DNA of 49,285 bases from Pseudonocardia sp. SCN 73-27 (GTDB lineage: Bacteria; Actinomycetota; Actinomycetes; Mycobacteriales; Pseudonocardiaceae). Made by a program: the position numbers and the translations under genes. Shown here one piece after another: positions 1-49,285 of the stretch. The notes under the pieces were generated by a model. The model had not been told where the DNA came from. It did not search any database and was given only the letters and a program-made list of their open reading frames with translations. Position 1 is the stretch's first letter; each line of letters starts with the position of its first letter. The DNA is taken from the NCBI GenBank assembly GCA_001725415.1, contig MEGH01000007.1, forward strand, positions 213,743 to 263,027, given 5' to 3'.

Positions 1-381
1 GCCCGCTCGGCGGGTCTCCCTGTCGGCGCGGCCGGGCTGGGCGGGGAGCCGGGCGCGGCCCGTGTCGTCGCCGCGGGGCTGCTTCCCCCGGGACCGCCCG
101 TCGTCGCTCGTGTCCTTCGTGCGGTCCGCCCCACGGTCCGTGCTCCGGTCCGTACCGACGGCCTTGCCGCGGTCCTTGCCGCGGTCCTTGCCGCGGTCCT
201 TGCCGCGGTCCTTGTCGCGGTCCCTGCTGCGGCCATCGGAGCGGTCCGTGCCGCTGCCGATGGCGCGGTCCGTCCCACCGTCCTTGGTGCGGTCCTTCCC
301 GGCGTCCGCCCGCCCGGCACCGGCGCGACGGGTGCGACCGTCGCGCTCACGTGCCGAACCGGGGGCCGCCGGGCGCCTCAC
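1..381 (-). CDS. ftsQ: Cell division protein FtsQ, N-terminal part (cut by window edge)
   Basis: An open frame of 127 codons runs off the left edge. It starts at a GTG (381-379) whose last two bases plus the next A form the murC stop, a GTGA overlap. The visible part is a charged, low-complexity stretch rich in Arg, Asp, Gly and Lys. Near residues 56-73 there are repeated GKDR tetrapeptides encoded by a 12-base tandem repeat. No membrane segment or POTRA domain is reached yet. FtsQ is the bitopic divisome protein that links FtsL/FtsB to the rest of the septal machinery, and a disordered cytoplasmic N-terminus is normal for actinobacterial FtsQ. The identity rests on position after murC (order murC-ftsQ-ftsZ in actinobacteria), not on a recognised domain. 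Confidence 0.55.
163..213 (-). repeat. 12-base tandem repeat coding GKDR
   Basis: About four copies of a 12-base unit (plus strand GCGGTCCTTGCC) sit in frame in the presumed ftsQ N-terminus and translate as Gly-Lys-Asp-Arg. The outermost unit is degenerate (DKDR). The unit length is a multiple of three, so copy-number change would lengthen or shorten the cytoplasmic tail without a frameshift. Confidence 0.8.
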
Positions 382-1808
382 CCGGAGCCCTCCTCGCGGA
401 CCTCGAGCTCGCGCAGCACCTCCGGGCCCAGCACGGTGACGTCGCCCGCGCCCATCGTCAGCACCAGGTCGCCGGGGCGCGCGATCCCGGCCAGCACCGC
501 CGGGACCTCCGACCAGCTGGGGACGTGGCGCACCGCGCCCGCCGGCAGGTCGACGGCGCCGGCGACGAGCGCGCCGGTGACCCCGGGCTCGGGGTCCTCG
601 CGGGCGCCGTAGACGTCGAGGACCACGACCTCGTCGGCCAGCGAGAGCGCGGCGCCGAACTCGGCGGCGAACAGCCGGGTGCGGGAGTAGAGGTGCGGCT
701 GGAACCCGACGACGACCCTGCCCGCACCGGCGACGGCACGGGCGGCGCGCAGCGTGGCGGCCACCTCCGTCGGGTGGTGGGCGTAGTCGTCGTACACGGC
801 GACGCCCGCGGCGCGGCCCTTGAACTCGAACCGGCGGCGCACCCCGTCGAACCCGGCGAGGCCCTCGATCAGGGCATCGACGGGGGCGGCCAGCTCGACA
901 CCGGCCAGGAACGCGCCGAGGGCGTTGAGGGCCATGTGCTCACCGGGGACGGCGAGACGCATCGCGAGCTCGACGCCGCGGTGCCGCGCCCGGACCCGGG
1001 CACCGGCGCCGTCGGGGCGGTGGTCGACGAGGACGGCGTCGTCGGCGCCGACGGCGGTGCGGCCGTAGCGGCGGACGGTGAGCCCGCGCTTCTCCGCGTG
1101 GCCGGCGAGCTCGGCGGCGCCGGGGTCGTCGACGCACGCGACGAGCACCCCGCCCGTCGGGATCCGGCCGACGAACGCGTCGAACACGGCCCGGTAGGCG
1201 GCCTCGGTGCCGTGGTGGTCGAGGTGGTCGGGCTCGACGTTGGTGACGACGGCGACGCCCGGGGTGTAGGCGGTGAAAGAGCCGTCGCTCTCGTCGGCCT
1301 CGACGACGAACACGTCGCCGCCACCGTGGTGCGCGCCGGCGCCGGACGCGGCGAGGTCGCCACCGATGGCGAAGGACGGGTCGAACCCGCAGTGCTGCAG
1401 GGCGACGGTGAGCATCGAGCTGGTCGACGTCTTGCCGTGGGTCCCGGCGACGGCGGCGACGCGGCGGCCGGTGGTGAGGTCGGCGAGCGCGTCGGCGCGG
1501 TGCACGACGAGCAGGCCCCGCTCGCGGGCGGCGGCCAGCTCCGGGTTGGTCTCGCGGATCGCGGTCGAGACGACGACGGTCGGCGGGCCGTCGAGCTGGT
1601 CGAGGTGACCGGCGTCGTGTCCGACCGCGACGTGCGCGCCCAGGGCCCGCAGCGCCATGACGGCGCGGGAGTCCTTGGCGTCGGACCCGGACACGGCGAC
1701 GCCGCGAGCCAGCAGGATGCGGGCGATGCCGCTCATCCCGGCGCCGCCGATGCCGATGAGGTGGACGCGGTCCCCCAGCAGCGGGGCGGGGGTGGTGGGT
1801 GCGGTCAC
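378..1808 (-). CDS. murC: UDP-N-acetylmuramate--L-alanine ligase MurC
   Basis: A 476-residue Mur ligase that adds L-alanine to UDP-MurNAc in the cytoplasm, the first peptide step of peptidoglycan precursor synthesis. The N-terminal nucleotide-binding motif [11 protein letters not shown] lies near residues 18-29. The ATP-binding loop GTHGKT is at 122-127, followed by the [11 protein letters not shown] motif of the central domain. Length is typical for the family. The GTG start (1808-1806) overlaps the murG stop as GTGA, and the stop overlaps the ftsQ start the same way, so translation is probably coupled across murG-murC-ftsQ. Confidence 0.97.
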
Positions 1809-2899
1809 CGGACTCCCTTGCCGGCCGTGACATCGAGGGCGACGTCGAGGGCGATGCGGGCGAGCCGCTCGTCCGCGTCGGCGTGACCCGAGCCGCGGGC
1901 CGCGGCGCCCATCGCGGCGAGCCGCGCCGGGTCGCCGAGCAGCGGCAGCAGCTCCGCGAGGACCCGGTCGCCGGTGGTCTCGTCGTCGGGCACCAGGATG
2001 CCACCGCCCGCGGCGACGACGGGGCGGGCGTTGAGCGCCTGCTCGCCGTTGCCGTGCGGGAGCGGCACGTACATGGCCGGCAGCCCGACGGCCGTCACCT
2101 CGGCGACGGTCGTCATGCCACAGCGGCCGAGGACGGCGTCGGCGGCGGCGTAGGCCAGGTCCATCCGCTCGATGTAGGGCAGCGGGACGTAGCCGGGGGT
2201 CTCGGGGCCGGCGGTGCCACTCCTGCCGTGGGCGTGCAGGACCGCGACACCCGCCTCGGCGAGCCCGGGCAACGCGGCCGCGACGGCGGAGTTGAGGGTG
2301 CGGGCGCCCTGGGATCCGCCGAACACCAGCAGCACGGGGCCGTCGGCGGGCAGCCCGAAGTGGGTGCGGGCCCCGGCGCGCAGCCCGGCCCGGTCGAGCC
2401 CGGTGATGGAGCGGCGCAACGGCATCCCGACGACCTGCTCGTGCGGGAGCCCGGTGCCGGGGACGGCGGTGGCGACGGCGGCGGCGAACCGCGCCCCGAC
2501 CTTGTTGGCCAGGCCCGCGCGGGCGTTGGCCTCGTGCACCACGACGGGGACCCGGCCGCGCGCGCCAAGGTAGGCGGGCAGCGACACGTAGCCACCGAAC
2601 CCGACGACGACGTCGGCGTCGACGTCGCGCAGCACGTCGCGGACGGTGCCGATCGCGCTGCGGACCCGGCCCGGCAGCCGCAGCAGGTCCTTGCTGGGCT
2701 TGCGCGGCAACGGGACCGGCGGGATCAGCCGCAGCGGGTAGCCGCGCGCCGGGATGAGCGTGGTGTCGAGGCCGCGTTCGGTACCGAGCGCGGTGACGAC
2801 GGCGTCGGGGTGGCTGCGGCGCACCGCGTCGGCGAACGCGAGCGCGGGCTCGATGTGCCCCGCGCTCCCACCGCCGGCGATGACGACCGAGAGCGTCAT
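1805..2899 (-). CDS. murG: UDP-N-acetylglucosamine transferase MurG
   Basis: A 364-residue GT28 glycosyltransferase that transfers GlcNAc from UDP-GlcNAc to lipid I, making lipid II on the inner face of the membrane. The N-terminal glycine loop reads [12 protein letters not shown] (residues 9-20), the family's GGGTxGHxxPA motif with Ser for Thr. The C-terminal donor-site region contains [12 protein letters not shown]. The ATG start (2899-2897) overlaps the stop of a 26-codon ORF that fills the junction with ftsW, and the stop overlaps the murC start. Length is normal. Confidence 0.97.
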
Positions 2900-2976
2900 C
2901 GCTCGTCCTCGCTGACGCTCGGCCGGCGCTGCGCGCGGGCGCAGTGTCCCCGGATCGCTCGCTGACGCTCGCTCAT
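2896..2976 (-). CDS. 26-residue coupling ORF between ftsW and murG
   Basis: A short ORF whose ATG overlaps the ftsW stop (ATGA, 2976-2973) and whose TGA overlaps the murG start (ATGA, 2899-2896). The peptide is Arg-rich, begins MSERQR and has RRPS at residues 17-20. It is the same length as two ORFs before the Rv2175c-like gene (32203-32360) and shares their ERQR and RRPS motifs. Its likely role is to carry ribosomes from ftsW to murG rather than to make a functional peptide. That is inference; the overlaps and the similarity are directly visible. Confidence 0.5.
2899..2976 (-). repeat. 77-base RTGA-bounded repeat, copy A
   Basis: The 77 bases from 2976 down to 2900 align without gaps to the tandem copies at 32207-32360. 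By eye 59 of 77 positions match copy C. The start (TGAG then GAGCGTCAGCGAGCGA) and the GGCCGAGC block at positions 53-60 are best conserved. Remove the unit and ftsW and murG would again meet in a plain ATGA overlap. Confidence 0.7.
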
Positions 2977-4355
2977 CGTCTGACCCGCTGGGCTGGCGGC
3001 CGCGCGGCCGGCGCGCGGTAGGGCTCCGGGACGGGCAGGCGCAGCAGCCGGGCGATGCGGCCCTGGCCGCCGTTGCGCAGCACCGCGACCGCCTCCGGCT
3101 CGTGCCGGGCGGCGTTGGCGAGCACGCCGAACGCGAACATGGTGACCACCAGGGACGTGCCTCCGGACGAGATGAGGGGCAGCTGCAACCCGGTGACCGG
3201 CAGCAGGCCCACGACGTAGCCGATGTTGATGGCTGCCTGGACGACCAGCCAGGCGGTGAGGGTGGAGCAGACGATCCGCAGCCACGGGTCGGCGCTGCGG
3301 GTGGCGATGCGCAGACCGGTGTAGGCGAGCGTCGCGAAGAGGGCGAGGACGGCGAAGGCCCCGATGAAGCCGAGCTCCTCGCCGATGATCGCGAAAATGA
3401 AGTCGTTGTGCGCGTTGGGCAGGTAGCTCCACTTGGCGCGGCCCTGGCCGAGCCCGACCCCGAACAGGCCGCCGTCGGCGAGCGAGTAGAGCGCCTGGGT
3501 GGCCTGGTAGCCGGGGCCGAGGGGGTCGCTGCCCGCCGACAGGAAGGACGTGATGCGGCTCTGCCGGTAGCCGGCGGTGAGGCCGAGGATCAGCGCGCCT
3601 GCGAGGCCACCGCCGGCGAGGGCGAGCAGCAGTCGGCCACGGGCGCCCGCGAAGAACAGCAGCGCGATGAGCACGATGCCGAGCGACACGGTCATGCCGA
3701 GGTCGGGCTCGAGCACCATCAGCGTGGCGAGCACCAGTGCGACCGGCACGACCGGGGACAGGGCGTGCTTCCAGCGGTGCATGACCTTGCGCCGGGTGGC
3801 GAGCACGTGGGCGCCCCACAGCGCGAGCGCCACCTTGGCGGGCTCGCCCGGCTGGAAGGCGAAGGGGCCCAGGGTGAACCAGGCACGTGAGCCGCCGCGC
3901 ACCGAGCCCAGGCCGGGGATCAGCACCAGGGCGAGCAGCACGGCACACACGATCAGCAGCACCGGTGACACGGCGCGCAGCGTCGTCGGCTTGATCCGTA
4001 GGCCCACGTAGAACACGACCAGGCCGACGGCGCAGAACATGACCTGGCGGGTGAACACCGAGTACGACGACCCACCGGAGGTGAGCGACTCGACCGACGA
4101 TGCCGACAGCACCATGACGAGCCCGAAGGTCGTGAGCAGGCCGAAGACGCCCAGGACGAGGTGCAGGGAGGTGAGCGGGCGGCGCAGCCACTGGGCGAGC
4201 GCGGTCCCGGCCCGGCCGATCGAGGCGCGGACCCCGGTGAGGGCCTGCGGCGCGGCGGCGCCCTTCGTACCCGCCTTGCGCAGCACCACCTTCGGCGCGG
4301 CCTTGCTGCTCGTGGCGCCCGTGCTCGAGGCGGCGGCCCGCTCGGCGGGGCTCAT
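2973..4355 (-). CDS. ftsW: Septal peptidoglycan polymerase FtsW
   Basis: A 460-residue SEDS-family polytopic membrane protein that polymerises lipid II into septal glycan with its partner FtsI. After a cytoplasmic tail of about 65 residues come about ten hydrophobic segments. Signature stretches are [20 protein letters not shown], matching the conserved FtsW LPEAHxDFIFAVIGEELG, and ISSGGTSL near the end. The ATG start overlaps the murD stop (ATGA, 4355-4352). The stop overlaps the start of a 26-codon ORF instead of murG directly. FtsW rather than RodA is indicated by its place in the dcw cluster. Confidence 0.95.
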
Positions 4356-5800
4356 CGCGACGCCTCCGCCGCGGCCTCCCGGCCCGGGGATCCTGACGCC
4401 GCCGACCCTGCGCCGGGGAGCGCGGCGACGGCCTCGGCGAACGCGCGGCCCCGGTGGGCGTAGTCGCGGAACTGGTCCATCGACGCCGCAGCCGGGGCGA
4501 GGAGGACGACATCGCCCGGGCGTGCGAGAGCGGCGGCACGGCGCACTGCGGTCGTCATGGGCTCATCGTCACCCGACTCGACCTCGACGACCGGGAGGTC
4601 GGGGGCGTGTCGCGCAAGGGCTGCGACGATCTCCGCCCGGTCGGTGCCGATGATCACCGCCGCGCGCAGCCCCTGGGCGCGCCGCGCGACGAGCTCCTCG
4701 ACCGACGCGCCCTTGAACAGTCCGCCGGCCACCCACACGACGTGACGGTCGCGCTGGGCGGCCAGCGAGGCGTCGGCAGCGTGCGGGTTGGTGGCCTTCG
4801 AGTCGTCCACGAACGTGACGGCGTCGACCGTGCCGACGGTCTCGGAGCGGTGCGGGCCCGGCGCGAACCCGCCGAGCCCGCCGGCAACGGCCTCGGCGGT
4901 GACGCCGTGGGCGCGGGCCAGCGCGGCGGCCGCCAGCGCGTCCGTGAGGCCCGGCGCCCCACCGGGGGTGACGACGTCGGCAGCGACGAGCTCGACCGTC
5001 TCACCCGGGGCGCCGAACGCGCGGTCGACCAGCATCCCGTCGACGATGCCGAGCTCACCCGGCCCGGGTTCCCCCAGGGTCACCGCGACCCGCAGCGGGG
5101 CGGGCGCGGCCGACAGCAGCGTCGCGGCCCAGGCGTCGTCGACACAGCCGACGGCGACCCGGCCGGTGAGCGCGCGCGCCTTGGCGGCGGCGTAGGCGTC
5201 CATGCCGCCATGCCAGTCGAGGTGGTCCTCGGCGACGTTGAGCACGACACCGGCGTCGGGGCGCACCGACGGCGACCGGTACAGCTGGAAGCTCGACAGC
5301 TCCACGGCCAGGACGCGGTGCCCGGCCGCGACGGCGCTGACGACGGGCAGCCCGATGTTGCCGCAGGCCACCGCGTCGTGACCGGCCGCGTCGAGGATCG
5401 CGGCCACCATGCTGGTGGTGGTGGTCTTGCCGTTGGTACCGGTGACGACGAGCCAGCTGGGCGGCGACTCCGACGCCGCACCGATCCGCCAGGCCAGCTC
5501 GGGCTCGCCGATCAGCTCGATCCCGCGGGCGGCCGCCGCGTCGACCAGCGGGTGGTCGGGACGCAGCCCCGGGCTGGTGACGACGAGCTCGGTGCCCTCG
5601 GGCAGCCCGGTGCCCGCGCGCGCACCGACCGGCAGGTCGGTGAGGCGCGCGGGGACGTCGTCGGTGACGACGACGTCGGCACCGTGAGCGACGAGCACCT
5701 CGGCCGCCGCGAGCCCGGAGACGCCCGCGCCCGCGACGACGACCTGCCGCCCGTGGACGGGGTCCTCCGCGGGGGTCGGGACGACCGGCGTGGCCGCCAC
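4352..5800 (-). CDS. murD: UDP-N-acetylmuramoylalanine--D-glutamate ligase MurD
   Basis: A 482-residue ATP-dependent ligase that adds D-glutamate to UDP-MurNAc-L-Ala. The N-terminal Rossmann motif GAGVSGLA is near residues 24-31, the ATP loop GTNGKT is at 121-126, and NVAEDHLDWHG and DDSKATNPHA follow in the central and C-terminal domains. The chosen GTG start (5800-5798) shares one base with the mraY TAG stop. A longer in-frame reading into mraY exists, but the family alignment starts at about this point. Confidence 0.96.
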   Translation of the reverse strand: MAATPVVPTPAEDPVHGRQVVVAGAGVSGLAAAEVLVAHGADVVVTDDVPARLTDLPVGARAGTGLPEGTELVVTSPGLRPDHPLVDAAAARGIELIGEPELAWRIGAASESPPSWLVVTGTNGKTTTTSMVAAILDAAGHDAVACGNIGLPVVSAVAAGHRVLAVELSSFQLYRSPSVRPDAGVVLNVAEDHLDWHGGMDAYAAAKARALTGRVAVGCVDDAWAATLLSAAPAPLRVAVTLGEPGPGELGIVDGMLVDRAFGAPGETVELVAADVVTPGGAPGLTDALAAAALARAHGVTAEAVAGGLGGFAPGPHRSETVGTVDAVTFVDDSKATNPHAADASLAAQRDRHVVWVAGGLFKGASVEELVARRAQGLRAAVIIGTDRAEIVAALARHAPDLPVVEVESGDDEPMTTAVRRAAALARPGDVVLLAPAAASMDQFRDYAHRGRAFAEAVAALPGAGSAASGSPGREAAAEASR

Positions 5801-6870
5801 TAGACGCCTGCCGAGGCCGTCAGCCACTCGCTGTAGAACAGCCCGAGGCCCAGCGCCGCGCACATGGCGGCGAGCAGCCAGAACCGGATGATGACGGTCG
5901 TCTCCGCCCAGCCGGCCAGCTCGAAGTGGTGATGGAACGGGGCCATCCTGAACAGTCGTCGTCGCGTCGTGCGGAACACGACGATCTGCAGTGCCACCGA
6001 CAGGATCTCGACGACGAACACCCCGCCGATGACGATGAGCAGCAGCTCGGTGCGGGTGACGATCGACAGGCCGGCGATCAGGCCACCGAGGGCGAGGGAC
6101 CCGGTGTCGCCCATGAAGATCCGGGCGGGTGCGGCGTTCCACCAGAGGAAGCCGATACAGGCGCCCATCGCGGCGGCGGCGACGAGGGCGACGTCGAGGG
6201 GGTCGCGGACCTCGTAGCAGCCGGCCGCGGCGGTGACGGCGCAGCTGTTGCGGAACTGCCAGAACCCGATGATCGTGTACGTCCCCAGCACCATTGCCGA
6301 GGTGCCGGCGGCGAGGCCGTCGAGGCCGTCGGTCAGGTTCACCGCGTTCGACCAGGCCGACACGACCAGGTAGCAGAAGATCACGAAGCCGATCGACCCG
6401 AAGCTCAGCACGGCGATCTCGCGGACGAACGACAGCTGGTCCGACGCCGGGGTGAGGTTGCGCGCGTTGGCGAACTTGAGCGCCAGGATCGCGAACACGA
6501 CCGCGGTGATCAGCTGCCCGACCAGCTTGGACGTCTTGTTGAGGCCCAGGTTGCGGTGGCGGCGGATCTTGATGAAGTCGTCGAGGAAGCCGACGAGGCC
6601 CAGGGCCGTCGTGAGCATCAGGACCAGCAGCGCCGACGCGGTCATCGGCTCACCGGACAGCAGGTGCGCGCCCAGGTAGCCGACCCACAGGGCCAGCAGG
6701 ATCGCGACGCCACCCATCGTCGGGGTGCCGCGCTTGCTCTTGTGGCTGGCGGGGCCGTCGGCCCGGATCTCCTGTCCGAACCCCTGACGCGAGAAGAACT
6801 TGATCAGGTACGGGGTCAGCAGGATGGACACCGCGAGTGCGATGCCGGCGGCGACGAAGACACTCCTCAC
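5800..6870 (-). CDS. mraY: Phospho-MurNAc-pentapeptide transferase MraY
   Basis: A 356-residue integral membrane enzyme that transfers phospho-MurNAc-pentapeptide to undecaprenyl phosphate, giving lipid I. It has about ten membrane segments. Family motifs seen are GTPTMGG early in the protein, [31 protein letters not shown] with the catalytic Asp residues, and [12 protein letters not shown], then MAPFHHHFE near the end. The GTG start overlaps the murF stop (GTGA, 6870-6867) and the TAG stop shares a base with the murD start. Confidence 0.98.
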
Positions 6871-8318
6871 CGGGACACCAGCTCGTTCTCCTGTCGATCG
6901 TCACGGGGCGTGTCGTTGAGCAACGCGTCGGCGACGCGGTCGAGTCCGACCGCGCGGGAGGCCTTCACCAGCACCACGTCCCCGGGGGAGACCTCGGCGC
7001 GCAGCAGCGCGAGCGCCGCGGCCGGGTCGGTGACGTGGCGGGCGGCGGGCCCGTAGCCGGGTTCGCCGACGGCGACGAGGGTGCCGACGCCGAGGGCGGC
7101 GGCGGCGCCTGCGACCTCCGCGTGGGCGGCGGCTTCGGTGTCGCCGAGCTCGGCCATGCGGCCCAGGACGGCCCAGGTGCGGCGGTCGCGACCCAGGTCG
7201 GCGAGGGCCTCGAGCGCGGCGCGCATCGACTCGGGGTTGGCGTTGTAGGCGTCGTTGACGACGGTGACGCCGTCGGCGCGGTCGGCGACCTCCATGCGCC
7301 AGCGCGACGCGGGCGCGGCAGCCGACAACGACTCGGCGACCCCGGCGGGCGTGGCGCCCAGCTCGAGGGCGACCGCGGCGGCCGACAGGGCGTTGCCGAC
7401 GTGGTGCGCCCCGACCAGGCGCAGCGCGACGTCGGCCTCGCCCGCGGGCGTGACCAGGCGGAACCGGGCACGCCCGGCATCGGAGGTGACATCGACGGCG
7501 CGGACGAGCGCGTCGGCGCCGCGGCCGACCGGGACGACTCGGGCCGCGGTGCGCGTCGCCATCGCGGCGACGGCGGGGTCGTCGGCGTTGAGGACGGCGA
7601 CGCCCCCGGCCGGCAGGGCCTCGACCAGCTCGCCCTTGGCCTGCGCGATGGCCTCCGGGGAGCCGAACTCGCCGAGGTGGGCGCGGCCGACGTTGAGCAC
7701 CACCCCGATCCGGGGCGGCGCGATCCGGCAGAGCGCGGCGATGTGGCCGGGTCCACGGGCGGACAGCTCGAGGACGAGGTGGCGGGTGCCGGCGTCGGCA
7801 CGCAGCGCCGTCCACGGGTGGCCCAGCTCGTTGTTGAACGACCCGGGCGGCGCGACCGTCGGCCCCAGCGGCGCCAGGACGGCAGCCAGCAGGTCCTTGG
7901 TGGAGGTCTTGCCGGAGCTGCCGGTGACGCCGACGACGGCGAGCCCTTCCAGGGAGTCGTCGGTGAGGGAGTCGACGCTGTGCCGGGCGAGCTTCGCGAG
8001 TGCGGCGAGGACCGCGGCGCCCGCGCCGTCGGGGTCGTTCTCGGCCAGGTAGGTCCCGGCCGCACCGGCGGCGGGCGGGACGACGACCGACGGGGCGTCG
8101 ACCTCCCGCGCGGCCAGGACCCCCGCCGCGCCCGCCGCCACGGCCGCGGCGGCGAAGGAGTGCCCGTCGACCCGCTCCCCCGGCAGCGCCAGGAACAGCA
8201 CGCCGGGCGCGGCCTTGCGGGAGTCGAACTCGACCGACGTCACCTGCTCGTCGCCGGTGGCACGGTGCAGCCGGCCACCGGTGACGGCGGCGACCTCGGC
8301 CAGCGTCATGGTGATCAT
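6867..8318 (-). CDS. murF: UDP-MurNAc-tripeptide--D-Ala-D-Ala ligase MurF
   Basis: A 483-residue ligase that adds D-alanyl-D-alanine to complete the UDP-MurNAc pentapeptide. It carries the MurF ATP loop [11 protein letters not shown] (GSSGKT at 133-138), the [11 protein letters not shown] motif that follows it, and [11 protein letters not shown] in the C-terminal domain. The first ATG (8318-8316) overlaps the murE stop as ATGA; a second ATG three codons later is possible. Its stop overlaps the mraY GTG start. Confidence 0.97.
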
Positions 8319-9853
8319 CCGCGCGTCCCGTCCGCCGTGCGCAGCGCCGCCCGGACCTCGTCGACGTCGTCGAACGGGTGCTTCACGCCGTCGATCTCCT
8401 GGCCCTTCTCGTGTCCCTTGCCCGCGACGACGACCACGTCGCCCGGGCGGGCGGCCGCGACAGCGGCCGCGATGGCGGCGCGCCGGTCGCCGATCTCGAG
8501 GATCTCCCCGCGCCGCGGTTCGCCCTCGGCACCCGCGCGCATCTGGCGGCGGATCTCGTCGGGGTCCTCGGTGCGCGGGTTGTCGTCGGTGACCACGAGG
8601 ACGTCGGACCCGGCCGCGGCGATGGCACCCATCAGGGGGCGCTTGCCGCGGTCGCGGTCGCCGCCGCAGCCCAGCACGGTGAGGACGCGGCCGTCGACCT
8701 GGGCGCGCAGCGCGTCGAGGAGCGCCCCGACGGCGGCGGGCTTGTGCGCGTAGTCGACGACGACGAGGAAGTCCTGCCCGGCGTCGACGCGCTGCATCCG
8801 GCCCGGCACGGCCAGCTCGGCGAACCGGGCGGCCGCCACGGCCACGGGGACCCCCGCGGCGTCGAGGCAGGCGAGCGCGACCAGCGCGTTCGCGACGTTG
8901 TAGGCGCCGGGCAGCCGCAGCGTCACCGGCACCTCGCCCCGCGGCGTGGCCGCGACGAAGTGCTGGGTGCCGTCGGCATCGCTCGTGACCCCGCCCGTGA
9001 CGCACCAGTCGGCGGGACCGGTCGCGCTCACCGTGACCGGCTCGGGCGTGCGCGCGGCGAGGCGGGCACCCCACTCGTCGTCGACACACACGACACGGTG
9101 GCGCGCCGCGCCCGGCCGGGCCGGGTCGAACAGCATCGCCTTCGCCTCGAAGTAGTCGTCCATGTCGCGGTGGAAGTCGAGATGGTCCTGCGACAGGTTC
9201 GTGAACGCCGCCACCGAGAACCGGGTGCCCGCGACGCGGTCGAGCGCGAGCGCGTGGCTGGACACCTCCATCGCGACGTCGGTGACCCCACGCTCGGCCA
9301 TGACGGCGAACAGGGCCTGCAGGTCGGGCGACTCGGGCGTGGTGAACGCGCTCGGCGCCTCGGCCCCGCGGATCCGGGTGGCGACGGTGCCCAGCAGGCC
9401 CGTGGCCCGCCCCGCCGCGGCCAGCCCCGCCTCCAGGAGGTGCCCGACCGTGGTCTTGCCGCTGGTTCCCGTGACGCCGATGACGTCGAGCGCCGCCGTC
9501 GGGTCGCCGTAGACACGGGCCGCGAGGTCGCCCAGGGCGTGGCGCGGGTGCGGGTGCACGAGCACCGGCACGGTGTCGGCGACGAGCGCCGCCCGCGCGG
9601 CACCCGCCAGGTCGGTGAGGACGGCGGCGGCACCGGCGGCGATCGCGTCGGCCGCGAAGTCGGCGCCGTGCGCGCGTGCACCGGGCAGCGCGGCGAACAG
9701 GTCGCCCGGCCGGACGTCGGAGGCGCGCAGGGTCGCACCCGTCACGGGGCGCACCGCGGAGGCCGGGTGGCGCAGCTCGGCATCGGCGGACGCGGCCAGG
9801 ACCGCGACGTCGACCGGCCGCACGTGATCCGGCCGCGGCGGCGCGGCGGTCAC
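8315..9853 (-). CDS. murE: UDP-MurNAc-tripeptide synthetase MurE (meso-DAP type)
   Basis: A ligase of about 512 residues that adds the third amino acid to UDP-MurNAc-L-Ala-D-Glu. The ATP loop GTSGKT is at about 129-134. The DNPR motif (about 424-427, in TDDNPRTEDP) is the signature of enzymes that select meso-diaminopimelate, as expected for this cell wall type. The GTG start at 9853 was chosen because the conserved part begins shortly after it; no clear ribosome site precedes it, so the N-terminus is uncertain. It is the first gene after the hairpin-rich gap behind ftsI and is followed by an ATGA overlap with murF. Confidence 0.95.
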   Translation of the reverse strand: MTAAPPRPDHVRPVDVAVLAASADAELRHPASAVRPVTGATLRASDVRPGDLFAALPGARAHGADFAADAIAAGAAAVLTDLAGAARAALVADTVPVLVHPHPRHALGDLAARVYGDPTAALDVIGVTGTSGKTTVGHLLEAGLAAAGRATGLLGTVATRIRGAEAPSAFTTPESPDLQALFAVMAERGVTDVAMEVSSHALALDRVAGTRFSVAAFTNLSQDHLDFHRDMDDYFEAKAMLFDPARPGAARHRVVCVDDEWGARLAARTPEPVTVSATGPADWCVTGGVTSDADGTQHFVAATPRGEVPVTLRLPGAYNVANALVALACLDAAGVPVAVAAARFAELAVPGRMQRVDAGQDFLVVVDYAHKPAAVGALLDALRAQVDGRVLTVLGCGGDRDRGKRPLMGAIAAAGSDVLVVTDDNPRTEDPDEIRRQMRAGAEGEPRRGEILEIGDRRAAIAAAVAAARPGDVVVVAGKGHEKGQEIDGVKHPFDDVDEVRAALRTADGTRG

Positions 9854-10181
9854 GGAGGAACTTGCGGGCGGCACGGGGCGGAAGGCTACCGGCGTCCCCG
9901 GACACGCCCGACGGGCACCGGTACCGTCGCCATCCGTCCGTGGTGCCGGGCGCGCCACCCGCCGCGGCGAGCGCACCGGTGGCCGAGCCCCCGACGTCGC
10001 GTTCACGGTCGCGGACACCGGTCGGCGCCGGGAGCCGACCGATGATCGATGTGTCGTCGCTGGTCGGCGGGCATGCGCCGACCCCGACCGGCCCGGAGGC
10101 GGGCCGGACCGGCGGGCGCACCCGCGCGACCCGTCGTCGTGACCCGGTTCGTGTGGGGCGCGGGGACCCGCACCGGGCCGG
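9854..10181. other. ftsI-murE gap with three hairpins
   Basis: No convincing gene lies in these 328 bases, although a few high-GC open frames cross it. Three inverted repeats are visible. GGTCGGC pairs with GCCGACC at 10020-10040 and the same arms recur at 10062-10083. CCGGCCCG pairs with CGGGCCGG around a four-base loop at 10088-10107. This is the only long gap between ftsL and the left edge, so it may terminate or attenuate transcription from ftsI and hold a separate promoter for murE. Confidence 0.5.
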
Positions 10182-12032
10182 TCAGGGTGCGACGAGCGTC
10201 TGGAACGGGGCCGGCGGGCCGACCGGGATCTGCTGGCGCGCGGCGATGAAGCTCGCCATGTCGTGGAACAGCGGCGCCGCCGACGCCCCGCCCGAGGGGG
10301 CGTCGAGCATGATCCCGATGACGAACCGCGGGTCCTGCGCGGGCAGCATCCCGGCGAAGGTGATCCAGTACGTCGACCGGGCGTAGCAGCCGCACGACGG
10401 GTCGACCTGCTGGGCCGTGCCGGTCTTGCCCGCCACCTGGTAGCCGTCGACACCGGCCGCCGCGCCGGTGCCGCGCTGGACTCCCTTGGCGTCCTGCGTG
10501 ACCGCGACGAGCATGCCGCGCAACGTCTGCGCCGTCTGCGGGGAGACGACCCGGACCGGCTCCGCCTGCGGTGGCACCGTGCGCACCCCGCCCGGGCCGA
10601 TCGTCGACGACACGATCCGCGGCGGGATGCGGACGCCGTCGTTGGCCACAGCCTGGTACATGCCGGCCATCTGCAGCACGGTCATCGACAGGCCCTGGCC
10701 GATCGGCAGGTTGCCGAACGTCGAGCCCGACCAGGTGTCGCGCGGCGGGACCCGGCCCGCGCTCTCACCCGGCAGGCCGATGCCCGTCTTCTGGCCCAGG
10801 CCGAACTTGGCGAGCATGTCGGCGAAGCGGTCCTCGCCGACCTTCTGCGCCGTCATGATCGTGCCGACGTTCGACGACTTCGCCAGCACCCCGGTCAGCG
10901 TGTAGTGGTCCAGGCCGTGCTTCCACGCGTCGTTGACGGTGCGGTCGGCGACCTTGATGCTGCCCGGCACGTCGAGCACGTCCTCGGGCTTGGCCAGTCC
11001 GTACTCCAGTGCGGCCGACATCGTCACGACCTTGTTGACCGACCCCGGCTCGAACGGCGACGTCACCGCCGCGTTGCCCATCGACGCCGAGTCGGCGCCC
11101 GCCAGGTTCGACGGGTCGAACGTCGTGCCGTTGGCGAGAGCCAGCACCTCGCCGGTCTTCGCGTCGAGGACGACGGCCGAGCCGCCCTTCGCGTTCGTCT
11201 TCGCGACGTAGTCCTGCAGCTGACGCTGGATCGTGTACTGGATGTCCGAGTCGATCGTGAGCTGGATGTCCGAGCCCGGCACGGCGTCCTGCTGGGCGCG
11301 GGTGCTGCCCGGGATGATCGCGGAGCTTCCCTCGGCGGTGTCGACGACCTCGTATCCGTCGGTACCGGCGAGCAGCGCGTCCTGCGAGCTCTCCAGACCC
11401 ACCAGGCCGGTGAGCTTCTTGTCGCCGCTGTTCCACGACGCGGCGCCGATCACGTTGGCCGCCAGGCTCCCGCCCGGGTACTGGCGCGACTCCCGCTTCT
11501 CCTCGGCGATCTCCGGGAACGCCGCGCGCAGCTCACGCGCCGCACCCGGGTCGGCCAGCGGCGCCAGGACGACGTAGCCCTTGTCGCTGTTGAGCATCGC
11601 CAGCAGCGCGTTCGGGTCGCCGCCGGTGCGCCCGGCCACGGCCGCGGCCATCCGCTGCTTGTACTCCGCGGCCTGCGCCCCCTTCTGGGTACTGATCAGC
11701 CGCGGGTTGGTGACGAGCGCGCTCGCCTCGGTGCTGAACGCCAGCGGGGTGCCGTTGCGGTCGAGGATCGAGCCGCGCTCGGCGGGCAGCGCCAGCCGGG
11801 TGGTGCGCTGCTTCTCCGACGACGCCGTGAGCGAGCCGGACTGGAACGTCTGCACGCTGATGAGCTTGACCAGCGACAACGTCAGCAGCGCGACGAGGAT
11901 CAGGGTGCCGATCTTCATCCGGCGCGACGGGTCGCCCGCGCGGGCGGGCGCCGACCGCGGCGGGGCGGGGCGACGCGGCGGCGCCGTCCGTGCGGGTCCG
12001 GCGGGCCGGGACCGGGGCGGCGCGACGGGCAT
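10182..12032 (-). CDS. ftsI: Septal transpeptidase FtsI / PBP (class B penicillin-binding protein)
   Basis: A 616-residue class B penicillin-binding protein that cross-links septal peptidoglycan and works with FtsW. It has a Pro/Arg-rich cytoplasmic tail, one membrane anchor at about 41-60, a dimerisation domain (RGSILDRNG at about 86-94) and a transpeptidase domain. The catalytic motifs are SVNK (Ser331, Lys334), SSN (386-388) and KTG (536-538). The ATG start shares one base with the ftsL stop (TGATG). The 3' end is followed by the hairpin-rich gap before murE. The counterpart in M. tuberculosis is pbpB. Confidence 0.96.
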   Translation of the reverse strand: MPVAPPRSRPAGPARTAPPRRPAPPRSAPARAGDPSRRMKIGTLILVALLTLSLVKLISVQTFQSGSLTASSEKQRTTRLALPAERGSILDRNGTPLAFSTEASALVTNPRLISTQKGAQAAEYKQRMAAAVAGRTGGDPNALLAMLNSDKGYVVLAPLADPGAARELRAAFPEIAEEKRESRQYPGGSLAANVIGAASWNSGDKKLTGLVGLESSQDALLAGTDGYEVVDTAEGSSAIIPGSTRAQQDAVPGSDIQLTIDSDIQYTIQRQLQDYVAKTNAKGGSAVVLDAKTGEVLALANGTTFDPSNLAGADSASMGNAAVTSPFEPGSVNKVVTMSAALEYGLAKPEDVLDVPGSIKVADRTVNDAWKHGLDHYTLTGVLAKSSNVGTIMTAQKVGEDRFADMLAKFGLGQKTGIGLPGESAGRVPPRDTWSGSTFGNLPIGQGLSMTVLQMAGMYQAVANDGVRIPPRIVSSTIGPGGVRTVPPQAEPVRVVSPQTAQTLRGMLVAVTQDAKGVQRGTGAAAGVDGYQVAGKTGTAQQVDPSCGCYARSTYWITFAGMLPAQDPRFVIGIMLDAPSGGASAAPLFHDMASFIAARQQIPVGPPAPFQTLVAP

Positions 12033-12841
12033 CAGCCCGCTCCGCCCGGCGTGGCCCCTGCGTCGGCCTGGGACTGGGCGTCCTCGGTCGCCGCGTTCGT
12101 GCCCGCCGGCGGTTCGGCCGGCGCCTGGGCCTGGGTGCTCGGGTTCTGGGCCCCCGCGTCGGCGGGTGGCGGCGTCCGAGCACCTGCCGCGCCGGCGTCG
12201 GCGGGCGGCGGGGTCTGCGCCTGGGCGTTCGGATCAGTCGGCGGGGCCGGCGGCGCGGGCGGGGGCGGCGGGGCCTGCGCTGCCGACGGCTCACCGACGA
12301 GCGTCACCGCCCCGTCGGCACCGACGACGAGCCGAGCCGGGTTCTTCGACGGCACCATGCCCAGGTCGGTGGCGCGCTGCGCCAGCGCGGGCGATGCGTC
12401 GAGCGCCGCGACCTGCTTGCGCAGCAGCTCGCTCTGCTCGCTGAGGTCACGCGTCGCGGTGCGGGCGTCCTGCAGCCGGTAGGAGTCGGCGGCGGCCGCG
12501 GTCGACAGCCACAGCGTCGCCACCAGACCGATGGCCAGCAGCACCATCACGAGCAGCACGAACTGGGCGCGCCCGGCGGGGGCCGCCTGCTTCTGGACGC
12601 GGCCTCCGACGATGCGGCGCAACCGGTCGTCACGGCGGGCGTACGCACGCTGCGCGGCCGACCGTGGGCTCGCGGCCTTGCTCGTGCGCGTGCTCGACGT
12701 GTTCCTGGTCGAGCCCGAGCGCGTCCGCTGCGCCGGGACCTCGACGACACGCGCCGCCCGCGGGGCCGGCACCGCCGACCGGGCCCGCCGCGACCGCGAC
12801 GGCGCCGCGACGTGCTGACGTTCAGTGACAGGTGCACTCAC
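12032..12841 (-). CDS. ftsL: FtsL-like bitopic division protein with Pro/Ala-rich tail
   Basis: A protein of about 269 residues in the ftsL slot between rsmH and ftsI. The first ~95 residues are basic and Ser/Arg-rich. One strong membrane helix (FVLLVMVLLAIGLVATLWL) follows, then a short heptad-like stretch ending in the LAQRATDLGMVPSKNPA region typical of FtsL. The last ~90 residues are almost only Pro, Ala, Gln and Thr, with a repeated TPPPADAGA block. The M. tuberculosis counterpart Rv2164c is also described as proline-rich. The GTG start at 12841 is the best guess. FtsL joins FtsB and FtsQ in the divisome and activates FtsW/FtsI. Confidence 0.85.
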   Translation of the reverse strand: MSAPVTERQHVAAPSRSRRARSAVPAPRAARVVEVPAQRTRSGSTRNTSSTRTSKAASPRSAAQRAYARRDDRLRRIVGGRVQKQAAPAGRAQFVLLVMVLLAIGLVATLWLSTAAAADSYRLQDARTATRDLSEQSELLRKQVAALDASPALAQRATDLGMVPSKNPARLVVGADGAVTLVGEPSAAQAPPPPPAPPAPPTDPNAQAQTPPPADAGAAGARTPPPADAGAQNPSTQAQAPAEPPAGTNAATEDAQSQADAGATPGGAG

Positions 12842-12941
12842 GACGACCCCCCGGTCACGCGGATGACGCTGCTGACGGTGGCCACCCCGGCGCCCGCGCG
12901 GGCGGCGACGGTGGGGTGGTGACGCGGACCGGGCCCGGCGG

Positions 12942-13922
<981 letters not shown>

Positions 13923-14178
13923 CGTTCACCTCGCCTCGCCCGCCGTCGCCGCCACGGTCCTTGCTGTCGTGCTCCGCGTATGCCGACGGGGGGCGCACGA
14001 GCCCCCGATCGCCGCCGTGTGCGGCCCGTACTCCCCAGCCGGGCCGGTCGCCGGGCGATGCCACCTCCCGGGTGCCGGGTGCCACTCGCGGGGACTGACC
14101 TGGCGCCGGGGAAGGTGCGTCAGGGCTGTCCGTCGCGACGGGCGGCCACGGCCCCCGGGAGGGGGCATCGCCTGGAGG

Positions 14179-14607
14179 TCAGAATCCGGGAAGGACCTCC
14201 TCCTGCGCCTTCGCGTACTCGTCCTCGTGTCGCTGCTGATACTCCGACCAGGCCTGCGCGTCCCAGATCTCGACGCGCGTGAACGCGCCGATCACCACGC
14301 AGTCCTTGGTCAGACCGGCGTACCGACGAAGGTCCGGGTTGATCGCGATCCGGCCCTGGCCGTCGGGGTTCTGCTCGTCGGTCCCGGAGAACAGGTTTCG
14401 CTGGAACGCCCGGGCCGACTCGTTGGTCAACGGTGCCGACGCGATCTTCGTCGCCAGCTCGCCGAAGGCCTCGCGAGTGAACACGTAGAGGCAGTGGTCC
14501 TGCCCTTTCGTGATCATCAGGCCACCTCGGAGGTCGTCGCGGAACTTCGCGGGCAGCGTGAGCCGCCCCTTGTCGTCGAGCTTGGGGGTGAACGTGCCGA
14601 GGAACAT
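14179..14607 (-). CDS. mraZ: Transcriptional regulator MraZ
   Basis: A 142-residue protein with two MraZ/AbrB-like half domains: [14 protein letters not shown] at about 10-23 and [18 protein letters not shown] in the second half. MraZ forms a ring-shaped oligomer that binds tandem TGGGN-type boxes in its own promoter and controls the dcw operon. It is the first gene of the cluster, and such a box array lies just upstream (14648-14673). Length and both repeats are typical. Confidence 0.97.
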
Positions 14608-14647
14608 CGGCCCGCCTCTCCCCCGAGGTCACGGTTGCTCCAACACG

Positions 14648-14673
14648 CCCCACACTACCCCACTTCACTCCAC
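14648..14673 (-). promoter_or_regulatory. MraZ operator: three boxes at 10-base pitch
   Basis: Read on the minus strand, GTGGAG, GTGGGG and GTGGGG follow each other with exactly four bases between boxes, 41-66 bases before the mraZ start. This matches the known architecture of MraZ operators, direct repeats of a GTGG[GA]G-type box every 10 bases. It implies autoregulation of the dcw promoter. Confidence 0.85.
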
Positions 14674-14734
14674 CGTCAACCCGAAACGAGCCCCACCCGC
14701 ACCACGATCGGCGGATATCCGCAGCTCAGCCGCA

Positions 14735-14931
14735 GTGGGGGCGAGTGGGGGCGCCGGAGCGACCACGATCACCTTCTAACCCTTCCGACCACGTGTTCAG
14801 CGCCTCCGACGGCCTCCGGACGAGTGCCCGGGCCCCTGGTGGGGGGTTGTGGGGGGCGCGGGTGCGCACCGCCTCTGCCCGGTGGGGCGCGGTGGGGGCA
14901 GAGTGGGGGGTGGGGTGGGAGCAGAGTGGGG
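14735..14931 (+). promoter_or_regulatory. GTGGGG box clusters on the moxR-facing strand
   Basis: On the plus strand GTGGGG occurs as exact 10-base-pitch pairs at 14735/14745, 14839/14849 and 14882/14892, then at 14903, 14910 and 14926 with looser spacing. The pairs have the same pitch as the operator before mraZ but point toward the divergent moxR operon. They may be further MraZ sites. The stretch is G-rich overall, so some copies may be chance. No gene is seen between 14608 and 15151. Confidence 0.45.
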
Positions 14932-15151
14932 AACGAGGGTCGACCGGCCGCCGCGCGACGGGCACCGATCGGCGAGACACAATTGTGATGCCACTCGTCC
15001 GGGCGAAACCACGGCGCGTCGTTTGACAGACTGTGGTGACGCCTGACTCGCGGACACCGCCGTGTACGCCGGCGCTGTACCCCCATGCAGTGCCCATGCA
15101 GTGCCCAGCACTCCCGAGCACGACCCGAGAGCACGACCGAGAGGACGACGG

Positions 15152-16174
15152 GTGACCACCACGAGCAGCCGGCCCGGACGGCGTGCGGCCACCGACACCG
15201 ACACCGACCTCCCCGCCGTCGGGGCGATCGCCGATGTCACGTCGCGCATCGCCACGAGCATCGGGCGGGTCCTCGTCGGCAAACCCGAGGTCGTCCGCGT
15301 CGCCCTCGTGACGCTGCTGGCCGAGGGCCACCTCCTCGTCGAGGACATCCCCGGCGTCGGCAAGACGTCGCTGGCCAAGGCGCTCGCCCGGTCCATCGAC
15401 TGCTCGGTCAGCCGCGTCCAGTTCACCCCGGACCTGCTGCCCGGTGACATCACCGGAATGTCCATCTACAACCGGCACTCCAGCGAGTTCGAGTTCCGGC
15501 CCGGCCCGGTGTTCGCCAACGTCGTCATCGCCGACGAGATCAACCGCGCCTCGCCCAAGACCCAGTCGGCGCTGCTCGAGTGCATGGCCGAGGACCAGGT
15601 CACCGTCGACGGCGCCACCTACCAGCTCGCCGCGCCGTTCATGGTCGTCGCCACCCAGAACCCCGTGGAGATGGACGGCACCTTCCCGCTGCCCGAGGCC
15701 CAGCGCGACCGCTTCACCGCCCGCGTCTCCATCGGCTACCCCGACCCCGCCGCCGAGCTCGCGATGGTCGACGAGCACGCCGCGTCCGACCCGCTCGAGA
15801 CGCTGCGCCCCGTCACCGACGCCCGCACCGTCCGCGGCATCGTCGACGCCGTCAAGCACCTCCACATCGCGCCCGAGGTGCGGCAGTACTGCGTCGACAT
15901 CGTCACCGCCACCCGCTCGCTGTCCGACCTGCGCCTCGGCGCCTCGCCCCGCGCGACGCTGCACCTCGTCCGCGCCGCCCGCGCCCAGGCAGCCCTCGCC
16001 GGCCGCCACTACGTCGTCCCCGACGACGTCCAGGCCGTCGCCGTCCCCGTCCTCGCCCACCGCCTCGTCCTCACCCCGGACGCCCAGGCCGCGCGCCGCT
16101 CCGCCGGCGACATCGTCCGCGGCCTCGTCGGCGGGCTGCCCGTCCCCGTCCCGGCCGCGCGCTCGGGGGCCTGA
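15152..16174 (+). CDS. MoxR-family AAA+ ATPase
   Basis: A 340-residue AAA+ ATPase of the MoxR/RavA type, thought to act as a chaperone for maturation of protein complexes. Walker A GVGKTS is at about 68-73 and Walker B IADEIN at about 126-131, with the family stretches TPDLLPGDITG, RPGPVFANVV and ATQNPVEMDGTFPLPEAQRDRF. The GTG start at 15152 follows a GAGAGGA ribosome site; the longer in-frame reading upstream has no conserved sequence. It heads a three-gene operon with a DUF58 protein and a membrane transglutaminase, a common actinobacterial trio of unknown substrate. Confidence 0.92.
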   Translation: MTTTSSRPGRRAATDTDTDLPAVGAIADVTSRIATSIGRVLVGKPEVVRVALVTLLAEGHLLVEDIPGVGKTSLAKALARSIDCSVSRVQFTPDLLPGDITGMSIYNRHSSEFEFRPGPVFANVVIADEINRASPKTQSALLECMAEDQVTVDGATYQLAAPFMVVATQNPVEMDGTFPLPEAQRDRFTARVSIGYPDPAAELAMVDEHAASDPLETLRPVTDARTVRGIVDAVKHLHIAPEVRQYCVDIVTATRSLSDLRLGASPRATLHLVRAARAQAALAGRHYVVPDDVQAVAVPVLAHRLVLTPDAQAARRSAGDIVRGLVGGLPVPVPAARSGA

Positions 16175-16178
16175 CCCC

Positions 16179-17450
16179 GTGGCGTCACGGCGGTGGTCCT
16201 CGGGGCTGACCGTGCGCGGCCGCTGCCTGCTCGCCGGTGGCATCGCCACGGCCGTCAGCGCCGTCGTCCTCGACGAGCGCGACCTGCTGCGGCTCGCCCT
16301 GTTCGTCGTCGTACTGCCCCTGCTGTCGGTGGCCGTCGCCGCGCTGACCCGGCGCGCCATCCGCGCCCACCGCACCGTCGACCCCGCGCGCGTCCCCGTG
16401 GGCACCGACTGCGCCGTCGACGTCCGCCTCACCGGCGGCCCGCTCGTCGGGGCGCTGCGCGTCGTCGACACCGTGCCCGACGCCGCCGGACCCCGCCCCT
16501 CCGCGCCGCCGCGGTTCACCGTCCACCGGCTGCCCGCCCGCTCCGGGGTCACGCTTCGCTACCCGCTGCGGCCCGTGCTGCGCGGCGAGCACCGCGTCGG
16601 GCCACTCGTCGCCCGCATCACCGACCCGCTCGGGCTCGCCGAGTTCCCCCGCCGCTACGGCGAGGCCGACCGGCTCCTCGTCCTGCCCGCCACCGTCGAT
16701 CTCCACGGACTCCCGTCCGCGCTCGGCGGCGGCGAGGGCACCCCCGGCGCCGTCGTCGCCCACCAGGGCATCGGCGAACCCGACGTCATGGTGCGCCCCT
16801 ACCGCTCCGGCGACGAGCTGCGCCGCGTCCACTGGCGCGCCACCGCCCGCCACGACGAGCTCATGGTCCGCCTCGAGGAACGCCCCTGGCGCGGCGAGAT
16901 CACCGTGCTGCTCGACCGCCGCGACGGCGCCCACCGCGGCGACGGCCCCACCTCGAGCCTCGAGTACGCCGTCTCGCTGGCGGCGAGCATCGCCCTGCAC
17001 ATGATCCGCAACGGTGAACCCGTCACCGTCGTCACCGAGGACGGCACCGCGCTCGGCGACCGCGTCGCCGGCACCGTCGGCAGCGCCCCCTCGGCGGGCT
17101 CCGACCGCATCCTCGACTCCCTCGCGACACTGCGCGTCTCCGCCCGCACCGGGCTCGGCGGCCCACCCGTCGCTCCCACCGGCGACGTCGTCGCGATCCT
17201 CGGCGCCACCACCGTCGACGACGTCGGTGCCCTCCTCGAACGCCGCCCCCACGGCGGGCACGCGATCCTGCTCGACGTCGCCGGCTGGGACACCACCGGC
17301 GCTGCCCGCGCCCCCGGTGCCGACGCCGCCGCGGCCGCCCTGCGCGCCGCCGGCTGGCACGTCGCCGTCGCCCGCGCCGACACCGACCCGCGCGTCTGCT
17401 GGGCCGAGCTCGCCTCCGGCCGCCGCGTCGTCGCCGGGAGCATGTCGTGA
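16179..17450 (+). CDS. DUF58 domain protein
   Basis: A 423-residue protein with two membrane segments near the N-terminus (about 16-60) and a C-terminal DUF58 domain. The domain's signature is visible as RPYRSGDELRRVHWRATARHDELMVRLEE. DUF58 proteins resemble von Willebrand A-type folds and almost always pair with MoxR ATPases, probably as their partner or target. The GTG start lies four bases after the moxR stop, and its stop overlaps the start of the transglutaminase gene as GTGA, so the three genes form one transcript. Confidence 0.9.
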   Translation: MASRRWSSGLTVRGRCLLAGGIATAVSAVVLDERDLLRLALFVVVLPLLSVAVAALTRRAIRAHRTVDPARVPVGTDCAVDVRLTGGPLVGALRVVDTVPDAAGPRPSAPPRFTVHRLPARSGVTLRYPLRPVLRGEHRVGPLVARITDPLGLAEFPRRYGEADRLLVLPATVDLHGLPSALGGGEGTPGAVVAHQGIGEPDVMVRPYRSGDELRRVHWRATARHDELMVRLEERPWRGEITVLLDRRDGAHRGDGPTSSLEYAVSLAASIALHMIRNGEPVTVVTEDGTALGDRVAGTVGSAPSAGSDRILDSLATLRVSARTGLGGPPVAPTGDVVAILGATTVDDVGALLERRPHGGHAILLDVAGWDTTGAARAPGADAAAAALRAAGWHVAVARADTDPRVCWAELASGRRVVAGSMS

Positions 17451-19699
17451 GCGCCCCCGCACCACCGCGGCCGGCGGCCCCCGCACCCCCCTCCCCCGCC
17501 GCCGAGCGGCGCGCGCCCACCCCGCACCGGGCCGGACCCCTCGTCGTCGTCGCCGCCGGCGTCGCCGTCCTGCTCGCCGCGGCACCCATCGCCGCCGTCG
17601 TCTCCGGGCTCGGCTGGCTCGGCCACGCCGCCGGGATCGTCGCCGTCTGCGTCGTCGTCGGCATCGCACTGCGCCGCACCCACGCCGTCATCAGCACCGT
17701 CGTCGCCCTCGTCGCCGTCCTCGAGTACGTCGTCGTCGCCTTCACCCCCGAGTGGTGGCCGAGCCCCGCCGCGTTCGCCGAGCTCGGCCGGCTCGTCGCC
17801 GGCGCGGGCGACCAGATCGGTGTCGGCGTCCCACCCATCGCGGGCACCCCCGAGATCCTGCTGCTGACGACCGGCGCCCTCGGTGTCGTCGCGATCATCG
17901 TGCAGCTCATCGCCGTCGTGGGTCAGGCACCCGCCGCCGCCAGCGTCCCGCTGCTCGCCGTCTACGCCGTCCCCACCGCACTCACCGGGCAGCTGCTGCC
18001 CTGGTGGGCCGTCGCCGGACCCGCCGCCGGGTTCGCGTTGCTGCTGCTCACCCGTCGCGGCGCCCGCCGCCAGCTCCCCGCCGGCGTCGTCATGACCGCC
18101 GTCGCCGTCGTCGTCGCGCTCCTCGCCGGGTCGCTGTTCACCGCCGTCGGCACCACGGGCCGGTTCTCCAGCGGCAACGCCGGCGCCACCGGCGCCATCG
18201 GGCTCAACCCGTTCACCGCGCTGCGCGGCCAGCTCACCCGCGGCAACCCCACCGACCTCTTCGAGGTCACCGGCCTGCCCAAGGCCCAGTACATGCGCGC
18301 GCTGACCCTGCGCGACTTCGCCGCCGACCGCGGGTTCGTCGCCACCGCCCCCGCCCCCGGCGTCCGCATCGGCGACACCGACCTGCCCGACCTGCCCGCC
18401 GGCAACGCCGAGCGCGCCACGGTCGGCGTCGAGAACGTCGGCTTCCGCGACTACTGGCTGCCTCTCTACGGCACCCCGCAGCGCATCGACGGCCTCTCCG
18501 ACGAATGGTCGTTCGACCCGATCTCCGGCATCGCCTACAGCACCCGCCAGCGTGAGGAGAGCGGCTGGACCCAGTCCGCCGTGCTCGGCTCCCCCAGCGC
18601 CGAAGAGCTGCGCGCCGCCACCGCCGCGCCCGGCGCCGTCGACATCGGCTACCTCAACGTCGCCGGCGTCGACCCCCGCGTAGGCGCCCTGACCGCCGAG
18701 GTCACCCGCGGCCGGGTCAACTCCTTCGACAAGGCCATGGCGATCAACGACTACTTCACCGGCCCGTCGTCGCAGTTCCACTACAGCCTGCAGACCGCCC
18801 CCGGCACCGGCGACGACGCCCTCGTCGACTTCCTCACCCAGGGCCGCACCGGCTACTGCGAACAGTTCGCCACGGCCATGGCCGTCATGCTCCGCACCGT
18901 CGGCGTCCCCTCCCGGGTCGCCGTCGGGTTCACCGGCGGTACCGTCGACGGCGACCGGCGGCTGATCACCAGCTCCGACGCCCACGCCTGGGTCGAGGTC
19001 TACTTCGCCGGCTACGGCTGGACCGCCTTCGACCCCACCCCGCTCGCCGACGGCCGCACCATCGTCCCCGCCTACGTGCAGCAGGCCCGCGACCAGGGCG
19101 GCGCCGACCCCGAGCCCGCCACGCCGCAGGACGCCAACCCCACACCCGACAACGGCCCCGACCCCGGCACCCCGCAGGACCAGCCGGTCACCCCCGACCA
19201 GCCCCAGCCCGCCGCGCAGGAGTCGACCTCCTGGACCGTCCCGATCCTGGCGGTCGTCGGTCTGGTGGTGATCGGCGCGCTCGTCCTGCCGTCGCTGCTG
19301 CGGCGCGGCCAACGCCGCCGCCGCCTCGCCGCCGCCGGTGGTGGCGGGCCCGACGCCGCCGAACAGGCCTGGGCCGAGGTCGTGGCCGAGTCCACCGACC
19401 GCGGGGTCACCATCCCCGACACCGACACCGTCCGTGGCGCCGCGCGACGGCTGGTGAGCGCCCACACCCTCGGCGACCCGGCCCGCGACGCCCTGCGCGA
19501 GCTGGTCACCGAGGTCGAGGCCGCCCGCTACGCCGGCGGCGCGCCGCAGTCCGACGGCGCCGCCCTCACCGCGGCTGTCGGTACCGTCCGGGAGGCGATG
19601 GCTGAGGGGACCCCCGTCGGCCTGGGCCGCAGGCTCTTCCCCCGCTCCCTCACCTCCCGCCGCTCCAAGCCCCCCGCGAAGGAACCGACTCCGGCCTGA
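17447..19699 (+). CDS. Membrane transglutaminase-like protein (TgpA type)
   Basis: A 750-residue protein with about six N-terminal membrane helices, a large outside domain, one more helix near 600-620 and a cytoplasmic tail. The transglutaminase core has Cys471 (in TGYCEQFATAMAVMLR), His513 (SSDAHAWVEVY) and Asp529 (TAFDPTP), the full Cys-His-Asp triad. TgpA-like proteins are seen in operons with MoxR and DUF58. Their substrates are unknown, but an envelope protein is likely given the topology. The start overlaps the DUF58 stop. A strong hairpin follows about 95 bases after the stop. Confidence 0.9.
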   Translation: MSAPAPPRPAAPAPPSPAAERRAPTPHRAGPLVVVAAGVAVLLAAAPIAAVVSGLGWLGHAAGIVAVCVVVGIALRRTHAVISTVVALVAVLEYVVVAFTPEWWPSPAAFAELGRLVAGAGDQIGVGVPPIAGTPEILLLTTGALGVVAIIVQLIAVVGQAPAAASVPLLAVYAVPTALTGQLLPWWAVAGPAAGFALLLLTRRGARRQLPAGVVMTAVAVVVALLAGSLFTAVGTTGRFSSGNAGATGAIGLNPFTALRGQLTRGNPTDLFEVTGLPKAQYMRALTLRDFAADRGFVATAPAPGVRIGDTDLPDLPAGNAERATVGVENVGFRDYWLPLYGTPQRIDGLSDEWSFDPISGIAYSTRQREESGWTQSAVLGSPSAEELRAATAAPGAVDIGYLNVAGVDPRVGALTAEVTRGRVNSFDKAMAINDYFTGPSSQFHYSLQTAPGTGDDALVDFLTQGRTGYCEQFATAMAVMLRTVGVPSRVAVGFTGGTVDGDRRLITSSDAHAWVEVYFAGYGWTAFDPTPLADGRTIVPAYVQQARDQGGADPEPATPQDANPTPDNGPDPGTPQDQPVTPDQPQPAAQESTSWTVPILAVVGLVVIGALVLPSLLRRGQRRRRLAAAGGGGPDAAEQAWAEVVAESTDRGVTIPDTDTVRGAARRLVSAHTLGDPARDALRELVTEVEAARYAGGAPQSDGAALTAAVGTVREAMAEGTPVGLGRRLFPRSLTSRRSKPPAKEPTPA

Positions 19700-19794
19700 C
19701 CGGGCGTCCTGCCGCGCCCCGAGCGCGGTGCTGATCCCTGTCCCGCATGCGGCCCGGCCGGCACGCTCAGCGCAGCGGTCGCAGACAGGCGTTG

Positions 19795-19830
19795 CGGGAC
19801 ATGAGCGACTCGGACGACGCTCATGTCCCG
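19795..19830. terminator. Perfect 13-base-pair hairpin after the moxR operon
   Basis: CGGGACATGAGCG pairs perfectly with CGCTCATGTCCCG around a 10-base loop. No U-tract follows, as is common in GC-rich actinobacteria. Position, 95 bases past the transglutaminase stop, suits a terminator; its perfect symmetry also fits a dispersed palindromic repeat. Confidence 0.6.
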
Positions 19831-20019
19831 GATTCGGCGATCACCAACCCGTCGGCAGCCGCCGACCGGGGCCGGCTGTCGCCCTGATGGAGCTGCACCC
19901 CGGGTGAGCACCCGCCCCGGGCGCGCTCCCGATGGCGCGCAACCTCATGGTCGTCCTGCCCGCCCCGGGACAGCACGCGGTTGCGCTCGGCTCGTCCTCG
20001 AAGCATCCGCGCAGACGAC

Positions 20020-20048
20020 GACGGCGACCCCCGGTGGGGGCCGCCGTC
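20020..20048 (-). terminator. GC hairpin downstream of the DUF3040 gene
   Basis: GACGGCG pairs with CGCCGTC and an inner CCCCC pairs with GGGGG around a three-base loop, with one A/C mismatch. It lies 30 bases past the stop of the minus-strand DUF3040 gene. The remainder of the 378-base gap 19700-20077 shows no gene. Confidence 0.65.
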
Positions 20049-20077
20049 GGGCGGGACCTCGGTCCCGAAGCGTCAGA

Positions 20078-20476
20078 TCATTCCTGTTCGAAGCGCCGCC
20101 GGAAGCGCTCCTCCATCTTCCCGGTGATACCGCCGCGTTCCTGGGCCTGCTGCGGGGCGTTCTTGCCGCCCTGTGCCGCGTTGGCGCTGTTGGCGCCCAC
20201 CGAGGTCACGGCCAGCACCGCGCCACCGAGCATGAGCAGGAAGCCCACCACGCTCAGGACCGGGAAGCTGCTGGCCAGCCACAACGCGCGTACGGCAACC
20301 CCGACGACGAGCAGTACGAGGCCGAGCAGGAACACCAGGACGCCCTGGAGGCGCCTGCGGCGGGTGGGTTTGCGCAGTCGGCCGCCGCGTACGGACGATG
20401 CGAACTTGGGGTCCTCGGCGTAGAGAGCACGCTCGATCTGGTCGAGCAGTCGCTGCTCGTGCTCGGAGAGGGGCAT
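20078..20476 (-). CDS. DUF3040 family small membrane protein
   Basis: A 132-residue protein with the DUF3040 N-terminus MPLSEHEQRLLDQIERALYAEDPKFA, then a basic stretch and two adjacent hydrophobic helices at about 45-65 and 70-90, and a charged C-terminal tail ending in Arg/Glu. Function is unknown. It is a conserved actinobacterial family, and the M. tuberculosis gene in this position is Rv2169c. It is transcribed alone, with a hairpin after it and about 300 bases of apparent promoter space before it. Confidence 0.88.
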   Translation of the reverse strand: MPLSEHEQRLLDQIERALYAEDPKFASSVRGGRLRKPTRRRRLQGVLVFLLGLVLLVVGVAVRALWLASSFPVLSVVGFLLMLGGAVLAVTSVGANSANAAQGGKNAPQQAQERGGITGKMEERFRRRFEQE

Positions 20477-20782
20477 GTCTTCGCCTCCGGCACACGATGT
20501 TCGGTCGGGTCATCTTCCATGGTGCCGGAACGACACGACGAGCGCCCAGGGTGGACGTCTAGTGCAGAGGATACGAGTCCGACGCCTGGTCCACTAGCCG
20601 GAGTATCCAACACGACTGTCCGATCTTCGAACGGCTCGGGCTCTTCACCCCTCGGACCGCCCCGTCCTCGTACCGGGCATGCACCACGGTCCCGGGGCGC
20701 GGGTCGTGCGGGCCCGGCGCGCCGCGCTGCGACACGCCGCGCACGCCGACACGCCGCGCACCCGCGGCGACGAGGGCTGCGG
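20477..20782. other. Non-coding gap before DUF3040 gene
   Basis: These 306 bases contain no frame with convincing protein features. Part of it (about 20560-20640) is less GC-rich than its surroundings, which would suit a promoter for the minus-strand DUF3040 gene. No defined operator was recognised. Confidence 0.4.
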
Positions 20783-21532
20783 TCAGGGTCGGCGCGCGAG
20801 GGCGTGCAACCGGGCCGCGACCTCGCGCAGCGCCGGCACCCCGGCCGCGAGCGCCTCGAGCTCGGCGACCTCGGCGGCGCCGCCGTCGCGGACGGAGCCG
20901 GGCAGCCAGCCGTCGAGCACCCCGTCGCCCTGGACGACCTCGACCACGAGCCCGGCGCCGTCGAGCAGGGCGCGCAGGCCGGGGCCGTCGAGGCGGCGGC
21001 GCAGCTTGTCGTCGGGGCCGGAGCGGCCGTCGGGGTCGGTCAGGACGGCGCGCGCCTCGGCGAGCCGGCCCGCGAGGACGCGGGTGAGCACCGCGGCGGT
21101 GCGCCCCGCCACCAGCACCGACACGGCAGCACCCGGTGCGGCCGCGGCGGTGAGCGCGGCAACGGCGCCGTGGGCATCGTCCACGACCTCGAGCAGCCCG
21201 TGGCCGAGCACCAGGTCGGCGCTGCCGGGCTCGATGCACTCGGCGAGGGCGTCGACGTCGCCCTGCACCGCCGTCACGTGTTCACCGACACCCGCCTCAC
21301 GGGCGCGCCGCTGCAGGGCGGCGAGCGCGTTGGGGCTGCTGTCGACGACCGTCACCGTGCAGCCCGCCGCCGCGAGCGGTACCGCCCACGCGCCGCTTCC
21401 GCCGCCCACGTCGACCACCAGTGGTCGGCGGGCGGGGCGCGCCGCCCGGACTCGATCCAGCTCCGTCTCGAGAGCTCGGCCCACCCGGCTGCCGCCGGAC
21501 GCACCGAGCAGATCTCCCGCCGCCGCAGTCAC
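20783..21532 (-). CDS. SAM-dependent methyltransferase (class I)
   Basis: A protein of about 249 residues with a class I methyltransferase fold. It shows motif I VVDVGGGSGAWAVPLA, the acidic post-I strand VTVVDSSPNAL, and a motif IV-like ADLVLGHGLLEVV. The substrate cannot be told from sequence. The GTG start (21532-21530) was chosen because the longer reading runs into the divergent ParA-like gene, leaving only 43 bases between the two starts. The narrow divergent promoter region suggests joint control with that gene. Confidence 0.85.
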   Translation of the reverse strand: MTAAAGDLLGASGGSRVGRALETELDRVRAARPARRPLVVDVGGGSGAWAVPLAAAGCTVTVVDSSPNALAALQRRAREAGVGEHVTAVQGDVDALAECIEPGSADLVLGHGLLEVVDDAHGAVAALTAAAAPGAAVSVLVAGRTAAVLTRVLAGRLAEARAVLTDPDGRSGPDDKLRRRLDGPGLRALLDGAGLVVEVVQGDGVLDGWLPGSVRDGGAAEVAELEALAAGVPALREVAARLHALARRP

Positions 21533-21575
21533 GGACCGCAGCGTAGTGGTCCCCACGACGGAGTAAGTTGATCGC

Positions 21576-22457
21576 GTGCACGTCGTCGCCACGTTGAGCC
21601 TCAAGGGCGGTGTCGGGAAGACCACTGTCGCCCTCGGACTCGCGGGGGCGGCCCTGCACCACGGCATCCGAACGCTGCTGGTCGACCTCGACCCGCAGGC
21701 CAACGCCACCATCGCGCTGGACGTCGAGCCCACGACGGCGACGATCGCCGACGTGCTCGACGACCCGCGGCGTTCCGTGCTGCACCGGGCCATCGCGCCC
21801 AGCGGGTGGGGTGAGGGGCTCGACGTCGTCGTCGGCGCGGAGCAGACCGAGCGGCACAACCACCCCGACCCGGGGCCGAAGCAGCTGAACCGCTTGTCGC
21901 GGGCGCTGTCGCGCCTGCACGAGGTGCCCGACACCGACCCGGACGACGACGACCCGATCGGCCACGCCGCCGGGTACGACCCCGACGACCCGGACGCCTA
22001 CCGGCTGGTGGTCATCGACTGTCCGCCGTCGCTGGGTCAGCTCACCCGTAGCGCGTTGACGGCGGCGCAGCGGGCGATCCTGGTGACCGACCCGACGATG
22101 TTCGCGGTGTCGGGCGTGCAGCGTGCGTTCGACGCCGTCCACACCGAGCGCCATCGCGGCAACCCTGAGCTGCAGCCGCTCGGCGTGCTGATCAACCGGG
22201 TCCGTCCCCGCAACGCCGAGCACGAGTACCGCATCGCCGAGCTGCGGGAGATCTTCGGTCCGCTCGTGTTCAGCGGCGTGGTGCCCGACCGTTCGGCCGT
22301 GCAGCAGGCGCAGGGCGCGTGCCTGCCGATCCAGGCCTGGGACACGCCGGGGGCGCGTGAGGTCTCTGCGGTGTTCACGACGTTGCTGGCCCGGGTGCTG
22401 CGCAGCGGGCGCAGCACCGGCCGGCCAGGGGCCTCGCCTCCTCCCCCGATCTCCTGA
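21576..22457 (+). CDS. ParA/MinD-family P-loop ATPase (orphan)
   Basis: A 293-residue ATPase with the deviant Walker A LKGGVGKTT (residues 9-17) typical of ParA/MinD proteins, the switch I-like DLDPQANAT, and DCPPSLGQLTR for Walker B. An acidic DPDDDDP insertion sits near residue 120. Such ATPases position DNA or protein cargo through ATP-driven dimerisation. No parB or centromere-like array is adjacent, so the cargo is unknown. A GGAG ribosome site precedes the GTG start. It ends 41 bases before the convergent HEPN gene. Confidence 0.9.
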   Translation: MHVVATLSLKGGVGKTTVALGLAGAALHHGIRTLLVDLDPQANATIALDVEPTTATIADVLDDPRRSVLHRAIAPSGWGEGLDVVVGAEQTERHNHPDPGPKQLNRLSRALSRLHEVPDTDPDDDDPIGHAAGYDPDDPDAYRLVVIDCPPSLGQLTRSALTAAQRAILVTDPTMFAVSGVQRAFDAVHTERHRGNPELQPLGVLINRVRPRNAEHEYRIAELREIFGPLVFSGVVPDRSAVQQAQGACLPIQAWDTPGAREVSAVFTTLLARVLRSGRSTGRPGASPPPPIS

Positions 22458-22498
22458 CCCCACCCCGCGTCGGAGGACGTGAGGAGTCATCGGCTGTG

Positions 22499-23179
22499 TC
22501 ATCGGCCGGGGATGTCGGCCGCGACGAGCGCGACGAACTGCTCCGCCTGGCGCAGCAGATCGTCGGCGTCGCGCCGGCTGACGAGCCGCGCGATCCCTGC
22601 CTCGGCGGCCGCGCGCGTCGCGGAGCAGGACGCGAAGAACGCCGCCCACTCCCCCAGCTCCGGCGCGACCCCGGCGAGGAGGTCCCACACGTTGCGGGTG
22701 ACACCGCGCCGCGGCTGCGGGCGCGCCCGTACCGCGAGCACCGCGGCGGCAGCACGCAGCGCCGACAGGTAGGCGGCGGGGTAGCGGCGCAACGGGTCGT
22801 CGAGGGTGGCGGCCTCGGCCAGCCCCTCCTGCGCTTGCCGCAGCAGAGCACTGCCGTGGCGTGACGTCGGCGGCGCGACCTGCGGGACGCGCCGCGTCCG
22901 TGCGCCACGGGTGCCGCCGGACCCGGCACGGCGTCCGGTGGCGGCAGGACGTGCCGGGGCTTCCCCACCCCGGCCTCGTCCGGCCTGCCGTGCCCGCCTC
23001 GGCCCGGGGACGAACGGAAGCACCGTCTGTCCCGGCGTGCAGCCGTCCTCCCTGTCGTGCTCCTGTCCGGGTGCCTGCTCCAGCACGTGGTCCACCGTCG
23101 CCACCCCTTCCCTGCCGTTCCTGCCGTTCCTGCCGTCTGGCCGCACCACCGCCGCCGGAGCCCGCACCGGCGACGTCAC
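22499..23179 (-). CDS. SAV_6107-type HEPN domain protein
   Basis: A protein of about 226 residues. The last ~120 residues form an all-alpha domain (RHGSALLRQAQEGLAEAA, RYPAAYLSALRAAAAVLA, WDLLAGVAPELGEWAAFFASCS) that I recognise as the SAV_6107-like HEPN family of actinobacteria, whose members often sit near the dcw cluster. HEPN domains commonly bind or cut RNA or nucleotides, but the role here is unknown. The GTG at 23179 overlaps the DUF6504 stop as GTGA; a later GTG at 23104 would drop an odd Asn-Gly-Arg repeat and is possible. Probably co-transcribed from the SOS-box promoter. Confidence 0.75.
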   Translation of the reverse strand: MTSPVRAPAAVVRPDGRNGRNGREGVATVDHVLEQAPGQEHDREDGCTPGQTVLPFVPGPRRARQAGRGRGGEAPARPAATGRRAGSGGTRGARTRRVPQVAPPTSRHGSALLRQAQEGLAEAATLDDPLRRYPAAYLSALRAAAAVLAVRARPQPRRGVTRNVWDLLAGVAPELGEWAAFFASCSATRAAAEAGIARLVSRRDADDLLRQAEQFVALVAADIPGR

Positions 23180-23493
23180 TTCGGCACCCGCACGAGGTCC
23201 CACACGCCCGGCCCCGCACGCATGCGCAGCACGAACTCGCTCTCCGGCGCGTGCGGCTCCTCCGCCGACCGGGCCATGACCCGCCAGCAGCGCAACCTGT
23301 CGCCCCCGATCGGCATCGGCGATGGGAACGGCCACGGCGACTCCTCGATCCAGCGCTCCCGGACGTCGGTGATCAGGTAGCGCGGCCCGCGCCGCACCGG
23401 CCGCCGCGAGAACTCGACGGGTTCGCCGTCCTGCCAGCGGACCTGGATCGGCATCGGCTGGCGCGGCCCGAACACCCGGCTGAACCCGCTCAT
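23176..23493 (-). CDS. DUF6504 family protein
   Basis: A 105-residue protein with the compact DUF6504 pattern: a PIQVRWQDGEPVEFSRR strand, YLITDVRERWIEESPW, then LRCWRVMAR and EFVLRMRAGPGVWDLVRV. Members are typically linked to Y-family polymerase or DnaE2-type mutagenesis genes; no polymerase gene lies here. A perfect SOS box sits 152 bases upstream, which fits a DNA damage response. The ATG at 23493 fits the domain; an in-frame ATG inside the SOS box would add about 54 unconserved residues. The stop overlaps the start of the HEPN gene. Confidence 0.75.
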   Translation of the reverse strand: MSGFSRVFGPRQPMPIQVRWQDGEPVEFSRRPVRRGPRYLITDVRERWIEESPWPFPSPMPIGGDRLRCWRVMARSAEEPHAPESEFVLRMRAGPGVWDLVRVPK

Positions 23494-23644
23494 CCCGACC
23501 CGCCCGGTGTCCCGGCCCCCGGCCCACCCCGGCTCGGCCCCGACGGTGCCCTCACCTCGACCATGCTCATCACGCCCCTTCACGGGCCACGCCGCCGGCG
23601 AGCGCTTCCCTTCGCTCGCCGGTCGACGCGACCCGGCCATCATA

Positions 23645-23660
23645 TCGAACACATGTTCGA
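23645..23660. promoter_or_regulatory. LexA-binding SOS box
   Basis: TCGAAC, four bases, GTTCGA: a perfect palindrome matching the Gram-positive/actinobacterial LexA consensus CGAAC-N4-GTTCG with both flanking bases. It lies between the minus-strand DUF6504 gene and the plus-strand GNAT gene and could control either; distance and function favour DUF6504-HEPN. Confidence 0.85.
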
Positions 23661-23846
23661 TCGTTCCAGTAGAGCCGCCACCTCGGGCAGCGTCAAGTCG
23701 AGCCGCCCGCCCCTGCGCGACCGCCGGGTGGCGTGATGAGATGTCGCGGTGCACGGCCCGGATCGACCGCCCGCGCCGCACCCTCGTCGGGTGCGGTCGA
23801 ACGTCGTGCCCGCGGGGCCGGGACGCCGCCCGGATCGGACCCACCG

Positions 23847-24449
23847 GTGACCGCCGCACCTCCCCGGCACCGCCTCGTCCAGCTCGGACCGGTCGAGTTC
23901 GCCGCGCGGGTCGACGAGGCGTTGGCCGTCTACGTCGCCGCGATGGGCTATCCGCGCAGCACGGCGCGCCAGCGCCGCAGCCTGTGGCTCGACCACGGCC
24001 GTCGCCCGGGATGGCGTGCGGTGGGCTGGCTCGACGCGGCGGGCGCGCTCGTCGGCATCGCCTACGGATATTCGGGCGGGGCCGGCCAGTGGTGGTACGA
24101 CGAGGTGCGCCGCGGCCTGGGCGACGACCCGGCGGCGTCGTCGTGGCTGTCGGACTACCTGGAGCTGACGGAGCTGCACGTCCGCCCGGACGCGCAGGGC
24201 GCACGGCTGGGCGAGGGTCTGCTGCGGGCGCTGCTCACCGACACCGGGCACGGCAGGGTCCTGCTGTCGACGCCGGAGTACGGCGAACGACAGCCGGGCC
24301 GGGCGTGGCGGCTGTACCGCCGCACCGGCTTCGTCGACGTGCTGCGCCACCACCGCTTCACCGGGGACGCCCGTCCGTTCGCGGTCCTGGGCCGCACACT
24401 GCCGCTCGACCCACCGGACACCGGCGCCCCGCACGGCCACCAGGCTTGA
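23847..24449 (+). CDS. GNAT family N-acetyltransferase
   Basis: A protein of about 200 residues with a GNAT core. ELTELHVRPDAQGARLGEGLLRALL contains the acetyl-CoA pyrophosphate-binding loop (Q/RxxGxG/A as QGARLG), and WRLYRRTGFVDVLRHHRF follows as the C-terminal motif. The M. tuberculosis counterpart by position is Rv2170. The substrate cannot be inferred. The GTG start at 23847 is chosen because upstream in-frame sequence is low-complexity Arg/Ala/Pro. It precedes lppM in the same direction by 90 bases. Confidence 0.88.
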   Translation: MTAAPPRHRLVQLGPVEFAARVDEALAVYVAAMGYPRSTARQRRSLWLDHGRRPGWRAVGWLDAAGALVGIAYGYSGGAGQWWYDEVRRGLGDDPAASSWLSDYLELTELHVRPDAQGARLGEGLLRALLTDTGHGRVLLSTPEYGERQPGRAWRLYRRTGFVDVLRHHRFTGDARPFAVLGRTLPLDPPDTGAPHGHQA

Positions 24450-24539
24450 TCGCTTCCCTGCCCGCAGGCAAGCGGAGGACAAGAGACACGGGAGCCCCGC
24501 CGTCACGGTGTGGGAGCACCCCGATGGCACGATGGCCGC

Positions 24540-25232
24540 ATGCAGTCCCCGCCCGTCGCAGGCGTCCGCTCCCCCCGTCGCCGCGTGCTCGCCGTCGTGG
24601 TGATGGCGGTGCTCGTGCTCGGGGCCCTCGGCGGGTGCGCCCGGGTGCGGACGGCGCTGGCCCTGCAGCCCGACGACACCGTGACCGGGGAGATCGTCGT
24701 CGCGACGCCGCAGACCTCCCCCGACGACCGCGGCCCGGCACTCACGCTGCCCGACGACATCAGCGACAAGATCGACGTGTCGGACTACCGGCAGGACGGA
24801 TACACGGGGTCGCTGCTGCGGTTCTCGGGGCTGTCGTTCGACCAGGTGTCGCAGCTGGCCGCGGTGGCGGGCCCTGCCGGGCAGCAGCGCACGGAGCTGA
24901 CGCTGCGCCGGGCGGGCAACCGGGTCCTGGTCACGGGCAAGGTCGACCTGACGACGATCCCCGTCGACAAGGCGGACTTCCAGCTCAAGATCAGCGTGCC
25001 CGGCGAGGTGCTGGACACCAACGGCGACACCGACTCCGGCACGATCAGCTGGACGTTCACGCCGGGCCAGGTGGGTGACGTGCGTGCGTCGGTGGCCTAC
25101 GACGATCCGAACGCCCCGTCGGCGACGGTGTGGACGCTCGGCCTGGCGCTGGTGGTCCTCGTGGTGTCACTGGGCGTGGTTCAGCTGGCCCGCCGCACCC
25201 GCAATCCCCCGCTCACGCCCTCCGGGCGCTGA
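24540..25232 (+). CDS. lppM: LppM-like lipoprotein
   Basis: A 230-residue envelope lipoprotein. The signal peptide ends in a lipobox LGALGGC, with Cys33 as the lipidated residue. A beta-rich domain of about 150 residues follows (the LppM/DUF3153 region), then a C-terminal membrane helix (VWTLGLALVVLVVSLGVVQLA) and a short basic tail. In mycobacteria LppM (Rv2171) affects lipomannan/LAM-related envelope composition and host interaction. Position between the Rv2170-like GNAT and the Rv2172c-like reductase matches. Its stop codon is inside a bidirectional hairpin shared with the convergent gene. Confidence 0.88.
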   Translation: MQSPPVAGVRSPRRRVLAVVVMAVLVLGALGGCARVRTALALQPDDTVTGEIVVATPQTSPDDRGPALTLPDDISDKIDVSDYRQDGYTGSLLRFSGLSFDQVSQLAAVAGPAGQQRTELTLRRAGNRVLVTGKVDLTTIPVDKADFQLKISVPGEVLDTNGDTDSGTISWTFTPGQVGDVRASVAYDDPNAPSATVWTLGLALVVLVVSLGVVQLARRTRNPPLTPSGR

Positions 25233-25249
25233 GCGGGGTCAGCGGCCCG
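25223..25249. terminator. Bidirectional hairpin between lppM and metF
   Basis: CGGGCGCTGA pairs with TCAGCGGCCCG around a six-base loop, with a single bulged C. The lppM TGA forms the top of one arm and the metF stop the top of the other. Confidence 0.6.
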
Positions 25250-26141
25250 ACGCCAGCCCGAGGCGGCCCACCAGCTCGACCGTCGCCGGGGAGCGGTTGA
25301 GCGTGTAGAAGTGCAGCCCCCGCACACCCTCGGCGAGCAGCTTCTCGCAGAGCTCGGCGGTGGCGTCCATGCCGGCGGCGCGGAACGCGGCGGGGTCGTC
25401 GGAGAACCGCTCGAGGCGGGCGACGAGGTCCGGGGGCAGCGGCGCGCCGGACAGCTCCGGCCCGCGGTGAAGGGTGCGGACCGTGGTCAGCGGCATGATC
25501 CCGGGCAGCAGCGGGACGTGGCAGCCGGCAGCCGCGAGCCGGTCACGCAGCCGCAGGAACCCACCGGGCTCGAGGAACAGCTGCGTGATGGCGAAGTCGG
25601 CGCCGGCGCGGACCTTGGCGACGAGGCGTTCGAAGTCGGTGTCGGCGTCGGTGGAGCGCGGGTGGCCGTAGGGGAAGGCCGCGACGCCGACGCAGAAGTC
25701 GCCGAGGCTGCGGACCATGGTGACGAGCTCGTCGGCGTAGCTGAGGCCGTCGGGGTGCGGGTTCCACTCGCCCAGCGGGTCGCCGGGAGGGTCGCCCCGA
25801 ACGGCGAGGACGTTGCGCACACCGGCGGCTGCGTAGGAGCCGATGACGTGGCGCAGCTCGGCGCGGGAGTGCGCGACGGCGGTGAGGTGCGCCATCGGGA
25901 CGAGCGTGGTGTCCGACGCGATGCGCTCGGTGGTGCGGATCGTGCGGTCGCGGCTGGACCCGCCGGCACCGTAGGTGACGGAGACGAACGCCGGGTCGAG
26001 CGGTTCGAGGCGACGGATCGCCCCCCACAGCTGGGCCTCGCCCGCCGCGTCCTTGGGCGGGAAGAACTCCACGGAGAACACGGGGCGGTCGACGTCGAGC
26101 CGGTCGACGACCGTCGCGCGTGGGGTCGGGCTGCTGCTCAC
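25239..26141 (-). CDS. metF: Methylenetetrahydrofolate reductase (MetF family)
   Basis: A 300-residue TIM-barrel flavoenzyme family member that reduces 5,10-methylene-THF to 5-methyl-THF for methionine synthesis. Seen are SVEFFPPKD at the N-terminus (Glu in the active-site strand), VTYGAGGSSRDRT, NVLAVRGDPPGD, and AITQLFLE, all hallmark MTHFR stretches. The GTG at 26141 gives the normal length; longer in-frame readings run into the divergent gene. Rv2172c is its positional counterpart. Confidence 0.93.
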   Translation of the reverse strand: MSSSPTPRATVVDRLDVDRPVFSVEFFPPKDAAGEAQLWGAIRRLEPLDPAFVSVTYGAGGSSRDRTIRTTERIASDTTLVPMAHLTAVAHSRAELRHVIGSYAAAGVRNVLAVRGDPPGDPLGEWNPHPDGLSYADELVTMVRSLGDFCVGVAAFPYGHPRSTDADTDFERLVAKVRAGADFAITQLFLEPGGFLRLRDRLAAAGCHVPLLPGIMPLTTVRTLHRGPELSGAPLPPDLVARLERFSDDPAAFRAAGMDATAELCEKLLAEGVRGLHFYTLNRSPATVELVGRLGLASGR

Positions 26142-26333
26142 CGGCACAGGGTACGACCAGGCCCCGGACGGCCATCGCCCTGTGCGGGGGAGGAAACGGC
26201 GGACCACGCTCCGCGAGCAGCGCGTCCGTTTGGTCCGGATCACCCGGAGCGGCCGTCGCCGCGCCGAGCCGACGACCCGCCGATAGTCTCGGGTCGTGCC
26301 CACGACCATCGCGAGCAGGCAGGGGCCGGGTTG

Positions 26334-27512
26334 ATGACCCGTTCCGGCGCCGCCGACCTCGATCTGACGTCCTCCCCTGCGACGAGCACCGACGCCCCGA
26401 CCACGGCCGCACCGGCCGGCCCGTGGGAGGTCCTCGCGCGCACCGACGCCGACGTCCCCGCGGCCGTGGAGTGCGAGCTCGCGGCCTGCCTGGCCGAGCG
26501 TCGCGGCGATGCGGCGGCGGTGGCGCCGGAGGTCGACGGGGCCGTCGAGGTGCTGGAGCGGTTCGTCCTGGGCAGCGGGAAACGGATCCGGCCGACGTTC
26601 GCGTGGTGGGGATGGCGCGGCGCGGGTGGCGACCCGGCCGCGGCGGGGGCGGTGCTGCGCGCGGTGAGCGCGCTGGAGCTGCTGCAGGCGTGCGCGCTGG
26701 TGCACGACGACTACATCGACGCCTCCGACACCCGTCGCGGGCGGCCGACGGTGCACGTGGAGTTCGCGGCCCGCCACCGCGACGAGAGCTGGTCCGGCGA
26801 GGCCGAGCGGTTCGGGGCGGCGGCGGCGATCCTGCTGGGCGACCTCGCGCTGGCCTGGGCCGACGACATGGTGCAGGGTTCCGGGCTCGACGCGGCGGCG
26901 CTGGCCCGGGCGGGCGAGCCGTGGCGGGCGATGCGCACGGAGGTCCTGTGCGGGCAGTACCTCGACGTCCTCGCCCAGGCCCGGGCCGACACGACGAGCG
27001 CGTCGGCGATGCGGGTCAACCGTTTCAAGACGGCGGCGTACACGGTGGAGCGGCCGTTGCACATCGGTGCGGCCCTCGCGGGCGCCGACTCCGCGCTGAC
27101 CGACGCCTACCGCCGCTTCGGCGCCGACGTCGGGGTCGCGTTCCAGCTGCGTGACGACATGCTCGGCGTGTTCGGCGACCCGGAGGTCACGGGCAAGCCC
27201 GCGGGTGACGACCTGCGCGAGGGCAAGCGCACGCTGCTGGTCGCGTTGGCGCTGGAGCGGGCCCGCGAGCGTGGCGACGCGGCGGCCGCCGAGGTGGTGA
27301 CGGACGCGCTGGGCGACGCCGACCTCGACGACGCCGGCGTCGACCGGGTGCGGCAGGTGCTGGTCGACCTGGGCGCGACCGACGCCGTGGAGGACCGGAT
27401 CGCGACGTTGACGACCTCGGCGCTCGACGCCCTCGCCGGCGCCGACGTGGCGGAGCCGGCCGCGGCGATGCTCGTCGATCTCGCCGACCGCGCGACCCGC
27501 CGCCGGCGGTGA
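26334..27512 (+). CDS. idsA2: Polyprenyl (geranylgeranyl) diphosphate synthase, IdsA2 type
   Basis: A 392-residue trans-isoprenyl diphosphate synthase that condenses IPP with allylic diphosphates. GKRIRP is at 82-87, the first Asp-rich motif DDYID at 125-129, and the second site FQLRDDMLGVFGD has DDMLG at 274-278, with Gly where the classical motif has the last Asp. Product length cannot be proven, but the neighbours (phytoene desaturase and synthase) call for GGPP. The counterpart in M. tuberculosis is Rv2173. The stop overlaps the crtI start as GTGA, and the start lies in a 192-base divergent region shared with metF. Confidence 0.92.
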   Translation: MTRSGAADLDLTSSPATSTDAPTTAAPAGPWEVLARTDADVPAAVECELAACLAERRGDAAAVAPEVDGAVEVLERFVLGSGKRIRPTFAWWGWRGAGGDPAAAGAVLRAVSALELLQACALVHDDYIDASDTRRGRPTVHVEFAARHRDESWSGEAERFGAAAAILLGDLALAWADDMVQGSGLDAAALARAGEPWRAMRTEVLCGQYLDVLAQARADTTSASAMRVNRFKTAAYTVERPLHIGAALAGADSALTDAYRRFGADVGVAFQLRDDMLGVFGDPEVTGKPAGDDLREGKRTLLVALALERARERGDAAAAEVVTDALGDADLDDAGVDRVRQVLVDLGATDAVEDRIATLTTSALDALAGADVAEPAAAMLVDLADRATRRRR

Positions 27513-29113
27513 GCCCCCGCACGCTCCCCGGCCGGGCCGACCACGTCGTGGTCGTGGGCGCGGGGCTGTCGGGGCTGTGCGCGGCCCTGCACCTGCTGGG
27601 AGCGGGCCGCGAGGTGACGGTCGTCGAACGTGCCGCCGGGCCGGGCGGCCGGGCGGGCGCGCTCGACCTCGAGGGCCCCTCGGGCACGTTCCGCGTCGAC
27701 ACGGGCCCGACGGTGCTGACGATGCCGGAGCTGTTCGAGGAGGCGTTCGCGGCCGTCGGGGAGCGGATGGCCGACCGGCTCGACCTGGTCCCGCTCGACC
27801 CGGCGTACCGGGCGCGGTTCGCCGACGGCTCGGTGATCGACGTCCACACCGACGGCGAGGCCATGGAGGCCGAGGTGCGCCGCGTGTGCGGCCCGGAGGC
27901 GGCGGCCGGGTACCGCGACCTGCGGGCGTGGCTGACCCGGCTGTACCGGGCGGAGATCGACACGTTCATCGGCGCGAACCTGGACTCCCCGTTCGACCTG
28001 CTGGTCCCCGACCTCGCCCGGCTGGTGGCGGCGGGCGGGTTCGGCCGGCTGGGGCCGCAGGTGGCACGTCGGATTCCCGACGAGCGGCTGCGCCGCGTCT
28101 TCTCCTTCCAGTCGCTGTACGCGGGGGTGGCGCCGCGGCACGCCCTGGGCGCGTACGGCGTGATCGCCTACATGGACACCGTGGCGGGCGTGTGGTTCCC
28201 GCGCGGCGGGATGCGCGCGCTGGGTGCGGCGCTGGCCGGCGCGGTGACGTCGGCGGGTGGGCGGATCCTGTACGGGCGCACGGTGACCGGGCTGGACCGC
28301 CGCTCCGGACGGGTGGACGCGGTGCGCCACGGTTCGACGGGCGGGACAGGCGCGGACGGGGACAGGACCGCCTGCGACGCCGTGGTGCTGACCCCCGATC
28401 TCCCTGTCGTTCACCGGCTGCTGGGCCGCGCGCCGCGCCGGCCGGTGCCGCTGCGCTGGTCACCCAGCGCGGTCGTGCTCCACGCCGGCCTCGACCGGCG
28501 GGTGGACACCCAGGTCGGCGCCGCCCACCACACGATCTCCTTCGGCAGGAAGTGGGACGAGACGTTCAGCGAGGTCATCGACGACGGCCGGCTGATGAGC
28601 GACCCGTCGTTGCTGGTGACGCGACCGACGGCGACCGACCCGTCGCTCGCACCGGACGGCCGCGACCTGCTGTTCGTGCTGGCTCCGTGCCCGAACACGG
28701 CGTCGTCGTCGATCGACTGGCCCCGCGTGGGACCCGCCTACCGCGACGAGCTGCTCGGCGTCCTCGCCGCGCGCGGCTGGGGCGACCTGTCGGGCTCGAT
28801 CGAGGTGTCGCAGCTGGTGACGCCGGCCGATTGGGCCGCCCAGGGCCTCGGCGAGGGGACACCGTTCTCGCTCGCCCACACGCTCGCGCAGACCGGCCCG
28901 TTCCGGCCGCGCAACCTGGTCCGCGGCCTCGACAACGTGGTGCTGGCGGGCTGCGGGACGACGCCCGGCGTCGGCATCCCACCCGTGGTGCTGTCGGGGC
29001 GGCTGGCCGCGGAGCGGATCACCGGGCCCTCGCGGCGGCGCCGCGCCGACACCCCGACACCGTCGTCACGGGGCACCACGGCGCGCGACCGCAGGGTCCC
29101 GACACGGCCTTGA
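27509..29113 (+). CDS. crtI: Phytoene desaturase (CrtI type)
   Basis: A 534-residue FAD-dependent amine-oxidase-fold protein that would desaturate phytoene to lycopene or a shorter product. The FAD loop VVVGAGLSGLCAALHLL (GAGLSG at 17-22) is followed by ERAAGPGGRAGALDL. The C-terminal FAD-binding stretch VLAGCGTTPGVGIPPVVLSGRLAAERI is characteristic of CrtI. Coupled by a four-base overlap to the prenyl synthase upstream. No counterpart lies at this position in M. tuberculosis. Confidence 0.9.
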   Translation: MSPRTLPGRADHVVVVGAGLSGLCAALHLLGAGREVTVVERAAGPGGRAGALDLEGPSGTFRVDTGPTVLTMPELFEEAFAAVGERMADRLDLVPLDPAYRARFADGSVIDVHTDGEAMEAEVRRVCGPEAAAGYRDLRAWLTRLYRAEIDTFIGANLDSPFDLLVPDLARLVAAGGFGRLGPQVARRIPDERLRRVFSFQSLYAGVAPRHALGAYGVIAYMDTVAGVWFPRGGMRALGAALAGAVTSAGGRILYGRTVTGLDRRSGRVDAVRHGSTGGTGADGDRTACDAVVLTPDLPVVHRLLGRAPRRPVPLRWSPSAVVLHAGLDRRVDTQVGAAHHTISFGRKWDETFSEVIDDGRLMSDPSLLVTRPTATDPSLAPDGRDLLFVLAPCPNTASSSIDWPRVGPAYRDELLGVLAARGWGDLSGSIEVSQLVTPADWAAQGLGEGTPFSLAHTLAQTGPFRPRNLVRGLDNVVLAGCGTTPGVGIPPVVLSGRLAAERITGPSRRRRADTPTPSSRGTTARDRRVPTRP

Positions 29114-29129
29114 CGGCAGGCGTGCGAGC

Positions 29130-30878
29130 ATGGGCGCCGACATGACCGCCCAGCCCTCCACCCCGGTCCCCCGGCCGGCGGCGCCCGAGCCGACGACATC
29201 GGAAACGGTGCCGTCCGCCGAGCCGACGGTGGAGCCGGCCGCGGTGGACCCGGCCGCGACGCTCCCGGAGACGACCTCGCAGACCACCGCTGAGCCGCCC
29301 CCCGGGACCCCGTCGCAGGTGAGCGCCACGGTCGCACCCGACGGCCACGATCCCGCCCCCGCGGCGCGCCGCTCCCGCTTCGGCAACCCGCCCCGCGGTC
29401 CGCTGCTGATGGGCCTCGGCGCCTCGCTGCTGATGCTCGTCGGCGGCTTCGGCGCGGGCGGCACCCTGATCCGAGACCCGTGGCTGACCAACTCGCCCAT
29501 CGGGTTCTGGCGCTACGGCCACGGCTCGGAGATCGCCACGGCGCTGGTCTACATCGGCGTCGTCCTGCTGGCGTGGGCGTGGATCCGGCTGGGCCGTGAG
29601 GTCCTCGCGGGCCGGGTGGGCGGGCGTGCGGTGCTGTCCACCGCAGTCGTCTGGCTCATCCCGATGCTGGTCACCCCGCCGCTGTTCACCCGCGACGTGT
29701 TCAGCTACCTGGCGCAGGGCGCGCTGCCGCTGCACGGTTTCGACCCGTACGCGGTCGGGCCCGACGTGATGCCGGGCATCTTCACCGACAACGTGCACTT
29801 CTTCTGGCAGGACACCCCGGCGCCCTACGGCCCGCTGTTCATCCTGCTGGCCAAGGGCACCGCGGCACTCGCGGGCAACAACATCATCCTCGGCGTCATC
29901 CTGATGCGGCTGATGCTGTGCCTCGGGCTGGTGCTGCTGGTCTGGGCGCTGCCCGAGCTCACCCGCCGCATGGGCGGCAAGGTGCCGGTGGCGCTGTGGG
30001 TCGCGGTCGCCAACCCGCTGATGATCATCCACATGGTCGGCGGCGGCCACAACGACCTGCTCGTCATGGGCCTGCTGGCCGTCGGCGGACTCTACGCGCT
30101 GCGCGGGAAGTGCCTGTTGGCGATCGCGATCGTCAGCGCCGCGATGGCCGTCAAGGCCAGTGCCGCGGTCGCGCTCCCGTTCGTCGTGCTCATCTGGGCG
30201 ATGCAGATGCCGGGCCCGACGCGGACGGTCCGCATCCTCAAGGCGATCGGCGCCGGCATCGGCGTGTTCGTCGTGACGTTCGGCCTGATCAGCGTGGCCG
30301 CGGGCGTCGGGCTGGGCTGGCTGCCCGCGCTCAGCGCGCCGTCGATGATCGTGAACTGGCTGTCGTGGCCCACGGGCGCGGGCGAACTGGTGCACTGGGT
30401 GATCAACCTCGTCTTCACAGTTCCCAAGCAGCCGTTCATCAACGTCGCACGCATCATCGGCGCGGCGCTGCTGGTGTGGATCGCGGTGAAGCAGTGGCTC
30501 GCGGCCCGCGACGGCGGACCCGACGCGCTGCGCCGGGCGGGCATCGTGCTGCTCGCGGTCGCCGTCCTGTCCCCCGCGACGCTGCCGTGGTACCTCAGCT
30601 GGGGCATCGCGTTCCTGGCCATGGCGCCGTGGTCGCGCAAGCACCTGTCGTGGCTGGTCGCGGGCTCCTTGTGGCTGGTGATCGTCTACTACCCCAACGG
30701 CGAGGACGCCCTCTACAACTGGGGCTACCTGGCGGTCTGCGCGCTCGGCTGCCTGCTGGCCGCCTGGTCGCTGCACAGGCCCGACCCCCTCGGCCTCAAC
30801 CGGCGCAAGCCGGTCGCGGTCGCGGACGACGCCGGCGAACCCGTGGCGACGGCCGGTGCCGGGCAGCGGCCGAGCTGA
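29130..30878 (+). CDS. mptA: Alpha-(1->6)-mannopyranosyltransferase MptA
   Basis: A 582-residue GT-C glycosyltransferase that extends the alpha-1,6-mannan backbone of lipomannan with polyprenyl-phosphomannose outside the membrane. An ~85-residue Pro/Thr-rich cytoplasmic tail precedes about a dozen membrane helices. The first outside loop has the conserved [20 protein letters not shown] segment with the catalytic Asp. Rv2174 is the positional counterpart. It lies 16 bases after crtI, and its last 23 bases overlap the crtB start. A second ATG four codons in is a possible start. Confidence 0.93.
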
Positions 30879-31869
30879 GCTCGACGCCGCGGGCCTGGAC
30901 GATCCGGGCCTGCGCGCCGGGTACGCCGCGTGCCGGGCCCTGCACGCCGCGCACGGCCGCACCTACTTCCTGGCGACGCGGCTGCTGCCCGCGGGGCGTC
31001 GGCCTGCGGTGCACGCCTTGTACGGCTTCGCCCGGTTCGCCGACGAGATCGTCGACGACCTGTCCGACGGCCGCTCCGCGACCGACCGGGCAGCGGGCAT
31101 CGACGCCCTCGGCCGGGCCCTCGACGCCGCGCTGGCCGGGGCCGAGCCCGACGCCGGGACAGCCGCCGGGCCTGTCCTGCTGGCCCTCGTCGACACCGCC
31201 CGCCGCTACGCGATCGACCCGGTGCACTTCCGCGACTTCCTGGCGTCCATGCGGATGGACACCGAGGTCACCGAGTACGCCGCCTACGACGACCTGGCCC
31301 GCTACATGCACGGCTCGGCCGCGGTGATCGGGCTGCAGATGGTGCCGATCCTGGGCACGGTCGTCCCCCGCGAGGAGGCCGAGCCGCACGCCGCCGCGCT
31401 GGGCGTCGCGTTCCAGCTCACCAACTTCCTGCGCGACGTCGGCGACGACCTCGACCGCGGCCGCGTCTACCTGCCCGCCGACGAGCTGGCCGCGTTCGGC
31501 GTCGACCGCGACCTGCTCGAGTGGTGCCGTCGACGACGAGCCCACGACCCGCGGGTCCGGGCCGCGATCGCGCACCTCGTCGCCCGCACCCGTGCGGTGT
31601 ACCGGCGCGCGGCCCCCGGGATCGGGATGCTCGAACCGGTGTCACGGGCATGCATCGGTGCGGCCGCGACCCTCTACGGCGGCATCCTCGACCGGGTCGC
31701 CGACGCCGGCTACGACGCCGTGCTGCACCGCCGGGTACGCGTCGGGACCGCGCGGCGGGCGGCCGTCGCAGTACCGGGGCTGGCCAGGGCGGTGGCGGCG
31801 CGGACACCGGTCCGCGCCGCCGGTGTGGACGGACGAGTCAGAACGCCATCGCCTGCGCGCGACGCTTGA
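30856..31869 (+). CDS. crtB: Phytoene synthase (CrtB type)
   Basis: A 337-residue head-to-head prenyl synthase that joins two GGPP molecules into phytoene. Both Asp-rich sites are visible: [11 protein letters not shown] in the first third and [19 protein letters not shown] in the middle, with the substrate-pocket stretch [13 protein letters not shown] between them. The GTG start lies within the end of mptA. The C-terminal 32 bases overlap the 3' end of the convergent Rv2175c-like gene. Squalene synthase activity is an alternative, but the adjacent crtI favours phytoene. Confidence 0.92.
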
Positions 31870-32206
31870 CCTCCTTGTGCCGCCCGGCCTGCAGCGCGGC
31901 GACGGGCGTGCCGGGGAGGGAGTCGTCGTCGGCGAAGAGCCAGCGCAGGATGTCGTCGTCGGGGTAGCCGCCGTCGCGGAGCACCGTGATGGTCCCGCTG
32001 AGCCCCTTGACGATCCCGTGCTCGTCGTCGAGGAAGTCGGCCGGGACCACGGTGGCCCTGTCACGACGCAACGACAGCAACTGACCGTCGCGCACGAGCT
32101 GGTGCACGCGGCTGACGGGGATGGACAACTTCTGGGCGACGTCGGCGACCGGAACGGTCACGACGTCGTCGGAGAGCACCGATTCGGCACCCGAGACCTC
32201 ACTCAC
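31838..32206 (-). CDS. Rv2175c-like helix-turn-helix DNA-binding protein
   Basis: A protein of about 122 residues with a winged/HTH segment ([29 protein letters not shown]) followed by a conserved domain ([28 protein letters not shown]) and the end KRRAQAMAF, close to M. tuberculosis Rv2175c as I remember it. Rv2175c binds DNA and is a substrate of the kinase PknL, whose homologue is divergently encoded next door. The GTG at 32206 overlaps the stop of a 26-codon ORF in a tandem repeat; longer in-frame readings would enter that repeat. The 3' end overlaps crtB. Confidence 0.88.
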
Positions 32207-32283
32207 CGTCCGGCCTCGCCGGAGCTCGGCCGACGCTTCGCGGGCACGCTGGGTCGACGGTTCGCTCGCTGACGCTCCCTCAC
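32203..32283 (-). CDS. 26-residue coupling ORF (copy C) before the Rv2175c-like gene
   Basis: Starts with GTG overlapping the stop of the preceding copy (GTGA, 32283-32280) and ends in TGA overlapping the start of the Rv2175c-like gene (GTGA, 32206-32203). Arg-rich, with ERQR at residues 3-6 and RRPS at 17-20. Peptide function is not implied; a translational relay is the simplest reading. Confidence 0.45.
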   Translation of the reverse strand: MRERQRANRRPSVPAKRRPSSGEAGR

Positions 32284-32360
32284 TGTCCGGCCTCGCCGGA
32301 GCTCGGCCGACGCTTCGCGGGCACGCTGTGTCGTCGGTTCCTTCGCTGACGCTCACTCAC
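32207..32360 (-). repeat. Tandem pair of the 77-base RTGA-bounded repeat
   Basis: Two gap-free 77-base copies (32360-32284 and 32283-32207) matching at 71 of 77 positions by eye. The unit is not a multiple of three, yet each copy restarts its own reading frame through the GTGA overlap. A diverged third copy lies between ftsW and murG. Confidence 0.85.
32280..32360 (-). CDS. 26-residue coupling ORF (copy B), first of the relay
   Basis: GTG at 32360-32358, TGA overlapping the next copy. It shares the ERQR and RRPS motifs and exact length of copies A and C. As the outermost copy it is probably where ribosomes first load for the Rv2175c-like gene; 66 bases separate it from the divergent pknL start. 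Confidence 0.45.
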   Translation of the reverse strand: MSERQRRNRRHSVPAKRRPSSGEAGQ

Positions 32361-32426
32361 AGCGCCAGAGGATGCCACAACAGCGGCGATGACGGGCAGT
32401 GTCCGAACGGACGGTACCGTCGGGGG

Positions 32427-34148
32427 GTGAACGCCCCGACCGGATTCGCAGGTGCGCTGCTGGATGCGCGCTACCGCGTCGGAGGGGTCATCGCCAAGGG
32501 CGGCATGTCGACGGTCTACCACGGCCTCGACACGCGGCTGGACCGTCCCGTCGCGATCAAGGTGATGGACGGCGGCATGGCGGCCGACCCGGCGTTCCGC
32601 ACCCGGTTCGAGCGCGAGGCCCGGCTCGCGGCCCGGATCGACCACCCGGCCGTGGTCGACGTGCACGACCAGGGCGACGGACCCGACGGCGCGTTGTTCC
32701 TGGTCATGGAGCTGGTGCAGGGCGGCACCCTGCGCGACGTGCTGCGGGTGCGCGGCGCGGTGGGCGTCCCGACGGCGTTCGCGGTGATGGAGCCGGTGCT
32801 GGCGGGGCTCGCCGAGGCGCACCGGCTCGGCATGGTGCACCGCGACGTGAAGCCGGAGAACGTGCTGATCTCGGAGAGCGGCGAGGTCAAGGTCGCCGAC
32901 TTCGGACTGGTCACGGCGGCCGCGCAGAGCGGCGCGAGCCACGCAGGCATGATCATGGGCACGCTCGCCTACCTGTCACCGGAGCAGGTGGCCAGCGGCG
33001 CCGCCGACGCGCGATCGGACGTGTACTCCGCCGGGATCGTGCTCTACGAGCTGCTCACCGGCACCCCGCCCTACCTCGCCGACGTCCCGATCACGGTGGC
33101 GCTGCGTCACGTCAACGAGGACGTCCCCGCGCCGTCGCAGGTGGCGGGCGACGTGCCCCCGGAGCTCGACGAGCTGGTCCTCGCCGCGACCCGGCGGGAC
33201 CCGGCGGCCCGGCCGCCCGACGCAGGCGCGTTCCTGTCGGCGCTGCTGGCGGTGCGCGACCGGCTGGGTGTCCCGCGGGTCCCGGTGCGCCCGCCGGTGC
33301 GCCCCGTCGAGGAGCAGCTGACGGTCCCTGCGGCGCGGCCGGCCGGTCCGAGCGGCACGCGTACGATGGAACGTCCGCCGGTGGCCGACCCGTTCGCGGC
33401 CGACGCGACCCCGCCCGCGCCGCCGACCCATCACGCCGCCCGCAGGCGCAGCAGGCGGTGGCTGGCGGTGTGGATCGCGGTCGTCCTGGTCCTCGGGCTC
33501 GCGGTGGCCGGCACGGCGTGGTGGCTCGGCACGGGCCGGTGGACGGCGATGCCGTCGGTCGTCGGGCTCGACCGGCCGGCCGCGGAGAAGCTGCTGGCCG
33601 ACTCCGACCTGGTCGTGACCGTCACCCAGGAGCACCACGACTCCATCGCGGCCGACGTGGTCGCCCAGGCCGACCCGGCGCCGCAGTCGCGGTTGCTGCG
33701 CGGCGCGCACGTGACGCTGACGGTGTCGAGCGGGCGGCCCGTGGTGCCCGCGGTGGCCCCGGGTGCCGCGGTCGCCGCGGCGGAGCAGCAGCTGCGCGAC
33801 AACGACCTCACCCCGGTGCGGTCGGTCGCGGCCACCGAGTTCAGCGACAGCGTCCCGGAGGGCGCGGTCCTGCGCACCGACCCCGTCGCGGGCACGGCGC
33901 TGCCCATCGGCGCGCCCGTCACCCTGGTGCTGAGCAAGGGTGAGCAGCCCAGGACCGTCGAGGTGCCCTACGTCGTCGGGATGCGGGTCAAGCAGGCCAC
34001 GCAGGCGCTGCGCGACGCGGGGTTCGACGTCGAGACCGAGTCCGACTTCCCCTTCGGCGACCGCGACAACGGCCGGGTCGTCGCGCAGTACCCGGACGCG
34101 GGCGAGTCGCTGCCCCGCGGCACCACGATCACCCTGACGGTGTTCTGA
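32427..34148 (+). CDS. pknL: Serine/threonine protein kinase PknL with PASTA domains
   Basis: A 573-residue Hanks-type kinase. The cytoplasmic kinase domain (about 1-280) has the glycine loop IAKGGMSTVY, Lys45 in VAIKVMD, HRDVKPEN (138-145) and DFG (158-160). A Pro-rich linker, one membrane helix (about 345-367) and about three extracellular PASTA repeats follow, which in related kinases sense muropeptides or lipid II. M. tuberculosis PknL lacks such a long outside part; other actinobacterial PknL proteins have PASTA. Divergent from the gene for its likely substrate, the Rv2175c-like protein. Confidence 0.93.
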   Translation: MNAPTGFAGALLDARYRVGGVIAKGGMSTVYHGLDTRLDRPVAIKVMDGGMAADPAFRTRFEREARLAARIDHPAVVDVHDQGDGPDGALFLVMELVQGGTLRDVLRVRGAVGVPTAFAVMEPVLAGLAEAHRLGMVHRDVKPENVLISESGEVKVADFGLVTAAAQSGASHAGMIMGTLAYLSPEQVASGAADARSDVYSAGIVLYELLTGTPPYLADVPITVALRHVNEDVPAPSQVAGDVPPELDELVLAATRRDPAARPPDAGAFLSALLAVRDRLGVPRVPVRPPVRPVEEQLTVPAARPAGPSGTRTMERPPVADPFAADATPPAPPTHHAARRRSRRWLAVWIAVVLVLGLAVAGTAWWLGTGRWTAMPSVVGLDRPAAEKLLADSDLVVTVTQEHHDSIAADVVAQADPAPQSRLLRGAHVTLTVSSGRPVVPAVAPGAAVAAAEQQLRDNDLTPVRSVAATEFSDSVPEGAVLRTDPVAGTALPIGAPVTLVLSKGEQPRTVEVPYVVGMRVKQATQALRDAGFDVETESDFPFGDRDNGRVVAQYPDAGESLPRGTTITLTVF

Positions 34149-34173
34149 GGCCCCGGGGGTCCCTGCGCGGCGG

Positions 34174-36606
<2,433 letters not shown>

Positions 36607-37620
36607 TCACGCGCGCGAGCCCGCCGGCAGGTCGGCGAGCACGTAGTCGAGCAGGTCCCGGCCGTGGTCGGAGGCGACGACGACGTCGTCGGCGGCGATC
36701 CGCACCCGGTGCAGCGACTGCATCCGCAGCACGTCGCCGTCGGCGCGGGAATTCGGGAAGATTCCCGCGTAGGAGACGCCGAGGGCCTCGAGGTGGTCGG
36801 CGACCAGCGCCGTCGCCGGGTCGTCGAGCGGCAGGTCGAGGTAGACGGCGTCGACGCCGCGGTGATGGAACAGGTGGTGACGCTCGGCGCGCACGACCTC
36901 CTCCAGGTCGGCGCCGGGTGTGGTCACGGTGACCAGCGCGATGGCGTGGTCGGCCTCGATGTGGACGTGCAGGACGCTGCGGGCGGGCAGCACGGCGTCG
37001 GCGGGAGGCGGTGCGGGTGTGCCGTGCAGGTCGCAGGTCGTCAGCGTGCGGGTCACGACGGGCAGGTGCCGCTCGGGCGCGTAGACGTTGCGTGGGCTGC
37101 CGTCGCCCAGCTTGGTGTAGAAGAACGCGGCCGACCGGCGCCGCCGCCGGGTGTCGAGCGCCGCGTCGTTGGCCACCGTCGCCGGGATCCAGCCGAGCAG
37201 GAAGCCGGTCTCGTGCGCGCCGACGGAGATGTTGGCCAGCTGGCTGTACGGGTGGGCGGCGGTGACCTCGGAGTACATGCCGCGCATGCCCTCGCCGCGG
37301 GCCCAGTCCATCAGGAAGAGCTTGGTGCGGGTGAACACGTGGTGCCCGCGCGCGGCCGGCAGGGTCACGGCCTGGCCGGAGTGGGCGACGACGTCACACG
37401 CGGTGGCGAGACTCAAACCCATGTGGCACAGCAGCTCACCGGTCTCCGACTCGGCGACGACGGAGATGTAGCGGCCGTCGGCCAGGCGCGCGGCGACCTC
37501 GGCGGCGTCGTAGACCCAGCGGACGTCGTAGCTGTCGCCGTAGACGGCCGAGATCACTGAGGTGAGGACCGCCCCCTCGTGCGGGCCCAGCAGGCGGAAC
37601 GCGACCCCGTCCGAGGGCAC
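36607..37620 (-). CDS. GNAT-like acetyltransferase domain protein
   Basis: A 337-residue soluble protein. The first ~180 residues look GNAT-like (FRLLGPHEGAVLTSVISAVYG, YISVVAESETGELLCHMGLS, SVGAHETGFLLGWIPATV), and the remainder (VLHVHIEADHAIALVTVTTPG, VDAVYLDLPLDDPAT, ALGVSYAGIFPNSRADGDVLRMQ) looks like a second, GNAT-type half that may have lost function. Substrate unknown. It occupies the place of the Rv2180c/Rv2181 genes of M. tuberculosis. The GTG start is four bases after the acyltransferase stop, so the two are probably co-transcribed. Confidence 0.6.
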   Translation of the reverse strand: MPSDGVAFRLLGPHEGAVLTSVISAVYGDSYDVRWVYDAAEVAARLADGRYISVVAESETGELLCHMGLSLATACDVVAHSGQAVTLPAARGHHVFTRTKLFLMDWARGEGMRGMYSEVTAAHPYSQLANISVGAHETGFLLGWIPATVANDAALDTRRRRRSAAFFYTKLGDGSPRNVYAPERHLPVVTRTLTTCDLHGTPAPPPADAVLPARSVLHVHIEADHAIALVTVTTPGADLEEVVRAERHHLFHHRGVDAVYLDLPLDDPATALVADHLEALGVSYAGIFPNSRADGDVLRMQSLHRVRIAADDVVVASDHGRDLLDYVLADLPAGSRA

Positions 37621-37624
37621 GGCA

Positions 37625-38341
37625 TCACCCCGCCCTGGTGCCGGGCACGCGGTCGGCCGCCTCAGCCGCGGCCTTCTCCTTGACCGACGCCGCGTAGAGG
37701 TCGACGTAGGTCTGCCCGGACAGCTCCATCAGCGAGTACATGATCTCGTCGGTCATCGACCGTTCGATGAACCGGTCGCCCGCCATGCCGGCGTAGCGCG
37801 AGAAGTCGAGCGGCTCCCCCACCTTGATGTGGACGTGATGGGGCTTCCACATCCGCGAGCCGATCGGGTTGACCTTGTCCGTGCCGATCATCGCGACCGG
37901 GACGACGGGCACGCCTGCCTCCAGCGCCATCCGCGCGACACCGGTCTTGCCCTTGTAGAGCCGCCCGTCGGGCGAGCGGGTCCCTTCCGGGTAGATGCCG
38001 AGCAGTTTGCCCTCGCGCAGCAGCCGCACCGCGGTGTCCATGGCGTCCTGGGCGGCGGAGCCGCCGGAGCGGTCGACCGGCACCTGGCCGACGCCGGTGA
38101 AGAACTGCTTCTTCAGGAAACCGACGACGCCGGGCTCGGTGAAGTACTCCCGCTTGGCGAGGAACGTGATCCGCCGGGGCACGAGCAGCGGCAGGAAGAA
38201 GGAGTCGACCACGGCCAGATGGTTGCTCGCGAGGATCGCGCCCCCGCGCTCCGGCACGTTCTCCAGGCCCTCGATCGTCGGCCGGCACAGCACCCGCATC
38301 AACGGTCCGAGCAGCACGAACTTCGACCACCAGTACAGCAC
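37625..38341 (-). CDS. 1-acyl-sn-glycerol-3-phosphate acyltransferase family protein
   Basis: A 238-residue PlsC-family enzyme, membrane-associated, that transfers an acyl chain to a lysophospholipid-like acceptor. The catalytic NHxxxxD box is NHLAVVD (His41, Asp46) and the acceptor-phosphate motif is YPEGTRSPDG (PEGT at 118-121). M. tuberculosis Rv2182c at the same position is a PlsC homologue. The GTG at 38341 gives the usual LYWW-type hydrophobic N-terminus; upstream in-frame sequence is not conserved. Confidence 0.92.
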   Translation of the reverse strand: MLYWWSKFVLLGPLMRVLCRPTIEGLENVPERGGAILASNHLAVVDSFFLPLLVPRRITFLAKREYFTEPGVVGFLKKQFFTGVGQVPVDRSGGSAAQDAMDTAVRLLREGKLLGIYPEGTRSPDGRLYKGKTGVARMALEAGVPVVPVAMIGTDKVNPIGSRMWKPHHVHIKVGEPLDFSRYAGMAGDRFIERSMTDEIMYSLMELSGQTYVDLYAASVKEKAAAEAADRVPGTRAG

Positions 38342-38590
38342 CGGCGCGGGCTCCCCTCCGCTCGACGCCGCACAGCCTACGGACGGCCCCCGGCACCCGC
38401 CAGCCGATCTCGCCCGCGGGTCCCGGCAACGTGTCGTCCGGTGCCCGGATGTACGTGTTCGGGACGAATCGGACGCCGTCCGGTCACGATGGCCGCCGGG
38501 GCTGACCGATTCGGCCTCCGACGTGTCAGGATGGGCGGACATCGTCGTCCCGGACCCCAGCCGGGGCTGGACGAGCACGGGAGGTGCCGG

Positions 38591-39115
38591 TTGAACCACG
38601 ATCCCGACGATCGCTGCGGTCCCGGTACCGGCGGCCCCGATCGTGACCACGAGATCGACGAGTTCGACCGGATCGTCGCGGCGTGGCGCAGCGAGGGCCC
38701 GGTCCCGCAGTGGCCCGACGACGCCGCCCCGACCGCCACCGCGACGCCGGCCGCGGAGTCGCCCGCGCCCGAGCGGCCCACCCGGTCCCGCGACGACGAC
38801 CCGACCCCGGCCCGTGGGACCGCGCGTCCGCAGCCCGATGCGGATGCCGACGTCGACGAGCCGGACGAGCACTTCGTCCCGCCGGAGCCGCCGCCGCTGC
38901 CGCGGCTGGGCCCGCCCGCGATCGTCGGCATCGCGCTGCTCGCGCTGGGCCTCCTGCTGGTCGTGGCGCCGAGCGTGCTGGGCATGTCGTCGGTGTACGG
39001 GCTGCCGCTGGGTCTGTTGTCGCTGGCCGCGGGCCTGGGCTGGCTGGTGCTGCGGCTGTGGCCCACCCCGGCCGACGACGACCCCGACGAGGACGACGAC
39101 GGCGCGGTCCTCTGA
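38591..39115 (+). CDS. Two-helix membrane protein with acidic N-terminal region
   Basis: A 174-residue protein: an acidic, Pro-rich, probably disordered first 110 residues, two adjacent membrane helices (PAIVGIALLALGLLLVVAPSVLG and GLPLGLLSLAAGLGWLVLRLW) and an acidic tail. The start is TTG at 38591, chosen because a strong GGGAGGT ribosome site lies five bases before it; no ATG or GTG fits as well. Family not certain; it resembles small two-helix actinobacterial membrane proteins. Function unknown. Its stop is inside a bidirectional hairpin. Confidence 0.75.
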   Translation: MNHDPDDRCGPGTGGPDRDHEIDEFDRIVAAWRSEGPVPQWPDDAAPTATATPAAESPAPERPTRSRDDDPTPARGTARPQPDADADVDEPDEHFVPPEPPPLPRLGPPAIVGIALLALGLLLVVAPSVLGMSSVYGLPLGLLSLAAGLGWLVLRLWPTPADDDPDEDDDGAVL

Positions 39116-39133
39116 CGCCGAGGGTCAGGGACC
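39106..39133. terminator. Bidirectional hairpin between membrane protein and ROK gene
   Basis: GGTCC-T-CTGAC pairs with GTCAG-GGACC around a seven-base loop with a single bulged T. Both stop codons of the convergent genes lie in the stem. Confidence 0.65.
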
Positions 39134-40141
39134 CACCACGGCGCCGCGCCCCGCGGTGACCGCTTCCCGGGCCAGCTGCGCCGCACCGACGACCGCGGCC
39201 GCGTCGCCCAGCTGGGCCGTGCGGATCCGCGCCAGCGGGCGGTGACCCGCGCCGGTGACGATGCGCGCGTAGTGTTCCCGCGCGGCGTCGAGGAACAGCG
39301 GCGCCGACCCCGACACCCCACCGCCGACGACCACCACCTCGGGGTCGAACACGTCGGCGACCAGGGCGAGGCCCTCCCCCAGCCAGTGTCCGAGCTCGGC
39401 CATCGCCCGGCGGGCGATGCGGTCGCCCTCGCGGGCGGCGGCGGCGACGCGCTGCCCGCTGATCCGCCCCGGATCGGCGGCGGCGTCACGGGCGAGGATC
39501 GACCCGCCCGACCGGTCGGCGCCCAACAGCTCCAATGCGGTCGTGGCCAGCGCGGTGCCGCTGCAGTAGCGCTCCCAGCAGCCACGTTTGCCGCACGGGC
39601 AGGGCCGCCCGTCAGGCACCACGCGCAGGTGGCCGAGCTCGGGGGCGACGCCATGGGCACCGCGGAACAGCTCCCCGCCCATCAGCAGGGCCGCCCCGAT
39701 CCCCGTGCCGAGCGCGACGAACACGGCCGTCGACGCGCCCGCGGCAGCGCCGAAGCGGCGCTCGGCCAGGGCTGCGGCATTGGCGTCGTGCTCGACGACG
39801 GTCGGCAGGCCCAGCCGGGCACCGACGCGGGTCGCGACGGGCGCGTCGCGCCACGACAGGTGCGGTGCGTAGCGGACGGTGTCGCGGTCGCGAGCCACGA
39901 ACCCGGCCAGCGCGAGTCCGGTGGCGCGCACCGGGTGCCGGCGGGCCAGCTCGCTCACGACGCCCGCGATCGTCTCCTCGAGGGCCTCCTCCCCGACGGG
40001 CGTGGGGGCGCGGACGGTGTCGAGGACCTGGCCCTCGGCGTCGACGACACCGGCCCGGACGCTGGTGCCGCCGACGTCGACGCCGACCGCGAGCAGCTGC
40101 TCGTCGTCGGCGGCGTCCGTCCCGGTGGTGCGGCCGCTCAT
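39125..40141 (-). CDS. ROK family sugar kinase (glucokinase-like)
   Basis: A 338-residue ROK protein. The ATP phosphate loop is DVGGTSVRA (22-30), the acceptor-site ELGH motif is present (PELGHLRV), and the zinc-binding CPCGKRGCWE follows; the adenosine motif GGGVSGSAP is near the end. These support an active kinase, probably for glucose or N-acetylmannosamine-like sugars, rather than a repressor, since no DNA-binding domain precedes it. The ATG start overlaps the stop of the upstream gene (ATGA), coupling it to the ArsA-like operon. Confidence 0.92.
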   Translation of the reverse strand: MSGRTTGTDAADDEQLLAVGVDVGGTSVRAGVVDAEGQVLDTVRAPTPVGEEALEETIAGVVSELARRHPVRATGLALAGFVARDRDTVRYAPHLSWRDAPVATRVGARLGLPTVVEHDANAAALAERRFGAAAGASTAVFVALGTGIGAALLMGGELFRGAHGVAPELGHLRVVPDGRPCPCGKRGCWERYCSGTALATTALELLGADRSGGSILARDAAADPGRISGQRVAAAAREGDRIARRAMAELGHWLGEGLALVADVFDPEVVVVGGGVSGSAPLFLDAAREHYARIVTGAGHRPLARIRTAQLGDAAAVVGAAQLAREAVTAGRGAVVGP

Positions 40142-40521
40142 CCGCGGGTCACGGTGATGCGCTGCACCGTGGGTCGCGACGGCTGGTCGGTGCCCGCGGG
40201 CGGGGCCGGTGGTGCTGCGGCGCCGTTGCCCTCGTCGAGGGCGGCGCGCAGGACGGCGAGCAGCCCGGAGGCGTGTTCGGCGAGCTGGGCCGCGAGCTCG
40301 GGACGTTCGCCGCGCAGCACGGCGATCACCGCGCAGACCGGGCAGGAGGCACAGGCGACCGGTGTGGCGTCCGGATCGCCCGCCGCCGGCGCGGCCGTGG
40401 CGTACCGGTCGAGCGTCGGCTGGAGCCGGTCGATCAGGCCGGCGAGCAGGGTGCGGGCCTCCCCGGCGACTCCGGGGTGCCCTCCACAGGTCGCGCCGGC
40501 GTCGGCATCGGGGGAGGTCAT
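40138..40521 (-). CDS. Conserved hypothetical protein (Rv2183c-like by position)
   Basis: A 127-residue protein with no recognised domain. It has a helical region (GEARTLLAGLIDRLQPTLDRY), a Cys-rich CASCPVCAVIAVLRG segment with three cysteines that could bind a metal, a second helix (AAQLAEHASGLLAVLRAAL) and a Pro/Ala-rich tail. Start and stop overlap the ArsA-like and ROK genes by four bases each, so all three are translated together. The gene after the ArsA-like ATPase in M. tuberculosis is Rv2183c. Confidence 0.75.
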   Translation of the reverse strand: MTSPDADAGATCGGHPGVAGEARTLLAGLIDRLQPTLDRYATAAPAAGDPDATPVACASCPVCAVIAVLRGERPELAAQLAEHASGLLAVLRAALDEGNGAAAPPAPPAGTDQPSRPTVQRITVTRG

Positions 40522-41768
40522 CGCATCCACACCGCGGGGTCGGGCCGGAAGGTCACGCACAGCACCGCCGCGTCGCCGGCGCCGTCGAGGCGGGCGTCGA
40601 CGACCTCGCAGCGGCGCAGCACCGACGGCAACGTCACCGGGCGGCGGGCGAACCCGACGGTGACGACCAGCTCGTCGCCCACCCGGACCAGGTCGAGGGG
40701 GCCGCTGTCGGCGCCGGGCAGGCGAAGGTCGAGCACGAACTCGGAGTCGAGCGCGGTGCCCTCTCCCGCGGTGCGGCGCACGGTCAGCGCGGGCTCGGCG
40801 GCGCCCGGCGGCGGGACGGGGTCGTCGTCGCCGTAGAGGTCGTCGGCCAGCTCCAGCAGCGCGGTGACGCCCGTCGGCTCGGCGGCGGCGTGCCCGACGA
40901 CGCGCACGGCAGCCCCGTCGGCACCCAGCGCGAGCTCGTCGAGGACGGCCCGCTGCTCGGTGTTGCGCTCGCGCAGCCAGGCCGCGGCGGGCCCGCGCAG
41001 CGACGGCGGCGGCGCAGGCACGACCCGGTTGGCGATCAGCCCGTCGACCCGGATGCCGTGCAGCGCAAGGGCTGTACGGGTGCGGCGGGTCTCGGCGGCG
41101 ACGACCCGTTCGGGCGTGAGGACCAGCCGGACGCTGCTGCGCGCCGGGTCGGTGACGAGCGCGGCGAGGCCGCCGAGCTGCTCGGCCAGCGCATCGAGGG
41201 CGTCGACCGTGCGGTCGAGGCGGGCGGCGGAGTCGGCCGAGCCCTTGCCCGCCAGGCCCGCGAGCATCCCGCGGACGGCACGCCGGTGCGCGGGGAAGAG
41301 CCGCTCCAGGTAGGCGGCCAGCGCCTCGGGCAGCGCGAGCAGGCGCAGCGTCTCCGCGGTCGGCCCGCAGTCGACGACCACGACCTCCCACGGACCGGTC
41401 TCGGCGAGCCGCCGCACCTCCGACAGCGCGAGCAGGTCCTCGACGCCGGGCAGCACCGTGAGCTCGTCGGCGAGGATCTCGTCGACCCCGATCCCGGCCA
41501 GCAACGCCCGCAGGTGCCCCTGCAGGGCGCCCCACGCGCCGTCGAGCAGCATCCGGGTGTCGACGTGCGCGGCGCACAGCCCCCCGACGCCCGGCAGCTC
41601 ACGCGGCTCACCGGTGAGCTCGGCGTCGAGCGCGTCACCCAGGGAGTGCGCCGGGTCCGTCGACACCACCAGCGTCTTGCGTCCCGACCGCGCCAGGGTG
41701 GCGGCGGTGGCCGCGGACAGGGTGGTCTTCCCGACCCCGCCCTTGCCGGTGAACAGCACGACCCGCAT
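40518..41768 (-). CDS. ArsA/GET3-like P-loop ATPase
   Basis: A 416-residue ATPase with the deviant Walker A FTGKGGVGKTT (8-16), switch I STDPAHSLGDAL, and VVVVDCGPTAETLRLLALP, all characteristic of ArsA/GET3. The C-terminus has a small beta-rich domain (about 330-416) like the HSP20-like fold seen in related actinobacterial ArsA proteins. No arsenic resistance gene is nearby, so arsenite export is unlikely; a role with membrane or lipid targeting is possible but unproven. Rv2184c is the positional counterpart. Stop overlaps the next gene. Confidence 0.88.
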   Translation of the reverse strand: MRVVLFTGKGGVGKTTLSAATAATLARSGRKTLVVSTDPAHSLGDALDAELTGEPRELPGVGGLCAAHVDTRMLLDGAWGALQGHLRALLAGIGVDEILADELTVLPGVEDLLALSEVRRLAETGPWEVVVVDCGPTAETLRLLALPEALAAYLERLFPAHRRAVRGMLAGLAGKGSADSAARLDRTVDALDALAEQLGGLAALVTDPARSSVRLVLTPERVVAAETRRTRTALALHGIRVDGLIANRVVPAPPPSLRGPAAAWLRERNTEQRAVLDELALGADGAAVRVVGHAAAEPTGVTALLELADDLYGDDDPVPPPGAAEPALTVRRTAGEGTALDSEFVLDLRLPGADSGPLDLVRVGDELVVTVGFARRPVTLPSVLRRCEVVDARLDGAGDAAVLCVTFRPDPAVWMR

Positions 41769-41824
41769 CCGACGAGCGTAGCGGCGCGGACGCCCGTGGC
41801 CGTGCCCGGCGGGCCCGGTTCGAC

Positions 41825-42262
41825 TCAGCCCTGCTCGACGCGGCGCTTGAGACCCTTCAACGCGGTGTCGATGATGACCTTCTCGGCCTTGCGGCGCAGC
41901 ATGCCGATCATCGGGATGTTGAGGTCCACCGCCAGCGAGTAGGTGACCGTCGTCGACGTACCGTCGCCCTCGAGGACGTAGGACCCGTTCTGCGCCTTCT
42001 GCATCTGGCCCTTGACCAGGTTCCAGCTGACCGAGCTGCCGTCGGGCGCCCAGTCGTAGTCGAGGGTGTAGGAGTCCTTGATGGGGCCGGCGTCCATCGT
42101 GAACTTCACGCGGCGGGCCCGGCCGTCGGCACCCTCGTCGAGGATCTCGACCGTCTTCATCTGCTCCGCCCACTTCGGGTAGGCCTCGAAGTCGGCGATG
42201 ACCGCCATCACCCGCTGCGGGTCCGCGGCGATCGAGATAGAGGACGTGGTCGCGTCGGCCAT
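41825..42262 (-). CDS. SRPBCC family (polyketide cyclase/START-like) protein
   Basis: A 145-residue START/Bet v1-fold protein with the usual pattern: TSSISIAADPQRVMAVIADFEAYPKWAEQM, alternating beta strands (RRVKFTMDAGPIKDSYTLDYDW, SVSWNLVKGQMQKAQNGSYVLE), and a C-terminal long helix. It likely binds a lipid or other hydrophobic ligand. Rv2185c lies in this place in M. tuberculosis. A 56-base gap separates it from the ArsA-like gene, with the same direction. Confidence 0.9.
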   Translation of the reverse strand: MADATTSSISIAADPQRVMAVIADFEAYPKWAEQMKTVEILDEGADGRARRVKFTMDAGPIKDSYTLDYDWAPDGSSVSWNLVKGQMQKAQNGSYVLEGDGTSTTVTYSLAVDLNIPMIGMLRRKAEKVIIDTALKGLKRRVEQG

Positions 42263-42297
42263 GCGCGGAGGTTACCGTCCCGCGGCCGCCGGGACCG

Positions 42298-43086
42298 TCA
42301 CCACCGCAGCACGTACGGCACCGGGTCGCGCCGGAAGTAGCCGACGTTCACGCATTCGGTGCGTCCGCGCCGCACCCGTTGCGACAGCGGCTGGTGGACG
42401 TGGCCCGACAGCGCGGCGCGCGGCCGGTCGCGGTCGATCACCTCGACGAGGCCCGGACCGGTCGCCTCGGGCCCGCGGGTGACGGTGTCGTAGGCCAGCT
42501 CGGTGATCGCGGGCGGGACGTGGCTGCACAGCACGTCGACGTCGGTGAACCCGTCGACGACCGCCGTGTACTCCTCCCACGACACCAGGTTGGGCCGCCA
42601 CGCCGGGCCCGCCCGGAAGGGCACACCCGGTGGCAGCGGCGCCCCGCCGACGAACGCGAACCGCAGCCCGCCGATCTCGGCGACCTTCCCGTCGACGAGC
42701 TGGACCCCCGGCCCGGCGTGGGCCGGCCAGAGGTGCGGGACGTCGACGTTGCCGGGGATCGCCCAGGTCGGCACGGACAGCACGGCGAACATCCGCGCGT
42801 ACTGCTCGGAGATCGCCTCCTCGACCAGCGCCCGCGGGTCGCCCACCGCCGCCCAGGCCGCGGTCGCGTACTCCCGCAACGCGTTCCGGTCGCCGGTGCG
42901 GCGCAGCTGCGCCAGCCGGCCGCTCACCTCGGTACCCAGGACCGTGCCGACGATCCCGCCCGCGGGGTCGCCGTAGTCGATGAAGTCGACGAGATCGCCG
43001 AGGACGACCAGCGCGTCGGCACCGTCGCCCGCCCGGGCGAGCCCCTCGACGTTGCCGTGGACGTCGGAGACCACGTGCACGCGCAT
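42298..43086 (-). CDS. Calcineurin-like metallophosphoesterase
   Basis: A 262-residue phosphoesterase. The metal-binding motifs are SDVHGN (Asp8, His10), GDLVDF (Asp31), IPGNVD, SHVPP and SGHVHQP, in the canonical order. The substrate cannot be inferred; some relatives act on cyclic nucleotides or lipids. The ATG at 43086 begins right at the first motif. It is inserted between two SRPBCC genes, unlike the M. tuberculosis order. The palindromic repeat copy 2 lies just upstream. Confidence 0.9.
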   Translation of the reverse strand: MRVHVVSDVHGNVEGLARAGDGADALVVLGDLVDFIDYGDPAGGIVGTVLGTEVSGRLAQLRRTGDRNALREYATAAWAAVGDPRALVEEAISEQYARMFAVLSVPTWAIPGNVDVPHLWPAHAGPGVQLVDGKVAEIGGLRFAFVGGAPLPPGVPFRAGPAWRPNLVSWEEYTAVVDGFTDVDVLCSHVPPAITELAYDTVTRGPEATGPGLVEVIDRDRPRAALSGHVHQPLSQRVRRGRTECVNVGYFRRDPVPYVLRW

Positions 43087-43105
43087 GCCACGACGCTACA
43101 GACCT

Positions 43106-43145
43106 GTGAGTGGCGATACTCGTCATGGCCAATATCGCCACTCAC
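43106..43145. repeat. 40-base palindromic repeat, copy 2
   Basis: GTGAGTGGCGATA pairs perfectly over 13 bases with TATCGCCACTCAC around a 14-base loop that contains CATGGC. Same length, ends and flanking CGACC as copy 1 at 36542. The stop codon of the gene ending at 43142 is inside the right arm. Confidence 0.8.
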
Positions 43146-43558
43146 GACCTCGCGGGAACGCCCGCCGACGGCGGCGGCTCCCCGGGGGCGCGGCCGTCCT
43201 CCAGGGACCGCTTGAGCGCCAACGCCAGCGTCTTCGCCGCGCGGTGGCGGCGCCGCGCCTCGGCGGCGGCCCGGCGCGGCGGCAGCGGCACCGGCGCCCC
43301 GTCGGGGCCCGACCCGTCGGCGCGCAGGTAGTAGTGCAGGACGGTGCCGTCGAGCACCTCCTCCAGCCACACCTCCATGCTGCCGACGAGCGCGCCCGTC
43401 ACCGTCCAGCGCATCCCCTGGTCGCCGCGGTCGGTGACGGTGCGCAGGCGCAGGTCCGGCCACATCCGCGGCCATCCCGCCGGATCGGCGAACACCGCGG
43501 CCACGCGGGGGCGGGTGACGACGAGGAACGTCTCGTCCATCACGTCGACCGTCGGCAT
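43142..43558 (-). CDS. SRPBCC-like protein (Rv2186c position)
   Basis: A 138-residue protein with a START-like start (VDVMDETFLVVTRPRVAAVFADPAGWPRMWPDL) and strands (MRWTVTGALVGSMEVWLEEVLDGTVLHYYLRA), followed by a long basic helix (RRAAAEARRRHRAAKTLALALKRSL) and a Pro-rich end. Probably binds a hydrophobic ligand; function unknown. The stop codon lies inside a palindromic repeat. The start faces fadD15 across 132 bases. Confidence 0.82.
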   Translation of the reverse strand: MPTVDVMDETFLVVTRPRVAAVFADPAGWPRMWPDLRLRTVTDRGDQGMRWTVTGALVGSMEVWLEEVLDGTVLHYYLRADGSGPDGAPVPLPPRRAAAEARRRHRAAKTLALALKRSLEDGRAPGEPPPSAGVPARS

Positions 43559-43690
43559 CGTGCGAGGTACCCCCGTTCGCAGGTGCGGGCCGGGTGGGCC
43601 ACCGACGGCCCGGCCGCGACGGTGCGGCGCCGCCGTCGATCACGATAGTTTTGTGAGTATTACCCCACCGGTGTGGCACAGGAGGTCTGC
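43559..43690. promoter_or_regulatory. Divergent promoter region before fadD15
   Basis: The stretch 43640-43675 (CACGATAGTTTTGTGAGTATTACC) is one of the most AT-rich spots in the window and sits 20-50 bases before the fadD15 start, as a promoter should. A strong AGGAGGT ribosome site at 43680-43686 then fixes the GTG start. Exact -35/-10 elements cannot be assigned. Confidence 0.45.
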
Positions 43691-45499
43691 GTGCGCGAGT
43701 ACAGCGTGCCCACGACGATCGAGATCGGCCCGCGTGAAACCCTGCTCGATCCCGTGCTCGAGGCCGAGCGCGAGCACCCGGCCGAGGTGCTGATCCGTCG
43801 CACCGACGCCGCGGGGATCTGGCGTGACGTCACGGCGGCCGAGTTCGGCGCCCAGGTGCGTGCCGTGGCGCGCGGGCTCGTCGCCGCCGGGGTCGGTGCG
43901 GGCGAGCGGGTGGCGCTGCTGTCGCGCACCCGTTACGAGTGGACGCTGCTCGACTACGCGATCCTCTCGGCCGGCGCCGTCACCGTGCCCATCTACGAGA
44001 CGTCCTCCGCCGAGCAGATCGCCTGGATCCTGTCCGACTCCGGTGCCGTCGCGGCCGTCGTCGAGACCGACCGGCACGCCGGCCTGGTCGCCGAGGCCGA
44101 CCCGGGCCTCGAGAAGGTGTGGACGATCGAGCCCACCTCCGGGGACGGCGCCGTCGACGCGCTGACCGCGCTCGGCACCGACGTGTCCGACGACGACGTC
44201 CGCGCCCGCCACGAGGCCGTCGGCGCCGACGACCTGGCCACCCTGATCTACACCTCCGGCACCACCGGCCGGCCCAAGGGCGTCGAGCTCACCCACCGCA
44301 ACCTCGTCTCCGAGGTCCACGGCACCCGCCAGGTCCTCGCCGAGCTGCTCAACGTCGACGGCTCGGTGCTGCTGTTCCTGCCGCTGGCACACATCTTCGG
44401 CAAGGTCATCCAGTGCGGCGCCATCGCCAGCCGCACGACCATCGGGCACACTCCCGACGTCAAGGACCTCCTCGGCGACCTCGCCTCCTTCCGGCCGACG
44501 TTCCTGCTCGCGGTCCCCCGCGTGTTCGAGAAGGTCTACAACGGCGCCCGGCAGAAGGCGCACTCCGAGGGCAAGGGCGCGATCTTCGACATCGCCGACG
44601 CCACCGCCGTCGCCTGGAGCCGGGCCCTCGACGAGGGTGGCCCCGGGCTGGGGCTCAAGATCAAGCACGCCGTGTTCGACCGGCTCGTCTACGGCAAGCT
44701 GCGCGCGGCCGTCGGCGGCCGGGTCCTGGGCGCCGTCTCGGGCAGCGCGCCGCTCGGCGAGCGGCTGGGCCACTTCTTCCGCGGCATCGGGCTGCCGGTG
44801 CTGGAAGGCTACGGCCTCACCGAGACCTCCGCCGGGATCACGGTCAACGCGATGTCGGCGCAGCGCGTCGGCACCGTCGGACGCCCCGTCCCCGGACAGT
44901 CGGTCAAGATCGCCGACGACGGAGAGATCCTGCTCAAGGGCAGCATCGTCTTCTCCCGGTACTGGAAGAACCCCACCGCGACCGCCGAGGCGATCGAGGA
45001 CGGCTGGTTCCACAGCGGCGACATCGGCGAGCTCGACGACCAGGGCTTCCTGCGGATCACCGGCCGCAAGAAGGAGATCATCGTCACCGCCGGCGGCAAG
45101 AACGTCGCCCCCGCCGTGCTGGAGGACCGGCTGCGGGCCCACCCGTTGATCAGCCAGTGCATGGTCGTCGGCGACGCGCAGCCGTTCATCGCCGCGCTCG
45201 TGACCGTCGACCCCGAGGCGCTGCCCGGGTGGCTCGAGCGCAACGGCAAGCCCACCGCTACGGTCGCCGACGTCGTCGACGACCCCGACCTGCGCAAGGA
45301 GATCGAGGCCGCGGTCGCCGACGCCAACATGGCCGTGTCACGCGCCGAGCAGATCCGGGAGTTCCGGATCCTGCCCGGCGACTTCACCGAGGCCACCGGC
45401 GAGCTGACGCCGACGATGAAGGTGAAGCGGGCCGTCGTCGCGAGCAACCACGCCGACGTCATCGCCGGCATCTATTCCGGCACCCGCCAACCGGCCTGA
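43691..45499 (+). CDS. fadD15: Long-chain fatty acyl-CoA synthetase FadD15
   Basis: A 602-residue AMP-forming ligase that activates long-chain fatty acids as acyl-CoA. It shows the P-loop LIYTSGTTGRPKG, LLFLPLAHIFGK, EGYGLTETSAG, DGWFHSGDIG and the C-terminal ITGRKKEIIVTAGGKNVAP hinge, then TPTMKVKR with the catalytic Lys near the end. Very close in pattern to M. tuberculosis FadD15 (Rv2187). The GTG at 43691 with its AGGAGGT site is preferred over an in-frame GTG six codons earlier. Convergent with the mannosyltransferase gene pimB. Confidence 0.96.
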   Translation: MREYSVPTTIEIGPRETLLDPVLEAEREHPAEVLIRRTDAAGIWRDVTAAEFGAQVRAVARGLVAAGVGAGERVALLSRTRYEWTLLDYAILSAGAVTVPIYETSSAEQIAWILSDSGAVAAVVETDRHAGLVAEADPGLEKVWTIEPTSGDGAVDALTALGTDVSDDDVRARHEAVGADDLATLIYTSGTTGRPKGVELTHRNLVSEVHGTRQVLAELLNVDGSVLLFLPLAHIFGKVIQCGAIASRTTIGHTPDVKDLLGDLASFRPTFLLAVPRVFEKVYNGARQKAHSEGKGAIFDIADATAVAWSRALDEGGPGLGLKIKHAVFDRLVYGKLRAAVGGRVLGAVSGSAPLGERLGHFFRGIGLPVLEGYGLTETSAGITVNAMSAQRVGTVGRPVPGQSVKIADDGEILLKGSIVFSRYWKNPTATAEAIEDGWFHSGDIGELDDQGFLRITGRKKEIIVTAGGKNVAPAVLEDRLRAHPLISQCMVVGDAQPFIAALVTVDPEALPGWLERNGKPTATVADVVDDPDLRKEIEAAVADANMAVSRAEQIREFRILPGDFTEATGELTPTMKVKRAVVASNHADVIAGIYSGTRQPA

Positions 45500-45523
45500 C
45501 CCTGCGCCTGGTCCGGGTCAGCC
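45493..45523. terminator. Bidirectional hairpin between fadD15 and pimB
   Basis: GGC-C-TGACCC pairs with GGGTCAGCC around a 12-base loop with one bulged C. Both stop codons are within the stem. Confidence 0.6.
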
Positions 45524-46657
45524 GACGGGCGTCCCGGCGAGGAAGTGCCGCAGCCGTGCGACGCCCGCGGCCCACGTCCAGTCGGAGAGCATCCACTCCC
45601 GGCCCGCCGCGCCCATCCGGGCCGCGCGATCCGGGTCGGCCAGCAGCCCGCCGACGGCGGCGACCAGCGCGTCGAGATCACGGCCGTCGACGACGTGGCC
45701 GGTGACACCCTCGCGCACCGTCTCCGGTGCCCCGCCCGAGTCCCCGGCGACGACCGGCACCCCGGACGCCGACGCCTCCAGCAGCACGATGCCCAGGCCC
45801 TCGACGTCCAGCCCCCGGCCGCGGGTGCGGCAGGGCAGCGAGAACACGTCGGCGACGGCCTGGTGGGCGGCGAGCTCGTCGGCGGGGACGGCGCCGGTGA
45901 ACACCACCTGCCCGGCGACACCCGCGTCGGCGGCGAGGCGGCGCAGCCGGTCGTCGTCCGGGCCGCCGCCGACGAGCAGCAGCCGGGTCCCGGGCACCCG
46001 CTCCCGCAGCGTGGGCAGGGCCCGGACCAGCATGTCCTGGCCCTTGCGGGCGACCAGCCGCGACACGCACGCCACGACAGGTGCCTCCCCCAGCCCGTAG
46101 CGGGCACGGAGCTCGGCACGGGCGGCGGGGTCGGGGCGGAACACGTCGGCGTCGATGCCCGGCGGAAGATGTTCGAGCGCCGCCCACGCCCCGAACGCGG
46201 CCGCCACCCGACCGCGGGTGTACCGGGACACGACGGTGAGGACGTCGGCGTCGGACCCGATGCGCCGCAACGCCTGCCGGGCGCCGGGCAGCATCGACCA
46301 GCCCACCTCGTGGCCGTGTGTGCTGGCGACGACCCGGCGGATCCCCGCCCGCGCCCGCAGCCCCGGCCCCAGCAGCGCCAGCGGCGCCGCCGCGCCGAAC
46401 CAGACCGTCTCGGCGCCGTGTTCGCGGACCAGAGCGGCGGCGCGGCGCGCCACGTCGGGGGTGGGCAGCATCAGCGACGTCGGGTGGCGGTGCACCGGAT
46501 AGCCGCGGTGGGCGTCGAACGCGAGCGCGCCCTCCCAGGCGGGGGCGTAGACGACGAGCTCGCCCGGGGGGAGGCGGTCGGCGAGGGCCTGCAGGTAGGT
46601 CTGGATGCCACCGGCTCGGGGTGGGAAGTCGTTCGTCACGAGCAACGTGCGGGCCAC
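45518..46657 (-). CDS. pimB: GDP-mannose-dependent alpha-(1->6)-phosphatidylinositol monomannoside mannosyltransferase PimB
   Basis: A 379-residue GT4 glycosyltransferase that adds the second mannose to phosphatidylinositol monomannoside (PIM1 to PIM2), the anchor of lipomannan. It starts VARTLLVTNDFPPRAGGIQTYL, has STHGHEVGWSMLPGARQALRRIG, and the donor-site SRLVARKGQDMLVRALP and GDSGGAPETV. The GTG at 46657 matches the N-terminus of M. tuberculosis PimB' (Rv2188c) as I recall it. It acts in the same pathway as mptA earlier in the window. Confidence 0.95.
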   Translation of the reverse strand: MARTLLVTNDFPPRAGGIQTYLQALADRLPPGELVVYAPAWEGALAFDAHRGYPVHRHPTSLMLPTPDVARRAAALVREHGAETVWFGAAAPLALLGPGLRARAGIRRVVASTHGHEVGWSMLPGARQALRRIGSDADVLTVVSRYTRGRVAAAFGAWAALEHLPPGIDADVFRPDPAARAELRARYGLGEAPVVACVSRLVARKGQDMLVRALPTLRERVPGTRLLLVGGGPDDDRLRRLAADAGVAGQVVFTGAVPADELAAHQAVADVFSLPCRTRGRGLDVEGLGIVLLEASASGVPVVAGDSGGAPETVREGVTGHVVDGRDLDALVAAVGGLLADPDRAARMGAAGREWMLSDWTWAAGVARLRHFLAGTPVG

Positions 46658-46906
46658 GGCCGGTGAAGCTACCGACCCCGCCCCTCCCCCTACCCGGGCG
46701 ACCCCCACGTCGCCCGCCGAGCTCGACACGGGACCGGTCCCATGGGCGCGGCGACCCGCCTGACGTCGAACTCGGCGCTGATCGGGGCGGCCGCGACGCG
46801 AGGCGGCGCCCGTCCGGCGGGGCGGCGGCCGGTCCGGGCCGCCGCCCCCTCCGCCGGGGAGCGGACGTTCACGGCGCGGCCGGGTCGGGGCCCGGCCGCG
46901 CCCGGA
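46658..46906. other. Gap between pimB and the NlpC/P60 gene
   Basis: I see no gene here; the Rv2189c slot is empty. The sequence is extremely GC-rich and holds no clear operator. Confidence 0.4.
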
Positions 46907-48094
46907 TCAGAGCCGGCGGGCGCCGCTGAAGGCCGACCGCGAGACGGTCTGGTACTTCACGACGTCGCCCGACTCCGGGGCGTTGATCATCTTGCCGCCA
47001 CCGGCGTAGATGCCGACATGGCTCACGGGCGAGTAGTAGAAGACGAGGTCACCGGGCTGCAGATCGTTCCACGCCACCGGGGTACCGATCCGCGACTGCG
47101 CGCTGCTCGACCGCGGCAACGTCATCCCGACCTGCTTGAACGCCCACGACGTCAGTCCCGAGCAGTCGAAGCTGCTGGGCCCGCTGGCGCCCCACACGTA
47201 CGGCCTGCCCAGCTTGGTCGCGGCCATCGCGAGGGCCTTGGCGCCGATACCGCTGCCCAGGACGATCCCGATCGGGGCTCCCTCGTCGGGGCTGAGCAGC
47301 TTGGCCCGCTCCGCCGGGCCGAGCCGGGAGATCATGCGCTCGACGTCCTTGATCCGGATGTCGGCGGCGGCCTTGCGGGCCTTGATGTCGTCGGCGGTGC
47401 GCTGGGCGTCGTCGGCGGTCTGCTGGGCGCGGGCGACGGCCGCGTCGGCGTCGGCGCGGGCCTGGCGGGCGGCGGCAGCCTTGGCCTCGAACTCCTGCAG
47501 CTGCACGCGGTGCTCGGCGGTCAGCGACTCGAGCGCCGACATCTGGTCGAGGAAGTTCTGCGGCGACGTGCTCGTCAGCAGGGCGTCGAACTGGTCGAGC
47601 CGGCCGTTCTCGAACGTGGCGAGGGCCATGACGTCGAGCTGGCTGCGGTACTGCTCCTCGTCGGCCTCGGCGCGGGCGGCGGCCTCCTGCGCGGGTTCGA
47701 CGGCATCGCGGGCCGTCTCGGCGTCGGTCTCCGCGGTGTCGTGGGCGTCGGTGGCGGCGTGCCACTGCTCGGTGAGCGCCTCGGCCTCGCGCTGGGCCTG
47801 CTGGTACTGGTCACGGGCCTGTGCGGCGTCGGTGGGCGGGGGCGGCACCACGGGCGCGGTCGGCGGCGCGAGCGGCAGCGCGGACCCGACGGGCGGCGGG
47901 GCGAGGGGCACCGTGACACCCGGGGGCAGCGGGGCGGGGTCGGCGATGGCCTCGGTGGTGACGATGGCGGTGAGCCCGGCACCGGCGATCGCGGCGACGA
48001 GGACGACGGTCACCGGGCGGGAGGCCGGTCGGCCGCGGCGGCGCGCGCGCGTACCGCCGTCGCTGGGTTCACCGCCGGGTCGAGGCGCCACCAC
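46907..48094 (-). CDS. NlpC/P60 peptidoglycan hydrolase (RipA/RipB type)
   Basis: A 395-residue secreted hydrolase. A twin-basic N-terminus and helix (PVTVVLVAAIAGAGLTAIV, about 27-45) serve as signal or anchor; a Pro-rich linker, a long coiled coil (about 88-260, Ala/Glu/Gln/Arg-rich) and a C-terminal NlpC/P60 domain (about 283-385) follow. Cys311 (SSFDCSGLTSW) and His359 (VSHVGIY) are the catalytic pair; the third polar position is Asn371 (MINAPES). It cleaves stem peptides (D-Glu-mDAP type) during division or growth. The counterpart by position is Rv2190c. Confidence 0.93.
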   Translation of the reverse strand: MVAPRPGGEPSDGGTRARRRGRPASRPVTVVLVAAIAGAGLTAIVTTEAIADPAPLPPGVTVPLAPPPVGSALPLAPPTAPVVPPPPTDAAQARDQYQQAQREAEALTEQWHAATDAHDTAETDAETARDAVEPAQEAAARAEADEEQYRSQLDVMALATFENGRLDQFDALLTSTSPQNFLDQMSALESLTAEHRVQLQEFEAKAAAARQARADADAAVARAQQTADDAQRTADDIKARKAAADIRIKDVERMISRLGPAERAKLLSPDEGAPIGIVLGSGIGAKALAMAATKLGRPYVWGASGPSSFDCSGLTSWAFKQVGMTLPRSSSAQSRIGTPVAWNDLQPGDLVFYYSPVSHVGIYAGGGKMINAPESGDVVKYQTVSRSAFSGARRL

Positions 48095-48337
48095 GCGGAC
48101 GTGCCCCCTCCTCCTCGCGGACCGCTGCTCCCCACGAGTCGTGCACGTTCCGTCGGGAGCGGTGCGGTGATCCCGTGGCTGCGCTCCGGGTGAGCGGCAG
48201 GCCGTTCACGAGATCGCGGCGAGATTACGAAGGGCGCCGCGGGTGATCCATCACCGGGGCGGGTCGGCGCGTCGCCGGGCCGGCTTCACCCACAGGGGCC
48301 ACAGTGTCCGGCGCGTCGCGCGGGCACCGGCGCGCCG
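48095..48337. other. Upstream region of the NlpC/P60 gene
   Basis: About 240 bases without a convincing gene. The segment 48200-48235 is comparatively AT-rich on the minus strand and could hold the promoter. No riboswitch could be recognised with confidence. Confidence 0.4.
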
Positions 48338-48607
48338 TCACCCTGCGTTGCGAGAGGGGTCCCCGGATTCAGGGTTCCTGGGCGCCGTCGGGCGACGAGT
48401 GGACACGAGGCGCAACCGTGGAACGAGCCCCTGATCAGCGAGGACCTGGATCGCGCGCGTCTCCGGAGCGTCGAGCTGCACGACTGACGCGCCGGACGGC
48501 ACGCTCTCCGGGCGTGTCGCCGGGTCCGGCACACCCAGCAGGACGCCCACCACGCAGTCGCCGCAGGCGTCGCCCCGCACCGCGCAGGTGTCACAGTCGA
48601 TGATCAT
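48338..48607 (-). CDS. Small conserved Cys-rich protein
   Basis: An 89-residue protein starting MIIDCDTCAVRGDACGDCVVGVLLG, with four cysteines in a CxxC-x6-CxxC arrangement within the first 18 residues that could bind zinc or an Fe-S cluster. The C-terminal part (SVVQLDAPETRAIQVLADQGLVPRL) looks helical. I recall similar small actinobacterial proteins with this N-terminus, of unknown function. Same direction as the hydrolase gene. Confidence 0.8.
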   Translation of the reverse strand: MIIDCDTCAVRGDACGDCVVGVLLGVPDPATRPESVPSGASVVQLDAPETRAIQVLADQGLVPRLRLVSTRRPTAPRNPESGDPSRNAG

Positions 48608-48674
48608 CCCGGCCTCCCCTCACCGTCGTCGTTCGGACGGTGCGGACGCTAGGGCAGCGCACCGACAGTTCCGC

Positions 48675-48735
48675 GCGACAGCAGCGACAGCAGCGACAGC
48701 AGCGACAGCAGCGACAGCAGCGACAGCAGCGACAG
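48675..48735. repeat. 9-base tandem repeat (GCGACAGCA)
   Basis: Six full copies and a partial seventh of GCGACAGCA, non-coding, between the 3' end of the NYN-domain gene and the start of the small Cys-rich gene. No spacers are present, so this is a minisatellite, not a CRISPR array. Confidence 0.9.
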
Positions 48736-48751
48736 GGGTGACGGGAGAACG

Positions 48752-49285
48752 TCAGCCGCGCAGCCGCGCGAGCAGCACCGCCGACGGCAGCGCATGCGCC
48801 CCCCGTTGGCGGACGGACGCCACCACGGCCCGGTCCGACGTCGCGACCAGCACCGGCCGTCCCTCGGGCTCGGCGGCCACCAGCGAGCGGATGACGTCGT
48901 CGGCCAGCACCCCGGCGTCGCTGAAGAGCACCCGCACGCCGCGGGAGCCCCGCGTGGGCGCGGCGACGACCCCGGCGCCGTCGAACACGACGGTCACCTC
49001 CACGCCGGTGCGGGCGGCCAGCGCGGCGAGCTGGCGGACCAGCCGGGTGCGCTGGTCGGCCAGGGGCAGGTCCGGGTAGCCGGTCTTGCTGACGTTGTAG
49101 CCGTCGACGACGAGGTGCACCGAGGGCACGGCCAGCAGGGCGTCGAGGGCGGCCAGATCGTCGACGGGGGCGCCTGCGCGCACGGCACGGGCGCCCGCCA
49201 CGAGATCGGCCGGGCGCGGCCCGCCCCCACCGAGCGCCAGCTCGCGGCGCAGCCCCGCGACCGCACCGCCGAGGGTCTCGACGAG
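48752..49285 (-). CDS. NYN-domain (YacP-like) ribonuclease family protein, C-terminal part
   Basis: An open frame entering from the right edge and ending at 48752. The visible 177 residues contain a NYN/PIN-like domain: LVVDGYNVSKTGYPDLPLADQRTRLV with the conserved Asp/Asn, VTVVFDGAGV, VLFSDAGVLADDVIRSL and VLVATSDRAVV, which supply the acidic metal-binding site of this nuclease fold. Upstream residues in the frame look helical. The N-terminal part lies outside the window. RNA is the likely substrate of the family; the specific role is unknown. Confidence 0.85.
   Translation of the reverse strand, partial: LVETLGGAVAGLRRELALGGGGPRPADLVAGARAVRAGAPVDDLAALDALLAVPSVHLVVDGYNVSKTGYPDLPLADQRTRLVRQLAALAARTGVEVTVVFDGAGVVAAPTRGSRGVRVLFSDAGVLADDVIRSLVAAEPEGRPVLVATSDRAVVASVRQRGAHALPSAVLLARLRG

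Follow-up and report, generated by a model that had tools for sequence, protein, structure and literature searches.

A probable MIRU-like mobile repeat at stop-start junctions outside Mycobacterium

We asked what separates ftsW from murG in a 49,285-nucleotide stretch of Pseudonocardia sp. SCN 73-27 (hereafter the window, numbered from its first letter), where 77 bases lie between two ATGA motifs. An initial annotation, made from the letters alone, had described these bases as carrying an Arg-rich ORF of 26 residues that overlaps both genes, and had proposed an element that propagates by duplicating RTGA junctions without breaking translational coupling. The sequence, its ORFs and Pfam confirmed the coordinates, lengths and anatomy of this description (Table 1): the TGA-to-TGA distance at the junction is 77, and the mini-ORF holds 7 Arg in its 26 codons. 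A dispersed element of 77 bp accounts for the 81 bases at 2896-2976, which form one copy of it; it is very probably a MIRU-like short mobile repeat of stop-start junctions, found here outside Mycobacterium.

Table 1. Element copies, their parts and neighbouring genes in the window
Feature	Position	Strand	Detail
Candidate coupling element, single copy, 77-bp class	2896..2976	minus	left ATGA 2976-2973 = ftsW stop; right ATGA 2899-2896 = murG start
26-codon mini-ORF	2896..2976	minus	own ATG overlaps ftsW stop; own TGA overlaps murG start
GAGG, Shine-Dalgarno-like, carried by the element	2907..2910	minus	7 nt before murG ATG; from sequence
ftsW, gene upstream of the element	2973..4355	minus	PF01098
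murG, gene downstream of the element	1805..2899	minus	PF03033 + PF04101
Element copy 1 of tandem pair	32283..32360	minus	left GTGA 32360-32357; TGA-to-TGA 77
Element copy 2 of tandem pair	32206..32283	minus	middle GTGA 32283-32280; right GTGA 32206-32203
Rv2175c-like DNA-binding protein gene, downstream of tandem pair	31838..32206	minus	PF18367 + PF21531 (31841-32206 scanned)

The same annotation had placed two more copies of equal length before an Rv2175c-like gene, at about 77% identity counted by eye. Both were found as a tandem 77+77 pair at 32206-32360, and the product of the gene that follows contains both Rv2175c domains (PF18367, PF21531). The estimate by eye was fair, BLAST giving 78% identity between the ftsW-murG copy and each tandem copy, and 71% in ungapped register to one of them. 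The number of copies at this site differs between Pseudonocardia genomes: G020 and G033 have none, G017 has one of 76 nt, and G023, G044 and the source genome of the window, G000, have two each.

BLAST of the ftsW-murG copy against its own genome gave twenty matches at E<1e-7, itself included, the best other copies reaching an E value of 1.6e-19. A profile built purely from the sequences of 19 own-genome copies (R1) gave 31 matches at E≤1e-3 and 38 at E≤1. The strength of the best BLAST matches, together with the 31 profile matches, indicates that the likeness between copies is not due to chance. The search that the annotation had proposed, in this genome and in other Pseudonocardiales, found the element to be widespread. 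The element consensus matched 43 of 60 Pseudonocardia genomes at E≤1e-6, own genome included, and R1 matched 135 of 397 genomes of the order at E≤1e-3, in 33 of its 85 genera. Across a sample of the phylum that includes members of the order, R1 matched 2 of 396 genomes at E≤1e-5, G000 and G119, both from this order. Searching a plasmid collection returned no good match, the best being two Mesorhizobium plasmids over 30 nt (E 4e-3), which we took as chance, rejecting carriage on plasmids; a phage collection contained no match to the element.

Relatives with R1 matches, placed by RegX3 identity, included genera g43 near Nocardia and g4 near Amycolatopsis and family f16 near Blastococcus/Geodermatophilus. 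The R1 family was present in the Nocardia-like genus, and a Mycobacterium-like genus (g31) gave one weak match (1.6e-4) in one genome. Among 28 loci outside Pseudonocardia, drawn from families f1, f2, f8, f15 and f16 out of many more matches, 24 had a mini-ORF whose terminal DTGA starts a further frame of at least 60 codons, a count made with no control set. The periods at these 24 loci were 77 (11), 80 (10), 74 (2) and 83 (1). In two loci (L102 and L114) the mini-ORF runs into a second mini-ORF of equal length, and in two others (L091 and L115) the anatomy does not fit.

We characterized the insertion sites using 174 unique copies from fetched loci, counting the 143 that were full-length and excluding the 31 that were not. 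Named RegX3 loci, matches weaker than E 1e-4 and 5 copies close to the end of a locus stayed outside this set, and decayed copies are under-sampled in it since most copies were taken from the top of score-sorted match lists. With TGA sought within 4 nt of its expected place, 141 of the 143 copies had it on the left, 135 on the right and 133 at both ends. The left tetranucleotide was ATGA in 88 copies, GTGA in 44, TTGA in 5, CTGA in 4 and none in 2, and the right one was ATGA in 115, GTGA in 11, TTGA in 8, CTGA in 1 and none in 8. Spacing from TGA to TGA was 2 mod 3 in 128 of the 133 copies (77 in 75 copies, 74 in 49, 92 in 2, 83 and 89 in 1 each), with the frame lost in the remaining 5 (75 in 3, 76 and 73 in 1 each).

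The copies formed 109 arrays, 21 of which hold 2 or 3 copies; two arrays had less than 300 nt of flank, leaving 107 sites, single or tandem and with TGA at both ends, whose ORFs were compared in sense orientation only with 624 control DTGAs taken from the same loci and strand. At 79 of the 107 sites, an ORF of at least 100 codons ended at the left TGA and another of at least 100 codons started at the right NTG, versus 12.2% of the control. For the downstream ORF of at least 100 codons alone, the figures were 97 of 107 sites versus 54.6% of the control DTGAs, and 23 of the 107 had no 60-codon ORF on one or both sides. Siting at stop-start junctions, for which the annotation had proposed a check, is supported. 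By Pfam the flanking ORFs are genuine genes: besides ftsW and murG they include GatC before an amidase and a pair of genes for CoA-transferases, while one copy follows a gene for a 49-kDa NADH dehydrogenase subunit and another precedes that for DXP reductoisomerase. Some copies sit at a stop only, with a downstream frame below 60 codons (L002, L063, L296, L327), or at a start only (for example L015 and L019). These copies retain TGA at both ends, with CTGA on both sides in L327, so the preference for TGA seems to belong to the element itself and not to stem from selection alone. On the strength of these few stop-only and start-only copies, the target of the element seems to be TGA itself.

Junctions that lack the element offer a direct comparison. 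MurG was found in 58 of the 60 Pseudonocardia genomes, and their ftsW-murG junctions comprised 6 with the element, 34 with a plain DTGA overlap, 7 with another arrangement and 11 with no FtsW motif in the fetched stretch; two junctions flagged automatically as carrying the element (G003 and G037) were reclassified as plain DTGA from sequence context, the match lying elsewhere or being weak. The six carriers hold the 77 class in G000, G023 and G044 and the 74 class in G015, G030 and G054. Of the 16 element sites in the own genome, 13 were compared with up to five relatives each, and 50 of 65 possible site-relative pairs gave a usable match. Twelve of the 50 comparisons showed a zero gap (11 at DTGA, one at ATGT), 8 showed 77 nt between the flanks and 2 showed 154 nt; the other 28 had small differences, other lengths or poor alignment. 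A zero-gap empty site was seen in at least one relative for 7 of the 13 sites. The plain overlap that the annotation expected at unit-free orthologous junctions was therefore seen both at ftsW-murG and at other sites. At the CoA-transferase site, for example, G023 has the empty sequence gagcgATGAgtttg and G000 has two copies.

The GatC site bears on which bases are duplicated. G044 is empty there (gagcaGTGAacgac), and G000 reads gagcaGTGA...gcgATGAgcgac. The GTGA of the empty relative recurs at the left end of the filled site, whose right end is ATGA, which implies that the left base is old and the right A was brought by the element; the start changes from GTG to ATG. Duplication of TGA alone would therefore suffice. 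Among 88 single copies, GTGA...ATGA (24) outnumbered GTGA...GTGA (6), the right base not being fully independent of the left. The annotation's propagating element holds in its siting and its empty sites, and its unit of duplication may be TGA alone in place of the whole RTGA.

We next considered what is preserved inside the element. Internal stops and synonymous changes were counted in distinct sequences no more than 30% off consensus (63 of 70 of the 77 class and 42 of 48 of the 74 class), with substitutions scattered at random as the reference; the scatterings ignore descent, and related copies are not independent. Internal stops occurred in 2 of 63 copies of the 77 class versus 18.7 expected and in 0 of 42 copies of the 74 class versus 7.3 expected, and 0 of 500 scatterings was as low in either class. 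One of the two stopped copies (L345) ends just one codon early, in TGATGA. The other, the first copy of the array at L002, stops at codon 5 and is the sole copy of the two classes stopped well inside; its site has no long downstream frame, as expected if coupling keeps the frame open. Indels point the same way, with the overall frame kept in 24 of 29 copies that bear one relative to the nearer consensus. The consensus sequences of the two classes differ by indels of -2 and -1, and the stretch between these is read in a different frame, open in both classes. In 128 of 133 copies a GAGG begins at -11 relative to the right start, which leaves 7 nt between the two. A Shine-Dalgarno-like tetramer lay in the interval -16 to -5 before 132 of 133 right starts, versus 60 of 109 left starts and 254 of 2400 control windows; shared descent contributes to these counts, and the common GAGG may reflect inheritance in addition to retention as a signal.

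The open frame could mean that the copies are small protein genes of one family, encoding a functional peptide, and the first residues (MSER.., MSEL..) do recur across families. However, the synonymous fraction in the ORF frame, 0.305 for the 77 class and 0.267 for the 74 class, is matched by the other five frames, which span 0.22-0.37, third codon positions are no more variable than the others, and the two classes yield different peptides from DNA that stays alike. The peptide had no Pfam match at E≤0.01. We rejected a conserved peptide given the lack of synonymous excess and the difference in frame between classes, and consider a functional peptide of any kind very unlikely. Few internal stops, no synonymous excess and class frames that differ yet remain open together argue that the open frame is kept, not the peptide. 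The element might instead be retained as a regulatory leader (an attenuator, an RNA structure or an internal promoter) that tunes the downstream gene. It does bring GAGG at a good spacing, and for mycobacteria the literature reports promoter activity of the MIRU-bearing senX3-regX3 region of M. tuberculosis (PMC4213456) and places 17 of 24 MIRU typing loci overlapping or within M. bovis 5' UTRs (PMC4128351). Against this, folding was only slightly better than that of shuffled sequences (z -1.64 and -1.48), the consensus fold had a covariation term of 0.13, almost nil, and no Rfam match was found, leading us to reject a structured RNA. The sites found empty in relatives, and the absence of a single common function among ten downstream and nine further flanking proteins scanned, also speak against a leader, which we regard as a rather improbable explanation.

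Other classes of short repeat were weighed as well. The Pseudonocardia element resembles REP/RAYT and IS200/IS605-derived repeats in being short, in being dispersed and in having a short fixed target, and also in duplicating only about 3-4 bp. Movement by a Y1 transposase is nonetheless most improbable, since the element has no strong hairpin or palindrome and a Pfam search of the 60 Pseudonocardia genomes found PF01797 in just 5, 4 of them among the 43 carriers; it was absent from the other 39 carriers, the own genome among them, and we rejected this transposase as the mobilizer. MITEs are defined by terminal inverted repeats and a target duplication. The element is likewise short, multi-copy and non-autonomous in appearance, with TGA repeated at both ends, but the ends of its consensus, TGAGCGAGCG and GCGATGA, show no terminal inverted repeat by eye. 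The element could also be immobile and of ancestral origin, having formerly occupied many junctions and been lost from the empty ones by precise deletion. On a tree of the 47 of 58 ftsW-murG junctions with an FtsW motif, three changes were required (3 over 5%-95% of bootstraps), and such a tree counts changes without by itself separating gains from losses. Yet the 77 class lies in one clade and the 74 class in two further positions on the tree, all surrounded by empty junctions, and precise losses leaving exactly DTGA would need to be frequent. We therefore give an immobile ancestral element little credence and read the three changes as three gains.

Short repeats of this anatomy are already known from mycobacteria, and the family described here occurs in Pseudonocardia and its relatives. 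MIRUs are widely used for typing tuberculosis strains, and we know of no explanation for how they move. Their original description (Supply et al. 1997, Mol Microbiol 26:991) reportedly speaks of DTGA sites. MIRUs are described as apparently mobile, with start codons as their insertion points and an internal ORF that is coupled at a -4 spacing (PMC12548453), as 46-101 bp long and scattered over 41 loci in H37Rv (PMC3914561), and as having 77- and 53-bp forms at senX3-regX3 (PMC4213456); these sources together with PMC2453075 also make them variable in tandem copy number. Published accounts have them confined to M. leprae and the M. tuberculosis complex (PMC4213456) or occurring in many mycobacteria (PMC12548453). 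The Pseudonocardia element is alike in length and dispersal (77 bp and 31 own-genome matches at E≤1e-3), in insertion at start codons with an internal ORF that overlaps the downstream gene and may be coupled to it, and in a tandem number that varies, with 2-3 copies in 21 of 109 arrays and 0, 1 or 2 by species at the Rv2175c site; mobility is presumed for both. It differs in its mini-peptide, which is Arg-rich versus the MTRAYDDAERSDEEESRR type of mycobacteria, and in its hosts, which by the R1 profile are Pseudonocardia and genomes near Amycolatopsis, Nocardia, Geodermatophilaceae and others. Among the literature matches listed, from a search with most subscription journals outside its scope, none reported an element of this kind outside mycobacteria.

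As a yardstick, we used named senX3-regX3 loci of mycobacteria other than M. tuberculosis. Several have inserts between two ATGAs, read as 53, 59 and 101 nt, and other species have a single ATGA; the phase of these inserts is no independent test because only 2 mod 3 periods were tried. The left ATGA was fixed by a flank shared with empty sites for L151-L153 and L155 and not for L158 and L163; in L158 another ATGA lies 26 nt upstream. The Pseudonocardia profile had no match in the senX3-regX3 inserts and gave 4 matches elsewhere in 32 loci (best E 0.0076). Pairwise similarity of four mycobacterial inserts to two consensus sequences ranged from p 0.013 to 0.945, with 4 of 8 comparisons below 0.05. 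The anatomy thus agrees in each respect tested and sequence kinship is not established, which is why we use the term "MIRU-like" and refrain from classing the element as a MIRU. The annotation could not name its repeat; a name by likeness of anatomy can now be given, and on sequence kinship the evidence is mixed.

A MIRU-like mobile repeat could work as follows. Insertion would take place immediately before the TGA of an NTGA read in gene sense, most often the DTGA of a stop/start overlap. The inserted unit, of 77 bp and also of 74, 80, 83, 89 or 92, begins with TGA and so restores the upstream stop. A mini-ORF of about 25-31 codons then starts at the old overlap and ends in a new DTGA overlap; 7 nt ahead of the start created there stands a Shine-Dalgarno-like GAGG supplied by the element. 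A ribosome could pass from gene to mini-ORF to gene, which would make insertion cheap even in essential operons. Features that can be read directly from the sequences are insertion next to TGA with restoration of the upstream stop, an open frame leading to a new stop-start overlap, the GAGG, sites that are empty in relatives, a tandem number that varies and an occurrence that is repeated or patchy. From them we infer that the mini-ORF is probably translated and coupled and that the copies likely spread by active mobility, the element being mostly a passenger of little apparent cost to its operon. This scheme suggests how mobile elements in general might persist in essential operons, by keeping an open frame and not a peptide. 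An abundant counterpart of MIRUs, though without evident sequence kinship, in Pseudonocardia and its relatives offers many species with filled, empty and tandem sites, and makes target choice, coupling and mobility open to study outside a pathogen. More speculatively, Pseudonocardia-type elements and MIRUs might be two branches of one order-wide class of stop-start relays, moved by a shared TGA-recognising host machine. Such a class, which we propose tentatively and with some doubt, would be defined by its action at the junction (entry at TGA, an open frame across, then GAGG and exit at ATGA) and not by sequence or peptide.

Several minor observations were made along the way. Just before regX3 in Mycolicibacterium sediminis (L166) lie tandem 53-nt units that are made of the start of the regX3 gene (its 5' end) and close with TGATGA, so that the canonical MIRU site here carries a relay repeat of local origin. 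A record titled as an Acidobacteria MAG (L158) carries MIRU-like inserts and a regX3 95% identical to the mycobacterial query, and is probably mislabelled or a mixed bin. At ten murG loci of Pseudonocardia (L239, L247, L258, L259, L260, L262, L264, L267, L268 and L277), one in each of ten genomes, a Gly/Pro-rich stretch lies upstream of the MurG motif in open frames of 1056-1358 aa, resembling a low-complexity N-terminal extension of MurG. Finally, the window contains at 48666-48746 a 9-nt tandem repeat, GCGACAGCA, of about 7 units (family D2).
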